A stretch of DNA of 64,000 nt, from assembly GCF_025141175.1 (NCBI RefSeq), contig NZ_CP081155.1, positions 1,951,001-2,015,000 on the forward strand, given 5' to 3'. This DNA comes from Jannaschia sp. M317. GTDB taxonomy: Bacteria > Pseudomonadota > Alphaproteobacteria > Rhodobacterales > Rhodobacteraceae. A program made the position numbers and the translations under genes. Under the pieces are notes generated by a model. The model saw only the letters and a list, made by a program, of their open reading frames with translations, ran no database searches and had not been told where the DNA came from. Of this stretch, positions 1-64,000 are shown one piece after another. Every line of letters begins with the position of its first letter. Position 1 is the stretch's first letter.

Positions 1-62
1 ACCGCGCGCATCTTGTGGGCGTGATGACCCGGCGCGCGGTCGTGTCGGCAGGGGGGCAATGA
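1..62 (+). CDS. Possible 3' end of a truncated gene (unidentified)
   Basis: An open frame enters from the left edge and stops with TGA at 60-62, giving a C-terminal tail RAHLVGVMTRRAVVSAGGQ. It would be convergent with infC and end at the shared hairpin that follows. The tail is too short to assign a family. It could equally be a chance open frame, because only 19 codons are visible. Confidence 0.3.
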   Translation, partial: RAHLVGVMTRRAVVSAGGQ

Positions 63-91
63 AAAAGGGCACCGCAAAGGGTGCCCTTTCC
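61..91 (-). terminator. Rho-independent terminator of infC (possibly bidirectional)
   Basis: A perfect inverted repeat, AAAGGGCACC / GGTGCCCTTT with a 5-nt loop, lies just past the infC stop codon. On the minus strand the stem is followed by a short T run (CCCTTTTTC), the form expected of an intrinsic terminator. It also lies at the end of the possible plus-strand gene at the left edge, so it may serve both directions. Confidence 0.8.
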
Positions 92-111
92 TGATACTGA
101 TCTGGCGGCGC

Positions 112-657
112 CTAGCGTTGCGACGGGCCGATCATCATGACCATCTGGCGGCCTTCCATTTTGGGGAAGTTCTCCACCTTGCCGATTTCCTTGGTGTCGT
201 CGGCAACCCGTTCCAGCAGTTCGCGTCCCAGGTTCTGGTGCGCCATCTCGCGGCCGCGGAACCGCAGTGTGACCTTCACCTTGTCCCCGTTTTCCAGGAA
301 CTTGACCACGTTGCGCATCTTGACGCCGTAATCGTGCGTGTCGGTGTTGGGGCGGAACTTCACCTCCTTCACCTCGATGGTCTTCTGCTTTTTGCGCGCC
401 TCGGCTTCCTTCTTCTGCTGTTCATATTTGAACTTGCCGAAGTCCATGATCTTACACACGGGCGGATTGGCGTTGGGGCTGATCTCGACCAGGTCGAGGC
501 CGGCGTCTTCTGCCATCTGGCGGGCGCGGGCAGGGCTGACGACGCCCACGTTCTCGCCTTCGGCGCCGATCAGGCGAATTTCGACGGCACGGATACGATC
601 GTTGACACGGGGGCCGGTGTCGCGCTGCGGGGGCGCATTGTGGGGTCTGCGGGCGAT
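112..657 (-). CDS. infC: Translation initiation factor IF-3, probably starting at an ATC codon
   Basis: IF-3 binds the 30S subunit, keeps it apart from 50S and checks start-codon pairing. The N-domain ([20 protein letters not shown]), the linker ([15 protein letters not shown]) and the C-domain ending in [13 protein letters not shown] are all present. The first ATG in frame (549) would cut off conserved N-terminal residues. Upstream the frame continues with [20 protein letters not shown], and the IF-3 family start falls at an ATC codon (657-655) preceded at 8 nt by AAAGGA. A rare start codon is the classic basis of infC autoregulation. The resulting length of 181 aa fits the family. ATC as the start is inferred from homology and the Shine-Dalgarno spacing. 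Confidence 0.93.
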
Positions 658-841
658 GGTCGTGGTCCTTTGACTATTCGTATGAGGCCCGCAACTTAGC
701 TTTGATACGCCCGTTCTTCAAGTCGCGAACGGCGGCTGCTTGCCGGATTCAGGGACCTTTCACGCAGCTTTCGCGTTGAAGCGGCACAGGCGTTAGGTCA
801 AGACGCCTACATATGAGAATCGCTGCCGAGGAGACCCGCAG

Positions 842-1972
842 ATGTCCCGTAACGTGATCGTCGGACTCGCCGTCCTGGTCGTGGCCGCCCTGGCCTGGAT
901 CGTCATTGGCCGCACAACCGTCCCGGACGAGGTCGTCCAGACCCCGGCTCCGGCCGAAGAGGTCATCGAGACCGAAGCCGAAGCCGCCGTCGCGGAAATC
1001 GAAGCCGACACCACTGCCACCGCAGAGGCCGTCGAAGAGGCCGCGACCGATGCTGCCGCGACCGTGGAGGAGGCCGCCTCCGATGCCGCCGCTGCAGTTG
1101 GTGAGGCCGTGACCGACGCCACCGAGGCCGTCGAAGGCGCCGTGGCCGAAGCCGCTGAGGGGGCCGCCGCCCTGCTTGAGGACGCCGAAGCCGCTGCCGC
1201 AGACGCGGCCAACGCCGTCGGCGATGCCCTGGCTGGTGCCACCGAAGAGGCCGGCGACGCCCTTCAGGTGACGGAAGAAGCCGCAGAAGAGGTGGCGACC
1301 GACGCGGTCGAAGCGACCGAAGAAGCCGCCGCAGCCGTGACCGAGGAAGCCAGCGAAGCCGCTGCCGCGACCGAGGCTGTTGCCGAAGAAGCCACCGAGG
1401 AAGCCGCAGAGGCCGTTGAGGCGACCGAAGCCGCCGCTGAAGAAGCTGCCGCCGAGGTGACCGAGGAGGCCAGCGAAGCCGCTGCCGCGACCGAGGTCGT
1501 TGCCGACGAAGCCACCGAAGAAGCCGCAGAGGCCGTTGAGGCGACCGAGGCCGCCGCTGAAGAGGCCGCCGCCGAGGAGGCCGGCGAAGCCGCTGCCGCA
1601 ACGGACGCCGCTGCCGAAGAAGCCACCGAGGAAGCCGCAGAGGCCGTTGAGGCGACCGAGGCCGCCGCTGAAGAAGCTGCCGCCGAGGTGACCGAGGAAG
1701 CCAGCGAAGCCGCTGCCGCAACGGACGCCGCTGTCGAAGAGGCCGCCGACACCACCGAGGCTGTTGAGGTTCCCTCGACCGAGGCAGGCCTGGCTGAGCT
1801 GCTCTCTCCGGAGACGTTCTCTGCCGATGCTCTGCTGGGGTACGTGGAACAGTCTGACCTGAACGTCATCGCGAAGACCGCGCTGTCGACCGCGATCGAG
1901 CAGGCGCGCAACAATCCCGATCTGGTCCCCGCCGCCATCGAGGCGCTCAAGGCTCAGTTCGGCGTCGAGTAA
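842..1972 (+). CDS. Membrane-anchored Ala/Glu-rich repeat protein
   Basis: I do not recognise a named family. The 376-aa protein has one N-terminal hydrophobic helix (about residues 4-22), then roughly 280 residues made almost wholly of Ala, Glu, Thr and Val, and a different C-terminal domain (about 316-376, starting GLAELLSPETF, helical, without the repeats). The middle contains three near-identical units of 40, 37 and 40 residues and an older degenerate copy before them. The composition predicts long amphipathic, strongly acidic helices, like apolipoprotein- or phasin-like surface-binding proteins. The anchor suggests a long rod in the periplasm with the C-terminal domain at its tip; this is inference. 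It has its own terminator and no operon partner. Confidence 0.8.
   Translation: MSRNVIVGLAVLVVAALAWIVIGRTTVPDEVVQTPAPAEEVIETEAEAAVAEIEADTTATAEAVEEAATDAAATVEEAASDAAAAVGEAVTDATEAVEGAVAEAAEGAAALLEDAEAAAADAANAVGDALAGATEEAGDALQVTEEAAEEVATDAVEATEEAAAAVTEEASEAAAATEAVAEEATEEAAEAVEATEAAAEEAAAEVTEEASEAAAATEVVADEATEEAAEAVEATEAAAEEAAAEEAGEAAAATDAAAEEATEEAAEAVEATEAAAEEAAAEVTEEASEAAAATDAAVEEAADTTEAVEVPSTEAGLAELLSPETFSADALLGYVEQSDLNVIAKTALSTAIEQARNNPDLVPAAIEALKAQFGVE
1385..1735 (+). repeat. Three tandem in-frame repeat units (120, 111, 120 bp)
   Basis: The units start at 1385, 1505 and 1616. Each begins with E/D-EATEEAAEAVEATEAA. The second lacks one three-codon block (VTE), so it is 9 bp shorter. High DNA identity between units implies recent duplication and possible length variation between strains. 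Confidence 0.85.
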
Positions 1973-1995
1973 GTTACGAGTTACCTGTTACCAAC

Positions 1996-2030
1996 GGGCC
2001 GCGCCGGGGAAACCTGGCGCGGCCTTTTTT
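1996..2030 (+). terminator. Intrinsic terminator of the Ala/Glu repeat gene
   Basis: A GC-rich stem (GGCCGCGCC / GGCGCGGCC) is followed by TTTTTT, 24 nt after the stop codon of the plus-strand gene. Confidence 0.85.
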
Positions 2031-2096
2031 GTTTCGGCCCGGCGATGCGCCGCTCGCTCCTGTCGGAGCCTCGCCCCGCCCGCCGTCCCGCAAACG

Positions 2097-2131
2097 AAAA
2101 CGCCCGCGCGGATCTCTCCACGCGGGCGTTC
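2097..2131 (-). terminator. Intrinsic terminator of the cys/fpr operon
   Basis: Inverted repeat AACGCCCGCG / CGCGGGCGTT with an 11-nt loop. On the minus strand the stem is followed by TTCGTTT. It lies 22 nt after the fpr stop codon and closes the sulfate assimilation operon. Confidence 0.8.
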
Positions 2132-2152
2132 TGGACGGTGAGGCTGCGGTCG

Positions 2153-3022
2153 TCAGCCGACGAAGGCCTTTTCGACCACGTAGTGTTTGGGGTCGCTGTT
2201 CGCGCCTTCTTCCAGGCCGAAGCCTTCGAGGATCGCCTTGATGTCGGTGTTGAGCCCCAGCGAGCCGCAGACCATCGCGCGGTCGGTCTCGGGCGAGATG
2301 CCGTCGATCCCCAGATCCCTGAACACGGTGCCATCGGTCAGCAGATCGGTGATCCGGCCCATCTTCGGGCTCTGTTCGCGGGTGGTTGTCGGGTAGTAGG
2401 TCAGCTTGGCCAGGGCCTCTTCGCCCAGCAGTTCCTGCATGAGTTCATCGGTGCGCAGGCTGTCGATCAGTTGGCGGCCGTAGTCCAGCTCTGCCACGTC
2501 GCGGACGGTATGGGTGATGATGACCTGATCGTAATCCTCAAAGGTCTGCGGGTCGCGCAGCAGGGACGCGAAGGGGGCGAAGCCGGTGCCGGTGGCAAAG
2601 AACCACAGGCGCTTGCCCGGCAGCAGGGCGTCATGGACCAGAGTGCCGACGGGCTTGGGCCGCAGGATGATCTGATCGCCCGGCTTGATGTGCTGCAGCC
2701 TGGAGGTCAGCGGCCCGTCCTGGACCTTGATCGAATAGAACTCCAGCTCTTCGTCCCAGGACGGCGAGGCAATGGAATAGGCGCGCAGCAATGGCTGTTG
2801 CTTGCCGGTCTTGGGGTTCACATCGCCCATCAGCCCGATCATCACGAATTCGCCGGAGCGGAAGCGCAGGCTGGCGGGCCGGGTCACGCGGAACGAGAAC
2901 AACCGGTCCGTCCAATGGGTCACGGCTGTCACCGTCTGCGCGTCCGGCAGAACGGGCTGGGCGGGGGCTACGGGGGCGGCTGTGGCGTCGGTCACGGGGG
3001 AATGCTCGGTCATGTCAGTCAT
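2153..3022 (-). CDS. fpr: Ferredoxin-NADP+ reductase
   Basis: FAD flavoprotein passing electrons between NADPH and ferredoxin or flavodoxin. FAD-binding motif RAYSIASP, NADP-binding GTGFAPF, the CGSLG segment and the C-terminal YVVEKAFVG typical of bacterial subclass FNRs are all visible in 289 aa. The first 30 or so residues are Ala/Pro rich and poorly conserved, so ATG 3013 is an alternative start. It is the last gene of the minus-strand block beginning with cysG. This fits a role in supplying reduced ferredoxin to the sulfite reductase, which itself lacks a flavoprotein partner (no cysJ) here. Its role in oxidative stress in other bacteria is known; regulation here is not visible. Confidence 0.93.
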   Translation of the reverse strand: MTDMTEHSPVTDATAAPVAPAQPVLPDAQTVTAVTHWTDRLFSFRVTRPASLRFRSGEFVMIGLMGDVNPKTGKQQPLLRAYSIASPSWDEELEFYSIKVQDGPLTSRLQHIKPGDQIILRPKPVGTLVHDALLPGKRLWFFATGTGFAPFASLLRDPQTFEDYDQVIITHTVRDVAELDYGRQLIDSLRTDELMQELLGEEALAKLTYYPTTTREQSPKMGRITDLLTDGTVFRDLGIDGISPETDRAMVCGSLGLNTDIKAILEGFGLEEGANSDPKHYVVEKAFVG

Positions 3023-3091
3023 GGGCGCGGGAATGCGCCCCTCCGGGGGGTCTAGTCGTTGATCTGGATCAGGGGAAGGCGGCAGGGTGCC

Positions 3092-3511
3092 TCAGCCGGT
3101 GCGGCGACGCCCCAGGTGATGCTGATAATCGTGGGCCTGCCAGTCGGCGCGGGCCAGCCATTGTGGTTCTGGCTGGCGGGCGGCGAGGGTGTCGTCGATC
3201 TCTACCTCGTCGAAGCCGCAGCGACGGGCCATCGCGTATTGGTCGGCCAGGACATGACCCTGGGCCCGCAGGCGCCCGGTATAGCCAGCGCGGCGCAGCT
3301 CGCGCGCGATGGAAAACCCGCGCCCGTCGGCGGACGAGGGGAAGGCCACGCGAATGGCGCTCACCTCGGGCAGGCGCGCGATCAACGGGGCCAGGTCCGC
3401 GTCGGACGGGACGTCAACGGCCAGCGGGCCGTTGGCAGGCAGGTCGTCCAGCGGGCAAAACCCGTGGTTGAGGTCGTCGGCCCGAAAGCCGGTGTCGGTC
3501 ACGATGGGCAT
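3092..3511 (-). CDS. DUF934 family protein of the sulfate assimilation operon
   Basis: A 139-aa cytoplasmic protein of the DUF934 family (MPIVTDTGF start, RVAFPSSADGRGFSIARELR, DEVEIDD and the C-terminal YQHHLG). The family has no assigned reaction but is found next to cysH/cysI in many proteobacteria, and is taken to be an accessory to assimilatory sulfite or APS reduction. An open frame extends 48 codons upstream, but ATG 3511 matches the family N-terminus and leaves a 61-nt gap after cysH. Confidence 0.85.
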   Translation of the reverse strand: MPIVTDTGFRADDLNHGFCPLDDLPANGPLAVDVPSDADLAPLIARLPEVSAIRVAFPSSADGRGFSIARELRRAGYTGRLRAQGHVLADQYAMARRCGFDEVEIDDTLAARQPEPQWLARADWQAHDYQHHLGRRRTG

Positions 3512-3572
3512 GTCAGCCTCCGATAGTCTTGCGGCCCGGCGGGCCTGATCTGTTCTGCCTGTCGGGCGGGAA

Positions 3573-4319
3573 TTATCCCGCCACAACAGCGCCGTTGCCA
3601 CGGACGACGACGCCACCGGCGAAGTGGATGCCGCACTCGGTCTTTTCGTCGCCACGCCAGCGCCCGGCGCGCGGGTCCTCGCCCGGGGCGACCTTGGATG
3701 TGCAGGGGCCGCAACCGATCGACGGATAGCCTTGCGCCACCAACGGGTGCCGGGGCAGGCGGTTGTTGGTCATGTAATCGGCGATGTCCGACGGCTCCCA
3801 ATGGGCCAGCGGGTTGACCTTCAGTTTGCCGGCTTCGGCTTCGAAGAACTGCAATTCGGCGCGCTTGCCGCCCTGATACCGCTTGCGCCCGGTGATCCAG
3901 GCATCGAAGCCGCCAAGCGCCCGTTCCAGCGGGGCCGTCTTGCGCAGGGCGCAGCAGGCATCGGTGTCGCGCTGATGCAGGTCGCCTTCCGGGTCGTCGG
4001 CGAACAACGCCTCTGTGTCGGGGCGGATGACGCGGACGTCGGACAGGCCCAGCCGGTCGGCCACCTCCCGCTGGTACGTCAGCGTCTCGGGGAACAGCAT
4101 GCCGGTTTCCAGAAACAACACCGGCCGCGTCCGGTCCATGACCGACAGCATGTGCAACAGCACGACCGATTCCGCGCCGAAGGACGACACCAGCGCGATG
4201 TCCCCGACCAGATCGTCGTCAAGCGCCCGGCTCATCACCGCGAAGGCGGAGTGATTGGCATAGGCGTCGTTCAATCCGTCGGCGCGGGCCTTCAACAAGG
4301 CGTGGGCATCAAGCGGCAT
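3573..4319 (-). CDS. cysH: Assimilatory adenylylsulfate (APS) reductase
   Basis: Reduces APS to sulfite and AMP with thioredoxin or glutaredoxin electrons. The 248-aa protein has the nucleotide-binding SSFGAES motif, the Cys pair C122-C123 and CGPC (C203, C206), which together ligate a 4Fe-4S cluster and separate APS reductases from cluster-free PAPS reductases. C229 in ECGIHF is the catalytic Cys at the tail. I therefore favour APS over PAPS as substrate. The start at 4319 overlaps the end of cysI by 11 nt, implying translational coupling; an upstream extension in the same frame is read-through of cysI sequence. Confidence 0.93.
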   Translation of the reverse strand: MPLDAHALLKARADGLNDAYANHSAFAVMSRALDDDLVGDIALVSSFGAESVVLLHMLSVMDRTRPVLFLETGMLFPETLTYQREVADRLGLSDVRVIRPDTEALFADDPEGDLHQRDTDACCALRKTAPLERALGGFDAWITGRKRYQGGKRAELQFFEAEAGKLKVNPLAHWEPSDIADYMTNNRLPRHPLVAQGYPSIGCGPCTSKVAPGEDPRAGRWRGDEKTECGIHFAGGVVVRGNGAVVAG

Positions 4320-5961
4320 TGGCGTTCTCCTGCGGGTAGAGCGCGGCCTTGAAGGGGGCGGCACCGAGGCGGCGATAGGCGTCGAGGAAGGTTTCCTCGG
4401 GCGCATCGCGCAATTCCAGATAGGCAGTCACGAGGCGTTCGATGGCGGGCACGACCTGATCGTAGGCAAAGCCGGGACCGGCCCGTTCCCCGATGGAGGC
4501 CGTCTCGGTCCCGTCACCACCAAGGGTGATCTGGTAGTTTTCCACCCCTGCGCGATCCAGCCCCAGAATGCCGATATGGCCGACGTGGTGATGACCGCAG
4601 GCGTTGATGCAGCCCGAGATCTTGATCTTCAGCGCGCCGATGTCGTGCTCGATCCCCAGCTCTTCGATGCGGGTGGCGATCTTTTGCGCGACCGGGATGC
4701 TGCGCGCGGTGGCCAGCGCGCAATAGTCCATGCCGGGGCAGGCGATGATGTCCGAGGCCAGCCCGACATTCGCCGTCCCCAGGCCCGCGTTCCGCAGGCT
4801 GGCGTGGATGGCGGGCAGGTCGGCGCGGCGCACGTGGGGCAGGATGACGTTCTGCTCATGGCTGATCCGCAGCTCGCCATAGGCATGGCGGTCCGCGATA
4901 TCGGCCAGCAGGCGCATCTGCTCGGCGGTGGCGTCGCCCGGCGTCTGGCCGTGGGCCTTCAGCGAGACGGTGACGATGGCATGATCGGCGCGTTTGTGGG
5001 CGACGGTGTTGGTGTCGATCCAGCTTTGCAGGATCGGGTCCACGATCGGCGGCAGGTCCGAGCTGTCGCGGAAGTCGGGTAAGGCGAACTGCGCCTCGAT
5101 CCCGCGCAGCATTTCCTGATCGACCCCGTCGAACAGCGGCTTCAGCTCGGCAAACCGCGCCTCGACCAGGTCACGGATCGTGTCCACGCCGTTTTCGTGC
5201 ACGGTGATCTTGATGCGCGCCTTGTACTTGTTATCGCGGCGACCCAGCCGGTTGTAGACGCTGACGATGGCCTCGCAATAGGGCAGCAGGTCTTCGGTCG
5301 GAACGAAGTCGCGCAGGGTCTTGCCGATCATCGGCGTCCGGCCCAAACCGCCGCCCACGATGACCTCGAACCCGACCTGACCGTCGCGTTCGACGGCGAC
5401 CAGCCCGATATCATGCGCACGGGTCACGGCGCGATCATTGGGGGATCCGGTGACGGCGATCTTGAACTTGCGCGGCAGGAACTGAAACTCCGGGTGGTCC
5501 GTGGACCATTGGCGCAACAATTCGGCGACCGGACGCGGATCGATGATCTCATCGGCGGCGGCACCCGCGAAATGGTCGGCGGTCACGTTGCGGATCGTGT
5601 TGCCCGAGGTCTGGATGGCATGCATCCCCACGGTGCCCAGCCGGTCCAGCATGTCGGGAATGTCGCGCAGCTTGGGCCAGTTGTACTGGATGTTCTGCCG
5701 CGTGGTGAAATGGCCGTAGCCCTTGTCGAACTCAGCCGCCAGATCCGCCAGCACCCGCATCTGATCCCCCGACAACGTGCCATAGGGGATCGCCACGCGC
5801 AGCATGTAGGCGTGCAGTTGCAGATAGACGCCGTTCATCAGGCGCAGCGGCTTGAATTCATCCTCGGTCAGGGAGCCGTCGATACGGCGGTCCACCTGCG
5901 CGCGGAACTGGGCGTTGCGCTCGGCCAGAAAGGCGCGGTCGAAATCGTTGTAGTGATACAT
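4309..5961 (-). CDS. cysI: Assimilatory sulfite reductase (siroheme/4Fe-4S), ferredoxin-type
   Basis: Six-electron reduction of sulfite to sulfide. The 550-aa protein shows the two nitrite/sulfite reductase ferredoxin-like halves and the siroheme-4Fe-4S ligands CPGMDYC and CINAC. HFTTRQNIQYNW is the conserved substrate and cofactor segment. The frame is open far upstream, but ATG 5961 starts the family sequence (MYHYNDFDRAFLAERN) and shares one base with the stop of the preceding DUF2849 gene (TGATG). Electrons probably come from ferredoxin reduced by the fpr product of the same operon. A nitrite reductase role is less likely given the cysH and cysG context. Confidence 0.93.
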   Translation of the reverse strand: MYHYNDFDRAFLAERNAQFRAQVDRRIDGSLTEDEFKPLRLMNGVYLQLHAYMLRVAIPYGTLSGDQMRVLADLAAEFDKGYGHFTTRQNIQYNWPKLRDIPDMLDRLGTVGMHAIQTSGNTIRNVTADHFAGAAADEIIDPRPVAELLRQWSTDHPEFQFLPRKFKIAVTGSPNDRAVTRAHDIGLVAVERDGQVGFEVIVGGGLGRTPMIGKTLRDFVPTEDLLPYCEAIVSVYNRLGRRDNKYKARIKITVHENGVDTIRDLVEARFAELKPLFDGVDQEMLRGIEAQFALPDFRDSSDLPPIVDPILQSWIDTNTVAHKRADHAIVTVSLKAHGQTPGDATAEQMRLLADIADRHAYGELRISHEQNVILPHVRRADLPAIHASLRNAGLGTANVGLASDIIACPGMDYCALATARSIPVAQKIATRIEELGIEHDIGALKIKISGCINACGHHHVGHIGILGLDRAGVENYQITLGGDGTETASIGERAGPGFAYDQVVPAIERLVTAYLELRDAPEETFLDAYRRLGAAPFKAALYPQENANAA

Positions 5962-6266
5962 CAGACGGCCTCGTGTGCTTTGCCGTGGGCGTAATTGGTG
6001 GGGCCGGAGGCGCGGAACGCTTCGCGGAAATGCACCGGCTCGGGACCGGACGCGCTCAGCTTCACGTCGGCCAGATAGACACCGACCACGGTGTCGTGTT
6101 GTTGGCTGGCGTCGATCAGGCGGGCCTCGGCGATCGCCTCGTCCTCGTAGACTTCGGCATCGGTCAGGGCGGTGGCCCAGGTATCGTCTGCGGCCAGATA
6201 GACCACGTCGCCTTCCAGCAGGCGATTGGCGGTGACGACCTTGGGGGTGAAAGGGCGACGGCTCAT
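5961..6266 (-). CDS. DUF2849 family protein
   Basis: A 101-aa protein starting MSRRPFTPKVVTANRLLEGD, a DUF2849 member. The family occurs almost only in alphaproteobacterial sulfite reductase operons and has no proven function. No signal peptide, membrane helix or metal-binding Cys is seen. It overlaps the cysG end by 4 nt upstream and shares a base with the cysI start downstream, so the three genes are tightly coupled. It may help siroheme insertion or electron transfer; that is inference from position. Confidence 0.85.
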   Translation of the reverse strand: MSRRPFTPKVVTANRLLEGDVVYLAADDTWATALTDAEVYEDEAIAEARLIDASQQHDTVVGVYLADVKLSASGPEPVHFREAFRASGPTNYAHGKAHEAV

Positions 6267-7645
6267 AGCGCGATCTCCGTTTGTGCGAGGGCCTGGGCCG
6301 CGCGGCGCGGGGCAAGACCATGGAGGAGGAGGGCGGGACCAGTCACATCGGCGACGGCCTCGGGCAAGGTGGCAAGGGTGGCGGCAATGGTGCGTTGATC
6401 GGCACGCGATGCGTTTTCGATAATGGTGACGGGCGTGGCGGGGGCGGCCCCGTGCATCAGCATCCGGCCCTGCATCCAACGTGCGGCCCGCTTGCCCATG
6501 TAGATGGCGGCGACCTCACCGGGCTGCGCCAACGCGCGCCAATCCTGATCGGCGAAGCCTTTCATGTCGTGACCGGTCAGGAACCGAACCGACCCGTTCC
6601 GCCCCCGCTTGGTCAGCGACTGCCCGATCGACGCGACAGAGGCGCTGGCGGCGGTGATGCCGGGCACGATGGACCAGGCCAGGCCCGCGGCGTCCAGCGC
6701 TTCGATTTCTTCGTCGAGCCGCCCGAACACGGTCGGATCCCCCGCCTTCAGGCGCACGACATGCGCCCCCTTCAGCCCGTGCGCGACCATCAGGTCATTG
6801 ATGTCGCCCTGCGCGGTAGAGGGGCCAAAGCCTTCCTTGCCCGCGTCGATGATCAAAGCTTCGCGGCGGGCCAGCTCCAGGATCTCTGGCGCGACCAGAC
6901 GGTCGTGGATCACCACGTCGGCCCGGTCCAGCGCCGTGCGCGCCTTCAGCGTCAGAAGCTCCGGATCACCGGGGCCTGCGCCCACCAGATCGACGTGGCC
7001 GGGCCGGTCTTCGGCGGCGACATGGCTGGCCAGCAGGTCACCCAACGTGTCGCGAATGGCATCTTCCCCGGCATCGGCCGCGCGGGGGCCGGCGTGGTCG
7101 TAGTAGTCGGCCCAGAAGCGGCGGCGAACGGCGCCCATGGGCAGCACGTCGGCGGCTTTTCGGAACGTTTTCCCGATCCGCGCCAACAGGCCCAGTTGCG
7201 CGGGCAGCTTTGCCTCCAGCTCGGCCTTGATCTTGCGGGCGAGAACCGGGGCCGCGCCTTCGGTGCCGATGGCGACGACGACCGGGTCACGGTCGACGAT
7301 GGCGGGTGTGATGAACTGCGACGCCTCCAGATTGTCGACGACATTCACCAGCGCACCATCGGCGGAGGCAAGGCGCACGGTCCGGGCATCAAGGGCGGCG
7401 TCTTCCGATGCCGCATAGGCCAGCACGCAGCACAGCGCATCGCCGGGTTCCTGCGCGCGGCGGATCAATGTCACGCGTCCCTCGGCAGCCCAGGTTTCGA
7501 TCACCGGGTCAAAGGTTTCGGCGACAACGTTGATGTTCGCCGTGGTCTTCAACAGCAGCCGAAGCTTTGCGACAGCAGCGTCGCCACCACCCACCACAAG
7601 CACACGGCGGCCTTCTAGGGCGACGAAGATGGGGAAGTGGTTCAT
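6263..7645 (-). CDS. cysG: Multifunctional siroheme synthase CysG
   Basis: Makes siroheme from uroporphyrinogen III. The N-terminal half (about 1-200) is the precorrin-2 dehydrogenase/ferrochelatase part with the NAD-binding VLVVGGGDAAVAKLRLLL motif. The C-terminal half (about 215-460) is the SUMT methyltransferase, with VDLVGAGPGDPELLTLKA, the VVRLKAGDPTVFGR loop and VPGITAAS. The 460-aa length equals the E. coli enzyme. It is the first gene of the cys operon, supplying the cofactor for CysI, and is transcribed away from the Lrp-type regulator at 7767. Confidence 0.95.
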   Translation of the reverse strand: MNHFPIFVALEGRRVLVVGGGDAAVAKLRLLLKTTANINVVAETFDPVIETWAAEGRVTLIRRAQEPGDALCCVLAYAASEDAALDARTVRLASADGALVNVVDNLEASQFITPAIVDRDPVVVAIGTEGAAPVLARKIKAELEAKLPAQLGLLARIGKTFRKAADVLPMGAVRRRFWADYYDHAGPRAADAGEDAIRDTLGDLLASHVAAEDRPGHVDLVGAGPGDPELLTLKARTALDRADVVIHDRLVAPEILELARREALIIDAGKEGFGPSTAQGDINDLMVAHGLKGAHVVRLKAGDPTVFGRLDEEIEALDAAGLAWSIVPGITAASASVASIGQSLTKRGRNGSVRFLTGHDMKGFADQDWRALAQPGEVAAIYMGKRAARWMQGRMLMHGAAPATPVTIIENASRADQRTIAATLATLPEAVADVTGPALLLHGLAPRRAAQALAQTEIAL

Positions 7646-7678
7646 GGCGAGGCGACCTTGGTGATGTGCCCCTTATAT

Positions 7679-7691
7679 AGAACATTGTTCT
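7679..7691. promoter_or_regulatory. Palindrome AGAAC-ATT-GTTCT in the cysG/lrp intergenic region
   Basis: A perfect 5-bp inverted repeat with a 3-bp centre sits 34 bp upstream of the cysG start codon, on the distal side from the divergent regulator gene. Its place, symmetry and the AT-rich flank (CTTATATAG just before) suggest an operator, most simply for the adjacent Lrp/AsnC protein. Binding is inferred only from position. Confidence 0.5.
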
Positions 7692-7766
7692 GGTATTTGG
7701 GGAGAGGGGGCCGCATAACAGGAACGTGGGACGCATTATGACGACTGAGGTGGGAGGATATTCCGG

Positions 7767-8246
7767 ATGGCGGAGAATACGCAAACGCAGGTGCGGTTGG
7801 ATGAGTTGGACCGGAAAATCCTCCGGGCGTTGCAGACGGATGCGGGGCAGAGCCTGGATGAAATCGCCCGTCAGGTGGGGTCGTCGAAGACGCCGGTGTG
7901 GAACCGGATTCGCAAGATGCGCGAGGCGGGCGTGATGGGGCCGCCGGTTGTGGTGCTCGACCCCGAAGCCCTTGGTCTTGAAGCCTGTTTCTTCGTTCTG
8001 ATCCGCACGTCCGAGCATGAGGCCGACTGGCAGCAACGCTTCCTCGCCACGTTGCGCGCCCGCCCCGAAGTGCAGGAGGCGCACCGCTTGGCGGGGGATA
8101 TCGACTACATCCTGAAGGTGCGGGTGGCCAACGCGCGGGCCTATGACGCCTTCTATCAGGCGCTGATTTCCGAGGTGCGGGTGTTCAACGTCACGGCGCT
8201 TTTGTCGATGGAGGAGTTGAAATCGGAGGTGGCGCTGCCGGTTTGA
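7767..8246 (+). CDS. Lrp/AsnC family transcriptional regulator
   Basis: A 159-aa DNA-binding regulator: N-terminal winged HTH (LDELDRKILRALQTDAGQSL, recognition part VGSSKTPVWNRIRKM) and a C-terminal RAM ligand domain (about 70-150, with VQEAHRLAGDIDYILKV). It is divergent from the cysG-fpr operon with about 120 bp between start codons, the usual layout of a local regulator controlling its neighbours. I infer control of sulfate assimilation by a cysteine-related effector. The effector is not visible in the sequence. Confidence 0.9.
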   Translation: MAENTQTQVRLDELDRKILRALQTDAGQSLDEIARQVGSSKTPVWNRIRKMREAGVMGPPVVVLDPEALGLEACFFVLIRTSEHEADWQQRFLATLRARPEVQEAHRLAGDIDYILKVRVANARAYDAFYQALISEVRVFNVTALLSMEELKSEVALPV

Positions 8247-8443
8247 TGTGCCGCGTTCGGCATGGGAGTCGGCCCGGGGGCGGATGGGCAGAGCGGGCGG
8301 GAAGTCTTCCCTGATATCGGGCCGTTTGCGATTTTCATCGAAGGGCGGACGCGGGGGTGATCCAGGGGTGATCCCGGTCATACGTCCGCTTTGCACAGGT
8401 CCGGGGCGGTCTGTGCGGCGGGGGCGCTTGACGGGTGGCCTGC

Positions 8444-10348
8444 TCAGAGGACGGCGAGATGGTCGCGCAGGCGGCTGGCCCCTTCGTGGTAGTAAGGCAT
8501 CGTCTCCGGGTCATAGACCGTCAGAGCGTCCGCGACCGCCGCGCGGGCGGCGGCGAGATGTTCCGTTGATTCCTCCGGGAAGGCGGTGATCATCGCTTCA
8601 AAGCAAAGCGCCATGTTTTCGCGGGTCATGGCCCAATCCACCGGCAGGGCGTCGCGGGTGCGGACCTGCAACGCGGCGCGGTAGGCGGTGACAGCATCGC
8701 GCAGGGCGGTGTCGTCGCCGCGTTGGCCGAGGGTCAGGAGGGCGTTGCCGAGGTTGTTCTGCGTCATGGCCCATTGCACCGGCAGGGCGTCGCGGGTGCG
8801 GACCTGCAACGCGGCGCGGAAGGCGGTGACGGCGTCGCGCAGGGCGGTCTCGTCGCCGCGTTCGCCAAGGGTCCGGAGGGCGTTGCCGAGGTTGTTCTGC
8901 GTCATGGCCCATTGCACCGGCAGGGCGTCGCGGGTGTGGACCTGCAACGCGGCGCGGAAGGCGGTGACGGCATCGCGCAGGGCGGTGTCGTCGCCGCGTT
9001 CGCCGAGGGTCCGGAGGGCGTTTCCGAGGTTGTTCTGTGTCGTAGCCCATTGCACCGGCAGGGCGTCGCGGGTGTGGACCTGCAACGCGGCGCGGTAGGC
9101 GGTGACGGCGTCGCGCAGGGCGGCGTCGTCGCCGCGTTCGCCGAGGGTTGCGAGGGCAGTGCCGAGGTTGTTCTGTGTGGCTGCCCAAGCCACCGGCAGG
9201 GCGTCGCGAGTGCGGACCTGCAACGCGGCGCGGTAGGCGGTGACAGCGTCGCGCAGGGCGGTGTCGGCGCCGCGTTCGCCGAGGGTCAGGAGGGCAAGGC
9301 CGAGGTTGTTCTGGTCGGCTGCCCAGGCCTGCGCCTCTCTCACTCGGTCCCGCGCCTGCGCAAGGTCGGATAAGATGGCCGCCGCGGAGGCCATGGCCGG
9401 GCCGCTGCGTTTCAGCCCGTGGTCATGGAGGCGTTTGGCCGCCACCTGCATCAGCCGCAGCCACTCGTCCCGATCGGTCCGGCGACAGGCATCCGCCGCA
9501 TCCAGCAGGACGTCGCGGGCCGCGTCCTGGCGGTCGAGGAGCAGGAGGTTGTCGGCGCGGGTCATCGCGGTTTCGGTGGCGATGGCGCGTTCGGTGGCGT
9601 GGATGTGGGCGAAGAGGGTCTCCACCTCTTCAAAATCCAGGCGATCGACGGCGTCCTGCGCGCCGGCCTTGAGATTGGCGAGGCCTGCGGTGCGATCGTC
9701 CAGGGCGGCGACCTGTCTGCGCAACGCCTCGTACTCGGCGGCGCGGTCGTCGAGTTCGGCGCGGAGTTGGGTGTCGGTGAGGGTCCAGGCGCGCTCGATC
9801 TGAAAGCGGGCGGCAAGGGCTTCGAGTTGGTCGCGGTTGGCGGTGGCGAGAGAGTCGAGGCTGCGGCGCATCGCCCGAACGTCGGTGAAGATCGACCAGA
9901 GGACGTCTTGTTCGATCACGCGATGTATTTCAGGCGTGTAGCGGCAGGCGGCAACGGCATGTTGGAACAGGACCCGAATGAGCGCGGTGGCATCGGGGCC
10001 GGTTTCTGGCGGAACGACTGTCATGATCTGGGTCACGAAAGCAGCGTCGAGCGTCTCTCGGTCACGCGGTTCCGGCATGTCGCCGGGGCCGAGCGTGACC
10101 TGCCGCCCGGATTTGGTCAGGGTCTGCCGGACTTCGGCCAGGACGGCGGGAGATTCGGAAGCCTTCATCTTGTTCAGGACCGTGGTTACGGCAGTTTCAC
10201 AGGCTTTGCGGCTGTCGCGAAAGCTTTGGAATCCGACGGCGGCCAGAACTGCGCAGCTGACCGACACGGTCGCCGCCGCGCCGGCCAAGCCAAAGGCCGC
10301 CAAGGTGATGGCCACGCCATGTTCGGCAATCGTCTGTTGGTCGCTCAT
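8444..10348 (-). CDS. Membrane-anchored TPR protein with five near-identical repeats
   Basis: A 634-aa protein with one hydrophobic segment near the N-terminus (about 13-41), a helical region with no family I recognise (42-260, including a likely coiled coil around 165-235), and a C-terminal solenoid. The solenoid holds five repeats of 46 residues (342-571; motif WAxTQNNLGxALxTLGERGDD then ALRDAVTAYRAALQVRTRD) and a decayed sixth copy. These are tetratricopeptide repeats of the kinesin light chain type, a protein-binding surface. No CHAT, NACHT or kinase domain is fused. It stands alone between an Lrp gene and sixA. Function unknown; a scaffold or sensor at the membrane is possible. Confidence 0.82.
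   Translation of the reverse strand: MSDQQTIAEHGVAITLAAFGLAGAAATVSVSCAVLAAVGFQSFRDSRKACETAVTTVLNKMKASESPAVLAEVRQTLTKSGRQVTLGPGDMPEPRDRETLDAAFVTQIMTVVPPETGPDATALIRVLFQHAVAACRYTPEIHRVIEQDVLWSIFTDVRAMRRSLDSLATANRDQLEALAARFQIERAWTLTDTQLRAELDDRAAEYEALRRQVAALDDRTAGLANLKAGAQDAVDRLDFEEVETLFAHIHATERAIATETAMTRADNLLLLDRQDAARDVLLDAADACRRTDRDEWLRLMQVAAKRLHDHGLKRSGPAMASAAAILSDLAQARDRVREAQAWAADQNNLGLALLTLGERGADTALRDAVTAYRAALQVRTRDALPVAWAATQNNLGTALATLGERGDDAALRDAVTAYRAALQVHTRDALPVQWATTQNNLGNALRTLGERGDDTALRDAVTAFRAALQVHTRDALPVQWAMTQNNLGNALRTLGERGDETALRDAVTAFRAALQVRTRDALPVQWAMTQNNLGNALLTLGQRGDDTALRDAVTAYRAALQVRTRDALPVDWAMTRENMALCFEAMITAFPEESTEHLAAARAAVADALTVYDPETMPYYHEGASRLRDHLAVL
8636..9325 (-). repeat. Five tandem 138-bp repeats coding TPR units
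   Basis: The units are exactly 138 bp (46 codons) each and differ at only a few positions, both in DNA and in protein. Near-identity at silent sites indicates recent expansion or gene conversion. Copy number may vary between strains and could be collapsed by short-read assembly. Confidence 0.9.
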
Positions 10349-10387
10349 CGCTGCACCATGGGCGATTCGGCGCGGAGCGAAAAGGCC

Positions 10388-10852
10388 CTACAGGTCGCGG
10401 GGCACCAGGAAGGCGAGCGCGCGGCCGGGCAGGGGGCCGGGGGCGTCGATGACCGTGCAGGCCGCCGTGGGATAGCGGTGGAAGTCGGGGTGAACCGGGG
10501 GGGTGGCGACCGCAAGGCTGGCGGCTTCGGCCATGCCGGGGTTATGGCCGACGACCATCACGGTCTGCGCGCCTGCGCCCGTGGCCTGCGCCAGGATCAT
10601 ATTCGCATCCGCCAGATAGAGCGCGTCCAGATCCACCGTCGGCGTGTCGTCGAAGCCCAGAAGCGCGCGCGTCTCGCGGGTGCGTTTGGCGGTCGAGCAG
10701 AGGATCAGATCGGGCGTATGCCCCATGTCGCGCAGCCAGCGGCCGATCTTGGGTGCGGACTCGCGCCCGCGGCGGTTGAGCGGGCGGTCATGATCGTCTT
10801 GGAGGGGGTCGTGCCAGTCGGATTTCGCATGGCGCATGAGGATGAGTTTCAT
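10388..10852 (-). CDS. sixA: SixA-type histidine phosphatase
   Basis: A 154-aa member of the histidine phosphatase (phosphoglycerate mutase) superfamily. The catalytic RHAKSDW sits at the N-terminus, with [26 protein letters not shown] and the second His in [12 protein letters not shown]. SixA removes phosphate from phosphohistidine in phosphotransfer domains; the target here is unknown. The start at 10852 overlaps the moaA stop by 4 nt, so the two are translationally coupled though not obviously related in function. Confidence 0.85.
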
Positions 10853-11862
10853 CCGCCGGTGTGGCTCATGTGGCGGGACATCTGGCCGCCGGCGCGTTGG
10901 CGGGAATAGTCGAAATCGTGGCCGCGGGGCTTGCGGGCGATTGCGGCGCGAATGGCATCCTCCAGCGGGGTCTCGTCGCCGGAGGCGCGCATCGGTGCGC
11001 GCAGGTCGGCCATGTCCTCCTGCCCCAGGCACATGTAGAGTTCACCGGTGCAGGTCAGGCGCACGCGGTTGCAGCTTTCGCAGAAATTGTGGGTGAGCGG
11101 TGTGATGAAACCGATCTGCTGGCCCGTCTCCTCCAGCCGCACGTATCTGGCGGGGCCGCCGGTGCGGTGGGCGAGCTCGGTGAGGGTGAAGCGTTCGGCA
11201 AGACGGGCGCGCAGGTCGCGGAGTGGCCAGTATTGGTCCAGTCGCAGCGTGCCGTCGGTGCCATCGCCCATGTCGCCCATGGGCATGACCTCGATAAAGG
11301 TGAGGTCCATGTCGCCCGCGCGGCACCAGTCGACGATCTCGAACAATTCCGCTTCGTTGAAGCCCTTGAGCGCGACGGTGTTGATCTTGACCCGCAGGCC
11401 CGCTTCCTGAGCCGCCGCGATCCCACGGCGCACCTTGTCGAGCGATCCCCAGCGGGTGATCTCTTTGAACTTTGCTGCATCCAGAGTGTCGAGTGACACA
11501 TTGATTCTGCGCACCCCTGCGTCAGCCAATGGGCGCGCAAAGCGGTCGAGCTGGCTGCCGTTGGTGGTCAGCGTCAGCTCATCGAGGCCCGCGCCCAGAT
11601 GCCGCGACATGCCGTCGAAGAAGGTCATGATGCCCCGCCGCACCAAGGGTTCGCCCCCGGTGATGCGCAGCTTGCGCACCCCCATGCGCACGAACGCGGA
11701 GCAAAGCCGGTCCAACTCCTCCAGTGTCAAAAGATCCTTCTTGGGAAGGAACGTCATATGTTCCGACATGCAGTAGGTGCAGCGAAAATCGCAACGGTCG
11801 GTCACTGACACCCGCAGGTAGTCAATCGTGCGGGCGAAGGGGTCGATAAGGGGTGCGGTCAT
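10849..11862 (-). CDS. moaA: GTP 3',8-cyclase MoaA (molybdenum cofactor biosynthesis)
   Basis: Radical SAM enzyme for the first step of molybdopterin synthesis. The N-terminal cluster motif CDFRCTYC (C24, C28, C31) binds the SAM 4Fe-4S, and a second cluster is held by [18 protein letters not shown] in the C-terminal part. The last two residues are Gly-Gly, the conserved tail needed for catalysis, so the 337-aa protein is complete. No other moa gene is in the window. It is followed directly by sixA with an ATGA overlap. Confidence 0.95.
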
Positions 11863-12150
11863 GGGCGAAAGCTAGTCTCGGGGGAACGGCGGTGCAAGGT
11901 CATCGCGAGCAATTAGGGAACGTCAGGTGACGTAGAGGAAGCGTGGTGTTTCCCAAGCGAGCACAATTGCCCTGCGTGTCGCAAAATTCGGGCTCAAACC
12001 GTGTTCTCGCAGGTCGGATCAGGGCGCGCGATACGTTGGGATCACGCGACAGCGTACGTCGGGTACGGTGACCTGTGGGATCGACAAGGGGTGACAGCGC
12101 GCGGGGCCGCGCTAGTCTGCGCGGGATACTTGCAAACGGAAGTCGTTCTC

Positions 12151-12645
12151 ATGCCTCGCCTCGCCGCCGCCCTGATCGCCACCTGCCTGCTGGGGGCCTG
12201 CGCGCAGATCCCCGTCCTGGACCGGATGCGCGCCGCACCCACCCCGGAGCCGGAGGTGACGGACGAGGCCCCCGCCGCCCTGCCGGAGGCGGCGCAGGCC
12301 CCGGTGCCCGTGCCACAGGTCGCCGCCGCGCCCGCCGCATTGGACACCGTCAGCGAGGCCGAGAAAGACGCCGCCCGCGCCACCGCCGCCGCCGCACCCG
12401 CGGGCGGTGCATTAGGCACGGTGACCGTCGCGCTGGGTGATCCGGTGGAGCCCGGCCTTTGGGTCAAGTCCGCGCTGGTCACTGCCGAGCAACCGGGCAC
12501 GGTGCGCACCGGGGGCGGTGAGGCCATTGCCGTCACCCTGAAACCCTTGGGCGGGGCAGGCGGGCCGCAGATTTCTCTGGCGGCGATGCGGGCTTTGGGC
12601 CTGCCGTTGACCGGGCTGCACTCGGTGACCCTGGCCGCGTCATGA
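12151..12645 (+). CDS. Putative lipoprotein with conserved C-terminal LGDPVEPGLW motif
   Basis: A 164-aa exported protein. The N-terminus MPRLAAALIATCLLGAC is a lipoprotein signal with lipobox LLGAC. An Ala/Pro-rich linker follows, then a conserved-looking domain (about 88-164: GTVTVALGDPVEPGLWVKSA, RTGGGEAIAVTLKPL, ISLAAMRALGLPLTGL). Similar proteins are common in Rhodobacterales, sometimes mislabelled as galactarate dehydratase; nothing here supports that enzyme. ATG 12151 was chosen over 12001 because it begins the signal peptide. Its last 4 nt overlap the start of the acyl-CoA synthetase gene. Confidence 0.75.
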   Translation: MPRLAAALIATCLLGACAQIPVLDRMRAAPTPEPEVTDEAPAALPEAAQAPVPVPQVAAAPAALDTVSEAEKDAARATAAAAPAGGALGTVTVALGDPVEPGLWVKSALVTAEQPGTVRTGGGEAIAVTLKPLGGAGGPQISLAAMRALGLPLTGLHSVTLAAS

Positions 12646-14201
12646 GACGGACGATCCCGCGTCTCGCCCCCTGGGAGGAGATGCGTGCGGGGTTCGCCTG
12701 GGACATTCCCGATCCGTTCAACATCGCCACCGCCTGCTGCGACCACTGGGCCGAGGCGGAGCCGGAGCGTGTGGCCATCGTCGATCTGTCCGACGGGCGG
12801 CGGGTCTGGACCTATGGCGCGCTGAAGGACGCGTCGGACCGATTGGCCGGGGCGTTGTCGCGGCGTGGCGTGGTGCGCGGCGACCGGGTCGCGATCCTGT
12901 TGCCGCAGCGTGCCGAGGTCATGGTCGCGCATTTCGCGGCGATGAAGCTGGGGGCCGTATCCATCCCGCTGTTCACCCTGTTCGGGCCAGAGGCGCTGAA
13001 TTACCGGTTGCGGGATTCGGGCGCGCGGGTGGTGATTTCGGACGCGGAGGGGTTGGCCAAACTTGCGGACCTGGACCTGCCCGATCTGGCCCTGCGGATC
13101 GACGCCGATCACTGGGACGGATTGCTGGCAGAGGCACCCGTTGCGCCAGTTCGTACCGGGCCCGACGATCCGGCGATGATGATCTATACCTCGGGCACGA
13201 CGGGCACGCCCAAGGGGGTGCTGCACGCGCACCGGTTTCTGATCGGGCATCTGCCTTGTGTGGAATTGGCGCTGGAGGGCTATCCCCAACCCGGCGACGT
13301 GGCATGGACCCCGGCCGACTGGGCCTGGATCGGCGGTCTGATGGACCTGGCGATGCCGGCGCTGTGGTTCGGCGGGCCACTGGTGGCCAAGCGGTTTGCC
13401 AAGTTCGATGCGGACGCCGCCTGGGCCTTGATGCGCGACGAGGGCGTCACGGTGTCCTTCCTGCCACCCACGGCGTTGAAGATGCTGCGCCGGTCGGATC
13501 CGCCGGAGGGCCTGACCCTGCGGGCGGTCCTGTCGGGGGGCGAGGCGTTGGGCGCGGGGCTGCTGGACTGGGGCGTGGGGGGGCTGGGGGTACGGATCAA
13601 CGAGATCTACGGCCAGACGGAATGCAACCTGGTCATGGCGTCCTGCGCGGGCACGCAGGATGTCGTGCCGGGCACCTTGGGCCGCGCGGTTCCGGGGGTG
13701 GAGATCGCCGTTATGGATGGCGCGGGGCAGGTCCTGGGCGCGGGCGAGGTTGGCGAAATCTGTACCCACGGATCGCCCGCCGCTTTCCTGCGGTATTGGA
13801 ACAAGCCGGACGAGACGGCGGCGAAGTGGCGCGATGGCTGGTTGCGGACGGGCGATCTGGGGCGGGTCGAGGGCGCCGTCATCGCCTATGTGTCCCGCGA
13901 TGACGATGTGATCAACTCAGCCGGTTACCGGATCGGGCCGACCGAGATAGAGACCTGCCTGACGGCGCACCCGGCGGTGGTCCTCTGCGCGGTCGTGGGG
14001 CTGCCGGACGCCGTGCGAGGCGAGGCGGTGACCGCCTTCGTCGTGGCCCCCGACCGGGCCGAAGACCTGGAGGCGGAGCTGATCGCCTGGGTCCGCGCCC
14101 GCCTGTCCCCCCACATGGCCCCCCGCGCCGTGCGATTTGTCGAAGCCTTGCCGATGACCGCGACGGGCAAGATCCAGCGGCGGGCGTTGCGCGGGGATTG
14201 A
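12642..14201 (+). CDS. Acyl-CoA synthetase (AMP-forming, medium-chain type)
   Basis: A 519-aa ANL-superfamily adenylate-forming ligase activating a carboxylic acid to its CoA thioester. The P-loop-like motif IYTSGTTGTPKG, the NEIYGQTE segment, the GWLRTGDLGRVEG motif, the hinge region YVSRDDDVINSAGYRIGP and the C-terminal catalytic Lys in MTATGKIQRRALR are all present. The N-terminus (DIPDPFNIATACCDHWA) resembles medium-chain acyl-CoA synthetases; exact substrate is unknown. It overlaps the preceding lipoprotein gene by ATGA. Confidence 0.9.
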   Translation: MRRTIPRLAPWEEMRAGFAWDIPDPFNIATACCDHWAEAEPERVAIVDLSDGRRVWTYGALKDASDRLAGALSRRGVVRGDRVAILLPQRAEVMVAHFAAMKLGAVSIPLFTLFGPEALNYRLRDSGARVVISDAEGLAKLADLDLPDLALRIDADHWDGLLAEAPVAPVRTGPDDPAMMIYTSGTTGTPKGVLHAHRFLIGHLPCVELALEGYPQPGDVAWTPADWAWIGGLMDLAMPALWFGGPLVAKRFAKFDADAAWALMRDEGVTVSFLPPTALKMLRRSDPPEGLTLRAVLSGGEALGAGLLDWGVGGLGVRINEIYGQTECNLVMASCAGTQDVVPGTLGRAVPGVEIAVMDGAGQVLGAGEVGEICTHGSPAAFLRYWNKPDETAAKWRDGWLRTGDLGRVEGAVIAYVSRDDDVINSAGYRIGPTEIETCLTAHPAVVLCAVVGLPDAVRGEAVTAFVVAPDRAEDLEAELIAWVRARLSPHMAPRAVRFVEALPMTATGKIQRRALRGD

Positions 14202-14561
14202 GGGGGGCTTCGTCTGGCGGCCCGCGTCGACGTTTTTTCCCCATCTGCGTATGTCGCCCGCCGTCCCCGAGCGTCCGACTCACCCCGTCATAGCGACCTG
14301 CCCCCTCACCTTTGTTGCGGTTTCGCAGGGTTCGATAACGCCCGCGTGAGGCCTCGTCGCGCGGGCGTGAGGGGGGTGCGGGGCGGAGAGGTGTCTGTGC
14401 ATAGGTGCACGTTTATCGCGTGATACTCACGGGTTCGTTTGTTGAATGTCAGATCCGCAAGGCGCAAATAGGGTTCATCAGCAGGGCAACACACACCGCC
14501 CCGCACCAAACCCAAACGGGCCCGCCGCAACCACAGGGTCCACCGCAAAAGGACTAACGTT
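14202..14561. other. 360-bp non-coding gap before the small exported protein
   Basis: No credible gene on either strand. It contains a small inverted repeat GTGCA-TAGG-TGCAC at 14397-14410 and, further down, TTGAAT followed 18 nt later by AAATAG, a weak candidate promoter for the gene at 14562. An Arg-rich frame on the minus strand has no family signal and is treated as chance. Confidence 0.5.
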
Positions 14562-14900
14562 ATGAAAAACCTCATCATCTCCGCCCTCGTCGCTTCCGCC
14601 GCTCTGACCGGTGCCGCTTCTGCCCAAGTCGGATCGGGCGCTGCCGCCGCCATCGCGCACTTCAACCAGGACGTGGACGTCGCGAACGACGCCGTTTCGC
14701 TGATCAACCTGGACGGCGACCGGGTCGTGGTCTCCAGCCGCTCGGGCGGTCTGGGCGCGGTCTTCGCGCTGTTCAACTCGGACGCGGACACGGCCAACGA
14801 TTTCACCGGTCAAAACGGCGCGACGCTGGTGTCGGGCACCCCGGCCTACGACGCCGACATCTTCGCCGAGATCGAGCGTCAGCGCGAGCTGGACGACTGA
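14562..14900 (+). CDS. Small exported protein of unknown function
   Basis: A 112-aa protein with a clear Sec signal peptide (MKNLIISALVASAALTGAASA, cleavage after ASA). The mature part of about 90 residues contains two similar acidic segments, NQDVDVANDAVSLIN and NSDADTANDFTGQN, hinting at an internal duplication. No Cys. I do not recognise a family. It is a single-gene unit with its own terminator. Confidence 0.75.
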   Translation: MKNLIISALVASAALTGAASAQVGSGAAAAIAHFNQDVDVANDAVSLINLDGDRVVVSSRSGGLGAVFALFNSDADTANDFTGQNGATLVSGTPAYDADIFAEIERQRELDD

Positions 14901-14985
14901 TCAACTAGCCACCCCCTCGCGGTCCGGGTGCTTCTCCCCCGCCCGGACCGCGCCTGTTCCCCATCCCGAAGTGCCTCGCACGCAC

Positions 14986-15031
14986 GAGACCCCCGTCAGA
15001 GCATTCGCTCGGCGGGGGTCTCTTCGTTTTT
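14986..15031 (+). terminator. Intrinsic terminator between convergent genes
   Basis: Perfect stem GAGACCCCCG / CGGGGGTCTC with a 17-nt loop, followed by TTCGTTTTT on the plus strand. It ends the small exported protein gene and lies close to the end of the convergent M20 hydrolase gene. Confidence 0.8.
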
Positions 15032-15053
15032 GGGGGTCAGCGCAGGCGGGGTG

Positions 15054-16217
15054 TCAGGCGGCGGGCATGCGTTTCTCGACGATCTCGGCCCACCAGGAAC
15101 AGCCTGCGGGGATGGCTTCGTCGGTGAAGTTGTATTCAGGGTGGTGCACCGGGGCCGTTTCGCCGTTGCCGACCAGGATGTAGGCCCCCGGGCGTTCCTC
15201 CAACATGAAGGCAAAGTCTTCGCCGCCCATGACGAGCGGGGCGTCGTCGCAGGACCCTGACACGGAGCGGGCGACGTCGGCTGCGAAGTCGGTCTGTTCT
15301 TCGTGATTGACCATGACCGGATAGCCGCGCTGATACTCTACGTCGGCCGTGCCGCCGAAGGTGGCGCAGACGCCCGCGGCGATGTCCTTGATCCGTCGCT
15401 CGGCCAGATCGCGCTGATCCTCGGCCATGGTGCGGACGGTTCCCTTGATTTCAACCCTTTGGGGGATGACGTTGAAGGCCTTGGAGGAGGTCTCGAACGA
15501 GGTGACGGAAACCACGATCTGTTTCACCGGATCGGCATTGCGCGAGACGATGCTTTGCACCGAGGTGACGAAATGGGCGGCCATCAGGGTCGTGTCGATG
15601 ACCTCTTGCGGTTTGGCCGCGTGGCCGCCCTTGCCCTCGAGCGTGATGGTGAACACATCGGTGGCTGCAAAGAACGCGCCGGGGCGGATCGCAAAACTGC
15701 CGACCGGATTGCCGGGCCAGTTGTGCATGCCGTACACCTCCTGGATGTTCCAGCGGTCCATCATGCCGTCGTCGCACATTTCCTTGCCGCCGCCGCCGCC
15801 TTCTTCGGCGGGCTGGAAGATCACCACGACGGTGCCGTCGAAATTACGCGTCTCCGACAGGTATTTCGCCGCGCCCAGCAGCATGGCGGTATGACCGTCG
15901 TGGCCACAGGCATGCATCGCGCCATCGGTCTTGGAGGCGTAGTCCAGCCCGGTCTGTTCGTGGATCGGCAGGGCATCCATATCGGCGCGCAGGCCGATCA
16001 CCTTGCCCGAGCCGCTGGACTTGCCCTTGATGACGCCAACGACGCCGGTGCGGCCAATGCCTTCGACCACCTCGTCGCAGCCGAAGGCGCGCAGCTTGTC
16101 GGCCACAACCTTGGACGTGCGGTGCGTGTCGAACAGGATCTCGGGGTTTTCATGAAGGTCCCGACGCCATTCGGTGATCTCGGGGAGCAGTTCTGCAAAG
16201 CGGTTCTTGACGGGCAT
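15054..16217 (-). CDS. M20 family amidohydrolase (hippurate hydrolase-like)
   Basis: A 387-aa metallo-amidohydrolase of the M20D/hippuricase group, cleaving an N-acyl amino acid. Metal ligands are seen in MHACGHDGHTAMLLGAA and the catalytic Glu pair in FQPAEEGGGGG; the dimerisation domain carries ITLEGKGGHAA. The C-terminal ligand is in VHHPEYNFTDEAIPAG. The frame is open well upstream, but ATG 16217 starts the family sequence (MPVKNRFAELLPEITEWRRD) and is preceded by AAGGAGA. The natural substrate is not known. The neighbouring LysR gene lies 181 bp upstream on the same strand. Confidence 0.9.
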   Translation of the reverse strand: MPVKNRFAELLPEITEWRRDLHENPEILFDTHRTSKVVADKLRAFGCDEVVEGIGRTGVVGVIKGKSSGSGKVIGLRADMDALPIHEQTGLDYASKTDGAMHACGHDGHTAMLLGAAKYLSETRNFDGTVVVIFQPAEEGGGGGKEMCDDGMMDRWNIQEVYGMHNWPGNPVGSFAIRPGAFFAATDVFTITLEGKGGHAAKPQEVIDTTLMAAHFVTSVQSIVSRNADPVKQIVVSVTSFETSSKAFNVIPQRVEIKGTVRTMAEDQRDLAERRIKDIAAGVCATFGGTADVEYQRGYPVMVNHEEQTDFAADVARSVSGSCDDAPLVMGGEDFAFMLEERPGAYILVGNGETAPVHHPEYNFTDEAIPAGCSWWAEIVEKRMPAA

Positions 16218-16398
16218 GAGGGTCTCCTTTGACGGCAGAGCCTGCCGCGCGTCGCGGCGGGCTGCAAGGGGGCAGGCGGCGTCGGCAGGCTGCCCCTGCG
16301 TCAGCGCACCCTCGATGCGAAACGGCAGGATCGGAAAGGCCAGCCGCCGCAACGCCGGGCCGGATGGAGAGCGCGAGGATGCCTCGCGCAGTCCGTCG

Positions 16399-17343
16399 TC
16401 AGCGCGGGGGTGACGGGTGGGTATCGAGCGCCGCCAGACGGTTGGCAATCGTGTCCCGGAGCCATCTGTGGGCCGGATTGCCGTTTGAACGTCGGTGCCA
16501 GACCATGATGATCTGCGCCTGCGGGATGGGAATCGGCGGCGTGTAGATCGACAGGCCAAGCCGAGGGGCGATGCGCGCCGCGAACTGTGCCGGGACCAGC
16601 GCGATAAGGTCGCTGACCTCTACCGCGCGGGCCACACCAAAGAAGAACGGCAGGGTCATCGCCACCTTGCGTTTGCGCCCCACGCGGGCGAGGGCGGCAT
16701 CCCCCATGGCCTGCAAGCGGCCCTCGGGCGAGAACAGCACGTGGCCCATGTCGCAAAACAGGTCGATGGGCACGGTGTCACCCGGATCCAGGGCGGTCAG
16801 GCGCGGATTGTCCGCGCGGGCGATCGCCACGAATGGCGACTGAAAGACACGTTGCCGATCTGCCCAGGGGGGCAGCTCGGTTTCCGGGATCAGCGCGACG
16901 TCGACTTCGTAGCGTTCCAGGGTGTTGACGTAATTGTCCGGGACGAGATCGACGAGTTGGACGCGCATGCCGGGGGCCAGGCGGGCAAGATCGGCGGCCA
17001 GGTCCGGCATCAGGCATTCGGCGAAGAAATCGCTGCCGGACAGGCGAAAGGATTGCGTGGCGGCGCGGGGGTCGAATGTCTTGGGCGCGGTCAGGGCCCG
17101 CTCGATTTCGATCAAGGCATCACGCAGGGGATCGGCCAGGGCGCGGGCATAGTCCGTCGGTTCCAGCCCGCGGCCCCGTCGCACGAACAGGTCATCCTCG
17201 AGCGTGTGGCGCAGACGGCCCAGAGCAGCCGAGACGGCGGGTTGCGACAGGCCGATCTTTTGTCCGGCGGCGACGGTGGAATGGGTCTGCAACAGCGCAT
17301 CCAGCACGCGCAGCAGGTTCAGATCGAGGGTTGAGAAATTCAT
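16399..17343 (-). CDS. LysR family transcriptional regulator
   Basis: A 314-aa LTTR: N-terminal winged HTH (LDLNLLRVLDALLQTHSTVA, GLSQPAVSAALGRLRHTLEDDLFVRRGRGLEPT) and a type-2 periplasmic-binding-like effector domain (about 95-300). The NodD/SyrM-like start MNFSTLDLNLLRVL is typical of regulators of aromatic compound genes. It is divergent from the cupin gene with a 110-bp gap, so that cupin/membrane-protein pair is the likeliest target. Confidence 0.92.
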   Translation of the reverse strand: MNFSTLDLNLLRVLDALLQTHSTVAAGQKIGLSQPAVSAALGRLRHTLEDDLFVRRGRGLEPTDYARALADPLRDALIEIERALTAPKTFDPRAATQSFRLSGSDFFAECLMPDLAADLARLAPGMRVQLVDLVPDNYVNTLERYEVDVALIPETELPPWADRQRVFQSPFVAIARADNPRLTALDPGDTVPIDLFCDMGHVLFSPEGRLQAMGDAALARVGRKRKVAMTLPFFFGVARAVEVSDLIALVPAQFAARIAPRLGLSIYTPPIPIPQAQIIMVWHRRSNGNPAHRWLRDTIANRLAALDTHPSPPR

Positions 17344-17453
17344 AATCTGGATACCAACTATACAATCAATCCATTTATATGATTTTGCAGTTCATGGTAC
17401 CAGTTATGTGAAAGCGCTTTCGGATCCTTTCAGTCCCGAAACAGGGGGAGCCG
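17344..17453. promoter_or_regulatory. Divergent LysR/cupin promoter region
   Basis: This AT-rich 110-bp gap carries two related sequences, TGGATACCA near 17348 and the palindrome TGGTACCA near 17395, which could be half sites for the LysR protein. The cupin gene has a good Shine-Dalgarno (GGGGGAG, 17444-17450) in front of ATG 17454. Operator assignment is inference. Confidence 0.4.
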
Positions 17454-17903
17454 ATGTCACATTCCATCCTTGGACCCGAAGCCTATGAATGGGCCGGAAC
17501 CTGGTACAAACCGATCCTGACAACCGACGCGAGCGGTGGGGCCATGTCCATCGTCGATTCCGTCTCACCCGAAGGGTCCGGGCCGCCGCGCCATGTGCAC
17601 GATGCGGAGGACGAGACCTTCGTCATTCTCAGCGGGACCTGCGCATTCTGGGTCGCTGGGGAAACCGTCGTCAAAGGCCCCGGCGAGACGATCTTTGTGC
17701 CGCGCGGCACCGAGCACACGTTTCGCGTCACCGATGACGCGCCTTGTCGCCATCTGGTAATACTGACGCCCGGCGGGTTCGAAGGCTTTTTCGCCGACAT
17801 GGCGAAGGGTCAGTTCCGCATTCCCGACGACATGCCCGCGATCGAGGCTTCGGCGGGGCGTCACAACCTGCGGTTCACCGGACCGCCCCTGGGGATGGAG
17901 TAG
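17454..17903 (+). CDS. Single-domain cupin protein
   Basis: A 149-aa protein with both cupin motifs: PPRHVHDAEDETFVILSG (metal-binding His, His, Glu) and PGETIFVPRGTEHTFRV. This predicts a cytoplasmic metal-binding beta-barrel, either an enzyme such as a dioxygenase or isomerase, or a small-molecule binding protein. The substrate is unknown. It lies 4 nt before a small membrane protein gene and is divergent from a LysR regulator. Confidence 0.88.
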   Translation: MSHSILGPEAYEWAGTWYKPILTTDASGGAMSIVDSVSPEGSGPPRHVHDAEDETFVILSGTCAFWVAGETVVKGPGETIFVPRGTEHTFRVTDDAPCRHLVILTPGGFEGFFADMAKGQFRIPDDMPAIEASAGRHNLRFTGPPLGME

Positions 17904-17907
17904 GGTC

Positions 17908-18282
17908 ATGGATTACGGAAAGCTGTTTCTGGCCACCGGGGCGGTGGCGGCATTGATCGGAATGGGGTGGGGCATCCAGATGTCGGCCACGGGCGATCAC
18001 ACGCTTTCGCCCGCACATGGGCACCTGAACCTACTGGGTTGGGTGTCGATGGCGATCTACGGTGTCTATTACGCCCTGACCCCGCAGGTCGGGCGTGGCT
18101 GGGTGATGGGGCATTTCGGGCTGAGCCTGCTGGGCCTGATCATCTTGGTGCCAGGCATCGCAATGGCGATTTCCGGCAGCGGCGAGGCGCTGGCCAAGGT
18201 GGGGTCGGTCGTCTGGGTTCTGTCGATGGTCGTCTTCGTCGTGACCGTATTGCGCAACGGCGTCGGCCCCGCGCGGGCCTGA
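17908..18282 (+). CDS. Small four-helix membrane protein with HGHLNLLGW motif
   Basis: A 124-aa integral membrane protein with four predicted helices (about 5-27, 40-60, 65-88, 95-117). The segment SPAHGHLNLLGWVSMAIYGV resembles the helix of heme-copper oxidase subunit I and NnrS-type proteins in which the His binds a metal or heme, but the rest of those enzymes is missing. It is probably co-transcribed with the cupin gene. Function unknown. Confidence 0.75.
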   Translation: MDYGKLFLATGAVAALIGMGWGIQMSATGDHTLSPAHGHLNLLGWVSMAIYGVYYALTPQVGRGWVMGHFGLSLLGLIILVPGIAMAISGSGEALAKVGSVVWVLSMVVFVVTVLRNGVGPARA

Positions 18283-18290
18283 ACCCGCGC
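18271..18290. terminator. Hairpin spanning the stop codons of two convergent genes
   Basis: Perfect stem GCGCGGG / CCCGCGC with a 6-nt loop. It contains the TGA of the membrane protein gene and touches the stop of argE on the other strand. There is no T run on either side, so it may stabilise 3' ends rather than act as a classic terminator. Confidence 0.4.
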
Positions 18291-19450
18291 TAGACCAGCG
18301 TGTCGACCAGGCGCCGCAACAGGGCCTCGCCCTTCTGGAACTGGTCGACCGCGATCCATTCATCGGGCTGGTGGGCCTGGGCGATGTCGCCCGGGCCGCA
18401 GACCACTGCCGAATAGCCGCGTTCCTGAAACTGTCCCGCCTCGGTCCCGTAGGTGACGACGTGGGTGCCGTTGTCCCCTGTCAGGCGGCGGATCAGCGTC
18501 TCGGCGGTGCCGTCCGTTTCGGGGGTCAGGGCGGGCACCCCGTGGTTGCAGACCCAGGACACGCCTGCCTCGGGGTGGCGCGTCTTCAACTCGGCATCGA
18601 GGTCGGTCAGGAAGGTTTCCAATGCCTTCGAATGGCGGGCCATATCGTCGCCCGCAGGGACGCGGAAACCCAGCTTGAAGGTGCAATCCCTGGCCGTGAT
18701 ATTGTGCGCCGTGCCCCCCTGGATCATGCCGACATGCACCGTGGTATGGGGCGGGTCGAAGGTGGCAGAGATGGGCGAAGGCGTCTCGGCCATCAGCATG
18801 GCGTTGCGGTCGTTGACCCATTGCAGGATGCGCCCGGCTTCGTGGATCGCGCTGACGCCCTGCGGCAGTTTGGACGAATGCACCTCGAACCCGTGAACGT
18901 GAACCTCGTGGATGGTCGAGGCGTTGTGGCCCGTCACCGGGCGCAGCATCGACGGCTCTCCGATCAGGGCTGCGGCGGCGCGGGGCAGGTGGGCCACCAT
19001 GTCGTCGATCATCGGCGGCGCGCCGATGCAGCCGATCTCTTCGTCGTAGCTGAACGCCAGTTGCAGGGGGCGCGACACGCCACGTTCCAGCGCATAGGGC
19101 ACCATGGCCAGCGCCAGCGCGTCGAAGCCCTTCATGTCGCAGGTGCCGCGCCCATAGAGGCGCCCATCCTTTTCGGTGACCGTCCAGGGATCGGTGGTCC
19201 AGGCCTGCCCATCCACCGGCACGACATCCGTATGCCCCGACAGCACGACGCCCCCGGCCACCTCGGGCCCGACATTTGCATAAAGCGCGGCCTTCTTTCC
19301 GGTTGCGTCATAGACGCGGCGCGACGCGACACCGAACCCGGCCAGATAGGTTTCAACCCAGGAAATCAGCTCGAGGTTCGAATCGCGGCTGACGGTCGGG
19401 AAGGACACGAGGCGGTCCAGAATTTCGCGTGCGGTCGGGGAATTGGCCAT
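18290..19450 (-). CDS. argE: Acetylornithine deacetylase
   Basis: A 386-aa M20A peptidase-family enzyme that hydrolyses N-acetylornithine to ornithine in arginine synthesis. Metal ligands: LSGHTDVVPVD, GRLYGRGTCDMKGFDAL, and the catalytic Glu in FSYDEEIGCIGA. The C-terminal TYGTEAGQFQERG and DIAQAHQPDEWIAVDQF are the ArgE signature. It could act on other N-acyl amino acids, since this family is broad, but the match along the length is typical of alphaproteobacterial ArgE. Confidence 0.9.
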   Translation of the reverse strand: MANSPTAREILDRLVSFPTVSRDSNLELISWVETYLAGFGVASRRVYDATGKKAALYANVGPEVAGGVVLSGHTDVVPVDGQAWTTDPWTVTEKDGRLYGRGTCDMKGFDALALAMVPYALERGVSRPLQLAFSYDEEIGCIGAPPMIDDMVAHLPRAAAALIGEPSMLRPVTGHNASTIHEVHVHGFEVHSSKLPQGVSAIHEAGRILQWVNDRNAMLMAETPSPISATFDPPHTTVHVGMIQGGTAHNITARDCTFKLGFRVPAGDDMARHSKALETFLTDLDAELKTRHPEAGVSWVCNHGVPALTPETDGTAETLIRRLTGDNGTHVVTYGTEAGQFQERGYSAVVCGPGDIAQAHQPDEWIAVDQFQKGEALLRRLVDTLV

Positions 19451-19684
19451 GGGTACCTCCGGCGCAAGGGGTGGCGCGACAGGGCGGCGTGGTCAAGGGG
19501 TGTGCGGTCCTTGGGCGGAGTATGCCCGATGATCGGGCCGCTTGCCCGTTTTCTGACCCTGTGCACAGACCGACCCCACGTGATGCACGGAAAACGGGCA
19601 CGACACTTGCGGGGGCGCGATCATCTGTTAGCCTGATCCGAAGACGTGCCGTCAGAGCGCGCCGAAACAGTCAGGGAATAGTGT

Positions 19685-20734
19685 ATGCCAGACGGCAATG
19701 CGCGCGAGGGGTGGGTCCCCGGTGATGCTCAAAATGTGCTGGAAGTCAGGGGCTTGTGTACCGTTTTCGGGACACGCGGGGGCGAGGTTCACGCGGTCAA
19801 TTCGGTCAGCTTCGAGGTAAAGCCAGGCGAGCTGCTGGGTGTCGTCGGGGAATCCGGGTCCGGCAAGTCGGTCACGATGATGTCGTTGATCGGCCTGCTG
19901 CCCAGCCCCCCTGCCGAAGTCCGCGAAGGCCAGGTTTTGCTGGACGGAGAAGACCTGTTGAAGGTCAGCCCCGCCCGCCTGCGCGAGGTCCGTGGCGGCG
20001 AGGTCGGGTTCATCTTTCAGGATCCGATGACTTCGTTGAATCCGGTCTTCAACGTCGGCTTTCAGATCATGGAACCGCTGCGGCGGCACATGGGGATGAA
20101 CAAGGCGCAGGCCCGTGAACGCGCGGTCGAGTTGCTGGAACTGGTGGGCATTCCCGGTGCGCGGGGGCGTCTGTCGGACTATCCGCACCAGTTTTCGGGC
20201 GGGATGCGGCAGCGGGTGATGATCGCCATCGCGTTGGCCTGCGATCCCAAGGTTCTGATTGCAGATGAACCGACGACCGCGCTGGACGTGACCATTCAGG
20301 CGCAAATCCTGGAGATCGTCGAGGACCTGCGCAAGAAACTGGGCATGGCGATCATCTGGATCACCCATGATCTGGGCGTGGTAGCGGGCATCGCGGACCG
20401 GGTGCTGGTGATGTACGGCGGGCAGGTGGTCGAACAGGCCCCGGTGTTCCCGCTATTCAACGACGCGCGCCACCCCTACACGCGCGCCCTTTTGAAAACG
20501 ATCCCGTCCGTATCGGGCGCACGCGCCGAAAAATTGCAGGTGATCGAAGGGCAGCCGCCGATCCTGGCCGGCGCGCCCACGGCCTGCCCGTTCCGCGATC
20601 GGTGTCCGCTTGCCTTCGAGAGGTGCCACGCGGAAAACCCACATCGCGAAATCGTGGCCGAGGGCCATGACGTCGCCTGTTTCCACCCTCTGGCCCGGAC
20701 CGGGCGCGACTCTCTGGAAGGGGCCCCCGCATGA
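19685..20734 (+). CDS. Oligopeptide/dipeptide ABC transporter, ATP-binding subunit (DppD type)
   Basis: One of two ATPases powering the importer. Walker [11 protein letters not shown]-loop [14 protein letters not shown] signature [12 protein letters not shown] and Walker [15 protein letters not shown] are present in 349 aa. The C-terminal oligopeptide/dipeptide extension with the Cys cluster [14 protein letters not shown], which binds an Fe-S cluster in related proteins, identifies the DppD/OppD group. It is first in the operon and overlaps the next ATPase gene by 4 nt. Confidence 0.9.
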
Positions 20735-21726
20735 AGCCGCTTGTCGAGGTACGCGACCTGAAGATGCACTTCCCGATCTATGCCGGGTTGCTGCGCCGTC
20801 AGGTGGGCGCGGTAAAGGCCGTGGACGGGGTGACGTTTTCGATCATGGAAGGCGAAACGCTGGGCCTGGTGGGCGAGTCCGGCTGCGGCAAGTCGACCTG
20901 CGGGCGCGCGGTGCTGCGGCTTTATGACATTACCGACGGTGAAATCGTGATCGATGGGCGGGCCATCGGATCCGACAGCCAGGGCAGCCTGCGGTCGATG
21001 CGGCCGACGATGCAGATGGTGTTTCAGGACCCGCAGGCCTCGCTCAACCCGCGCATGACCGTGGGCAGCATCATCGGAGAGCCGCTGGACGAACATACGA
21101 CGCTCTCCACCACAGAGAAGCGCGCGCGGGTGCGCGAGTTGATGGATCAGGTCGGTCTGAACGACGCCTTCATCAATCGCTATCCGCACGAATTCTCGGG
21201 GGGACAACGGCAGCGGATCGGGATTGCCCGCGCACTGGCGCTCAAGCCCAAGTTCATCGTCTGCGACGAACCCATCGCCGCGCTGGACGTGTCGATCCAG
21301 GCGCAGGTCGTCAACCTGCTGGAAGAGCTGCAGGACGAGTTAGGCCTGACTTACCTGTTCATCAGCCACGACCTGTCGATGGTGCGCCATATCGCCGACC
21401 GCGTAGCGGTGATGTATCTGGGCAAGGTGGTCGAATTGGCCCCGCGTGACGATCTGTATGATGCCCCCCTGCATCCTTACACGCAGGCTCTGCTTTCTGC
21501 CGTGCCGGAGCCGGACCCGGCCAAGGCGGGTCAGAAAAAGGACCGCATCGTGTTGCAGGGCGACGTGCCCAGCCCGGCGAACCCGCCGGATGGATGCAAC
21601 TTCTGCACCCGTTGCCCCAAGGTGATGGACGTCTGTCGCCGGATCGATCCTGACTTCCGCGAGGTGGCGCCCGGCCACTGGGCGGCGTGTCACCTGCACG
21701 ACCCGGCCCAGGGCGGAGCGGCATGA
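20731..21726 (+). CDS. Oligopeptide/dipeptide ABC transporter, ATP-binding subunit (DppF type)
   Basis: The second ATPase of the transporter, 331 aa. Walker [11 protein letters not shown]-loop [11 protein letters not shown], signature [12 protein letters not shown] and Walker [15 protein letters not shown] are visible. The tail has [14 protein letters not shown], the OppF/DppF Cys cluster. It starts inside the stop codon of the preceding gene (ATGA), and the binding-protein gene follows after 116 nt. Confidence 0.9.
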
Positions 21727-21842
21727 AATCCCGGTTTTTCCACGGAAAACCCGGTGGGCGACGCGCCGAGAGAGCGCGCGCCGAGGCTCGGATTCGAGCG
21801 CAACGCGTCCGGGAGAGGGCGCGCCAACAAGGAGAACCCCGA

Positions 21843-23558
21843 ATGAAAATGAAATCAGCCCTGCTGTGCGCCGCCGCGAGCTTCGCGCTTGCGCCGATGG
21901 CCATGGCCGATGGCCACGAAGGTGAGCGCGGTCGCGACGGCCAGGTCAACATCATCTACTGGCAGGCCCCGTCGACCCTGAACCCGTTCCTGTCGGGCGG
22001 CACCAAGGACGTCGAGGCCGCCTCGCTGGTGGTGGAGCCGCTGGCCCGTTTCGATGAAACCGGCTCGATCCAGCCCTGGCTGGCGACCGAGATCCCGACG
22101 GTCGACAACGGCGGCATCTCCGAAGACCTCAAGACGATCACCTGGAAGCTGAAAGAGGGCATCCTGTGGTCGGACGGCACGCCGTTCACCTCTGAGGACG
22201 TGAAATTCACCTGGGAATACTGCACCAACCCCGAAGGCGGCTGCGCCCAGGTCACCAAGTTCGAGGGCGTCACCGGGGTCGAAACCCCCGACGCGCTGAC
22301 CGTCGTGGTGTCGTTCGCGGACCCGAACCCCTATCCCTATACCGCCTTCGTGGGTGGCGAGAGCCCGATCCTGCAGAAGGCGCAGTTCGAATCCTGCGTC
22401 GGCGCGGCGGCATCGTCGTGCACCGATCAGAACTTTGGCCCGATCGGCACCGGCCCCTTTGTCGTGGATGATTTCCGCACCAATGACGTCATCGCCTTTT
22501 CGGCCAACCCGAATTACCGCGTCGAGGGCAAGCCCGCCTTCGCCAGCGTCAACTTCAAGGGTGGCGGCGACGCCGATGCGGCCGGTCGTGCCGTGATGCA
22601 GACCGGCGAGTTCGACTATGCCTGGAACCTGCAGCTGGCCCCCGAGGTCATCGCCTCGATGGAAGCAGGCGGCCTGGGCACCCCGGTCGCGGGTTTCGGC
22701 CCGCTGGTCGAGCGGATCATGCTCAACAACACCAACCCCGATCCGGCGCTGGGCCCGGATGAGCGGTCGGTGATCCGCCCGCACCCGTTCCTGGGTGACC
22801 CGGCGGTCTACAAAGCCCTGTCCATGGCCATCGACCGCCCGCTGCTGGTGGAAATCGGTTACGGTCAGGCCGGCAAGGTCGGCTGCAACTGGGTGCCGGC
22901 ACCCGCAGTCTTCGCCTCCACCTCGATCAAGTGCGACGTGCAGGACCTGGAAGGCGCCAAGGCCATGCTGGAAGACGCGGGCTACGTCGACAGCGATGGC
23001 GACGGCATCCGCGAAGCGGACGGCAAGCCGATGTCGGTTCTCTACCAGACGTCGACTAACGCCGTGCGCCAGGATTTCCAGGCGCTGATCAAGGAATGGT
23101 GGGAAGAAATCGGCATCTCGGTCGAGCTGCGCAACGTCAACGCATCGGTCTTCTTCGGTGGGGATGCGGGGTCGCCCGACACCTTCCAGAAGTTCTATGC
23201 CGACGTGGAGATGTACGCCAACACCTTCAACGGCACCGACCCGCAGGCCTATCTGGGCAACGGGTTGTGCGACAAGGCCCCCAGCCCCGCGACCCAGTGG
23301 CAGGGTGAGAACATCTCGCGCTTCTGCGATCCCGAGTTCGACGCCCTCTGGAGCGAGCTGTCCAAAACCTCCGGCATCGAGGCCCGCGCCGAGATCGCCA
23401 AGCAGCTCAACGACATGATCATCGAGCGTGGCGGTATGATCCCGCTGGTGCACCGTGGTCGTCTGTCAGCGCACGCCAACACCCTGGGCGGCGTCAAGCT
23501 GAACGTCTGGGACAGCGAGATTTGGAACATCGCCGATTGGTACCGCATCGGCGAATGA
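21843..23558 (+). CDS. Peptide-type ABC transporter substrate-binding protein
   Basis: A 571-aa periplasmic protein of the SBP family 5 (DppA/OppA-like). A Sec signal peptide covers residues 1-22 (cleaved after AMA). YWQAPSTLNPFLSGGTKDVE begins the mature fold, and LKEGILWSDGTPFTSEDVKFTW is the family signature. It has six or more Cys residues, unusual for such proteins, including pairs CTNPEGGC and CVGAAASSC that could form disulfides. ATG 21843 follows AAGGAG by 8 nt; the open frame further upstream reads through the end of the ATPase gene. Ligand could be peptides, opines or other small organics. Confidence 0.92.
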   Translation: MKMKSALLCAAASFALAPMAMADGHEGERGRDGQVNIIYWQAPSTLNPFLSGGTKDVEAASLVVEPLARFDETGSIQPWLATEIPTVDNGGISEDLKTITWKLKEGILWSDGTPFTSEDVKFTWEYCTNPEGGCAQVTKFEGVTGVETPDALTVVVSFADPNPYPYTAFVGGESPILQKAQFESCVGAAASSCTDQNFGPIGTGPFVVDDFRTNDVIAFSANPNYRVEGKPAFASVNFKGGGDADAAGRAVMQTGEFDYAWNLQLAPEVIASMEAGGLGTPVAGFGPLVERIMLNNTNPDPALGPDERSVIRPHPFLGDPAVYKALSMAIDRPLLVEIGYGQAGKVGCNWVPAPAVFASTSIKCDVQDLEGAKAMLEDAGYVDSDGDGIREADGKPMSVLYQTSTNAVRQDFQALIKEWWEEIGISVELRNVNASVFFGGDAGSPDTFQKFYADVEMYANTFNGTDPQAYLGNGLCDKAPSPATQWQGENISRFCDPEFDALWSELSKTSGIEARAEIAKQLNDMIIERGGMIPLVHRGRLSAHANTLGGVKLNVWDSEIWNIADWYRIGE

Positions 23559-23566
23559 CCTGAACC

Positions 23567-23590
23567 GGGCGGGCCGTTCGCGGCCCGCCC
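23567..23590 (+). terminator. Intra-operon hairpin after the binding-protein gene
   Basis: Stem GGGCGGGCC / GGCCCGCCC with a 6-nt loop begins 8 nt after the stop codon, with no T run. Such hairpins after binding-protein genes usually protect the upstream mRNA and lower expression of the permeases. Confidence 0.55.
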
Positions 23591-23611
23591 ACCCTGCCGC
23601 GCCCATTGCGC

Positions 23612-23665
23612 GGTGGGTTTCACCCACCCTACGCCGTGGCCTGCGTAGGGTGGGTAAAACCCACC
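23612..23665. repeat. Cloverleaf-like palindromic repeat (GTAGGGTGGGT family)
   Basis: Two 23-nt arms (23612-23634 and 23643-23665) are inverted copies with one mismatch, around an 8-nt centre. Each arm is itself a palindrome (GGTGGGTxxxACCCACC). I recognise the GTAGGGTGGGTxxxACCCACC core as a dispersed intergenic repeat in many proteobacterial genomes. It lies between the binding-protein and permease genes, 28 nt before the permease start. Confidence 0.8.
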
Positions 23666-23692
23666 GACCCCGCCCTTCGCACAGGATGGCCC

Positions 23693-24700
23693 ATGCTGAC
23701 CTTCACCATTCGAAGATTGCTCTTCGCGATACCGACGCTGCTGTTCATCGCGCTCGTCATCTTCATGTTGCTGGAGCTTGCGCCCGGCGACCCCATGGCG
23801 AACGTGCCACTGACCGTGCCGTCCGAGGTCAAGGAACAGATGCGGCAGGCCCTGGGCCTGGGAGAGCCGGCCCCGATCCGGTTCTGGAAATGGCTGGTAC
23901 AGTTCTTCTGGATCGAGCCCTTGAACGTGGTCGATGCCTTGTTCGGCACCGGCTTTGCCGAAGACAAGCTGCGCATCATTTCCTGGCAGAACCGCGCACC
24001 GGTCTTCATCGCCATCGCCGAGCGTATTCCCCAGACCCTGTGGGTGGTCGGCACCGCCTATATCATCGCCATCGTGATCGCGATCCCGGTGGGCATCTAT
24101 TCCGCCTACAAGCAGTATTCGGTCTTCGACCAGGCGGGCACCTTTGTCACCATGGTGGGCTTTTCGGTCCCGCCGTTCTTTTCCGGCGTACTGGTGATCG
24201 TGATCTTCGCGGTGCAGCTGAAATGGTTCCCGTCGATCTATGACACCACGCTGGTCGTCGACAGTTGGGCCGCCTTCAAGCAGCAGGTGATGCAGATGGT
24301 GTTGCCGGTCATGGTGCTGGCCCTGCAGATCACCTCGCAGCTGTCGCGGTTCATGCGGGCGTCGATGCTGGACAATCTCAACCAGGATTACGTCCGCACC
24401 GCCCGCGCCAAGGGACTGCGGGAACGGACGGTGGTTCTGGTCCACGTCCTGCGCAACTCGATGATCCCGGTGGTGACCGTCATCGCCCTGGGCATCCCGT
24501 CGATCTTTGGCGGGGCGATCATCACCGAGCAGGTGTTCAAGGTGAACGGGATCGGCCAGTTGCTGATCACCGCGATCCAGGCCAACGACCTGCCGATGGT
24601 GCAGACGCTGACCTTCATCTTTGCGGTGCTGATCGTGCTGTTCAACCTTATCGCCGATGTCCTCTATGGCATCCTCGACCCCCGGATCCGCTATGACTGA
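23693..24700 (+). CDS. Peptide-type ABC transporter permease (DppB type)
   Basis: A 335-aa inner-membrane permease. Six helices are predicted; the N-terminal LTFTIRRLLFAIPTLLFIAL and ELAPGDPM are typical of DppB/OppB. The coupling motif that contacts the ATPase is DYVRTARAKGLRERTVVLVH. An 87-nt upstream open frame reads through the palindromic repeat, so ATG 23693 is the supported start. It overlaps the next permease gene by 8 nt. Confidence 0.9.
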   Translation: MLTFTIRRLLFAIPTLLFIALVIFMLLELAPGDPMANVPLTVPSEVKEQMRQALGLGEPAPIRFWKWLVQFFWIEPLNVVDALFGTGFAEDKLRIISWQNRAPVFIAIAERIPQTLWVVGTAYIIAIVIAIPVGIYSAYKQYSVFDQAGTFVTMVGFSVPPFFSGVLVIVIFAVQLKWFPSIYDTTLVVDSWAAFKQQVMQMVLPVMVLALQITSQLSRFMRASMLDNLNQDYVRTARAKGLRERTVVLVHVLRNSMIPVVTVIALGIPSIFGGAIITEQVFKVNGIGQLLITAIQANDLPMVQTLTFIFAVLIVLFNLIADVLYGILDPRIRYD

Positions 24701-25667
24701 GCCGCAGACCAATATCGGCACCGATCAAGGCGTCGTCGCCAATTCCGCAGCCGTGGCCGGGACCGACCCGGTCCTGTCCAACACCACCTCGCGCAGCCAA
24801 TGGTGGGATGTCTGGGACCAGTTCCGCACCCACAAGGGCGCGATGTTCGGGGCCCTCGTGTTCCTGCTGATCGTCGGACTGGTGGTGCTTGGCCCGCTGT
24901 TCTGGGATCTGGAAACCGGGATCAAGACCAACATGCGCGCCCGCAACGAAGGCATGAGCCTGGCCCATCCCTTTGGCACCGACCGTCTGGGCCGGGACAT
25001 GTTCGCGCGGATGATCGCGGGCGGTCAGGTCAGTCTTGCGGTTGGCGGGGCGGCCATGCTGCTCAGCCTGCTGCTGGGCACGTTGATCGGGGTTCTGGCA
25101 GGGTATTTCCGGGCGCTGGACGGGCCGCTGATGCGCTTTACCGACTTGTTCCTGGCGCTGCCGCTGCTGCCGCTCTTGCTGGTCATGGTTCTGCTCTTCC
25201 GGGAGCCGTTGACGGCGGCCTTCGGGATCGAGACCGGAATTTTCATCCTGATCGTGGCGGCCATCGGCATCACGTCCTGGATGCAGACCGCGCGGATCGT
25301 GCGGGGCGACGTGCTGGCCCTGAAGGAGCGGGAGTTCGTTCTGGCCGCCCGGTCCATCGGCACGCCGCCGCGACGGGTGATCACGCGCCACGTTCTGCCC
25401 AACGTGCTGTCGCCGATCATGGTCTCGGCCACCTTGGGCATCGCGACCGCGATCATCACGGAATCGGCGCTGTCCTTTCTTGGCCTGGGCTTTCCGCCCG
25501 ACTTCCCGACCTGGGGGCGTCTGCTCAACGACGGGGTGCCGTTCCTGGAGCTGAACCCGGGGCTGGCCTTCTGGCCGGGGATTGCGATCTCGCTGGTTGT
25601 CCTGTCGATCAACTACGTCGGCGATGGGCTCCGCGACGCGCTGGATCCGCGGATCCGGGGGCGCTAA
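24693..25667 (+). CDS. Peptide-type ABC transporter permease (DppC type)
   Basis: A 324-aa second permease, with a cytoplasmic N-terminus of about 50 residues, then membrane helices and the coupling motif EFVLAARSIGTPPRRVITRHVLPN. HPFGTDRLGRDMFARMIAGG is the DppC/OppC signature. I start it at ATG 24693, which overlaps the DppB stop by 8 nt; an earlier ATG (24657) lies within the coding end of DppB. The 3' end overlaps the convergent AraC gene by 4 nt. Confidence 0.9.
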   Translation: MTEPQTNIGTDQGVVANSAAVAGTDPVLSNTTSRSQWWDVWDQFRTHKGAMFGALVFLLIVGLVVLGPLFWDLETGIKTNMRARNEGMSLAHPFGTDRLGRDMFARMIAGGQVSLAVGGAAMLLSLLLGTLIGVLAGYFRALDGPLMRFTDLFLALPLLPLLLVMVLLFREPLTAAFGIETGIFILIVAAIGITSWMQTARIVRGDVLALKEREFVLAARSIGTPPRRVITRHVLPNVLSPIMVSATLGIATAIITESALSFLGLGFPPDFPTWGRLLNDGVPFLELNPGLAFWPGIAISLVVLSINYVGDGLRDALDPRIRGR

Positions 25668-26419
25668 CGCCCCTCAGCGCGGTAGGCGCTGGGCGTACGG
25701 CCGTAAAAGGCCAGAAACGCCGCGTTGAACCCCGAGAGGGAGGCGTAGCCCACCTCCAACGCGATCTGCGACACCTGCGCATCGCTCAGGGTCAGCCGCT
25801 CGGCGGCGCGGATCATCCGCATGCGTCGTTGCACCTGGCCCCAGGACATCCCCAACTCCGCCGTGCAGCGGCGGGCGAAGGTGCGGGGCGTCAGGGCGAC
25901 GGCGGCGGCCACGTCCTGTTGCGTCAGCTCGGCATCCAGTCGCGACTGGGTATATTCCAACGCCTGGGCGATGGCGGGGCTGCGGGCAACGGGCAGGACA
26001 GCGGGACTGGTCCGGGCGGACAGGGACCAGGCCAGCGCGGCCAGCGTGCCGAACAGCGTTTCGGCCAGGTCCGGACGCGGCCCGTCTGGGGTGTCCCAGG
26101 GGCGGCAGGTGGTCAGCAGCTCCCGCAAAAGCGGCGTCACCTCGAACACCGACAGCAGCGCGGGCGGAGCCGGGTGCGTGTCCGCGTCCAGCAGGACGGA
26201 ACAGCAGCGCAGCGGATGGGTGATCGCGACCTCGATCGGCGTGTCGGCGGCCACCAGCGCGGCACGCGCAGGCGGCAGGGTCCAGCGCTGGCTTTCGTAG
26301 GTCAATGTCATCGACCCCGCCAGCGCATAGAGCAGGTAATGCCGGTCCATCCGGAACGGGCGTGGCGGGCCCGCCGGAAAGTCAGCGTTGACGCAATAGG
26401 CGCTGTGCGGGGCATTCAT
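25664..26419 (-). CDS. AraC family transcriptional regulator
   Basis: A 251-aa regulator with an N-terminal cupin-like sensing part (about 1-140) and the C-terminal AraC double HTH (about 150-250: LTQQDVAAAVALTPRTFARRCTAELGM and VSQIALEVGYASLSGFNAAFLAFYGRTPSAYR). The target is unknown. It lies just downstream of the monooxygenase gene on the same strand, with 15 nt between them, and may belong to that transcript. Confidence 0.9.
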   Translation of the reverse strand: MNAPHSAYCVNADFPAGPPRPFRMDRHYLLYALAGSMTLTYESQRWTLPPARAALVAADTPIEVAITHPLRCCSVLLDADTHPAPPALLSVFEVTPLLRELLTTCRPWDTPDGPRPDLAETLFGTLAALAWSLSARTSPAVLPVARSPAIAQALEYTQSRLDAELTQQDVAAAVALTPRTFARRCTAELGMSWGQVQRRMRMIRAAERLTLSDAQVSQIALEVGYASLSGFNAAFLAFYGRTPSAYRAEGR

Positions 26420-26434
26420 GGGCGCAGGGTGGCC

Positions 26435-26743
26435 CTAGGCGTCGGGCGCGTAAAGGGTCGTGACGAGGCGTTGGCTGATCGGCGGTGCGATCATCAGGGG
26501 CTTCAGCCCCGCCAACGCGCGGGCAAACGCGTCGGAGGCGAGGTAGCCTTCGAAGCTGGCCGCATCCGACCAGCCGTGTTCCAGCCGCAGGCGGTCGGGC
26601 GCATGGGGATCGGTCAGCACGTCAAAGGCGACGTTGCCCGGCATTTCGCGTGCCTCGGCTGCGTCGATATCCAGAATGGCCTGCGCTTCGGCACGCTTGT
26701 CAGGGGCGACGGTCACGTCGATGAGGGCAAGAATCTGGGTCAT
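26435..26743 (-). CDS. Antibiotic biosynthesis monooxygenase-like (ABM/YgiN) protein
   Basis: A 102-aa ferredoxin-like alpha/beta protein of the ABM superfamily (ILALIDVTVAPDKRAEAQAIL, AFDVLTDPHAPDRLRLEHGWSD, FARALAGLKPLM). Relatives oxidise quinols or act in small-molecule catabolism without a cofactor. The start overlaps the end of the methyltransferase gene by ATGA, so the two are coupled. The substrate is unknown. Confidence 0.82.
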   Translation of the reverse strand: MTQILALIDVTVAPDKRAEAQAILDIDAAEAREMPGNVAFDVLTDPHAPDRLRLEHGWSDAASFEGYLASDAFARALAGLKPLMIAPPISQRLVTTLYAPDA

Positions 26744-27351
26744 GCTTGGGTCTCCGTTGCTAGGGTAAAGAGGTAGGCGCGGCTGGTGCGGCGGGGCGGG
26801 CCACTGGCAAAGCCGGTGGTGGCAAGGGGGCGCAGATCCGCCGCGCGGGCCATGGACTGGACGGTGTCTGATGCAAACCAACGGTGTCGCCAGCGCAGCC
26901 AGATCACCCATTGGCACCAATGCGGACGGCTGACGATCAGCAGCAGGCGACCGCCAGGTGTCAGCAGCCGCGTCATGGCCCGCAACCCCGCGACCGGGTC
27001 GTCCAGATGTTCGATCAGATGCGCGCTGATCACCAGGTCGAAGGCACCTTGCGTGCCGTAACCGTCCAGCGTGCTGGCCACGCATTCGGCCCCCGGCAGG
27101 ACCGCGCGCGCCTGCGCCAGCATGGCGGCAGATCGGTCCACGAGGGTCAGACGGTCGGGCCAGCCCAGACGCGCCACCAGTGCGGCGGCCAGCGTACCGG
27201 TGCCCGCGCCCATGTCGCAGACGGCACCTGGCCGGGTCGGGACCAGTTGGTCCAGCATTTCGCCATAAGCGGCCTCATACCCCAGACCGCGCATGCGATC
27301 GGCCCACCAGGGGGCGGCTGTGGCGTAGGGGTCCAGGGTTTGATCGGTCAT
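26740..27351 (-). CDS. Class I SAM-dependent methyltransferase
   Basis: A 203-aa Rossmann-fold methyltransferase: motif I VCDMGAGTGTLAAAL, acidic loop LTLVDRSAAMLAQA, motif IV FDLVISAHLIEHLDDP and LLTPGGRLLLIVSRPH. The acceptor is unknown. ATG 27351 is chosen because the upstream 30 residues lack family similarity. 154 nt separate it from the VOC gene upstream, so it may have its own promoter. Confidence 0.85.
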   Translation of the reverse strand: MTDQTLDPYATAAPWWADRMRGLGYEAAYGEMLDQLVPTRPGAVCDMGAGTGTLAAALVARLGWPDRLTLVDRSAAMLAQARAVLPGAECVASTLDGYGTQGAFDLVISAHLIEHLDDPVAGLRAMTRLLTPGGRLLLIVSRPHWCQWVIWLRWRHRWFASDTVQSMARAADLRPLATTGFASGPPRRTSRAYLFTLATETQA

Positions 27352-27505
27352 CGCGGGTCTCTGGCTGTTCAGAGGCAAGATGACCGAGTTGCGGGCGGCG
27401 TGCCTCCGGCAGGCAGACGAAAACCGGCGCGCGCCGGACAAACGGAACCGGGCACCTATTGCGAGATCCGTCGGCGTGCCTTTCCTGGTGCGTTTTCGGC
27501 GCTGC

Positions 27506-27916
27506 TCAGCGCGCCGCCAGCAGGTCAGCCCGGTGCACTAGGTGCAGCTTGTTGCCGTCCGGGTCGCGCAGGTAGGCACCATAGTAGTCGGGGGCATAGT
27601 TGGGGCGCAGGCCCGGCGCGCCCGCATCGCTGCCCCCCATGGACAGGCCCGCCGCGTGGGCCGCGTCCACGGCGGCCCGGTCGGGCGCGATCAAGGCCAC
27701 CATCGTTCCGTTGCCCGCCGTGGCCGCGCTGTCATCGTAGGGGGTCGTGATGTAGAGGCGCGGTGCCACGCAACCGGGCAGGTGCCAACAGAACATCACG
27801 GGGCCGCCGTCGTCCTCGACCGCGCGTTCCACCAGTCCGAGGGGGGCCAACACCGCGCGGTAAAAGGCCCCGGCACGATCCAGATCGGCGCAGCCGAGGC
27901 AGATGTGAGAGATCAT
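27506..27916 (-). CDS. VOC family (glyoxalase/dioxygenase-like) protein
   Basis: A 136-aa vicinal oxygen chelate protein. Candidate metal ligands are His4 (MISHICLGCADL), Glu or His in the middle, and the conserved end YYGAYLRDPDGNKLHLVHR. Relatives include lactoylglutathione lyase and small dioxygenases. The start overlaps the nitrile hydratase-type alpha gene by 4 nt, so it is the terminal partner of that operon and may process its product or a related metabolite. Confidence 0.85.
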   Translation of the reverse strand: MISHICLGCADLDRAGAFYRAVLAPLGLVERAVEDDGGPVMFCWHLPGCVAPRLYITTPYDDSAATAGNGTMVALIAPDRAAVDAAHAAGLSMGGSDAGAPGLRPNYAPDYYGAYLRDPDGNKLHLVHRADLLAAR

Positions 27917-28563
27917 CCGGGCATCCGCGCCAGACCCACCCCGATCATGCTGTCACGGGTGACCAGCGCGGCCAGCGCCGCCTCATCCATCGTCTCGGTG
28001 CCTGCGGGGCGCGCAGGGATCACCACATAGCGCATGTCGGCGGTGGAATCGTGGACCCGGACCGTGGTGTCATCTGACAGGGTCACGCCGAACTCGGCCA
28101 GCACGCGGCGCGGTTCGCGGACTGTGCGCGATCGGTAGGCCCGGCTTTTGTACCAATCGGGCGGCAGGCCCAACAGGTTGCGCGGATAGCAGGAGCAGAG
28201 CGTGCAGACGACCACGTTGTGTACCGTGTCCGTGTTTTCGACTGCGATCAGCTTCAGCGGCCCGATGTCGAAACCCATTTCGGTCGCCGCTGCCGAGGCA
28301 TCGGTCAGCAGGCGGTCGCGAAAATCGGGGTCAACCCAGGCGCGGGCCACGACGGCGGCCCCCTGCGCAGGAGAGCGGGCGTCCATCGCCTCGATCTGGC
28401 GGGCGACCTCGGCCTCGGTGACGACGCCCTTGGCGATCATCAGCTCGCGAATGGCGATCTCCATCACCTGCCAATAGGTCAGCGGCCCGTCCTGATCTGC
28501 GCGGTAAGGGTGGCCGGATGGGGACATGCCCTCGTGGCTGTGGTGCGGGTGATCGTGGGGCAT
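27913..28563 (-). CDS. Cobalt-type nitrile hydratase alpha / thiocyanate hydrolase gamma subunit
   Basis: A 216-aa metal-binding catalytic subunit. The claw motif VVVCTLCSCYPR has C120, C123 and C125; Thr after the first Cys marks the non-corrin Co(III) type rather than Fe. R128 follows where nitrile hydratases have Trp (CSCYPW). As I recall, thiocyanate hydrolase gamma has Arg at this position, eight residues after the first Cys. The rest is family-typical (LLGLPPDWYKSRAYRSRTVREPR, MRYVVIPARPAGTETM, VTRDSMIGVGL). The N-terminus is His-rich (MPHDHPHHSHEG). It shares a base with the stop of the preceding beta-C gene (TGATG). Nitrile hydratase activity remains the alternative. Confidence 0.85.
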   Translation of the reverse strand: MPHDHPHHSHEGMSPSGHPYRADQDGPLTYWQVMEIAIRELMIAKGVVTEAEVARQIEAMDARSPAQGAAVVARAWVDPDFRDRLLTDASAAATEMGFDIGPLKLIAVENTDTVHNVVVCTLCSCYPRNLLGLPPDWYKSRAYRSRTVREPRRVLAEFGVTLSDDTTVRVHDSTADMRYVVIPARPAGTETMDEAALAALVTRDSMIGVGLARMPG

Positions 28564-28862
28564 CAGAGCGGCTCCAGCCAATGGGCGTAGATTTCGGCGT
28601 CGATGGTGTCGTTGGGGGTCTGGCTGTCGGGCCAGACTTCGCCCAGGCGAAAGCGGACGCGGTAGAGGGGCAGGGCCTGGGCGGGGTGCCCATAGGCCAG
28701 CTGTTCGGGGTTGGCGAAGGGGCCCAGCACCCGTTCGACGGCGCCTGTCTTGCCGCGCAGGTAGGCAGGTGTGCGCACGTGGCCCGGTGGCATCAGGGTG
28801 CGGACACGGACGGGCGTGCCGGGGGCAAACGTGTCAGGCACCGGCATCGCTCGCCGTGCCAT
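28563..28862 (-). CDS. Nitrile hydratase beta C-terminal domain / thiocyanate hydrolase alpha subunit (separate gene)
   Basis: A 99-aa SH3-like barrel protein equal to the C-terminal half of nitrile hydratase beta: FAPGTPVRVRTLMPPGHVRTP, AYLRGKTGAVERV, LYRVRFRLGEVW and the C-terminal AHWLEPL. In ordinary nitrile hydratases this is fused to the N-terminal helical half; here it is a gene of its own, as in three-subunit thiocyanate hydrolases and toyocamycin nitrile hydratase. The start at 28862 overlaps the upstream gene by 29 nt; ATG 28847 is an equally good start by family length. Confidence 0.85.
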   Translation of the reverse strand: MARRAMPVPDTFAPGTPVRVRTLMPPGHVRTPAYLRGKTGAVERVLGPFANPEQLAYGHPAQALPLYRVRFRLGEVWPDSQTPNDTIDAEIYAHWLEPL

Positions 28863-29187
28863 AGGTGGTGCCGCGTGCCTCGACCTCGGCCATCTTGTCC
28901 GCCAGTTCGGCCACGGAATAGATCCCTTGTTCCAGCAGGTTCTGGTTCAACGACCCGACCCAGCGTTCGTAGTAGCCGAGCGTCTCGAAGGCGTCTTCGC
29001 CCATGTCTTCCAGAACACGGCGCAACCCGTCGACGGTGAAGATGCCCTTCATGTTGGCCAGCATCACCAAGGCATCGACCCGCTTTTCCCACAGCGCGAA
29101 ATCGTGGTCGGCGTCGGGCACGGGACCGGCCAGTTCACCGCCCATGTCGTGCCACCGCTTGCCTGCAAAGGCTTCGCCGGCGGTCAT
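28834..29187 (-). CDS. Nitrile hydratase beta N-terminal domain / thiocyanate hydrolase beta subunit (separate gene)
   Basis: A 117-aa helical protein equal to the N-terminal half of nitrile hydratase beta: WHDMGGELAGPV at the start, FALWEKRVDALVMLANMKGIFT, and GYYERWVGSLNQNLLEQG. With the two next genes it gives the order N-beta, C-beta, alpha, the order of scnB-scnA-scnC in thiocyanate hydrolase operons. Nitrile hydratase activator proteins have a related fold, so an accessory role is the main alternative, but the DMGG start is of the subunit type. It begins within the stop of the DUF442 gene. Confidence 0.8.
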   Translation of the reverse strand: MTAGEAFAGKRWHDMGGELAGPVPDADHDFALWEKRVDALVMLANMKGIFTVDGLRRVLEDMGEDAFETLGYYERWVGSLNQNLLEQGIYSVAELADKMAEVEARGTTYGTASDAGA

Positions 29188-29612
29188 GCCTGACCCGCCA
29201 GCTGGTCGATCTGCGGTGCCAACCCATCGAGCGCGTAGCCCGCGTTGCGCGTGGCGGCCAGGATGTCCTGCGTCGGACGTTGCCCGGCCATGGCCAGCGC
29301 CCAAAGAACGGCGGACCGTGTGCCAGACGCGCAGTAGGCGACGACGCGGCCTTCGGCCCCGGCGATAGCATCGGCCTGTTCCTCGACGGCGTCGAGCGTC
29401 AGGTTCGGCATGGCGATCGGGTTGAAGGTAAACGACAGGCCCGCCGCTTCGGCGGCGGCCTGCATGGCACCAGCCTGATGAGAGGGCGGGACCTCTGCAT
29501 CCGGGCGGTTGCAGATGATTGCGGTGACCCCATCGGCGGCCAGAACGGCCATGTCGGCAGGGTCGAGTTGCGGCGTGACGGAGGTCGTCTCGTCCAGGGG
29601 GCGCAGGTCCAT
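29184..29612 (-). CDS. DUF442/TIGR01244 phosphatase-like protein of the sulfide detoxification locus
   Basis: A 142-aa protein of the protein tyrosine phosphatase-like fold. The active-site loop VAYCASGTRSAVLW has C94 and R99. This domain is fused to the metallo-beta-lactamase domain in some Blh proteins and is related to rhodanese-like function, so a sulfurtransferase role in persulfide handling is plausible. Here it is a separate gene. It overlaps the thiocyanate hydrolase-like beta gene by ATGA, which ties the two modules into one transcript. The start MDLRPLDETTSVTPQL matches the family N-terminus. Confidence 0.85.
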   Translation of the reverse strand: MDLRPLDETTSVTPQLDPADMAVLAADGVTAIICNRPDAEVPPSHQAGAMQAAAEAAGLSFTFNPIAMPNLTLDAVEEQADAIAGAEGRVVAYCASGTRSAVLWALAMAGQRPTQDILAATRNAGYALDGLAPQIDQLAGQA

Positions 29613-29706
29613 GGCGGGCTTTCGGTTGGGTCCGGTTGCGCCGCAGGATGCCCGCAGGCGCGCAGGAGGTAAAGAGACGCGGTCGCGCGGGTGCGACCGC
29701 GTCGGA

Positions 29707-30126
29707 TCAGGCCGCGCGCAGGGCGCGCAGGCGCGGCAGGGCCACCATGCCCAGCACCATCGCGGCGGCAAAGCCCGCCACCTTCGGCCCCCCCCAAAGC
29801 AGCGAGGCCAGCGCCGGTCCCGGGCATAGCCCGACCAGGCCCCAGCCAATTCCGAACAGGACCGATCCCGCGATCAGCGGCCCGTCGAGGCCGGTGACCC
29901 GTTCTGGCCAGCTTTGCGCCAGCACCGGCGCGCGGCGCGGGGTGACGCGCCAGGCAAACAGCATCGGCAGGATCGCGCCCCCCATCACGAAGGCCAGCGT
30001 CGGATCCCACGGACCGGGACCCAGTAGCGCCAGGAACCCCCGGACCCTGGCCGTGTCCGTCATCCCGGAGACGAGCAATCCGCCGCCGAACAGGGCACCG
30101 GCGGCGGCGGCGACCAGGGGTCTCAT
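29707..30126 (-). CDS. YeeE/YedE (DUF6691-type) membrane transporter half, second copy
   Basis: A 139-aa membrane protein with about four helices. It has GALFGGGLLVSGMTDTARVRGFL and the conserved Cys motif GWGLVGLCPGPALASLLWG. Such proteins pair with a second YeeE/YedE half and are believed to move sulfur species (thiosulfate or hydropersulfide) across the membrane. It starts in the stop codon of its partner gene (ATGA). A 94-nt gap separates it from the DUF442 gene. Confidence 0.85.
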   Translation of the reverse strand: MRPLVAAAAGALFGGGLLVSGMTDTARVRGFLALLGPGPWDPTLAFVMGGAILPMLFAWRVTPRRAPVLAQSWPERVTGLDGPLIAGSVLFGIGWGLVGLCPGPALASLLWGGPKVAGFAAAMVLGMVALPRLRALRAA

Positions 30127-30545
30127 GCGAAGACCCGCACGGTCAGCACGCCTGCGGCGATAAAGGTGACCGTGGCGGCCAGCGACCGTGGCGACAGGCG
30201 CGATATCCCGCAGACCCCGTGCCCCGAGGTGCAGCCCGCGCCCAGTCGTGTGCCGATCCCGACCAACAGCCCGGCAATCAGCAGCGTGGGCCAACCCGCG
30301 ACGATGTTGGTGGGCCGGTCGCCCGTGGCGAGCACGATCAGCAACGGCACCCCGATCAGCCCGGCCAGAAAGGCCAGACGTTCCGTGCGCGCATCGCCGG
30401 TCCCATCGACCAGCCCACCCAGAATGCCCGACGCCCCCATGACGCGCCCGTTGACCAACAGCATCAGCGCCGCCGCGCCGCCGATCATCAGCCCTCCGAC
30501 CAATGCCCGCACAACGGCGGGCAAATCCCAGATAATCCCTTCCAT
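30123..30545 (-). CDS. YeeE/YedE membrane transporter half, first copy
   Basis: A 140-aa membrane protein with four or so helices and the sulfur-transport motif IGTRLGAGCTSGHGVCGISRLSPRS. The Cys in GCTSGHG is the residue thought to relay sulfur in YeeE. I start it at ATG 30545, which is preceded by GAAAGGG at suitable spacing; an upstream GTG at 30560 has no ribosome site. Partner of the half-gene at 29707. Confidence 0.87.
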   Translation of the reverse strand: MEGIIWDLPAVVRALVGGLMIGGAAALMLLVNGRVMGASGILGGLVDGTGDARTERLAFLAGLIGVPLLIVLATGDRPTNIVAGWPTLLIAGLLVGIGTRLGAGCTSGHGVCGISRLSPRSLAATVTFIAAGVLTVRVFA

Positions 30546-30576
30546 GGTGACCCTTTCCACAACCTTCGTTTCGTGC

Positions 30577-30607
30577 CCGCAGGGCGGGCTCGCACCCGGC
30601 CCTGCGG
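30577..30607 (-). terminator. Intra-operon hairpin after the persulfide dioxygenase gene
   Basis: Perfect 9-bp stem CCGCAGGGC / GCCCTGCGG with a 13-nt loop, 9 nt past the blh stop. No T run, so it may set the relative expression of blh and the transporter genes rather than end the transcript. Confidence 0.5.
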
Positions 30608-30615
30608 AGGGGCGC

Positions 30616-31482
30616 CTACAACCGGTTGACGGGCAACTTCAAGGAAACGTTGCCTTCGGCGTCCGGCTCGGGCATCCGGCCACCGCGCATGTTGACCTGC
30701 AGCGACGGCAGGATCAGCTTGGGCGCGCCCAGGGTCGCATCGCGTTCGGTGCGCATCTTGAGAAAGGCGTCGCGCCCATCGGCCAGATGCTTGTTCCGCT
30801 TTTCGGCGGCGACGGTGGTTTCCCAGGCAAAGTCGTCTCGTCCCGGTGCCTTGTAGTCATGGCCCACGAAAATGCGGGTGTCGTCGGGCAAGGCCAGGAT
30901 CTTCTGGATCGACTCCCAAAGGACCTCGGCAGAGCCGCCGGGGAAGTCGCAACGCGCGGTGCCGAAATCGGGCATGAACATCGTGTCGCCCACAAAGGCC
31001 GCGCCCCCTTGGCCTTTGCCCACGACATAGGTCAGGCAGGCAGGCGTGTGGCCGGGCGTGTGCAGGACATGGACGGGCAGGGTGCCGATCTGGAACACGC
31101 TGCCTTCGCGAAACAGGGCGTCGAACTGGCTGCCGTCGCGCTGAAACCGTGTGCCCTCGTTGAATATCTTGCCAAAGGTTTCCTGCACCGTGACGATTTC
31201 CGCCCCGATGCCGATCTTGCCGCCCAGTTTTTCTTGAATGTAGGGCGCAGCAGAAAGGTGGTCGGCGTGGACATGGGTTTCCAACAGCCAGTCCACCGTC
31301 AGCCCCCGGTCGCGGATCGCGGCGATCAGGCGATCCGCGCTGTCGGTGCCGGTGCGGCCCGCAGCCATGTCGAAGTCCAGCACCGGGTCGATCACGGCGC
31401 AGGTGGTCCCATCGTCCATAAGGTAGCTGATGGTGTTGGTCCCGCTGTCGAAGAAGCCTTCGACCTGTGGTGTATCGGTCAT
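30616..31482 (-). CDS. blh: Metallo-beta-lactamase-fold persulfide dioxygenase (Blh/ETHE1-like)
   Basis: A 288-aa non-heme iron hydrolase-fold enzyme oxidising glutathione persulfide to sulfite. Metal ligands are seen in ETHVHADHLSAA (H70, H72, D74, H75), HTPGHTPACLTY and FVGHDY; FVGDTMFMPDFGTARCDFPGG is the signature of the Blh/persulfide dioxygenase group. It heads the block with two YeeE/YedE halves and a DUF442 gene, the usual partners in bacterial sulfide detoxification. No ArsR-type BigR regulator gene is present next to it. GGAGG precedes the ATG. Confidence 0.9.
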   Translation of the reverse strand: MTDTPQVEGFFDSGTNTISYLMDDGTTCAVIDPVLDFDMAAGRTGTDSADRLIAAIRDRGLTVDWLLETHVHADHLSAAPYIQEKLGGKIGIGAEIVTVQETFGKIFNEGTRFQRDGSQFDALFREGSVFQIGTLPVHVLHTPGHTPACLTYVVGKGQGGAAFVGDTMFMPDFGTARCDFPGGSAEVLWESIQKILALPDDTRIFVGHDYKAPGRDDFAWETTVAAEKRNKHLADGRDAFLKMRTERDATLGAPKLILPSLQVNMRGGRMPEPDAEGNVSLKLPVNRL

Positions 31483-31605
31483 ATTCGGTCCTCCCTGCGG
31501 AAGGGTCGCGCCACCGCTGGCCCCGCGTCAAGCGCTACCCTGCGTCGGGTGTCGGGGTGCGGCAGCATGCCCCGGCATACAATTCCATAAGCATTGTCAG
31601 TGTTG

Positions 31606-31615
31606 TTAGCGCTAA
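31606..31615. promoter_or_regulatory. Palindrome TTAGCGCTAA in the blh/prpE divergent region
   Basis: A perfect 10-bp palindrome, flanked as TGTTAGCGCTAATT, lies in the 241-bp gap between the divergent blh and prpE genes. The form is that of a LacI/GalR-family operator. No LacI-type gene is in the window, so the binding protein is unknown. Confidence 0.4.
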
Positions 31616-31723
31616 TTGATTGATTGCTAAGGTCTATGTTCGCGCAACCATGCCTGCGCCGCCCTTGCGTGACGGCAGAAGCAGGCCGTAAACATGGGCC
31701 AAAGGGGACCGGAGGACATGGGA

Positions 31724-33619
31724 ATGAGCTGGAAAAGCGAATGGGACCGGGCGCACAGCGACCCGGAAGGGTTCTGGATGGACGCCGCGCGGGCCATCGA
31801 CTGGGCCAAGGCCCCGTCCAGGGCGCTGCACGATCTGGGCGGGCCGGTGCCCGAATGGTTCGCTGACGGCATGGTCAACGCCTGTCACAACGCGGTCGAT
31901 CGCCACGTGGCGGCGGGCCACGGCGACCGGGTGGCGATCATCCATGACAGCCCGGTGACCGACAGCGTCACCAAGGTCACCTACGCAGACTTGCAGGACC
32001 GTGTCGCCCGCCTGGCCGGGGCCCTGGCCGCGCGCGGCGTGGGCACGGGCGACCGGGTTCTGATCTACATGCCGATGGTGCCCGAAGCCCTGGAGGCGAT
32101 GCTGGCCTGTGCCCGGCTTGGCGCGATCCATTCGGTCGTCTTCGGTGGTTTCGCGGCGGCTGAACTGGCCGTGCGGATCGACGATGCAAAGCCAAAGGCC
32201 ATCCTCGCCGCCTCGGGCGGGATCGAGCCGAACCGCGTCGTGCCCTACAAGCCGCTGCTGGACGGGGCGATCGACATGGCTGCGCACAAACCGGATGCCT
32301 GCATCATCCTGGAACGTCCGGGCCTGGAGGTCGACCTGGGCCCGCGCGACGTGGATTGGGCCGCCGCCGTGTCCGCCGCCGACCCGCACCCCTGCGTGCC
32401 TGTGCGCGGCGATCACCCTGCCTATATCCTTTACACTTCCGGCACGACGGGGGCACCCAAGGGTGTGGTCCGCGCGACCGGCGGGCATCTGGTCGCGCTC
32501 GACTGGTCAATGACCAACATCTACGGCGTTCAACCCGGAGAGGTCTACTGGGCCGCCTCTGACGTGGGCTGGGTCGTAGGGCACAGCTATATCTGCTATG
32601 CGCCTCTGATCCATGGCTGCACCACCATCGTGTTCGAGGGCAAGCCAGTCGGCACCCCGGATGCCTCGACCTTTTGGCGGGTGATTTCGGATCATGACGT
32701 TTCGGTCTTCTTCACGGCGCCGACCGCGTTTCGCGCGGTCAAGCGGGACGATCCTGCCGGCGCGCTGATGGCGGGCCATGACCTGTCGTCGCTGCGGGCC
32801 GTGTTCCTGGCCGGGGAACGCGCCGACCCCGACACCGTGAAATGGATCGAGACGCGCACGGGCGTGCCCGTCATCGACCATTGGTGGCAGACCGAAACCG
32901 GTTGGGCCATCGCGGCCAACCCCCTGGGGCTGGAACAACTGCCGATCAAATCCGGCAGCCCTTCGGTCCCGATGCCCGGCTATACCGTCGAGGTCCTGGA
33001 CGAAGGCGGCCACCCCGTCGCGCCCGGCGAACTGGGGGCCATAGCCGTCAAGCTGCCATTGCCGCCCGGCACCCTTCCGACGCTTTGGAACGCGGCAGAC
33101 CGCTTCCAGTCGAGCTATCTCGATACCTTTCCGGGCTATTACGAGACGGGGGACGCGGGGATGCTGGACGAAGACGGCTATCTGTGGATCATGTCGCGCA
33201 CGGACGATGTCATCAACGTGGCCGGCCACCGCCTGTCCACCGGTGCCATGGAAGAGGTGCTGGCCACCCATCCCGACGTCGCCGAATGTGCCGTCATCGG
33301 CGTGGCCGATGATCTGAAAGGGCAGTTGCCGATGGGATTCCTGTGCCTGACCAAGGGCGTCGACCGGCCACACGGGGACATCGCGCAGGAATGCGTGAAA
33401 CTGGTGCGCGAAAAGATCGGCCCGGTCGCGGCCTTCAAGCTTGCCGTGGTGGTGGACCGTCTGCCGAAAACCCGGTCAGGCAAGATCCTGCGCAAGGTCA
33501 TGGCGCAGATCGCCGACGGTGCCGACTGGAAGATGCCCGCGACCATCGACGACCCGGCCATCATGGATGAAATCGGGACCGCGACGCGCACGCTGGGCTA
33601 TCCGGCCGGGGCCGATTGA
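31724..33619 (+). CDS. prpE: Propionyl-CoA synthetase
   Basis: A 631-aa AMP-forming acyl-CoA synthetase of the acetyl/propionyl-CoA synthetase family. YILYTSGTTGAPKGVVR, DVGWVVGHSYICYAPLIHG, IDHWWQTETGWAIA, YYETGDAGMLDEDGY and the acetylatable catalytic Lys in LPKTRSGKILRKVM are present. The sequence pattern (VFGGFAAAELAVRIDDAKPK, GHSYICYAPL) is PrpE rather than Acs. ATG 31724 lies 8 nt after GGAGG; the earlier ATG 31718 is too close to it. The stop is overlapped by the TTG start of a hybrid kinase gene. Confidence 0.9.
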   Translation: MSWKSEWDRAHSDPEGFWMDAARAIDWAKAPSRALHDLGGPVPEWFADGMVNACHNAVDRHVAAGHGDRVAIIHDSPVTDSVTKVTYADLQDRVARLAGALAARGVGTGDRVLIYMPMVPEALEAMLACARLGAIHSVVFGGFAAAELAVRIDDAKPKAILAASGGIEPNRVVPYKPLLDGAIDMAAHKPDACIILERPGLEVDLGPRDVDWAAAVSAADPHPCVPVRGDHPAYILYTSGTTGAPKGVVRATGGHLVALDWSMTNIYGVQPGEVYWAASDVGWVVGHSYICYAPLIHGCTTIVFEGKPVGTPDASTFWRVISDHDVSVFFTAPTAFRAVKRDDPAGALMAGHDLSSLRAVFLAGERADPDTVKWIETRTGVPVIDHWWQTETGWAIAANPLGLEQLPIKSGSPSVPMPGYTVEVLDEGGHPVAPGELGAIAVKLPLPPGTLPTLWNAADRFQSSYLDTFPGYYETGDAGMLDEDGYLWIMSRTDDVINVAGHRLSTGAMEEVLATHPDVAECAVIGVADDLKGQLPMGFLCLTKGVDRPHGDIAQECVKLVREKIGPVAAFKLAVVVDRLPKTRSGKILRKVMAQIADGADWKMPATIDDPAIMDEIGTATRTLGYPAGAD

Positions 33620-35100
33620 CCGACCGGCGGCGCGGATCCCGTGCCGGACCCGGGTTCACCCCGGATCCGGTGGACCTGTTGGCCCACGACATCCGCGCCG
33701 CCGTGTCCGACGTCATCGGCGGTCTGCGCCTGATCGAACCCGAAGACCTGCCGGAGGCGACCCGCGAACAATTGGGCCGCGTTCATGTGGCGTCCGAATT
33801 GCTGGCACGTCTGGTCGAGGAAATGTTGCTGGGGGCCCCCGGCGATGCTGAGGATGCCGAGGTCGGCATTCTCAACCTGCACCGGTTCCTCGATGATGAG
33901 CTGCGGCGCTGGCATGGCGCGGCGCGTCCCACCGGCACCCGCGTCAGCTTTGACAGGGACCCGGACCTGCCAGAGGTCGTGCGTCTGAACGGCCTGCACC
34001 TGCGCCGGGTCATCGCGAACCTGATGGGCAATGCCCTGCGCCACGCGCCCGGCGGCTCTGTCACCCTTGGGGCGGAGCTGTACCGCGACCGAACGCTCAG
34101 CATTTGCGTCAGCGATGACGGGCCGGGCTTTCCCATTGATCTTCTGCCCCGGCTGTTCGACCCGGAAACACGCGGTGGATCTGCCCCCGGCACCGGAATG
34201 GGGCTGCACATTGCGTCCGCCCATGCAGAGGGGCTGGGCGGGAAACTTGCCGCGCGCAATCTGGCCACGGGCGGCGCGCAGGTCACCCTGACCATCCCCG
34301 CCCACATCTGGGAGCGGGAGGTGGAGCCTGCGCCAGGTGATCTGCCCGATCTCACCGGTCGGCGGGTTCTTGTCGCCGACGACAGCGCCACCAATCAGAC
34401 CCTGCTGCGCGGCATTCTGGCGCGCCTGGGGGCCGAATGCGAAACTGCGGGCGACGGGATCGAGGCGCTGAACTGGCTGTCGCGGGAACGGTTCGACATG
34501 GCGCTGGTCGATCTGGAGATGCCGCGCCTGGGCGGCCTGGACGTCATCCGCTCCGAGAGGGAGCGGCAGGCGCGCGGCATTGCGCCGCCGATGTTGATGG
34601 TCGCGATGACAGCCTACGTCCTGCGCGACAACCGCGAAGCGATCCTGGAGGCGGGGGCGGACGGCATTCTGGCCAAACCCCTGGCCGGGATCGAAACCGT
34701 GGCCAAGATCCTGCACCAATTCCTGGAAGACGCCCCGGACCCGGACGATTGGGCGCCCGAGCGTGCCCCGGCGCTAAGCGCGATCACCCTTGCGGAACTG
34801 ATGGCCGCTGCCGGGCCGGACCAGGGTGACGTTCTGCTGACCCGGCTCAAGCAGGATCTGGCGCTGGTGGACATGGATCTTTCGGCGGCGTTAGACGGCA
34901 AGGATCTGGCGGGTATTCGGGCGCAGACCCACGTGCTGTTGTCGCTGGCCGGGGCCGTGGGGGCCTTGCCCACGCAAGAGGCGGCGCGGCGTGTCGGTCA
35001 CCTGGCCCGCGATGGCGACATGGAGGCCATCGCCATCGCGGTCAAAGTCTGTCTGGGTCGCCTGAGCGAATTGCGCGACGAGTTGCGCCGCACCGGGTGA
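33616..35100 (+). CDS. Hybrid histidine kinase-receiver-Hpt protein without sensor domain
   Basis: A 494-aa cytoplasmic signalling protein. A short HisKA-like helix carries H24 (LLAHDIRAAVSDVIGG), followed by a HATPase domain (about 110-235: MGNALRHAPGG, DDGPGFP, GTGMGLHIASAHA), a receiver (about 245-365, phosphoacceptor D299 in MALVDLEMPRLGG, conserved Lys in ILAKPL), and an Hpt domain (about 380-490, H439 in QTHVLLSLAGAVG). No sensor or membrane segment is found. It starts with TTG overlapping the prpE stop (TTGA), so it is translated only together with PrpE. Input and output partners are unknown. Confidence 0.85.
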   Translation: MTDRRRGSRAGPGFTPDPVDLLAHDIRAAVSDVIGGLRLIEPEDLPEATREQLGRVHVASELLARLVEEMLLGAPGDAEDAEVGILNLHRFLDDELRRWHGAARPTGTRVSFDRDPDLPEVVRLNGLHLRRVIANLMGNALRHAPGGSVTLGAELYRDRTLSICVSDDGPGFPIDLLPRLFDPETRGGSAPGTGMGLHIASAHAEGLGGKLAARNLATGGAQVTLTIPAHIWEREVEPAPGDLPDLTGRRVLVADDSATNQTLLRGILARLGAECETAGDGIEALNWLSRERFDMALVDLEMPRLGGLDVIRSERERQARGIAPPMLMVAMTAYVLRDNREAILEAGADGILAKPLAGIETVAKILHQFLEDAPDPDDWAPERAPALSAITLAELMAAAGPDQGDVLLTRLKQDLALVDMDLSAALDGKDLAGIRAQTHVLLSLAGAVGALPTQEAARRVGHLARDGDMEAIAIAVKVCLGRLSELRDELRRTG

Positions 35101-35103
35101 CCG

Positions 35104-36336
35104 TCAGGCCATTTCCTCGGCCTGGGCCTCGACCAGAACCGTTTCGACCTGCGCCCCGGTTTCCAGGGTCCGGTGGACGGGGCATTTGTCCGCGATTTCC
35201 AGCAAACGCGCGCGTTGGTCGGCGTCCAGCCTGCCCTTGATGGTGATTTCGCGGCGGAAGCGATCGATCCGCTCGGACGCGGACGGCGCGTCCTGGGCGT
35301 GCATGCGGTCATGCGTGACGTCGACCGACACGTGTTCCAGGGGCCATTTCTTGCGCCGTGCATACATCCGCAGCGTCATCGTCGTGCAGGACCCCAGCGA
35401 GGCGGCCAGCAGCTGATAGGGGGACATGCCAAGATTGGTGCCGCCGTAGGCCGCCGGTTCATCGGCCTTGAGGTGATGAATGCCGCCCGCGACGATGTCC
35501 TGGGCATAGCCGTTGGGGTCTGCTTCGGACACGCGGGTGACACCCTCGGGGGCACCGATGGGTGGGGCGGGGCGGGTGACGTCGACGTATTTCGTGACCC
35601 AGGCCCCGATGACATCGGCGGCATATTCCGCATCCTTGGCACGGGTGATCAGGTGATCCGCATCGTCGAGCGTGACGAAGCTTTTGGGGTGCTTGGCCTC
35701 GATGAAGATGCGCGTCGCGTTCTCGATGCCGACGATTTCATCTCGGGGGGCGTGCAGGACCAGCAGGGCGCGGTTCATGGTGCGGATGGCATCGGTCAGG
35801 TTCTGGCCTTCCACGTCCTCGACAAAGCCGCGACCGATGCGCAGCTTGCGCCCGCCCAGTTTGACCTCGGCGGCCCCGTCGCGGGCAATGTCGTCCAGGG
35901 CTCCGCCAAAGTTGTGGGTGACGTGGCCGGGGTCAAACGGGGCACCGATGGTCACCACGGCCTTCAGGCTGTCGATGGAACCCGCCGCACGCAAAACGGC
36001 GGCCCCGCCCAGCGAATGGCCGATCAGGATGGCGGGTGGCATGCCCCGCGCGGCCAGGGCGGCGGCGGCGGCAGTCAGGTCGGCCACGTTGGAGGTAAAG
36101 GACGTGTTCTCGAACTCTCCTTCCGAATGCCCAAGCCCGGTAAAGTCAAACCGCAGGACGGCGATCCCCATTGCGGCCAGGCGCGTGGCGATGCGGCGCG
36201 CGGCGGGGATGTCCTTGCCGCAGGTAAAGCAGTGGGCCATCAGCGCGGTCGCGCCGGTGGGGCCTTCGGGCAGGTCCAGCCGGGCGGCCAGTTGGCTGCC
36301 GTCATGGCCGGTAAATGTGAAACGTTCGGTCGGCAT
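35104..36336 (-). CDS. Alpha/beta hydrolase-OsmC fusion protein
   Basis: A 410-aa two-domain protein. The N-terminal alpha/beta hydrolase (1 to about 265) has the nucleophile elbow GHSLGG, the acidic residue in VLHAPRDEIVGI and the His in LDDADHLIT. The C-terminal OsmC/Ohr-like domain (about 280-410) has LGSCTTMTLRMYARRKKWPL and the second Cys in IADKCPVHRTLE, both thiol residues of the peroxidase. This fusion is a known architecture; it may couple ester or lipid hydroperoxide hydrolysis with peroxide reduction, but substrates are unproven. Confidence 0.92.
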   Translation of the reverse strand: MPTERFTFTGHDGSQLAARLDLPEGPTGATALMAHCFTCGKDIPAARRIATRLAAMGIAVLRFDFTGLGHSEGEFENTSFTSNVADLTAAAAALAARGMPPAILIGHSLGGAAVLRAAGSIDSLKAVVTIGAPFDPGHVTHNFGGALDDIARDGAAEVKLGGRKLRIGRGFVEDVEGQNLTDAIRTMNRALLVLHAPRDEIVGIENATRIFIEAKHPKSFVTLDDADHLITRAKDAEYAADVIGAWVTKYVDVTRPAPPIGAPEGVTRVSEADPNGYAQDIVAGGIHHLKADEPAAYGGTNLGMSPYQLLAASLGSCTTMTLRMYARRKKWPLEHVSVDVTHDRMHAQDAPSASERIDRFRREITIKGRLDADQRARLLEIADKCPVHRTLETGAQVETVLVEAQAEEMA

Positions 36337-36580
36337 CAGGGGTCCTTTCGGTTGCCCGCAGACTGCCCCGCGGTCCCCGATCCGGCAAGCGATGCAGGCC
36401 CCGCGTCACGGAAGGGTGATTGCCCGCCCGCCGCGTGATCACAGCGCTGTGACGCGCGTGCATCGGCGCAGGGACGGGCCTGCGCTCAGGCAGGACGAGG
36501 GGGCGATTTCACCCCTTGTCCCACCATTTTGCCACGCACCCCGCCCCCCGGCGAACCGGCGGGCTGTAACGTTTATGACC

Positions 36581-37906
36581 TCAGAGGTTTGGCTTCTTTT
36601 GCAGCAGGGGCATCAGGCTGGCCATATCGGGACCCCGATCGGTGCCCGTCATCGCAAGGCGCAGTGGTTTGAACAGGCCCTTGCCCTTGCGGCCTGTCGC
36701 CTCCTTGACGGCGGAGGTCCACTCACCCCAGGTCGCTTCGGTCCAGGGGGCCTCGGGCAGCAGGTTCAACGCCTGCCGGACGAAGTCGCTATCCTCGGCG
36801 TCGATCTCGGGCGTGGCCCCTTCGGAGATGACGCGCCACCAATCGGCCATTTCCGCGCGGGTTCCGATGTTGTCGCGCACCACGGTCCAGAACCGGTCGG
36901 CCAGGGCGTCGGGCACACCCATCGCGCTGACCTGTCCGGCAACGGCCGACAGCGGCAACCGCTGCAGGTAGTTGGCCGTCAGCGGGCGCAGGTCGGCCTC
37001 GTCGAACTTGGTGGGGGCCACGCCAAAGCTGTCCAGGTCGAAATTCGCCGCCAGCTCGTCGGGCGTTTCCGCCAGTTCGACGGCGCGCGACGACCCAAGC
37101 CGGGCCATCTGCGACAGCAGGGCCATCGGTTCGATCCCAGCCGCGCGCAGGTCGCGCAGGGACAGCGTGCCAAGCCGCTTGGACAATGCCTCGCCCTTTG
37201 GGCCGGTCAGCAGGGAATGGTGGGCAAATGTCGGGTGGCCGTGGCCAAGCGCGGCCATGATCTGAATCTGCGTGGCCGTGTTGGTCACATGGTCCGACCC
37301 GCGCACCACGTGGGTCACGCCCATATCGGTGTCATCGACGACCGATGCGATCGTATAAAGAACCTGCCCATCGCCCCGGATCAGCACCGGATCCGAGACC
37401 GAGGCCGCGTCGATGCTGAGCGGGCCGAGGATGCCATCGGTCCATTCGATGCGTTCCTGGTCCAGTTTGAACCGCCAGTGGCCGCCACGTTCGGCGCGCA
37501 GGCGGTCCTTTTCCGCGTCCGACAAGGCCAGCGCGGCACGGTCGTAGACCGGCGGCTTGCCCATGTTCAGCTGTTTCTTGCGTTTCAGATCCAGTTCGAC
37601 CGGGGTTTCGAACGCCTCGTACAGACGGCCCGAGGCACGCATCTCTTCGGCGGCGGCGGCGTAGCGGTCCAGGCGGGCCGACTGCCGCTCCTCCCGGTCC
37701 CAGGTCAGGCCCAGCCATTCCAGGTCTTCGCGGATGGCGTCGGCATATTCGTCCTTCGACCGCTCCGGATCGGTGTCGTCGAGGCGCAGGATGAAGGTGC
37801 CGCCGGATTTGCGGGCGATCATCCAGTTCATCAGCGCGGTGCGCAGGTTGCCTACGTGGATGTGCCCCGTGGGCGAGGGGGCAAAGCGGGTGACGGTCTC
37901 GGACAT
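36581..37906 (-). CDS. gltX: Glutamyl-tRNA synthetase
   Basis: A 441-aa class I synthetase charging tRNA with Glu. The HIGH-like motif is PTGHIHVGNLRTAL and the KMSKS-like motif is EALSKRLG. FILRLDDTDPERS and the C-terminal anticodon-binding region (about 310-441) are present. The length fits the shorter of the two GltX types found in alphaproteobacteria, one of which often mischarges tRNA-Gln for the amidotransferase pathway. ATG 37906 starts the family sequence MSETVTRFAPSPTG and follows AAGGAGC. Confidence 0.94.
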   Translation of the reverse strand: MSETVTRFAPSPTGHIHVGNLRTALMNWMIARKSGGTFILRLDDTDPERSKDEYADAIREDLEWLGLTWDREERQSARLDRYAAAAEEMRASGRLYEAFETPVELDLKRKKQLNMGKPPVYDRAALALSDAEKDRLRAERGGHWRFKLDQERIEWTDGILGPLSIDAASVSDPVLIRGDGQVLYTIASVVDDTDMGVTHVVRGSDHVTNTATQIQIMAALGHGHPTFAHHSLLTGPKGEALSKRLGTLSLRDLRAAGIEPMALLSQMARLGSSRAVELAETPDELAANFDLDSFGVAPTKFDEADLRPLTANYLQRLPLSAVAGQVSAMGVPDALADRFWTVVRDNIGTRAEMADWWRVISEGATPEIDAEDSDFVRQALNLLPEAPWTEATWGEWTSAVKEATGRKGKGLFKPLRLAMTGTDRGPDMASLMPLLQKKPNL

Positions 37907-38082
37907 GGAAGGGCTCCTTTGAGGGCGATGTGCCACCCAGGCGGAGGGCTGTCCAGTCTGGGCTCTGATGTGCGCTGGGGCAGGGCGGGCGTTACAGGGT
38001 GCACGGATCACGAAACCGCGAGGCTCTCGCTCCGCTCCGGGACAGCGCTAGGTTTGAGAAATCGTGTATTAGGAGGATCCCG

Positions 38083-38994
38083 ATGAACCTGTCCCGCCGC
38101 GCCGCCCTTGGTGCAACCGCCGCCCTGCCGTTCACCGCAGCCCTGCCGGCACTGGCCGCCGCCCCCAAGAAGGACGCGATGATCCAGAACGTCCGTCGTT
38201 TCGGCCTGGGCGACCTGGAGGTGACGACCCTGCTGGCCAATACGGTCACCAACCCGAACGATCCGCAGACCATCTTTGGCATGAATGTCGATGCACAGAC
38301 GTTCCTGGCGGCGTCCGAGGCGGCGTTCATCCCGTCGGACGTCAACCAGTTCTTCTTTACGCCGACACTTGTGAACACGGGCGACAACCTGGTTCTGTTC
38401 GACACCGGCCAGTCGGGCGACGGCATCGCCAAGGTCATCGAAGAGGCCGGCTATGCCACGGGTGACGTCGACACCGTGATCATCACCCACATGCACGGCG
38501 ACCACATCGGCGGTCTGATGCGCGACGGATCCCCCACATTCGAGAACGCGTCCTATGTAACGGGTCAGGCCGAATACGATGCCTGGGCCGCGCAGGACAA
38601 CGACGGGTTCAAATCGAACGTGGCCCCCTTGGCGGATCGGATGACGTTCCTTGCCGACGGGCAGGACGCGCTGCCGGGTATCACGGCCATGGCGGCCTTT
38701 GGGCACACGCCGGGGCACATGACCTATCGCCTGTCGTCCGGCGACAAGTCGCTGTTGGTGGCGGCAGATCTGGCCAACCATTATGTCTGGTCCCTGGCGA
38801 ACCCAGACTGGGAAGTCCGGTTCGACATGGACAAGGCTGCCGCCGCCGCGTCCCGTCGCAAGGTTCTGGGCATGCTGGCCGCCGAGCGGATGCCGATGAT
38901 CGGCTATCACATGCCTTTCCCTGCCGTGGGTTATGTCGAAGCGCGGGGCGATGGCTTCCACTGGGTTCCCGAGAGCTATCAGATGATGCTGTGA
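38083..38994 (+). CDS. Exported metallo-beta-lactamase-fold hydrolase
   Basis: A 303-aa MBL-fold protein with a Tat-like signal (NLSRRAALGATAALPFTAAL, cleaved near ALA). Metal ligands: IITHMHGDHIGGLM, FGHTPGHMTYRL, and VAADLANHYV with C-terminal GYHMPFP. Proteins of this type act on lactones, esters or organophosphates in the periplasm; the exact substrate is unknown. AGGAGG lies 6 nt before ATG 38083. Confidence 0.9.
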   Translation: MNLSRRAALGATAALPFTAALPALAAAPKKDAMIQNVRRFGLGDLEVTTLLANTVTNPNDPQTIFGMNVDAQTFLAASEAAFIPSDVNQFFFTPTLVNTGDNLVLFDTGQSGDGIAKVIEEAGYATGDVDTVIITHMHGDHIGGLMRDGSPTFENASYVTGQAEYDAWAAQDNDGFKSNVAPLADRMTFLADGQDALPGITAMAAFGHTPGHMTYRLSSGDKSLLVAADLANHYVWSLANPDWEVRFDMDKAAAAASRRKVLGMLAAERMPMIGYHMPFPAVGYVEARGDGFHWVPESYQMML

Positions 38995-39000
38995 TCCGGT

Positions 39001-39025
39001 GTCGGCCCGCCTGGCGCGGGCCGAC
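39001..39025 (+). terminator. Hairpin after the metallo-hydrolase gene
   Basis: Perfect 10-bp stem GTCGGCCCGC / GCGGGCCGAC with a 5-nt loop, 7 nt after the stop codon. It has no T run and is directly followed by the GGGGGCCAGCCCCC repeat. Confidence 0.55.
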
Positions 39026-39030
39026 CAGGT

Positions 39031-39080
39031 GGGGGGCCAGCCCCCCACACCCCCCGGAGTATTTACGCCGAGAAGAAGAC
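39031..39080 (+). repeat. Intergenic palindromic repeat, copy A
   Basis: A GGGGGCCAGCCCCC palindrome is followed by CCCCCCGGAGTATTTA and an AGAAGAAGAC tail. The same order (palindrome, C-rich run with TATTT, purine tail) recurs at 47911 and, inverted, at 61141. It sits between convergent genes, ending 5 nt before the stop of the DUF1801 gene. Confidence 0.75.
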
Positions 39081-39084
39081 AGGG

Positions 39085-39507
39085 TCAGGCGCGCACCGGC
39101 CAATGGTCGCGCAGGTTGCTCAGTCCGGCGGCGATCAGGTCACCCAGGACGGATGTGTCGATCCGGTTCAGCCGCGTGACGTAGAGACAGGATTTGCCCA
39201 TGCGATGGGGGCCCAGGCGGCTGAGGATGTCGCTGAAATCCGCATAGCCTGGCATGATGTAGATGCTGAGCGCTGCCTTGCGGGGGCTGAAGCCTGTGGC
39301 AAGGTATGTGCCGGACCGGCCGGTGGCATAGGTGTAATCGTAGCGGCCATAGCCCACCTTGTTGCCTGGCCAGAGTTCGGGCGCGAGCCCCGAGCATCGT
39401 CGAAAAAGCGCGTCGAGCGTGCGGCACTCCTCTGATCTGGGCGCGGATTGGGCCCGGAAAAATGCCTCGGGGGTTGCGGGCATTAGGGGTGGGGTGCGGT
39501 CAGTCAT
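39085..39507 (-). CDS. DUF1801 family protein
   Basis: A 140-aa cytoplasmic protein of the DUF1801 family (YdhG-like fold). Visible family segments are PELWPGNKVGYGRYDYTYATG, FSPRKAALSIYIMPGY, and LGPHRMGKSCLYVTRLNRID. No catalytic residues are known for the family. ATG 39507 matches the family start; the long upstream frame is unrelated. Confidence 0.82.
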   Translation of the reverse strand: MTDRTPPLMPATPEAFFRAQSAPRSEECRTLDALFRRCSGLAPELWPGNKVGYGRYDYTYATGRSGTYLATGFSPRKAALSIYIMPGYADFSDILSRLGPHRMGKSCLYVTRLNRIDTSVLGDLIAAGLSNLRDHWPVRA

Positions 39508-39632
39508 CTGGCGAAGACTAGCACATCTGCTTGCTGCGCCTAAGCGGCGACTGGCGGGTGCCGTCGCGCGGGGGCTTGCGCAGGGCCGCCCGCCGAGCCT
39601 AGCACGGGGGACAAACAAGATCGGAGGCCAAG

Positions 39633-40025
39633 ATGTCCGACACGCTGCGCGACGCCGCGCTCGCCGTGCGCGAAAACGCCCATGCTCCATATTCGCAGTT
39701 CAAGGTTGGCGCGGCCATCCGGACCGCGTCCGGCACTGTCTATCGCGGCTGCAATGTCGAAAACGTGGCCTACCCCGAAGGCACCTGTGCCGAGGCCGGG
39801 GCCATCGCCGCGATGTGCGCGGCGGGCGACCGCGAAGTGGTCGAGGTTTATGTCGTCGCAGGATCCCCCACGCCGGTTCCGCCCTGCGGTGGCTGTCGTC
39901 AGAAGCTGGCGGAATTCGGGGCGGGCGACGTGCCCGTGACCCTGGCCACGGTCGACGGCGCCGAACAACGCACGACCGTCGCCGCCTTGTTGCCCGGCGC
40001 GTTTGATGCGGGGCACATGGCTTGA
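39633..40025 (+). CDS. cdd: Cytidine deaminase
   Basis: A 130-aa tetrameric-type enzyme converting cytidine and deoxycytidine to uridines. Zinc and proton-shuttle motifs are CNVENVAYPEGTCAEAGAI and PTPVPPCGGCRQKLAEF. It opens a five-gene nucleoside salvage operon and is followed by deoA, which starts inside its stop codon. GGAGG precedes ATG 39633. Confidence 0.95.
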   Translation: MSDTLRDAALAVRENAHAPYSQFKVGAAIRTASGTVYRGCNVENVAYPEGTCAEAGAIAAMCAAGDREVVEVYVVAGSPTPVPPCGGCRQKLAEFGAGDVPVTLATVDGAEQRTTVAALLPGAFDAGHMA

Positions 40026-41335
40026 CCATTCGCGCGACCCTTGCCGCGCTGCGCCGGGGGGCGGCCCTGGATGGGCAGGCTCTGGCTGATTTCGCCGAAG
40101 GATTGGCCGACGGGCGCGTGTCTGACGCCCAGGCCGGGGCCTTTGCCATGGGTATTTGCCATGCGCCCTTGTCGCCGCCTGCACGCGCGGCCCTGACGCG
40201 GGCGATGCGCGACGGCGGCGAGGTTCTGGAATGGGATCTGCCGGGACCGGTCATCGACAAGCATTCGACGGGCGGGGTCGGCGATTGCGTGTCGCTGATC
40301 CTGGCCCCGGCGTTGGCCGCCTGCGGGGCCTATGTGCCGATGATTTCCGGCCGGGGATTAGGCCACACGGGTGGCACGCTGGACAAGCTGGCAGCGATTC
40401 CGGGCCTGCGGGTCGAAATGCAGGCCGATGAGTTGCAGGACATCGTCCGCCGGGTCGGTTGCGCCATCGTGGGGGCGACGGCGGACATCGCGCCCGCAGA
40501 TCGGCGTCTGTACGCCGTGCGCGACGTCACGGGGACCGTGGAAAGCCTGGATCTGATCGTCGCGTCGATCCTTTCCAAAAAGCTGGCTGAAGGGTTGGAG
40601 GCGCTGGTCCTTGATGTGAAAACCGGGTCCGGCGCGTTCATGGCCGATCCGGGCGCGGCGCGCGCGTTGGCGGCGGCCCTGGTCGAGACGGGTCAGGCCA
40701 ACGGGGTCATGACCTCGGCCATCGTGACCGACATGTCGCAACCGGCGGCGACCTCGGCCGGCAACGCATTGGAGGTGATTGCCGCGATGGAGGCGCTGAC
40801 CGAACCGGCCATGCGCCGGTCGCAACGGTTGGTTGCCCTGACCAAGGCGTTGGGCGGTGAGGCGCTGGCGCTGGGGGGGCTGGTCGCAGATGCGGACGAT
40901 GGGGCCGCGCGGATCGAGGTGGCCTTGACCTCGGGCGCGGCGGCCGAGGTGTTTGGCCGGATGATCGCCGCGCAAGGCGGCCCTTCGGATTTTCTGGAGC
41001 GGTGGCGCGACCGGCTGCCTGCGGCCCCGGTCGTGGCGGAATTGCGCGCGGACCGACCCGGCGTCGTGGCCCGGATCGACGCGCGCGCCTTGGGCGAGAC
41101 GGTGGTGGACCTGGGCGGCGGACGCAGGCGCGAACATGATCGGATCGACCCGACCGTCGGCATCAGCCACCTGGCGCAACTGGGCGCCGTCGTGACCGAG
41201 GGGCAGCCCCTGGCCCGCATCCATGCCGCCGATAGCGACGCGGCAGAGGATGCGGCGGCGCAGGTGGCCCAGGCGATCGAAATGGCGCAGGGTGCCGTAA
41301 CCCCGCCAACCCTGATCCAGGAGACGATCCGATGA
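40022..41335 (+). CDS. deoA: Thymidine phosphorylase
   Basis: A 437-aa enzyme splitting thymidine to thymine and deoxyribose-1-phosphate. The signature SGRGLGHTGGTLDKLAAIPG, the phosphate-binding DKHSTGGVGD and VKTGSGAFM are intact. The start is TTG at 40022, overlapping the cdd stop (TTGA). No ATG lies close to the expected N-terminus, so this coupled TTG start is well supported. Confidence 0.93.
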   Translation: MTIRATLAALRRGAALDGQALADFAEGLADGRVSDAQAGAFAMGICHAPLSPPARAALTRAMRDGGEVLEWDLPGPVIDKHSTGGVGDCVSLILAPALAACGAYVPMISGRGLGHTGGTLDKLAAIPGLRVEMQADELQDIVRRVGCAIVGATADIAPADRRLYAVRDVTGTVESLDLIVASILSKKLAEGLEALVLDVKTGSGAFMADPGAARALAAALVETGQANGVMTSAIVTDMSQPAATSAGNALEVIAAMEALTEPAMRRSQRLVALTKALGGEALALGGLVADADDGAARIEVALTSGAAAEVFGRMIAAQGGPSDFLERWRDRLPAAPVVAELRADRPGVVARIDARALGETVVDLGGGRRREHDRIDPTVGISHLAQLGAVVTEGQPLARIHAADSDAAEDAAAQVAQAIEMAQGAVTPPTLIQETIR

Positions 41336-42507
41336 GCCGCGCCTTTCTTGTTGTCATGGATTCCGTTGGCTGTGGCGGGGCCCCAGATGCGGTTGAATTC
41401 GGGGATGCGGGGGCAAACACACTTGCCCATATCGCACAATGGGTCACTCAAAACCGCAGGAACAGGCAAGTCCACTTGCCCAATCTGGACAATCTGGGGC
41501 TTGGTCGCGCCGTAACGCTCGCCTCTGGTGAAGCGGCCCCGGGCCTGGATGCGGAGCCAGAGGGGGCCTGGGGGTGCGCCACCGAAATCAGCCCCGGTAA
41601 GGACACGCCGTCGGGGCACTGGGAATTGTCGGGCCTGCCTGTTCCCTGGGACTGGACCTATTTTCCCGACACCGATCCCTGCTTTGCGCCGGACCTCGTG
41701 GCAGAGGTGGCGCGGCTGGCGGGGACCGACGGCATCCTAGGCAACCGCCATGCCTCGGGCACCAACATCATCGAGGAAGAGGCAGAGGCGCATATCCGCA
41801 CGGGTTGGCCGATCTGCTATACGTCCGTCGACAGCGTGTTCCAGATTGCGGCCCACGAAGAGCATTTTGGCTTGCAACGCCTGCTGGACCTTTGCGCCGC
41901 GCTGGCCCCGCGTCTGCATGAGATGCGGGTCGGCCGCGTGATCGCGCGGCCTTTCACGGGGGACGGGCCGTGGCAGCGCACGTCCAACCGCAAGGATTTC
42001 GCAATCTTGCCGCCGGCAGACACGCTATGCGATGTTGTGCAACGGGCGGGACGCCGGGTGCATGCGATCGGCAAGATCGGCGACATCTTTTCCATGCGGG
42101 GCATCGACAGCGTGGTCAAAGGGTCGGATGCGGATCTGATGGCCCATCTGGCCGCAGCCGTCCGCGACATGCCCGATGGCTCGCTCACCTTCGCGAATTT
42201 CGTCGAATTCGACAGTCTTTATGGCCACCGACGTGATCCGCTGGGCTATGCCGAACATCTGGAATGGTTCGACGCCTGCCTGCCACCGATCCTGTCGGCG
42301 CTGCGGCCCGATGACGTGATGATCTTTACGGCGGACCATGGCAATGACCCGACCTGGCGCGGGACGGATCACACCCGCGAACGGGTCCCCGTCGTCTGCG
42401 CCGGCATCATGGGAGAGCTGGGGCAGCTTGGCTTTGTCGACGTCGCGGCCAGCATCTGCGCCCATCTGGGCGTGCCCAAAGTCGGACCGGGGAGGAGTTT
42501 TCTATGA
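41332..42507 (+). CDS. deoB: Phosphopentomutase
   Basis: A 391-aa alkaline phosphatase-superfamily mutase converting (deoxy)ribose-1-phosphate to the 5-phosphate. FLVVMDSVGCGGAPDA (metal Asp), GKDTPSGHWELSGLP (phospho-Thr region), NRHASGTNIIEE and FTADHGNDPTWRGTDHTRE (metal ligands) are complete. It overlaps deoA and add by 4 nt each (ATGA). It takes the product of DeoA. Confidence 0.95.
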   Translation: MSRAFLVVMDSVGCGGAPDAVEFGDAGANTLAHIAQWVTQNRRNRQVHLPNLDNLGLGRAVTLASGEAAPGLDAEPEGAWGCATEISPGKDTPSGHWELSGLPVPWDWTYFPDTDPCFAPDLVAEVARLAGTDGILGNRHASGTNIIEEEAEAHIRTGWPICYTSVDSVFQIAAHEEHFGLQRLLDLCAALAPRLHEMRVGRVIARPFTGDGPWQRTSNRKDFAILPPADTLCDVVQRAGRRVHAIGKIGDIFSMRGIDSVVKGSDADLMAHLAAAVRDMPDGSLTFANFVEFDSLYGHRRDPLGYAEHLEWFDACLPPILSALRPDDVMIFTADHGNDPTWRGTDHTRERVPVVCAGIMGELGQLGFVDVAASICAHLGVPKVGPGRSFL

Positions 42508-43469
42508 CCGATCAACCCAAGATCGAGCTGCATCTTCACCTCGAAGGGGCCGCGCCGCCTGATTTCATCCGACAGTTGGCCGCGGAAAAAGGCGTGACCC
42601 TGGACGGTGTTTTTGATGCAAGTGGATCCTATGCTTTCAATGACTTCGAACACTTTCTTCAAGTCTACGAAGCCGCAGTCACCGTCTTGCAGACGCCGGA
42701 AGATTTCGGCCGCCTGACCCGCGCGGTGCTGGAACAGTCAAAGGCCAACGGCGTCGTCTATACCGAAGCGTTCCTGAGCCCGGATTTCTGTGGCAACCGC
42801 GACCTGGGGGCCTGGCGCGAATACCTTGCCGCCATCGAGGAGGCCGCCGCCTCCGTATCCGGGATCGAGATGCGTGGGATCGTCACCTGTATTCGGCATT
42901 TCGGCCCGGAAAAGGCCCGTGAAACAGCCGTTTGCGCAGTCGAGACGGCGGGGGATTTCATCACCGGCTTTGGCATGGGTGGCAATGAGGGCGTCTTTAC
43001 CCAGGGCGATTTTGCGCCCGCCTATGACGCCGCCCGCGAGGCCGGGCTGGGCCTGACCACGCATGCAGGCGAATTCGGTGGCCCCGAAAGCGTGCGGCAA
43101 GCGCTCGACGACCTTCGGGTCAGTCGGATCGGCCATGGGGTGCGCGCCAGCGAGGACCCGGCCTTGATCTCGCGTCTGGTCGAAGAAGGCATCGTCCTGG
43201 AGGTGTGTCCGGGATCCAACGTTGTCCTTGGACTTTACCCGAACATCGCCGCGCATCCTATTGATAAGATGCGCAAGGCGGGCGTAAAGGTCACCGTCTC
43301 GACCGACGATCCCCCGTTCTTTCACACGGATTTGCGCGCTGAACACACGGCGCTGACCGACACCTTCGGATGGACCGGCGCGACCTTTGCCGCGGTCTAT
43401 CGCACCGCGGCCCAGGCCGCTTTTTGCGACGCGGCGACCCGCGCCCGTCTGCTTGCCCGATTGGAGTAA
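42504..43469 (+). CDS. add: Adenosine deaminase
   Basis: A 321-aa zinc enzyme deaminating adenosine or adenine nucleosides. Zinc and catalytic residues are in KIELHLHLEGA, LTTHAGEFGG, RIGHGVRA, and VSTDDPPFF. Related adenine deaminases share these motifs, so adenine as substrate cannot be fully excluded, but the nucleoside operon supports adenosine. ATGA overlap with deoB; upp begins 3 nt after its stop. Confidence 0.92.
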   Translation: MTDQPKIELHLHLEGAAPPDFIRQLAAEKGVTLDGVFDASGSYAFNDFEHFLQVYEAAVTVLQTPEDFGRLTRAVLEQSKANGVVYTEAFLSPDFCGNRDLGAWREYLAAIEEAAASVSGIEMRGIVTCIRHFGPEKARETAVCAVETAGDFITGFGMGGNEGVFTQGDFAPAYDAAREAGLGLTTHAGEFGGPESVRQALDDLRVSRIGHGVRASEDPALISRLVEEGIVLEVCPGSNVVLGLYPNIAAHPIDKMRKAGVKVTVSTDDPPFFHTDLRAEHTALTDTFGWTGATFAAVYRTAAQAAFCDAATRARLLARLE

Positions 43470-43472
43470 CCC

Positions 43473-44102
43473 ATGGAACACCTTACCGTCGTCAGACATC
43501 CGCTGGTGCAGCACAAGCTGACGCTGATGCGGGAAAAGGACACATCGACCGCTGTTTTCCGGCAGTTGTTGCGTGAAATCAGCCAGTTGCTGGCCTATGA
43601 GATCACGCGCGAACTGCCGATGACGACCAAGACGATCGAAACGCCGATCCAGACCATGGATGCGCCGACGCTGGCCGGTCGCAAGCTTGCGCTGGTCTCT
43701 ATCTTGCGGGCCGGGAACGGTCTTTTGGACGGGATTCTCGAACTGGTGCCCTCGGCCCGCGTGGGGTTCGTCGGTCTTTACCGTGACGAAGAAACGCTCA
43801 AGCCGGTGCAATACTATTACAAGGCCCCGGAACTGTTGAGCGAACGGCTGGTGATCGCCGTCGATCCGATGCTGGCCACGGGCAATTCCTCGGTCGCGGC
43901 CATTGATCTGCTCAAGGAGCAGGGGGCGACGGATATTCGGTTCCTGTGCCTTTTGGCGGCCCCCGAAGGCGTCGCCCGCATGAAGGAAGCGCACCCGGAT
44001 GTGCCCATCGTCACCGCCGCCGTCGACACCCAGCTGGACGAGAACGGCTACATCGTTCCGGGACTAGGGGATGCGGGTGATCGGATGTTTGGCACAAAAT
44101 AG
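43473..44102 (+). CDS. upp: Uracil phosphoribosyltransferase
   Basis: A 209-aa enzyme making UMP from uracil and PRPP, the last step of the pyrimidine branch of this operon. The PRPP-binding loop [38 protein letters not shown] and the C-terminal [18 protein letters not shown] are conserved. It closes the cdd-deoA-deoB-add-upp operon. Confidence 0.95.
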
Positions 44103-44192
44103 AGCAGTTTGAACGGCCTCCGCGCTTTACTTGACCCCAAGGCGTCGTGCACAGTCGCGGCGGACCTGCGGGGGCCATTGACGGAGGGTGAC

Positions 44193-45374
44193 ATGGGCGC
44201 GTTCAGAACGTTCGGATTGAGTTTGGTTGCAGTCAGCGCGCTGCTTGCGGCCAGTGAGGTTGGCGCACAGCGGGCGTCCAGCGGCCCCGCCGAAGTGCCT
44301 CCCGGCAGCTTTGCCGGATCGCAGTATGTGGACAGCACCGGCTGTGTGTTCATTCGCGCGGGTGTCGACGGGGCGACCCGTTGGGTGCCGCGCGTAAATC
44401 GCGACCGCACGCCCGTGTGCGGGGCCAGCCCGACACGGACCGCAGGCGCCGCCACCGCCCCAGCCGCGGCCCCCGCACCTACGCCGCGTGTGACGGTTAT
44501 CGAACCCGTCGCGACGCCGACACCCGCGCCGGTTCGCACGGCCGAGCCGGTGATCCGCCGCGCCCCAGCTGCCGCCGCCCCCCGCCGCATCGTCGAAGCC
44601 GCGCCGCGTCCGCGTGCCGTAGCCCCCCGCGTGGTCGCCGCCGCCCCCCGCCGGGCGACCGCCCCGGCACCGCGCCGCGCGGCACCGCGCCCGATGCCAC
44701 AAGTCGTACAAGCGCCGGTCGTCTCCGCTCCGGTGGCCTTGCCGCCCGGCTGCGGGGCCTCGGCGTTGTCGGCACGGTATTTGCCCGGCTGTCGGGTCGG
44801 CACGACGACGGCACAGCCCACGCGCGTGGTAACGACGGCGGCCCCGCGCGTCGCGACCGCGCCCGCGCAGCCACGCGCCCGTGTCGTGGCACCCGCGCCT
44901 GTCACGCGCCGCGCGAACGAGCAGGTCATCGTTTCCGTCACGCCACCCGCGACCGCCCAGAGGGTGAACCCCGCCACGCCGTCCCCGCGCCGCAACGTCG
45001 GCACCGGGGCGCGACCGGGTGTGCGGGCTGGCGGGTGTCAGGGCGCTTCGGATCTGTCGAACCGGTATTTGCAGGGAGCGAACCGGTGCGGCGGTGATTC
45101 AGGTTGGACGCCAGGTCGGCGGTCGTCCCTGGACGCTGCTCCGGGTTTGTCCACGACGCGCTCTGGTCGCGAGCAACGGGTCGTCATCGTACCCGCCGCG
45201 CGCACGACGTTCGACGTCACGCAACCGCCTGCCGGATATCGGGCGGCATGGACCGATGGTCGTCTCAACCCGCACCGGGGTCCGCGGACCCTGCAGGGGG
45301 ACTACCAGTCGCAAGCGATCTGGACCAACGAGACGCCGCGCCGGCTGCGTCCCGTGATCCTCGTCCGTCAGTAG
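44193..45374 (+). CDS. Exported Pro/Ala/Arg-rich protein with two Cys-containing repeats
   Basis: A 393-aa protein with a Sec signal (cleaved near VGA). A conserved-looking N-terminal part ([34 protein letters not shown]) is followed by about 200 residues rich in Ala, Pro, Arg and Val, probably unstructured and strongly basic. Two similar Cys motifs, [14 protein letters not shown] and [18 protein letters not shown], flank the basic region. The C-terminus ([19 protein letters not shown]) resembles Rhodobacterales proteins annotated as SPOR-like or hypothetical; no SPOR domain is obvious. A cell-wall or nucleic acid binding role is possible from the charge. Confidence 0.75.
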
Positions 45375-45388
45375 GTGTGGGGCCGGCC

Positions 45389-45724
45389 TCAGGGCCGATC
45401 GATGACGCCGATTGCGTCCATCATCGCCTCAAAGGCGTCCCGTTCCGTATCCACGGTGCGGGATTTGACTGCATCGAAACGGACGCGCAGGGCTTTCTTT
45501 TCGTCGCCCTTGCAGTCGTTCCAGGGCCGCCCCTGAAGCGCCATTTCCAGAACGTAGAACCCGATGAAGTGGGGACGGGTCCCGGCCGCGATCATGCGGG
45601 CATAGGCTTCGTCCGTGCCCAGGGCGCGCAACGCTGCGGCGGAATGGATCCCGGCGCGGGCGCAGGCCTCCTCGACGGCGGGGCCGAGGTTTCTCAGCGA
45701 AGATACGGGGGCATCATCGGTCAT
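45389..45724 (-). CDS. TfoX/Sxy C-terminal domain protein
   Basis: A 111-aa protein with only the TfoX C-terminal helix-hairpin-helix-like domain (LRNLGPAVEEACARAGIHSAAALRALGTDEAYARMI), without the N-terminal domain found in competence regulators. A link with competence or DNA binding is possible but unproven. The start at 45724 matches the family; the frame upstream is only chance. Confidence 0.82.
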   Translation of the reverse strand: MTDDAPVSSLRNLGPAVEEACARAGIHSAAALRALGTDEAYARMIAAGTRPHFIGFYVLEMALQGRPWNDCKGDEKKALRVRFDAVKSRTVDTERDAFEAMMDAIGVIDRP

Positions 45725-45956
45725 GAACCGGAGTGATACGCGCCTGGTCTCGGCTGTCCAGTGCCTTAGATCGAGGCCCAGTCCGTGAATTTGAACGGAG
45801 CGGGCACGCGGGTCCGCTTGGCGGGAACGGTCACTGGGGCGACGGGGGGTGTTGGTTGTCTCTGCATGATGTCTCAACGTCCTCAGACCCGGAATGGGTC
45901 CCGTCGTTCAGGGAAAGCGGAAACAATGAAAGCAGAAAGACCGAGCCGTGGCGGAA

Positions 45957-46050
45957 ATGCGGCCCCGTCCAGGGAGGAGGAGGGGGACAGGGCCGCAAAG
46001 TTCCCCAAGATGGTGAAACCAGGGAGGAGGAGAGGTTCACCGTCTCGATA
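45957..46050 (-). ncRNA. Candidate small RNA of CcsR/cuckoo type with two CCUCCUCCC loops
   Basis: On the minus strand two adjacent hairpins each display the same loop. Hairpin 1 (46041-46012): stem GGTGAACC / GGTTTCACC, loop TCTCCTCCTCCCT. Hairpin 2 (45996-45959): stem GCGGCCC-T-GTCC / GGAC-G-GGGCCGC, loop CCCTCCTCCTCCCT. Two stem-loops exposing CCUCCUCCC define the CcsR/cuckoo sRNAs of alphaproteobacteria, which can pair with Shine-Dalgarno-like sequence. A sigma70-like promoter fits just upstream, placing the 5' end near 46050. No T run follows hairpin 2, so the 3' end is uncertain. In Rhodobacter such RNAs follow a DUF1127 gene; none is seen here. Confidence 0.72.
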
Positions 46051-46056
46051 ATTAAG

Positions 46057-46084
46057 AATTTAAGCTGCAACGCAGAAAGGTCAA
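46057..46084 (-). promoter_or_regulatory. Likely promoter of the candidate sRNA
   Basis: On the minus strand TTGACC (46084-46079) and TAAATT (46062-46057) are separated by 16 nt. Transcription would begin about 46050, directly in front of the first hairpin. The rest of the 46085-46209 gap, up to the sitD stop, shows no gene; nor does 45725-45956. Confidence 0.5.
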
Positions 46085-46209
46085 TGCTGCATCCGCAGCA
46101 AATATACGATTTCCGCGCGAAAGACGGAACATTTCGTATTGCGGCATCCCACTGAAACAAAGGCTGTTTTCCGAACGCATATGAATACAGCAGAGCGTCC
46201 GACCTTTGA

Positions 46210-47043
46210 TCATTCGTGTCCTGGTTGCAACGCTCTGCGGCTGCCCCGCCAAGCCAGCGCCATCAGAAAGAGGGCTGTCAGAACCACAACGATCGTCGCC
46301 GCCGGTGCGCTGTCGAGGTAGATCGACAGATAAAGACCGGCAATTGCAGATCCGCAGGCCACCCCCATGCTCAACAGCAACATCGGTCCGAATCGCCGCA
46401 CGAGCAGGAAGGCAATCGCCCCCGGTGTGACCAACAGCGCGATCACCAGGATGATTCCCACCGCCCCCAGGGCCGACACGACCGCAGCAGAGATCATGGC
46501 CAGCAACCCGTTGTGCAGCAACCCGACCCGCAATCCCGCAGCCCGCGCTTGCGTCGGGTCGAACGCATGCAGCAGAAAATCGCGCCAACGCAGCGCCATG
46601 ACGGCCAGGATGATGATGGCGATGACCGCCGCCGTCCAGATTTCGAAGGCTTCGACGCCCAGCAGATTGCCGAAAAGGATGTGATCCAGATGCACCTCTG
46701 GCGCGATCCAGGTGATTGCGACGATGCCGGTCGCGAACATGCCGGAAAAGACGACCCCCATCAGGGTGTCACGCTTGACCCGGCTGTGTGTGTCCAACCA
46801 TCCGGTCAGCAATGCCGACCCCATCCCGGCAACAAAGGCCCCCACGATGAGAGGCAGGCCAAGCAGGTAGGCGGCCACGACGCCCGGCAGGACCGCGTGG
46901 CTGATGGCATCCCCGATCAGGCTCCAGCCCTTGAGGACCAGAAAGGCGGAGAGCAGCCCGCAAGGTGCCGCCACCAGAAGCGCCGTCAGCATGGCGTCGC
47001 GCAGAAAGGGCAGCTGGAAAGGCAGCAGCAGTGTCTCGATCAC
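46210..47043 (-). CDS. sitD: Manganese/iron ABC transporter permease (SitD type)
   Basis: A 277-aa ABC-3 family permease with eight or nine helices. LSAFLVLKGWSLIGDAISHAVLPGVVAAYLLG is the family motif, and LLVTPGAIAFLLVRRF is also typical. It starts with GTG overlapping the TGA of sitC (GTGA). An upstream frame of about 130 codons is SitC sequence read in another frame. It ends the transporter operon, about 160 nt before the sRNA promoter. Confidence 0.9.
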   Translation of the reverse strand: MIETLLLPFQLPFLRDAMLTALLVAAPCGLLSAFLVLKGWSLIGDAISHAVLPGVVAAYLLGLPLIVGAFVAGMGSALLTGWLDTHSRVKRDTLMGVVFSGMFATGIVAITWIAPEVHLDHILFGNLLGVEAFEIWTAAVIAIIILAVMALRWRDFLLHAFDPTQARAAGLRVGLLHNGLLAMISAAVVSALGAVGIILVIALLVTPGAIAFLLVRRFGPMLLLSMGVACGSAIAGLYLSIYLDSAPAATIVVVLTALFLMALAWRGSRRALQPGHE

Positions 47044-47879
47044 GCGCGCGCCCTCCGCCGGGTGGCCAGCCAGCCATGGGTCGGTGCAAAGGTAAAGGCG
47101 AGCGCAAAGATCAGGGTCTGCAGCATGACGATGACGCCGCCGGTGGCCCCGTCCAGAAAATAGCTGAGGTACGCCCCAAGGGCGCAGGAGACCGTGCCCA
47201 ACGTCACCGCAAGGATCAGCAGCAGGCCGAACCGGTCGGTCAGCAGATAGGCGGTGGCACCGGGCGTCACGACCATCGCGATCACCAGGAACGCGCCGAC
47301 CGTCTGCATCGCCGCCACCGCGCAGGCCGACAACAGCGTGAACAGCACCGCCTTCCAGAAGCGCGGGTTCAAGCCGATGGCGCGGGCATGCGCCTCGTCG
47401 AAAAAGACCACCAAAAGATCGCGCCATTTCAGCGTGAGCACCGTCAAGGTTACGGCAGAGATCAGAACCACCTGCACCGTATCCTGAGGGGTGATGGCCA
47501 GGATGTTGCCCAGGACGATCGTCTGCAAGTCGACTGATGCGGGCGAGAGCGACACCATGAATAGCCCGAGTCCAAAGAACCCGGTAAAGATGACGCCGAT
47601 TACCGTGTCGGTCTTCAACCCCGTTCGTTCCGTCAGCAGCAGCATCGCGGCAGCCGCCAATCCGCCCGACAGGAACGCGCCCAAGGCAAAGGGCAGGCCC
47701 AGCATATAGGCGCCGGCCACGCCCGGCACGACGGAATGGGACAAGGCGTCACCGATCAGGCTCCAGCCCTTGAGCATGAGGAAGGCCGACAGGAAGGCGC
47801 AGGTGCCGCCGACCAGGGCGGATACCCAGATGGCGTTGACCATGTAGCCGTAGGCGAAGGGGTCCAGCAGCGTGCTCAT
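47040..47879 (-). CDS. sitC: Manganese/iron ABC transporter permease (SitC type)
   Basis: A 279-aa ABC-3 permease paralogous to SitD: LSAFLMLKGWSLIGDALSHSVVPGVAGAYMLGL, TDTVIGVIFTGFFGLGLFM, and MVVTPGATAYLLTDRFG. Two permease genes with an ATPase and a binding protein are the SitABCD layout. 138 nt holding a palindromic repeat separate it from sitB. Confidence 0.9.
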   Translation of the reverse strand: MSTLLDPFAYGYMVNAIWVSALVGGTCAFLSAFLMLKGWSLIGDALSHSVVPGVAGAYMLGLPFALGAFLSGGLAAAAMLLLTERTGLKTDTVIGVIFTGFFGLGLFMVSLSPASVDLQTIVLGNILAITPQDTVQVVLISAVTLTVLTLKWRDLLVVFFDEAHARAIGLNPRFWKAVLFTLLSACAVAAMQTVGAFLVIAMVVTPGATAYLLTDRFGLLLILAVTLGTVSCALGAYLSYFLDGATGGVIVMLQTLIFALAFTFAPTHGWLATRRRARA

Positions 47880-47910
47880 CGGGGCGGGGTCGCTTGGGGC
47901 GCGTGGGGCT

Positions 47911-47974
47911 GGGGGGCTCTGCCCCCCGACGCCGAGGGCGCCCCCCCCCGCGGTATTTTCGGCCAGAGGAAGGA
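47911..47974 (+). repeat. Intergenic palindromic repeat, copy B, inside the sit operon
   Basis: GGGGGGCTCTGCCCCCC palindrome, then a C-rich run CCCCCCCCCGCGGTATTTTC and the purine tail CAGAGGAAGGA. It matches the order of copy A. It is oriented against the direction of the sit operon and separates sitB from sitC. After it, an AT-rich stretch (TTAACCTTAACGAATTTTAA) leads to the sitB stop. Confidence 0.7.
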
Positions 47975-48017
47975 GGGGGCGAGCGCGTTAACCTTAACGA
48001 ATTTTAAACTGGAGGGC

Positions 48018-48866
48018 TCAGTCATGGTCGTCGCCATATATGACGAACGGCCGCTCATCGTCGGTCAAGACGGTCACGCGGCGCTTGTCCTCGTCGTCGT
48101 GCAGATCGTCCCCGCCCAGGTCATAGCGCCGGAGCACACCGCCAAAGGCACGTTGCAGGTTGGCGTGGGTAAAGACCTCTGAGGTCAGGCCGTAGTCCAG
48201 CACGGTTCCCTTGATGAAGATCGCCCGGTCGCAGAACTGCGGCACGGAGCCGAGGTTGTGGGTAGAGACCAGCATCACCCGCCCCTCGTCGCGCATTTCG
48301 CGCAGGAGCGCGATGATCGCGTCCTCGGTCTTGACGTCAACGCCGGTGAACGGCTCATCCAGCAGGATGACACGGGCGTCCTGGGCCAGCGCGCGGGCCA
48401 GGAAGACGCGTTTCTTCTGTCCGCCGGACAGGGCGCCGATCTGGCGATCCGCGAAGGCCGCCATGTCGACACGGGCCAGCGCGTCATCGACGGCGGCATG
48501 GTCCGTGGCGGCCGGGCGGCGCAGAAAGCCCATGTGCCCGTAGCGGCCCATCATCACCACGTCGCGGACCAGGACGGGGAAGGTCCAGTCGACCTCCTCG
48601 GCCTGGGGGACGTAGGCCACCAGGTTCAGGCGCAGCGCGTCTTCGATGGAATGGCCGAGCAGGGAAATCCGTTCCGCGCGTACGGGCAGGAACCCCATCA
48701 ACGCCTTGAACAGTGTTGACTTGCCCGCGCCATTCACCCCCACCAGCCCGGCAATGGTGCCCGTCGGCAAGGTGAAGGACGCGTCGCGCAGGGCGGTCAC
48801 GCCGCCTGCATAGGTCACCGACAGGCCCTCGGCGGCGATGCCTTCCTGAACGGAGATGTCCTTCAT
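48018..48866 (-). CDS. sitB: Manganese/iron ABC transporter ATP-binding protein (SitB type)
   Basis: A 282-aa ATPase: Walker A GVNGAGKST, Q-loop VPQAEEVDW, signature LSGGQKKRVFLARAL, Walker B VILLDEPFTGVD. The QAEEVDW segment is typical of Mn/Zn/Fe importers. The C-terminal tail of about 40 residues is acidic and His-containing (RYDLGGDDLHDDEDKRR, and the final YGDDHD). It overlaps sitA by 4 nt. Confidence 0.92.
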   Translation of the reverse strand: MKDISVQEGIAAEGLSVTYAGGVTALRDASFTLPTGTIAGLVGVNGAGKSTLFKALMGFLPVRAERISLLGHSIEDALRLNLVAYVPQAEEVDWTFPVLVRDVVMMGRYGHMGFLRRPAATDHAAVDDALARVDMAAFADRQIGALSGGQKKRVFLARALAQDARVILLDEPFTGVDVKTEDAIIALLREMRDEGRVMLVSTHNLGSVPQFCDRAIFIKGTVLDYGLTSEVFTHANLQRAFGGVLRRYDLGGDDLHDDEDKRRVTVLTDDERPFVIYGDDHD

Positions 48867-49744
48867 CGGGTCAGGCCGTTCAGGATCGTCTCGGAGGTGA
48901 CGCGCAGCAGGTCCAGATAGGTCGGGACCGGCCCGTCCTCGCCCGACAGGCTGTCGACGTAGAGAACACCGGCGTATGCGGCCCCCGTCTCGCGCGACAC
49001 CTGCTGGGCGGGGTCGGCGGAAACGGTGGATTCGGAAAAGACGGCGCGAATATCATTGTCGCGGACGGCGTCGATGACCGCGCGGACCTGTTGGGGTGTG
49101 CCTTGCTGGTCCGAGTTCATGGGCCAGAGATACAGCTCCCGCAGGGCGAAATCGCGGGCCAGATAGCTGAACGCTCCCTCAGAGGTGACAAGCCAGCGAT
49201 CGGCCTCGGGCAGGGCGCGGATGGCGTCGCGCAGCGGGCCGATGGTGGCGGCAATCTCGGCCTTGTAGGTCTCGGCGTTGGCGGCATAGGTCGCGGCGTT
49301 GGCAGGATCATGCGCCGACAGCGCGGTGGCGATGTTGTCGACGTAGATCAATGCGGAATCGAGGCCCATCCAGGCGTGCGGATTGGGCTTGCCGTCATAG
49401 CTGCCGCCGGTGATCGAAATCGGGTCGATCCCATCGGTCAGAACCGCCTGCGGCGTGTCGCCCAGATTGCGGAAGAATTGTTCGAACCACAGTTCCAGGT
49501 TCATGCCGTTCCACAGGATCAGATCGGCGTCGCGTGTGCCGATGATGTCGCGAGGGGTCGGCTGATAGCCGTGGATTTCTGCCCCCGGCTTGGTGATCGA
49601 AACGACCTCGGCGGCGTCCCCGGCCACGTTGCGGACCATGTCGGCGATCACGGTAAAGGTGGTCGCCACCTTGAAATCAGGTTCGGCCCGCACGGGCAGG
49701 GCGGCCAGCAGCAGGGCGGCGAGGGCGACGAAGGGCCGGATCAT
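48863..49744 (-). CDS. sitA: Manganese/iron ABC transporter substrate-binding protein (SitA type)
   Basis: A 293-aa cluster A-I (SBP family 9) metal-binding protein with signal peptide (1-20, cleaved after VRA). Metal ligands are His in EIHGYQPTPRD, His in NPHAWMGLDSALIYVDNI, Glu in TSEGAFSYLARDF and Asp in LYVDSLSGEDGPVPTYLDLL. The absence of a His-rich loop favours Mn/Fe over Zn. The gene leads the sitABCD operon behind a double Fur/Mur-like operator, so repression by metal is likely. Confidence 0.92.
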   Translation of the reverse strand: MIRPFVALAALLLAALPVRAEPDFKVATTFTVIADMVRNVAGDAAEVVSITKPGAEIHGYQPTPRDIIGTRDADLILWNGMNLELWFEQFFRNLGDTPQAVLTDGIDPISITGGSYDGKPNPHAWMGLDSALIYVDNIATALSAHDPANAATYAANAETYKAEIAATIGPLRDAIRALPEADRWLVTSEGAFSYLARDFALRELYLWPMNSDQQGTPQQVRAVIDAVRDNDIRAVFSESTVSADPAQQVSRETGAAYAGVLYVDSLSGEDGPVPTYLDLLRVTSETILNGLTR

Positions 49745-49775
49745 CGGATCATCCTATGGTGAGCAGGTGTCGGAT

Positions 49776-49826
49776 ATAGATTGAGAACGATTCGCAGGAA
49801 GTCAATGCCCCTGCGAACCATTCTCA
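49776..49826 (-). promoter_or_regulatory. sitA promoter with two Fur/Mur-like operators
   Basis: Two 15-bp near-palindromes, TGAGAACGATTCGCA (49782-49796) and TGCGAACCATTCTCA (49812-49826), share the pattern TGMGAA-N3-TTCKCA and are placed as inverted copies with centres 30 bp apart, three helical turns. On the minus strand TTGACT (49805-49800) is a likely -35, so the first box lies in the promoter spacer and the second just upstream. This fits repression by a Fur-family protein (Mur or Fur) with Mn or Fe. Confidence 0.75.
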
Positions 49827-49858
49827 AGTAAGCCGATGAACGCCTGCGTCAAGGCGCA

Positions 49859-49886
49859 GCAAAAAGCCCCCGAAAAGGGGGCTTTC
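49859..49886 (-). terminator. Intrinsic terminator of the RND efflux operon
   Basis: Stem AAGCCCCC / GGGGGCTT with a short loop, followed on the minus strand by TTTGC. It starts 3 nt after the stop codon of the RND gene. Confidence 0.8.
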
Positions 49887-49888
49887 TG

Positions 49889-52800
49889 TCATTCCGCCGC
49901 GCGGATCGGGGTCGCGCCGCGCGGCGCCGCATCGTCGCTGTCGTCCCGCGCCGTGACCACCGCAACCGGGCGGGCCGGCACCGCCTCGCCGGGGATCTGC
50001 ACGGCTTCCGGGAGGTCGGCATCTTCCTCCGCCCAGAGCAGGGTCGGGGCCTTCACCCGCTTGGCCGCGCGGCGCAGCGCCCAGTCCTGGCCCGACCGGC
50101 TGGTGCGGCCAAAGCCCACGCGCCCGATCATGCGGAACAATCCGATCGCGTAGGTCACGGCCCAGACCCGCGCCGCCAGCATCGCAGGCGTGAACAGCAG
50201 CGTCAGAACCGTGGCGACCCCCAGACCCCAGACCACCGCCGTCGCCAGCTGGATCCACCACAGGGACGTGGGCGACCCGATCGAATAGCCGCCGCCGATG
50301 AAGTCGAACGACAGGCCGAACATCATCGGTGCCAGGCCCGCCATGGTCGTCAGCGTGGTCAGCAGAACGGGGCGGATCCGATCCTCGGCGGTGCGGGTGA
50401 TCGCCTCGATCCGGGGCATGTAGCGGCTGTATTCCTGATAGGTGTCGATCAACACGATGTTGTTGTTCACCACGATCCCCGCCAGTGCAACGATCCCCGT
50501 GCCGGTCATGATGATCGAAAAGGCCTGATCCATCACCAGCATCCCGATGAGCACACCCGTCGTGGACAGGACCACCGCCAACAGCACCAGGATCGAGTTG
50601 TAGATGGAGTTGAACTGCGCCAGCAGGATCACGAACATCAGGCCCAGTGCCCCGATGAAGGCTTGGCCGAGGAAGGCCTGGCTCTCGGCCTGCTCCTCCT
50701 GATCGCCGGTCCATTCGTAGGACACGGAGGCGGGCAGGACCTCTCCGGCGTCGAACAATTCGGTCAGCATGACGATGCGTTCGTTGGCGGTGACCGGCAC
50801 CACGGTCAGGTCGCTGCCCTCGGCGTCGGCGGCGGGGACGATGCCCTGCACGGTGCCCGCGTCGTCGACCAGCTTGACGAGGCCGGGGGCCACGTCCGCC
50901 TTGACGTCGAAATAACGCTCGCCGTCGTAGCGGTCGATCTGGGCCAGTTGCGGCACCGGTTTGCGGGTGATGAAGTTGGCCAGCGGGACCAGGCCGTCGG
51001 CGGTGCGCACCTTCAGGTTGTCGAGGGTGGACAGAACCCGGTCTTCTTCGGGCAGACGGACGCGGATCTCGATCTCGTCGTCCGAGGAATCCACGCGCAT
51101 CGTGTCCAGCAGGATGCCGCGCGTGACCAGCTGCACCATGGCACCGACGGTGGCGACATCCGCCCCAAAGCGCCCCGCCTTTTCGACGTCCACATTGATC
51201 TCCCAGTCGATGCCGGGCAGGGGCAGAGTGTCTTCGATGTCGATCAGGCCGGGGGTGTCTTCGAAAAAGGCGGACACATCGGCGGTGGTCTGGCGCAACA
51301 CGCCGTAGTCGCCGCCGGTCAGGCGCAGGTGCACAGGCTTGCCCTGTGCGGGGCCGCGATCATTGGCCGACAGATCGACCTTGATGCCCGGCAATGCGCG
51401 CAGACGTGCCAGCAGTTCGTCGGCAATGGCATCACCGTCAAAAGCGGGGTCCACGACCTGCGTGTTCACGGTGAAGCCGGCGATGGTGAACCAGGGCTCC
51501 GACACGGTGGGGCGGTCTTCCCAGGGGACCATCTCGATCTGGATCTGGCCGATGGTGTCGCCCGGACCACCCGCAGCACCGGGGCCGCCGGAATTCAGGC
51601 CACCGTCGCCCGCAAAGGCAAAGGCCGACTGGATGCCCGGTGTTTCCAGCACCATCTGTTCGGCCCGCTTGAGCAGAGCGTCCTTTTCGTCCAGCGACAG
51701 GTTCCCCCGCGCGCGGACGTAGATGTTGGCCTGCTCCAGCTCGCTTACGACGAAGAATTCCACGCCTTTGTTGTTCGCGCCAAAGTAGGTGAAGGTCGAC
51801 ACCACCGCAAAGCCGACGACCCCAACCGCCACGATGGGACCCAGGGGGTTGCCGACAATCATGTGGACGAACCAGCCAAAGGGGCTGCGCCGATAGCCGA
51901 ATTTCACGGCCTTCTGGCGACGCTGGAACGTGACGGATCCGAGGCTGGCCGACAGCAGCATCGCCGAGAAGACGAAAGCCAGCGCACCGGGGATCGACCA
52001 GGTCCAGACGCCCAAGGGGGCCTCGGGCAGCAAAAGCTGCGGGTTCAATGTCTGCAGGATTGCCACGACCATCAGCCAGGCGGCCCCGATCGTCAGAACA
52101 AGGCGCGCGACCCAGGGCAGGGTGCGGCGCAGGGCGCCCGACAGACGCTCGATCATACGGCTGACCCGGCCCGAGACGCCGCCCAGAACCGGCAGGTAGA
52201 CAAGCGCCACGATCAGCGAGGCCGACAGCACGAAGATCAGCGTCACGGGCAACATGCCCATGAATTCGCCCGGCACGCCCGGCCAGAACAGCATCGGCAG
52301 AAAGGCGCAAAGCGTCGTCGCCGTGGATGACACCACCGGCCAGAACATCCGTTTCGCGGCCTCGGTAAAGGCGTGCATCGGGCCGGAGCCTTCGGATATG
52401 CGCTTGTCCGCGTATTCGACCACCACGATGGCCCCATCGACCAGCATGCCCACGGCCAGGATCAGGCCGAACATGACGATGTTGGAGATCGTCAGCCCCA
52501 TCGCCCCCATCAGAGCAAACGCCAGCAGGAACGACGTCGGAATCGCGAAGCCCACGAGCAGGGCAGACCGGGTGCCAAGCGCCGCCAGCACCACGATCAT
52601 CACCAGCGCGATGGCCGTCAGGACCGAGCCTTCCAGCTGCGAGACCATGGATTTGACCGTGCGCGACTGGTCCAGCGTCACCTCGACCTGAACCGCCTGT
52701 TGCAGTTCCTCGGGCCAGGACGCGACGCTGGCGTCGATGACCGCGCGGACCTCGGCGGCGGTGTCGATGATGTTGAAACCCTTCCGCTTGACCACCTGAA

Positions 52801-53641
52801 GCGCGACAGTGGTGTCGCCGTTGTAGCGGGCGGTGCCCTCGCGGTCCTCGAACGTCAGGTTGATCTGGGCCAGGTCGCCCAGGCTGATGATGCGGTCGCC
52901 GTTGGTCTTGACCGGCAGGTTGTAGACGTCCTGCGGGTCCTCGAACGATCCGGGGATCTTGACCGGAAAGGCCCCGGTGGCCGTCTCGACCGACCCGGTG
53001 GCCACCAGCAGGTTGTTGTTGGTGACGACGTTGATCAGCTCGCCCGCGGTGACGTTATACGCCTCCAGCGCGAGGGGATCGATCAGCACCTCCAGCATTT
53101 CGTCACGGTGACCGGCCAGACCAGCCTCCAGGATTGCGGGCATGCCTTCCAGCGTGTCCTGCAATTCATTGGCCAGCCGCAGCAGGGTGCGTTCCGGTGC
53201 CTGCCCGGACAGCGAGACGATCAGGATCGGAAATTCGGAGAAGTTGATCTCGTCGATGGCATATTGATCCGCCCCCGAGGGGAAGTTCGCCTCGGCGTTG
53301 TTCATCTTGTCGCGGACGTCGGCGATGGTGGCGGCCTTGTCCCAGCCGAACTCGAATTCCAGAAAGATCCCTGCGAATCCCTCGGCGGCGGTGGCCGACA
53401 TGGATTTCAGCCCGTCGACTTCCTTCAGCTCGGTCTCCATCGGTTTGACCAACAACTTTTCGGCGTCGGACGCGCTGATGCCGGGGAAGGGGACGTTGAC
53501 GAAGATGCCGGGGATGTCGATGTCCGGCTCGCCCTCTTTGGGCAGCGAGACATAGGCGATCGTGCCGGCCAGAACCGACAGGACCACAAAGGCCAGGACC
53601 ATGCGGGCCCGTTCGGCGGCCCAGTCGACGATGCCGATCAT
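49889..53641 (-). CDS. RND family efflux transporter, inner-membrane subunit
   Basis: A 1250-aa proton-driven exporter of the AcrB/HAE-like superfamily, longer than the usual 1020-1050 residues. The N-terminal helix, porter domains and the helix-4 segment GMLVDGAIVVVEYADK are present; the second Asp of the AcrB DD pair is Gly, as in several alphaproteobacterial members. Two extra hydrophobic segments (about 515-590, LVLTIGAAWLMVVAIL and IPGALAFVFSAMLLSASL) lie in the middle. The tail (last 70 residues) is cytoplasmic, with charged and Pro/Ala-rich sequence. It shares an ATGA overlap with the adaptor gene. Substrate unknown; no outer-membrane factor gene nearby. Confidence 0.92.
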   Translation of the reverse strand: MIGIVDWAAERARMVLAFVVLSVLAGTIAYVSLPKEGEPDIDIPGIFVNVPFPGISASDAEKLLVKPMETELKEVDGLKSMSATAAEGFAGIFLEFEFGWDKAATIADVRDKMNNAEANFPSGADQYAIDEINFSEFPILIVSLSGQAPERTLLRLANELQDTLEGMPAILEAGLAGHRDEMLEVLIDPLALEAYNVTAGELINVVTNNNLLVATGSVETATGAFPVKIPGSFEDPQDVYNLPVKTNGDRIISLGDLAQINLTFEDREGTARYNGDTTVALQVVKRKGFNIIDTAAEVRAVIDASVASWPEELQQAVQVEVTLDQSRTVKSMVSQLEGSVLTAIALVMIVVLAALGTRSALLVGFAIPTSFLLAFALMGAMGLTISNIVMFGLILAVGMLVDGAIVVVEYADKRISEGSGPMHAFTEAAKRMFWPVVSSTATTLCAFLPMLFWPGVPGEFMGMLPVTLIFVLSASLIVALVYLPVLGGVSGRVSRMIERLSGALRRTLPWVARLVLTIGAAWLMVVAILQTLNPQLLLPEAPLGVWTWSIPGALAFVFSAMLLSASLGSVTFQRRQKAVKFGYRRSPFGWFVHMIVGNPLGPIVAVGVVGFAVVSTFTYFGANNKGVEFFVVSELEQANIYVRARGNLSLDEKDALLKRAEQMVLETPGIQSAFAFAGDGGLNSGGPGAAGGPGDTIGQIQIEMVPWEDRPTVSEPWFTIAGFTVNTQVVDPAFDGDAIADELLARLRALPGIKVDLSANDRGPAQGKPVHLRLTGGDYGVLRQTTADVSAFFEDTPGLIDIEDTLPLPGIDWEINVDVEKAGRFGADVATVGAMVQLVTRGILLDTMRVDSSDDEIEIRVRLPEEDRVLSTLDNLKVRTADGLVPLANFITRKPVPQLAQIDRYDGERYFDVKADVAPGLVKLVDDAGTVQGIVPAADAEGSDLTVVPVTANERIVMLTELFDAGEVLPASVSYEWTGDQEEQAESQAFLGQAFIGALGLMFVILLAQFNSIYNSILVLLAVVLSTTGVLIGMLVMDQAFSIIMTGTGIVALAGIVVNNNIVLIDTYQEYSRYMPRIEAITRTAEDRIRPVLLTTLTTMAGLAPMMFGLSFDFIGGGYSIGSPTSLWWIQLATAVVWGLGVATVLTLLFTPAMLAARVWAVTYAIGLFRMIGRVGFGRTSRSGQDWALRRAAKRVKAPTLLWAEEDADLPEAVQIPGEAVPARPVAVVTARDDSDDAAPRGATPIRAAE

Positions 53642-55194
53642 TGCGTGGCCTCCTGGCTGGCGCGCAGGCTTTCGGGCGTCTCATAGGTTGCCCGGACCGG
53701 CACGCCTTCGGTGACGTATTCCTGTCCGACGATGATCACATCGACCGCGTCGGGCAAGCCCCCCAGCAGGACGCCCTGGGGCGTGTCGCGGATCAGGGTG
53801 ACAGGTGCAAAGCCGGTCACGCCGTCCTCGATCACCCGCAGGCCCAGCGCGCCCATATCGTTGAGCGTCAGCGCCGAGGCCGGGATCATGTGGGCGCGCG
53901 TCGGATCGGTGCCGATCAGAATTTCGGCGGTCTGGCCGTCGCGGATCGTCAGATCGGCGTTGGGCACCGTGACCTCCACGCGGAAGGTCCGCGTCAGATC
54001 GTCAGCGGACCGCGACAGGAACGTCACCTGACCCACGACCTCTGCGCCAGAGGCAAGGCGTGCGCCTGCTTGCGCGCCGACCTCGATCCGATCCACCTGC
54101 GCTTCGGGCAGGAACCCGACCAGTTTCATCGGATCCAGCTGCACGATCACGGCACAATCGCCCGATCCCGGTGCACCCGCCTGCAGCAGGGCCCCCAACT
54201 CAGCGGTATCCGATTCCAGCAGACCGGCAAAGGGCGCCTCGATCGTCAGCTTGTCGATTTCCAGTCGGGCGGCTTCGACGCCGGCCTCGGCGCTTTCGAT
54301 GGCGGCCTCTGCCCCGGCGACACCGGCGCGGGCGTTTTCAACCCCTGCCTCTGCGGCGGCGACGCTAGCCTGCGCGCTTTCGATCTGGGCGCGGGCACCC
54401 TCGACGCTGGCGCGGGCGCTTTCGATGTCGGCTTCGGTGGCCTCAAGACCCGTTTGCGCGGCGACCAGACCGGCTTCGGCGGTGCGCAGCGTGGCGTCCG
54501 CATTTGCCACGCGCGTCTGCGAGGCGAAGCCGCCTTCGGACAGCTGTTGTGCGGCGTTCTGGTTGATCCGCGCCTCTTCCAGGCGGGCTTCTGCTTCTGC
54601 GATGCGCGCGGTGGTATCGGCGCGGCCGGCTTCGGCGACGGTGACACGCGACTGCACTTCGGGCAGCCGGGCGCGGGCCTCGCGCAGGCGGGCCTCTGCC
54701 TCGGGGCCACGGGCGGCGGCTTCGGCGATGCGGGCGCGCGCTTCGGGCAGGCGCGCGCGGGCTTCGGCCAATCTTGCTTCGGCTTCGGCAACGCGGGCTT
54801 GGCGCGTGCCGGGATCCAGTTCACACAGCATTTGCCCGGCTTCGACGAACTGCCCCTTGCGCAGCGGCTCCGAGATGACGATGCCCGAGGTTTCCGCCTG
54901 AACGGTCACCTCGCGCGCGGCCTCGGACTGACCCCGCACCATAACCGCGTCGGGCACATCGCTTGCGACGGAGCGAAGCGCGATGACATGCACGGCCTCA
55001 CCGGCTTCGGCGGCCTCCGTGGTGGCAATTGCGACTGGCAATTCAGCCGCCTCTTCCGTCACCGGGGCCGCGACCTCGGTGGTCTCTTCGGTGCCGAAGC
55101 TGCGGGCAAACTGCAGCAGCGCCTCCCGCTCAAGCACGACATAGAACAAGGCCACGGAAACCAGCACAGCGGTCAGCAGGGGAAAGAAACGCAT
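53638..55194 (-). CDS. RND efflux periplasmic adaptor (membrane fusion protein) with long coiled coil
   Basis: A 518-aa adaptor: N-terminal anchor helix (5-22), an acidic linker (35-65), lipoyl half (95-130), an unusually long helical hairpin (about 130-315, Ala/Glu/Arg repeats such as AEARLAEARARLPEARARI), second lipoyl half and beta-barrel domains (315-500). The hairpin of roughly 185 residues is about twice the usual length, so the channel to the outer membrane would be long. ATG 55194 follows AGAGGA; the annotated frame extends 16 codons further without a ribosome site. It precedes the RND gene with a 4-nt overlap. Confidence 0.9.
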   Translation of the reverse strand: MRFFPLLTAVLVSVALFYVVLEREALLQFARSFGTEETTEVAAPVTEEAAELPVAIATTEAAEAGEAVHVIALRSVASDVPDAVMVRGQSEAAREVTVQAETSGIVISEPLRKGQFVEAGQMLCELDPGTRQARVAEAEARLAEARARLPEARARIAEAAARGPEAEARLREARARLPEVQSRVTVAEAGRADTTARIAEAEARLEEARINQNAAQQLSEGGFASQTRVANADATLRTAEAGLVAAQTGLEATEADIESARASVEGARAQIESAQASVAAAEAGVENARAGVAGAEAAIESAEAGVEAARLEIDKLTIEAPFAGLLESDTAELGALLQAGAPGSGDCAVIVQLDPMKLVGFLPEAQVDRIEVGAQAGARLASGAEVVGQVTFLSRSADDLTRTFRVEVTVPNADLTIRDGQTAEILIGTDPTRAHMIPASALTLNDMGALGLRVIEDGVTGFAPVTLIRDTPQGVLLGGLPDAVDVIIVGQEYVTEGVPVRATYETPESLRASQEATQ

Positions 55195-55408
55195 GATAAT
55201 CCTCTGAGTGTCGAATAACCGCGGTATCGGGTGCTGCCGCACGCGCTAAACCGTTCGGTTCAGATTTAGGGGTTCCCCTACGCCCGACAACCCCTTCACG
55301 CAAGAGAAATTGACGCAGGGGTGTTCTGCGCAAATGCAGGACGTATCATTGCCGCTTGGCCCCCGCCGTCCGAGACGGTAGGACAGCCGCGACACCAAGG
55401 AGGGGCCG

Positions 55409-56068
55409 ATGTCCAACCCGGAAAGTTTCATCGACGAGGTGACCGAAGAGGTCCGTCGTGACCGTCTGTATGCGACGCTGCGTCGCTGGGGCTGGGTGGC
55501 GGCGCTGGTCGTGATCGTGGTTGTCGGCGGGGCCGCCTGGTCGGAATGGCAGAAGTCCACCGCCGAGACGCGGGCCCAGGCCTTTGGTGATTCCCTGCTG
55601 CAGGCGCTGGGTGCCGACGACATGGACGCCCGCCGCGCCGCCTTGCAAACGGTGACGCCCGAGGTTCCCGAACAGGCCGCCATTCTGGGGTTGATCCGGG
55701 CCACGGCGCTGCGCAACGGCGATGGCGGATCCACGGATGCGGCCCGCGACGAATTGCTTGCCCTGGCCGAAACCGAGGGGCTGTCGCCCACCTACCGGCA
55801 CCTGGCCCTGTTGAAGGTGATGCTGGATGGGGGCACCGGCGACGCCGCCCGCGACGGTGCCTTTCTGGAAGAATTGGCCACCCCCGGTGCGCCGTACCGG
55901 CCGCTGGCGATCGAACAACAGGCGATCACGGCCGTGCGCGCGGGCGATACCGCCACCGCCGTCACCCTGCTGCGCGTGTTGAGCGAAGAGGCCGGTGTGA
56001 CGGAGAGCTTGCGCCGCCGCGCCCTGCAGTTGATGGTGGCGCTGGGGGCGTCGCCGGACCCCGCGTGA
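55409..56068 (+). CDS. YfgM-like tetratricopeptide membrane protein
   Basis: A 219-aa protein with one N-terminal membrane helix (about 27-48, RRWGWVAALVVIVVVGGAAWSEWQ) and a periplasmic TPR-like helical domain. The start MSNPESFIDEVTEEVRRDRL is the YfgM/DUF2133-type sequence. YfgM works beside the SecYEG/PpiD chaperones in E. coli. Here the order yfgM-like, bamB, (DapA-like), der matches the conserved E. coli yfgM-bamB-der neighbourhood. Confidence 0.85.
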   Translation: MSNPESFIDEVTEEVRRDRLYATLRRWGWVAALVVIVVVGGAAWSEWQKSTAETRAQAFGDSLLQALGADDMDARRAALQTVTPEVPEQAAILGLIRATALRNGDGGSTDAARDELLALAETEGLSPTYRHLALLKVMLDGGTGDAARDGAFLEELATPGAPYRPLAIEQQAITAVRAGDTATAVTLLRVLSEEAGVTESLRRRALQLMVALGASPDPA

Positions 56069-56112
56069 GCGGGGCACGGAACGCGACGGGGCAGGGACAC
56101 GAGGCCAGACCA

Positions 56113-57438
56113 ATGAAATCACAGCTTCTCTTGGCGCTTGGCGTCAGTCTTCTGACCCTCGCAGCCTGCACCGAAAAAGAGGAAATTTTGCCTGGGCAGC
56201 GTCTATCGGTGCGCCCCGGCGACAATACCGCCGCCGTCCTGGCAGAGGTGGCCCCCGATGTCGCCACGGATGCCGTCGCGCTGACCCTGCCGCCTGCGCG
56301 CCGTCTGGCCGATTGGCCGATGCGTGTCGGCACCGCGTCGAATGACCCCGGTCATGCATCGCTGTCGACGGCCCCTGTCCGGGGCTGGACGGCGGGTATC
56401 GGTGCGGGCGACAGCCGCCGGCAGCGGATCACAGCAGACCCGGTATCGGACGGGGCGCGCATCTATACGCTGGACGCCAAGGCGACGATCACCGCGACGA
56501 CGACCGGCGGCGGGACCGCCTGGTCGCGCAGCCTGGTGCCGCCCGCCGACAAGGACACCGACGCCTCGGGCGGGGGCGTCGCGGTTGTGGGCGATACGGT
56601 TTATGTGACCACCGGCTTTGGCCGCCTGCACGCGCTGGACGCCACATCGGGGGCGGAGCGGTGGGTGCAGCGGCTGGACGCGCCGGTCACCTCGCCCAAG
56701 GTGGCGGGCGGGCTGGTGTACGTGGTCAGCCGCGACAATCGCGCCTGGGCGATCGCCGCCGACACCGGTCGCATCCAGTGGGAGCTGCCGGCCGCCCCGG
56801 CCGCCGCCGCCATGGCAACCGCACCGGCACCGGCCATCGTTGGACGTCTGGCCGTCTTCCCGTTCGGCAGCGGCGAAATCCTGGCCACGTTGCAGCAATC
56901 GGGCATTCGTGTCTGGGGCAGCTCTGTCTCGGGCAAGCGCCGGGGCGTCGCGTCCAATTTCATCGGGGATATCACCGGCGATCCGGTCGCGCAGGACGGC
57001 GTGATCTATGCTGGCACATCGGCGGGCCGGATGGTGGCGCTGGAACAATCCTCCGGCAGCCGGATCTGGACCGCCGACGAAGGGGCCGTCAGCCCCCTGG
57101 TCGTCGCGGGCGGCTCGCTTTTTGCGGTGTCGGACCGGGCGCAGTTGCTGCGGCTCGACGCGGAAACGGGCGATGTCATCTGGCGCGCCGACCTGCCGTT
57201 CTATCAGAACAGCCGCGTGACGCGGCGGCGCGGTGTCTTTGCGCATTATGGCCCTGTCCTGGCGGGTGGGCGGCTTTGGGTCGCGTCCTCTGACGGGGTG
57301 CTGCGCGGCTTTACCCCCGAGACGGGGGCCCTGGCGACACAGGTCGAGGTTCCCGGCGGTGCCGCCTCTCGTCCTATCGCCTTTGGTGATGCGCTTTATG
57401 TCGTCGGTCGCGACGGCGATCTGCACGCGTACCGCTAG
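56113..57438 (+). CDS. bamB: Outer membrane assembly lipoprotein BamB
   Basis: A 441-aa lipoprotein with beta-propeller PQQ-like repeats, a partner of BamA in outer-membrane protein insertion. The signal MKSQLLLALGVSLLTLAAC carries a lipobox. Repeats of the form GRLHALDATSGAERWVQRLD, AIAADTGRIQWELP, GRMVALEQSSGSRIWTADE and LLRLDAETGDVIWRADLP are visible. ATG 56113 begins the signal; the frame 48 nt upstream overlaps the preceding gene. Confidence 0.9.
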   Translation: MKSQLLLALGVSLLTLAACTEKEEILPGQRLSVRPGDNTAAVLAEVAPDVATDAVALTLPPARRLADWPMRVGTASNDPGHASLSTAPVRGWTAGIGAGDSRRQRITADPVSDGARIYTLDAKATITATTTGGGTAWSRSLVPPADKDTDASGGGVAVVGDTVYVTTGFGRLHALDATSGAERWVQRLDAPVTSPKVAGGLVYVVSRDNRAWAIAADTGRIQWELPAAPAAAAMATAPAPAIVGRLAVFPFGSGEILATLQQSGIRVWGSSVSGKRRGVASNFIGDITGDPVAQDGVIYAGTSAGRMVALEQSSGSRIWTADEGAVSPLVVAGGSLFAVSDRAQLLRLDAETGDVIWRADLPFYQNSRVTRRRGVFAHYGPVLAGGRLWVASSDGVLRGFTPETGALATQVEVPGGAASRPIAFGDALYVVGRDGDLHAYR

Positions 57439-57441
57439 GGG

Positions 57442-58335
57442 ATGCCGGTCGCACGCCCCTGTGTCGATGGCGTGCATACGGTTCTCTATGCGCTGTTCTC
57501 CGGGGATGGCACGCTGGACACGGGTGCGATGCGCGCGCAGGTGCAGGCCGTGCGGGACAGTGGCGTCAAGGGGATTACGGTCCTGGGCCTTGCCACCGAA
57601 GTGCAGAAACTGTCGCCCGCCGAGCAGCGTCACCTGATCGAGATCGTCGCCCCCGAAACAGGCGACCTGCCGCTGTCTGTCACCCTCACCGGGGGCAGCG
57701 TCACCGCCCAGCGAGAGATGGCGCGCGTTGCGCTCGACCACGGGGCGCGCTGGCTGATCCTGCAACCTCCTGCTGTCGGCACCTATCCAGGTGCGACCTA
57801 CCTGGAATTCTTTTTGGCCGTGGCCGAGGGCTTCGACCTGCGCGTCGCCGTTCAAAATGCGCCGCAATACCTGGGCCGGGGTCTCAGCCGGGACGACATC
57901 CTGCTCTTGCGTGACAGGAATCCGAATTTCGACGTGATCAAGGCCGAGGCACCCTCCGTCGATCTGGCCCGCCTGGCCCAGGCGGCAGGCGACCGTATCG
58001 ACATCCTGAACGGGCGCGGCGGGCTGGAGCTGCTGGACTGTCTGCGCGCGGGGGCCTGCGGGTTCATCCTGGCCCCCGACATCGCCGACCGGGCGCAGCA
58101 GGCCATGACCCTTTGGCAAGCGGGCCGGACGCAGGAGGCAGAGGCCGAATACGCCGCGATCCTTCCCGCCATCACCTTTTGCATGCAGTCGATCGAACAT
58201 CTTATCTGTTACGGCAAACGCCTGTTCGCCGCGCGCGCGGGACTGACCATTCACGACCGGGCCCCGGCGCAGATCCCGACCGACTTTGGCCTCGCGGCGG
58301 TGGACCGCTATGCCCGCGTTCTGGGCCCGATCTGA
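57442..58335 (+). CDS. Dihydrodipicolinate synthase (DapA/NanA) family aldolase
   Basis: A 297-aa TIM-barrel lyase of the DHDPS/NAL superfamily. The Schiff-base Lys is in NFDVIKAEAPS, and GVKGITVLGLATEVQKLSPAEQ is the N-terminal family motif. The Tyr motif of DapA (YNxPxR) is replaced by QNAPQYLG, so it is not a standard lysine-pathway DapA; its substrate is unknown. It lies between bamB (3 nt gap) and der, an insertion relative to the enterobacterial order. Confidence 0.85.
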   Translation: MPVARPCVDGVHTVLYALFSGDGTLDTGAMRAQVQAVRDSGVKGITVLGLATEVQKLSPAEQRHLIEIVAPETGDLPLSVTLTGGSVTAQREMARVALDHGARWLILQPPAVGTYPGATYLEFFLAVAEGFDLRVAVQNAPQYLGRGLSRDDILLLRDRNPNFDVIKAEAPSVDLARLAQAAGDRIDILNGRGGLELLDCLRAGACGFILAPDIADRAQQAMTLWQAGRTQEAEAEYAAILPAITFCMQSIEHLICYGKRLFAARAGLTIHDRAPAQIPTDFGLAAVDRYARVLGPI

Positions 58336-58410
58336 CGTCGGGCTTTCCCTGCGCCGTCAGGTGCGCTAAGGCCCGCGCCTGACCTCGCCCTTCTTCGGGA
58401 CCCGCGCCCC

Positions 58411-59865
58411 ATGTTCACGCTCGCCATTGTTGGCCGACCCAATGTCGGCAAATCCACCCTGTTCAACCGTCTGGTTGGCAAACGCCTGGCGTTGGTCGAC
58501 GACCAGCCGGGCGTGACCCGCGACCTGCGCGAGGGGGCCGCACGTCTGGGCGACCTGAAGTTCACCGTGGTCGATACCGCCGGTCTGGAACAGGCGACCG
58601 ACGATTCCCTGCAGGGCCGGATGCGCCGACTGACCGAACGGGCCGTCGACGTGGCGGACGCCGCGCTTTTCGTGATCGACGCGCGGGTGGGCGTGACCCC
58701 CGCCGATGAGATCTTTGCCGATATCCTGCGTCGCAAGGGCCACCCGGTCCTTGTCGCCGCCAACAAGGCCGAGGGCCGCCTGGGCGAGGCCGGCATGTTC
58801 GAGGCCTTTTCGCTGGGTCTGGGCGAGCCGGTCGGCATCTCCGCCGAGCACGGCGAAGGCATGGCCGACCTGGCCGCCTTGCTGCGCCCCCTGATCGAAG
58901 CCAAGGCCGAGGAGCCCAGCGAAGAGGCCGAGGCCGAAGTCGAGATCGACGAGGACGACCTGGGGGAGGAGGCCGACTGGGCCCCGACGGCCAAGCGTCC
59001 GCTGAAGATTGCCGTCGTGGGGCGCCCCAACGCGGGCAAGTCCACGCTGATCAACCAGATCATCAAGGAAGACCGGCTGCTGACCGGGCCAGAGGCCGGG
59101 ATCACCCGCGATTCCATCGCGCTGACCTTCGACTGGGAAGGCACGCCGACCCGCATTTTCGACACGGCCGGCATGCGCAAGCGCGCCAAGATCACCGAAA
59201 AGCTGGAAAAACTGTCGGTTTCCGATGGACTGCGGGCGGTGAAATTCGCCGAGGTCGTGGTTGTTCTGCTCGACACCGACAGTTCCTTTGAACAGCAGGA
59301 CCTGCGCATCGCCGACCTCGCGTCCCGCGAGGGGCGGGCCGTGGTGGTCGCTGTCAACAAGTGGGACCTGGAAGAGAACCGCCAGGAAAAGCTGGCCGAA
59401 CTCAAGGAAGCGTTCGAGCGTTTGCTGCCGCAGCTGCGCGGTGCGCCTCTGGTCACGGTTTCCGCCAAGACCGGCCGCGGGATGGAGCGCCTGCGCGAGG
59501 CCATCCTGAAGGCGCACGAGGTCTGGAACCGCCGCATTCCGACGGCCCAGCTGAACCGCTGGCTGACCGGAATGCTGGAACAGCACCCGCCCCCCGCACC
59601 GCAGGGGCGCCGCATCAAGATGCGCTACATGACCCAGGTAAAGACCCGTCCGCCCGGGTTCGTCGTGATGTGTTCTCACCCCGATTCGATCCCCGACAGC
59701 TATACGCGCTATCTGGTGAACGGCCTGCGCGAAGATTTCGACATGCCGGGCACTCCGATCCGTCTGCACATGCGCGGGCAGGGCGATGCGAACCCCTACA
59801 AGGGCAAAAAGCGGATTCAGGCCTCGCGCCTGCGCAAGCATACGGATGGCCGCCGCCCGGATTGA
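58411..59865 (+). CDS. der: Ribosome biogenesis GTPase Der
   Basis: A 484-aa double GTPase for 50S maturation. G domain 1 ([23 protein letters not shown] at G4), an acidic linker ([21 protein letters not shown]), G domain 2 ([24 protein letters not shown]) and the C-terminal KH-like domain ([25 protein letters not shown]). G4 of the first domain is NKAE instead of NKxD, typical of alphaproteobacterial Der. Confidence 0.95.
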
Positions 59866-59984
59866 CGGGCGCAGGAACCGCAAGAATTGTTGCTAAAGCG
59901 CGCATTTCTGCCCGCTTTCAGCCGTCCCCATGATCCGCCGCGGTGTGCATTCCTTGGCCTGTCCAACAGGGGAAGGTGCACGCG

Positions 59985-60173
59985 ATGGCGTCAATGGTAG
60001 CAAGGTTCAGACAGTCCGAATCCGGGGCCGTCACGGTTGATTGGGTGGTTCTGACGGCTGCGGTCGTCGGACTGGGGCTGGCGATCGTGGGGCTGTTTTC
60101 CAGCGGCTTCACCAATCAGACCACGTCCATTCAGACAGGCATCAACGGCACGACCGTCAAGACAAGCTTCTGA
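59985..60173 (+). CDS. Flp/Fap-like small pilin
   Basis: A 62-aa protein with one hydrophobic helix. The segment SESGAVTVDWVVLTAAVVGLGLAIVGLFSSG resembles class IVb Flp prepilins: processing after Gly before AVTVDW, then the membrane helix. A short tail follows. ATG 59985 is preceded by GGGGAAGG. No pilus assembly genes are in the window, so it may work with a tad locus elsewhere. Confidence 0.75.
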   Translation: MASMVARFRQSESGAVTVDWVVLTAAVVGLGLAIVGLFSSGFTNQTTSIQTGINGTTVKTSF

Positions 60174-60195
60174 CGGGGCGGCCGGGACCGCCCCG
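60174..60195. terminator. Hairpin between the pilin and grxD genes
   Basis: Stem GGGGCGG / CCGCCCC (60175-60181 with 60188-60194), 6-nt loop, between the two convergent genes. It has no T run, so a terminator role is only likely. Confidence 0.45.
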
Positions 60196-60203
60196 AAAGG
60201 GGA

Positions 60204-60566
60204 TCAGGCGTTGGCTTCGCGGATCTTGTCTGCGGCGTCCTTGTCGAACCCGACGCCGTTCTCGGCCAGCATCGTGTCCAATTCGCCCGACAGGGTCATT
60301 TCGGTGATGATGTCGCATCCGCCCACGAATTCGCCCTTCACATAAAGCTGGGGGATCGTCGGCCAGTCGGAGTAATCCTTGATGCCCTGGCGCACGCCAT
60401 CATCGGCCAGCACGTTCACGTCCGAATACTCGACCCCCATGTAGTTCAGGACGCCGGCCACCTTGGCGGAAAATCCGCACTGCGGCATGGATTTCGTGCC
60501 CTTCATGAACAGCACCACATCGGTGCCCTTCACCATTTCGTCGATCTGCGTCTTGGCGTCGGTCAT
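60204..60566 (-). CDS. grxD: Monothiol glutaredoxin Grx4 type
   Basis: A 120-aa CGFS-type glutaredoxin with C30 in MPQCGFSAKV and the glutathione-binding WPTIPQLYVKGEFVGGCDI. Such proteins carry a 2Fe-2S cluster bridged with BolA and serve Fe-S delivery and iron sensing. Its gene lies on the same strand as bolA, separated by a small membrane protein gene, a conserved pairing. ATG 60566 is the family start. Confidence 0.94.
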   Translation of the reverse strand: MTDAKTQIDEMVKGTDVVLFMKGTKSMPQCGFSAKVAGVLNYMGVEYSDVNVLADDGVRQGIKDYSDWPTIPQLYVKGEFVGGCDIITEMTLSGELDTMLAENGVGFDKDAADKIREANA

Positions 60567-60570
60567 GGTC

Positions 60571-60828
60571 TCACTCCTGTCTGTCACGGCGCGGCACGAA
60601 GGCACGCGCATATTCCTGAGGGTCCCTCGGCACGCGGCTGGTCAACTGATTGCCGCCCCCCACGCCCGAGGAATAGTCGCTTTCGATCTCGGTATAGCCC
60701 GTGCCGGGGTCGATCCCGCGCGGCCGCCCACCGTCTTCCTGACCCGCTTCCTTGCGCAGGATCCAGATGGCGCGACCCAGCAGGATCGCCAGGATCAGCG
60801 CCGACAGGATCGCGGTCAGAAAGGTCAT
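60571..60828 (-). CDS. Small membrane protein between bolA and grxD
   Basis: An 85-aa protein with one N-terminal membrane helix (about 4-23), then a polar tail ending PRDPQEYARAFVPRRD. No family recognised. The start overlaps the bolA end by 4 nt and grxD starts 4 nt after its end, so it is part of the bolA-grxD transcript. A role in iron-sulfur handling is inferred only from position. Confidence 0.75.
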   Translation of the reverse strand: MTFLTAILSALILAILLGRAIWILRKEAGQEDGGRPRGIDPGTGYTEIESDYSSGVGGGNQLTSRVPRDPQEYARAFVPRRDRQE

Positions 60829-61067
60829 CCCGGCACGCGGGTCGTCAGGGCCAGCGCATGCAGTTCACCATGGGCACCGTCCATCTTGCCCTTGAGCGCG
60901 GCGTAAACGGCGCGTTGCTGGTTCACGCGGGACTTGCCGCGAAAACTCTCGTCCTCGACCTCGGCGGCATAGTGGTTTCCGTCACCGGCCAGATCGGTGA
61001 TCGTGATCTTTGCCTGCGGAAATGTCTCGCGGATCAGATCCTCGATTTCCTGTGCCTGCATCGCCAT
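60825..61067 (-). CDS. bolA: BolA family protein
   Basis: An 80-aa protein with the class II KH-like fold: AQEIEDLIRETFPQAKITITDLAGDGNHYAAEVEDESFRGKS, and the conserved His near the end (GAHGELHALAL). BolA proteins bind CGFS glutaredoxins, and grxD is in the same transcript. Either residue 1 or 3 could be the start (MAMQAQEIED). 122 nt upstream lies the purL end with a palindromic repeat between. Confidence 0.92.
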   Translation of the reverse strand: MAMQAQEIEDLIRETFPQAKITITDLAGDGNHYAAEVEDESFRGKSRVNQQRAVYAALKGKMDGAHGELHALALTTRVPG

Positions 61068-61140
61068 TGCCGGGTCTCCTGTCTGGTCCGCATTTAGCTA
61101 AGCGCCCCCCCGCCCGAGGGCAAGACCAAGGCGCGGGCGT

Positions 61141-61187
61141 CTTCTCTGCTTCTCAAATATCCCGGGGGGCCGGGGGCTGGCCCCCGG
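61141..61187 (-). repeat. Intergenic palindromic repeat, copy C
   Basis: Read on the minus strand: GGGGGCCAGCCCCC palindrome, CCCCCCGGGATATTTG and a purine tail (AGAAGCAGAGAAGAC), directly after the purL stop codon. It is the same arrangement as the copies at 39031 and 47911. Confidence 0.75.
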
Positions 61188-61189
61188 CG

Positions 61190-63364
61190 CTAGGCGAAGA
61201 TCTCGGCGAAGCGGCCACGATAGATATTCGACAGCTCGGCCAAGGGCGCGCTGGACGCGCCCAGCTTGACCATGTCGCCGCCGAACTGGCCCACCATGAC
61301 CAATGGCACGCCCGCCTGGCCTGCCGCCACCATCAGCGCCTCGGCGCAGTCGAAGGTCACGGCCAGCAGATAGCGGGCCTGGTCCTCTCCGAACAACGCC
61401 TCGGTGCCCGAGACGTCCAGCGTGACGCCCATGCCCTGTGCCTCGGCCAAGGAGAAGGCCGCCAGGGCCAGCCCGCCATCGCTGAGGTCGGTGCAGGCGG
61501 TGATCCAGGCGCGGTTGTCCAGGATGAAATCGCCATGGGCCCGCTCGGCGGTCAGATCCACGGCGGGGGCATCGCCGGACCGCCATCCCAGATGCTCGGC
61601 CAACAGGGCCGATTGTCCCAGATGCGTGCCTTCGCCGCCCAGCAGCAGGGCGATCATGCCGGGTTGAATGGCACCCGCGATCCGATCGTCCAGATCCTCG
61701 ATCAGACCCACCGCGCCGATGGTCGGTGTCGGGTCGATCCCGGTGCCATCGGTTTCGTTATAAAGCGAGACGTTGCCCGATACGATCGGCATATCCAACG
61801 CGGTGCAGGCTTCGCCAATGCCTTCCAACGCCTTGACGAACTGGCCCATGATCTCGGGCTTTTCGGGGTTGCCAAAGTTCAGGTTGTCGGTCGTCGCCAA
61901 CGGGCGTGCGCCCTTGGCGATCAGGTTGCGATAGGCCTCTGCCACGGCCTGGCGCCCCCCTTGCAGCGGGTTCGCCTTGACGTAGCGCGGGGTCACGTCA
62001 GAGGTGAAGGCCAGCGCCTTTGGGGTCCCGTGGACGCGGATGACACCGCCGTCGAGGCCCGGCAAGACGACCGAGTCGCCCATGACCTGCGTGTCATACT
62101 GCTCCACCACCCAATCGCGGGCGCAATAGTTGGCGCTGCCGATCAGGGACCGAAGCCCCGCCATCGCGTCGATTGCGGGGACGTCGCCCAGCGGGGCGGC
62201 AGGCGGCGTTTCGACCCAGGGGCGGTCGTATTCCGGGGCGGAAGAGGCCAGCGTCGACAGCGGCAGATCGGCGCGCACCTCGCCGCCGTGGACGATCACA
62301 AAACGGTCCTCGGCAATGGTTTCGCCCACGATGGCGAAATCCAGGTCCCATTTCTCGAACACGGCGCGGGCCACGTCTTCCTTGGCGCTGTCCAGCACCA
62401 TCAGCATACGTTCCTGGCTTTCGGACAGCATCATCTCATAGGCGGTCATGGCGACTTCGCGGACCGGCACACGGTCCAGGTCAAGCCGGATGCCAAGGCC
62501 GCCCTTGTCGCCCATCTCAACGGCCGAACAGGTCAGGCCCGCGGCCCCCATGTCCTGGATCGACACGACCGCGCCGGTCGCCATCAGCTCCAACGTGGCT
62601 TCCATCAGGCGCTTTTCGGTGAAGGGATCGCCGACCTGCACGGTCGGGCGCTTCTCCTCGATGGTGTCGTCGAATTCCGCGCTGGCCATGGTGGCCCCGC
62701 CGACGCCGTCGCGGCCCGTCTTGGCACCCAGATAGACCACGGGACGCCCGACGCCCGACGCCGCCGAGTAAAAGATCGCATCGGCATCGGCCAGGCCTGC
62801 GGCAAAGGCATTCACCAGACAGTTGCCGTTGTAGCTGGCGTCAAAGCGGACCTCGCCACCTACGGTCGGCACGCCAAAGCAATTGCCGTAGCCGCCGACA
62901 CCTTCGACCACGCCGTGCACCAACTGTCGCGTCTTGGGGTGCGCGGGTTCGCCGAACGACAATGCGTTCATCGCGGCCACGGGCCGGGCGCCCATGGTGA
63001 ACACATCGCGCAGGATGCCGCCCACGCCGGTCGCGGCCCCCTGATAGGGCTCGATATACGAGGGGTGGTTGTGGCTTTCCATCTTGAAGACGACGGCCTG
63101 GCCATCGCCGATATCCACCACGCCCGCGTTTTCACCGGGGCCGCAGATCACCTGAGGCCCATCGACCGGCAGGGTGCGCAGCCACTTTTTCGACGACTTG
63201 TAAGAACAGTGTTCGTTCCACATCGCCGAAAAGATGCCGAGTTCGGTGAACGTCGGTTCGCGGCCCATGATTTCCAGGATGCGGTCGTATTCGTCAGCCG
63301 ACAGGCCATGGGCCGCAATCAGGTCGGGGGTGATGGCGGGATCGGAATGGGGCGTGGATGCCAT
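61190..63364 (-). CDS. purL: Phosphoribosylformylglycinamidine synthase subunit PurL
   Basis: A 724-aa ATP-dependent enzyme of purine synthesis, the small type that works with PurQ and PurS. Motifs: [38 protein letters not shown], and [17 protein letters not shown]. It has both AIRS-like halves. Neither purS nor purQ is in the window. A palindromic repeat follows its stop codon and bolA lies on the same strand beyond it. Confidence 0.95.
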
Positions 63365-63420
63365 GGGGAAGGGCCTCGCGTGGGTTGCGGGCCCCTCTTA
63401 CGGCAGGTCAACGGGGGGGT

Positions 63421-63771
63421 CTAGCGGGTGACGGGCACCAGAGACGTGTCCAGCGGCAGGTTCATCCGCGCGGCCAAGGTCGCAGCATCGTCCGCCAGGC
63501 GCAACGATCCGTCGCTTGCCCGCGACAGACCCGCCACCATCAGGGCCGAGGTTTGCACCCGCAATGCCCGGTCCAGCATGACAACACAGGAAAACAGGCC
63601 ATCGGACATCTCGTTGACGGCGACCAACCGGCCCAGTCGGACCGCATCGGCGGTCAGGACATCGGTGCCGACCACTGCGCGCGCCTCATCGACCCGCAGG
63701 GGGTGCAGGTCGTCCATGGCTTGTGCAAAGCTGGGCAGCAAGAACAGGGCAATCGCAATGGCGAAACGCAT
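63421..63771 (-). CDS. Small exported protein of unknown function
   Basis: A 116-aa protein with a Sec signal (MRFAIAIALFLLPSFAQA, cleavage near AQA). The mature part has ARAVVGTDVLTADAVRLGRL and FSCVVMLDRALRVQTSALMVAG with one Cys. No family recognised; the middle resembles PRC-barrel-like segments only weakly. It is 56 nt upstream of purL on the same strand. Confidence 0.65.
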   Translation of the reverse strand: MRFAIAIALFLLPSFAQAMDDLHPLRVDEARAVVGTDVLTADAVRLGRLVAVNEMSDGLFSCVVMLDRALRVQTSALMVAGLSRASDGSLRLADDAATLAARMNLPLDTSLVPVTR

Positions 63772-63837
63772 TTTCGATCTCTCCCTCGGCTGGAGCTAGA
63801 CAAAAGCGCATTGCCGCGCTGAGTCAAGGGAGGCCCC

Positions 63838-64000
63838 TCAAAGGCGCTGTATTTCGGGCAGAAGTTCGCCATATCCCGTGGCCCGCCGTTCAAATGAGAG
63901 GCCCAGCGCAGTTGCGGCCGCCTCGGCCCGCGCGGTCAGGTCCGGGTCATCGGTCTGTGCAAGATAGACAAGTTTCCTGTAATTGCCAAAGTACATATCC
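63838..64000 (-). CDS. 3' end of a truncated gene (unidentified, possibly DUF1638-like)
   Basis: The frame runs from the right edge and stops with TGA at 63840-63838. The visible C-terminus of 53 residues contains YFGNYRKLVYLAQ, DDPDLTARAEAAATALGL and GYGELLPEIQRL. The pattern recalls the C-terminus of DUF1638-type proteins, but most of the gene lies outside the window, so the assignment is tentative. Confidence 0.6.
   Translation of the reverse strand, partial: DMYFGNYRKLVYLAQTDDPDLTARAEAAATALGLSFERRATGYGELLPEIQRL

Follow-up and report, generated by a model that had tools for sequence, protein, structure and literature searches.

A three-subunit nitrile hydratase-family cassette with a split β subunit behind the DUF442 gene of a sulfide operon in Jannaschia sp. 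M317

Which reaction—thiocyanate hydrolysis or nitrile hydration—is catalyzed by a nitrile hydratase (NHase)-family enzyme that shares its gene layout and one pocket residue with thiocyanate hydrolase (SCNase)? The SCNase genes are arranged in the order scnB-scnA-scnC, the enzyme has an activator named P15K, its selectivity is set by two arginines, and its reaction yields carbonyl sulfide. The question arises from a 64,000-nucleotide stretch of Jannaschia sp. M317 DNA (NZ_CP081155.1, positions 1,951,001 to 2,015,000; hereafter the window), for which an earlier note had proposed an SCNase that feeds thiocyanate sulfur through carbonyl sulfide and the persulfide dioxygenase Blh into sulfite.

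The cassette and its neighbors

The βN-βC-α cassette occupies positions 27913-29187 of the minus strand. Sequence inspection, Pfam searches and alignments confirmed its coordinates, strand and overlaps, the β subunit split into two genes ahead of α, and the Arg128 claw, in agreement with the earlier description (Table 1). The cassette adjoins a blh/YeeE/DUF6691/DUF442 sulfide operon and overlaps its DUF442 gene, whose stop codon shares the sequence ATGA with the βN start codon. Since start and stop overlap, the cassette is probably co-translated with DUF442. The two YeeE/YedE halves noted previously are indeed present as two such genes, but one scores below the Pfam cut-off and the other is a DUF6691 protein; the former also aligns with the terminal part of the TsuA model (21.3 bits). 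The dioxygenase and DUF442 proteins score 371.1 and 73 bits, respectively, on NF040641 as two separate genes, short of the cut-off of 625 for a Blh with both in one chain. Both domains and the accompanying membrane transport genes resemble the bigR operon of Xylella and Agrobacterium, with its DUF442-ETHE1 protein Blh, as described in the excerpted text of PMC5823870; in M317, however, the halves are separate genes with the YeeE and DUF6691 genes in between.

Table 1. Features of the M317 locus (window coordinates)
Feature	Position	Strand	Basis and remarks
Glyoxalase/VOC-family gene	27506..27916	-	PF00903, 30.2 bits; start overlaps α stop; present in some Jannaschia loci only
α subunit (catalytic, metal-claw), NHase family	27913..28563	-	216 aa from ATG 28563; His-rich N-terminus; NHase_alpha PF02979, 272.9 bits, on 27916-28563
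Claw CTLCSCYPR, C120-R128	28180..28206	-	Sequence and alignments
βC, C-terminal half of β	28563..28862	-	Overlaps βN and α; start ATG 28862 or 28847; NHase_beta_C PF02211, 84.8 bits, on 28566-28862; PDB matches
βN, N-terminal half of β	28834..29187	-	NHase_beta_N PF21006, 62.5 bits, on 28837-29187
βN Leu55 codon	29023..29025	-	Aligned to SCNase βArg90
DUF442/TIGR01244 sulfur transferase, stand-alone	29184..29612	-	CASGTRS loop; TIGR01244, 127 > 85.85 bits; PF04273, 96 bits
YeeE/YedE-type half, DUF6691	29707..30126	-	PF20398, 106.2 bits
YeeE/YedE-type half, Sulf_transp	30123..30545	-	PF04143, 22.4 bits, just below the Pfam cut-off of 27; alternative start GTG 30560
Persulfide dioxygenase half of Blh	30616..31482	-	NF040641, 371.1 bits, profile 140-423 of 423; full-length cut-off 625

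An Rfam search of the window gave no matches, and a scan of 27300-31800 found no promoter and one terminator-like site, 3′ of the VOC gene, scoring below the shuffled mean. Elsewhere in the M317 genome, a second split, Arg-type cassette lies among three genes with amidase domains, one of which also encodes the C-terminal domain of allophanate hydrolase; the gene calls there, as around the 80 named Rhodobacteraceae loci discussed below, are crude, and the family names come from profile searches or public annotation. Both β halves and CTLCSCYPR are kept in all 34 examined genera that have an orthologue, and we therefore dismiss a chance origin of the split β and the claw.

Relation to thiocyanate hydrolase and nitrile hydratase

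How close is the M317 enzyme to SCNase? The α subunit shares family and claw with the conventional Co/Fe NHases (4ob1, 1v29) and exceeds the cut-off of the NCBI nitrile hydratase model TIGR01323 (259.4 vs 249.85). It falls short of that of the NCBI SCNase model TIGR03887 (199.9 vs 291.45), on which the γ subunit of a Roseomonas plasmid SCNase scores 359.2 bits. Its identity to six SCNase-type γ subunits is 39-44%. A search for true SCNases in 398 genomes sampled from the phylum gave none over the cut-off.

The claw residue Arg128, the third past the last claw Cys, aligns with R136 of the SCNase γ subunit (2dd4_C), as the earlier note had anticipated; 3vyg_C, the same protein, has W there, and the NHases 4ob1, 1v29 and 2dpp have Trp. 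The Arg is found in 120/120 SCNase-type γ subunits among the matches listed, yet it is not specific to SCNase. The second SCNase arginine, βArg90, is replaced by Leu55 in M317. Arg at this position occurs in 120/120 SCNase-type β rows among the matches listed and, by eye, in the fused β of the Roseomonas SCNase (L205), as against 0/38 split and 0/36 fused other rows. By eye, Lys stands here in Streptomyces and Polymorphobacter loci and in Microvirga terrae, and their substrates may therefore differ from that of the Leu-bearing M317 enzyme. Moreover, 41 alignment columns are fixed differently (≥95% on each side) between the SCNase-type and M317-type proteins, including the SCNase γ insert, which M317 α lacks. 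As aligned, the predicted pocket of Arg128 and βLeu55 thus differs from that of SCNase (Arg and Arg) and from those of the Trp-type enzymes.

In the tree, one branch with 100/100 support separates the Trp/Phe/His rows (20) from the Arg-type rows (44), and the M317 enzyme does not lie inside the ordinary NHases with Trp and a fused β. The Arg side holds SCNase (7 rows, 100/100) and the M317 clade (15 rows, 98/94) as distinct groups, between which the tree gives no order. The β subunit is nearly always fused in Trp-type enzymes and nearly always split in Arg-type enzymes. The Roseomonas SCNase has a fused β; three Arg-type loci are "partial", with βN fused to α and no βC found in L151 and L153, and β not found whole in L150. 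The split β and the claw Arg, which had raised the suspicion of an SCNase, are common to many enzymes named nitrile hydratase by their sources and to the second M317 copy. By sequence comparison, they mark one half of the NHase family rather than SCNase, which is one clade of that half.

Accordingly, the SCNase identity proposed in the earlier note is not supported. M317 and the Thiobacillus thioparus enzyme (PDB 2dd4, 2zzd, 3vyg) share the split β, the Arg of CTLCSCYPR and the Arg-type half, but M317 has Leu at βArg90, lacks the γ insert, fails TIGR03887 and lies outside the SCNase clade. The βN structure model (mean pLDDT 75.8) does not discriminate, because it matches both NHase β and SCNase β (best E 3.8e-3); the α model has a mean pLDDT of 74.8.

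Activator genes and three-subunit relatives

Does the Arg-type half use a separate cobalt-insertion activator? The absence of such a gene from the window, as previously stated, extends to the whole M317 genome, where a TIGR03889 search gave no matches; that search gave none in its control genomes either. Within Rhodobacteraceae, however, the same model matches in 12/12 genomes whose enzyme is fused and of the Trp (11) or Phe (1) type, in one case below the curated cut-off, and in 0/26 genomes with an Arg-type enzyme. Likewise, among 74 loci, an activator gene lies within about 5 kb in 32/32 Trp/Phe rows vs 0/42 Arg/Lys/Val rows. The profile used in this count derives from four proteins annotated as accessory (L206, L209, L210, L211), whose loci are themselves among the 74, and the 42 include the three partial loci. 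A βN-like ORF 3′ of the Roseomonas SCNase (L205:8630-9136) may be a P15K-like activator, although that locus was counted as having none; we therefore state the absence of a separate activator gene only for the other Arg-type loci examined. A His-rich α N-terminus is no sign of the activator-free half, as the His counts overlap (median 6 split, 5 fused).

Streptomyces canus CGMCC 13662 AnhDEA, applied to acetamiprid and thiacloprid, has the βN, βC, α order, a cobalt claw and no activator in the genome, according to the excerpted text of PMC7329996. M317 matches that published description of AnhDEA in its three genes and their order, in the claw and in having no activator found. A Streptomyces plasmid cassette of this layout, unlike M317, has Lys at the Leu55 position; a HoxN/HupN/NixA-family transporter gene is close, and no sulfur genes are annotated. 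A β-α-β plasmid NHase was reported in flonicamid-degrading Microvirga flocculans (PMC11573777), and a Microvirga terrae plasmid with this order carries CTLCSCYPR. Placed by gene layout, these nitrile-degrading three-subunit NHases of Streptomyces and Microvirga probably belong to the Arg half.

Probable function and the sulfur genes

What, then, does the M317 enzyme do? Only its layout and one key residue are SCNase-like while the other hallmarks are absent, and for this reason we regard it as probably a cobalt-type, three-subunit, activator-free NHase. It has separate βN, βC and α genes in order, passes TIGR01323 and has no activator in the genome; the one-piece β, the Trp after the claw and the separate activator of conventional two-subunit NHases, which a 100/100 branch divides from M317, are lacking. 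By homology, βN, βC and α would form a single enzyme with a Cys-claw cobalt site, at which a nitrile would be converted to its amide. By analogy with S. canus AnhD, βN may load cobalt by swapping α subunits and thus also act as a cobalt chaperone. The sulfur genes need not share a substrate with it. The second copy among amidase-domain genes favors the NHase reading; against it, βN has Leu55 where the Streptomyces, Polymorphobacter and Microvirga terrae enzymes have Lys, the top PDB chain for βN by sequence is 2dd4_B (SCNase β), and the Pfam-scanned neighboring genes (26438-31482) include no amidase.

The linkage to the sulfur genes also has to be weighed. The cassette is present in 17/20 Jannaschia genomes and follows DUF442 in all 17, with an overlapping, in-frame ATG or GTG at the junction in 16; this adjacency counts against the preferred reading, and the substrate could be sulfur-linked. 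The other three genomes retain DUF442 but lack the enzyme. Outside Jannaschia, the two are likewise paired in Thalassobacter, Litoreibacter and the loci L035 and L305. The blh linkage is not unique to M317, as blh adjoins in 3/20 Jannaschia and Blh is present in 4/80 named loci, whereas DUF442, Blh and YeeE are all absent from the stretch examined in 66/80. The cassette lineage is widespread in Rhodobacteraceae; in Jannaschia, as in a small number of other lineages, it lies behind the DUF442 of the sulfide operon. The tree requires six label changes for the origin of the pairing, at least two being forced by starred branches, and a single origin is not rejected (p-AU 0.197, 29 rows; 0.114, 28 rows, with L295 and L305 added and the duplicates L250, L251 and L254 dropped). 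It is possible, albeit doubtful, that the pairing is mere gene order kept in a few lineages without joint function, which is compatible with the NHase reading and does not compete with it for probability. Many of the 80 named loci carry the same cassette amid other genes—FliG before it in 48, and lipid A acyltransferase (52), DUF1223 (48) and aconitase (52) mostly 3′ of it—but several lineages share the pairing, which occurs at two distinct genomic locations.

A genuine SCNase producing carbonyl sulfide and ammonia, with Blh and DUF442 handling the resulting sulfide, is unlikely: the claw Arg, the split β in the same gene order, the βN match and the Arg side of the tree speak for it, but the TIGR03887 score, βLeu55, the 41 columns, the separate SCNase clade and the scarcity of adjoining Blh speak against it. 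The proposed route to sulfite found no support, because most enzyme-bearing loci seen have no adjacent blh. Two-step cyanide detoxification, in which DUF442 places sulfane sulfur on cyanide and the Arg-type split enzyme hydrolyzes the resulting thiocyanate, is quite unlikely. It would suit the constant pairing in Jannaschia and its occurrence elsewhere, and the DUF442 domain of the Xylella Blh, when isolated, converts thiosulfate and cyanide to thiocyanate and sulfite (excerpted text of PMC5823870); however, DUF442 also occurs without the enzyme, the enzyme mostly occurs without the sulfur genes, βArg90 is absent, and cyanide may be merely a laboratory acceptor. Moreover, the pairing may be inherited synteny, since a single origin is not rejected. 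It is just as improbable that the two form a matched pair, in which the rhodanese-like protein would make a thiocyanate-like sulfur-bearing nitrile from cyanide or another acceptor, and the co-translated enzyme—a thiocyanate-hydrolyzing lineage apart from classical SCNase, with one pocket Arg instead of two—would hydrolyze it. Finally, a role in auxin synthesis, in which indole-3-acetonitrile would be hydrated to indole-3-acetamide, falls within the NHase reading but is very improbable. For Sulfitobacter mediterraneus, another marine family member, the annotation includes an NHase/indole-acetamide hydrolase route (excerpted text of PMC12114110), but the excerpted table of PMC5148602 enters 'Yes' in both result columns for a Phaeobacter strain mutated in a 'nitrile hydratase subunit beta' gene, and the three-subunit ScNHase is nearly inactive on indole-3-acetonitrile in the excerpted text of PMC7329996.

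Under the preferred reading as an NHase, the cassette would represent a widespread, uncharacterized marine enzyme with a pocket unlike both studied types, and we predict, in a testable manner, that the claw residue, β architecture and activator requirement go together. Recognition of the split β also helps to avoid an annotation trap: in a 2012 survey, the β subunit of Roseobacter CCS2 'appeared truncated' (PMC3323583), and the Roseobacter CCS2 locus (L025) has both β halves.

Gene layout of the cassette

Profile models place the betaN-betaC-alpha cassette, in which betaN and betaC are the halves of a nitrile hydratase (NHase) beta subunit and alpha is the claw-bearing subunit, directly behind a stand-alone DUF442 gene.

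Genes of the cassette and its neighbours in the window
Feature	Position	Strand	Identified by
blh-type dioxygenase	30616-31482	-	profile models
YeeE/YedE-type half	30123-30545	-	profile models
YeeE/YedE-type half (DUF6691)	29707-30126	-	profile models
DUF442 sulfur transferase, stand-alone	29184-29612	-	profile models
betaN	28834-29187	-	profile models
betaC	28563-28862	-	profile models
alpha	27913-28563	-	profile models
VOC-family gene	27506-27916	-	profile models

In the window sequence, starts and stops overlap at the YeeE/DUF6691, DUF442/betaN, betaN/betaC, betaC/alpha and alpha/VOC junctions. Directly after the VOC gene, a GC-rich stem is followed by TTTTCGTCTG (27424-27437), a possible operon end; terminator-like sites of this kind are no commoner than expected by chance.

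Claw residue, beta architecture and activator gene

The homologous loci L001-L142 form a redundant set: some genomes appear twice, and the window's cassette itself enters three times, as L001, L083 and L122. Arg in the claw motif accompanies a split beta subunit in 117 loci and a recognised betaC only in 2. Fused beta subunits occur with Trp (16), Phe (2) and His (2), and one locus combines Trp with a split beta subunit. The other two, L058 and L099 (Jannaschia pagri type), are copies of one gene with a split beta subunit and a changed first claw Cys: their alpha reads RTLCSCYPR in an open frame, and may be inactive because the first claw Cys is Arg.

Among 74 loci tested, the activator gene was not found in 36 Arg/split, one Lys/split and one Val/split locus, in three Arg loci with a partly found beta subunit, or in the Arg/fused thiocyanate hydrolase (SCNase) of Roseomonas; it is present in 28 Trp/fused, three Phe/fused and one Trp/split locus. 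A genome-level search with the activator model TIGR03889 found it in none of the 26 Arg-type Rhodobacteraceae genomes and in all 12 fused-type ones (11 Trp, one Phe), in one case below the curated cut-off.

A careful alpha tree was built from 64 rows, six from plasmids and 58 taken from an 89-row set. In it, one 100/100 branch parts 20 Trp/Phe/His rows from 44 Arg-type rows (42 Arg, one Lys, one Val), and SCNase and the window's clade form two clades inside the Arg-type side, with bootstrap values not fully settled. The window's subunit thus lies outside the ordinary NHases, as the earlier note had expected.

In the literature on NHases and SCNases covered here (open-licence papers, mostly titles and abstract starts), none of the matches listed joins the claw Arg, the split beta subunit and the absence of an activator, and none reports the DUF442 pairing; because of this coverage, the evidence of novelty is weak. 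The excerpt of PMC10098168 treats NHase and SCNase trees separately, and that of PMC3323583 remarks on a Roseobacter beta subunit that “appeared truncated”.

Thiocyanate hydrolysis or nitrile hydration

Is the enzyme an SCNase, as the earlier note proposed? The Arg on which that proposal drew (R128, in CTLCSCYPR) is indeed shared in the alignment with the SCNase gamma chain 2dd4_C; 3vyg_C equals 2dd4_C except for Trp at this position. The motif is CTLCSCYPR in 119 and CTLCSCYQR in one of the 120 closest homologues among the matches listed, the window's own included, and CTLCSCYPR in 118 and CSLCSCYPR in two of the 120 listed SCNase-type gammas. The claw Arg is not specific to SCNase.

The proposed identity itself is not supported. 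The window alpha passes the NHase model (259.4 against a cut-off of 249.85) and fails the SCNase gamma model (199.9 against 291.45). At the position of the SCNase pocket residue betaArg90, all 120 listed SCNase-type beta rows have Arg and the window has Leu (betaN Leu55); in one alignment, Arg stands there in 0 of 38 split and 0 of 36 fused other enzymes, and the neighbouring betaArg91 is present in every row, these enzymes included. Set against Rhodobacteraceae alphas, SCNase-type gammas differ at 41 alignment columns that are fixed on each side (at least 95%), among them an insert of the gammas that the window alpha lacks. The split beta subunit is no fixed mark of SCNase either, because the SCNase L205, on plasmid p1318-8 of Roseomonas marmotae, has both beta parts fused in one gene. 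CbtAB genes, TauE/SafE genes and transposases neighbour L205.

By analogy, nitrile hydration is the best-supported activity of the Arg-type side of the alpha tree, because of the layout of published three-subunit NHases, the CTLCSCYPR motif in like plasmid cassettes, and a second copy flanked by amidases. Streptomyces canus AnhDEA, with the same layout and no activator, has already been published: the excerpt of PMC7329996 describes the treatment of acetamiprid and thiacloprid with it, and proposes AnhD as a chaperone for cobalt loading. Microvirga flocculans carries a beta-alpha-beta enzyme on a plasmid, according to the excerpt of PMC11573777. CTLCSCYPR occurs in a Streptomyces plasmid cassette laid out as AnhDEA, and in a Microvirga terrae plasmid cassette laid out as that of M. 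flocculans. The window's genome (G000; 3.94 Mb, six contigs) has a second Arg-type, split cassette (G000:C1:2547442-2548659; L168, 5371-6618), flanked on both sides by amidase genes; its neighbourhood also includes a gene of amidase/allophanate-hydrolase type, a YjgF-like one and one for an oligopeptide-type permease. The Arg-type cassettes L203, L208 and L283 lie close to a gene for a HoxN/HupN/NixA-family nickel/cobalt transporter and have Lys at the betaArg90 position.

Beyond the observed architecture, residues and distribution of the cassette, we propose that betaN, betaC and alpha would assemble into an enzyme with a cobalt site, that betaN could serve as a chaperone, and that the product would be an amide; the cassette is probably co-translated with DUF442. 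Two contigs of genome G142 (L151:3813-5051 and L153:2071-3156) encode betaN-alpha fusions, in each of which a single open frame joins the two parts by way of a His-rich stretch. No betaC was recognised in either, and they are close rows in the alpha tree (100/98). Such a fusion is compatible with a chaperone-like role of betaN, and is no proof of it.

Pairing with DUF442 and sulfur genes

Jannaschia supplies most of the named loci nearest to the window alpha. A close DUF442 relative (62-100% identity) is present in 20 of 20 Jannaschia genomes searched. The cassette follows DUF442 in 17 of the 20. Blh adjoins in only 3 of the 20, and the link to blh described in the earlier note is not unique to this genome. 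At the DUF442/betaN junction, an in-frame ATG or GTG overlaps the stop codon in 16 of the 17 cassette-bearing genomes, and the other (G009) has a gap of about 300 bases.

Across 80 named loci, scanned for up to 8 kb per side (some contigs are short), relatives of DUF442, Blh and YeeE are all missing from the scanned stretch in 66, 8 have DUF442 only, 2 DUF442 and YeeE, and 4 all three. FliG precedes the cassette in 48 of the 80; aconitase and a lipid A acyltransferase (52 loci each) and DUF1223 (48) lie mostly downstream of it. Because Litoreibacter loci carry DUF442 in front of the cassette at this FliG/aconitase-type site, some of them with blh and YeeE/DUF6691 also in front, the pairing occurs at two genomic sites; tree tests did not reject the hypothesis that the DUF442 copies linked to NHase arose once. 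Among 248 genomes, one per genus, DUF442 relatives occur in 220 and a window-type orthologue (matches above 285 bits) in 35. Of these 35, 34 were examined within about 1.5 kb per side (less for three loci): the Arg claw and the two beta halves are present in every one, and DUF442 is nearby in 4.

Could DUF442 and the hydrolase act in tandem? According to the excerpt of PMC5823870, the DUF442 domain of Xylella Blh, an enzyme joining DUF442 to a persulfide dioxygenase, converts thiosulfate and cyanide to thiocyanate in vitro; by analogy, a bolder reading is that a DUF442-plus-hydrolase tandem could detoxify cyanide. Against this tandem, betaArg90 is missing, and some Jannaschia keep DUF442 after loss of the cassette; in G006, G011 and G017, DUF442 lies beside an acyl-CoA synthetase gene, without a cassette.

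A further lineage with the pairing is seen at L305, where a DUF6691-DUF442-betaN-betaC-alpha run with a distant DUF442 (36%) lies in a 2.4 Mb genome. The window's genome holds two more Blh-type dioxygenase genes (G000:C1:182917-184743 and G000:C3:26214-27113), one with its own DUF442 gene.
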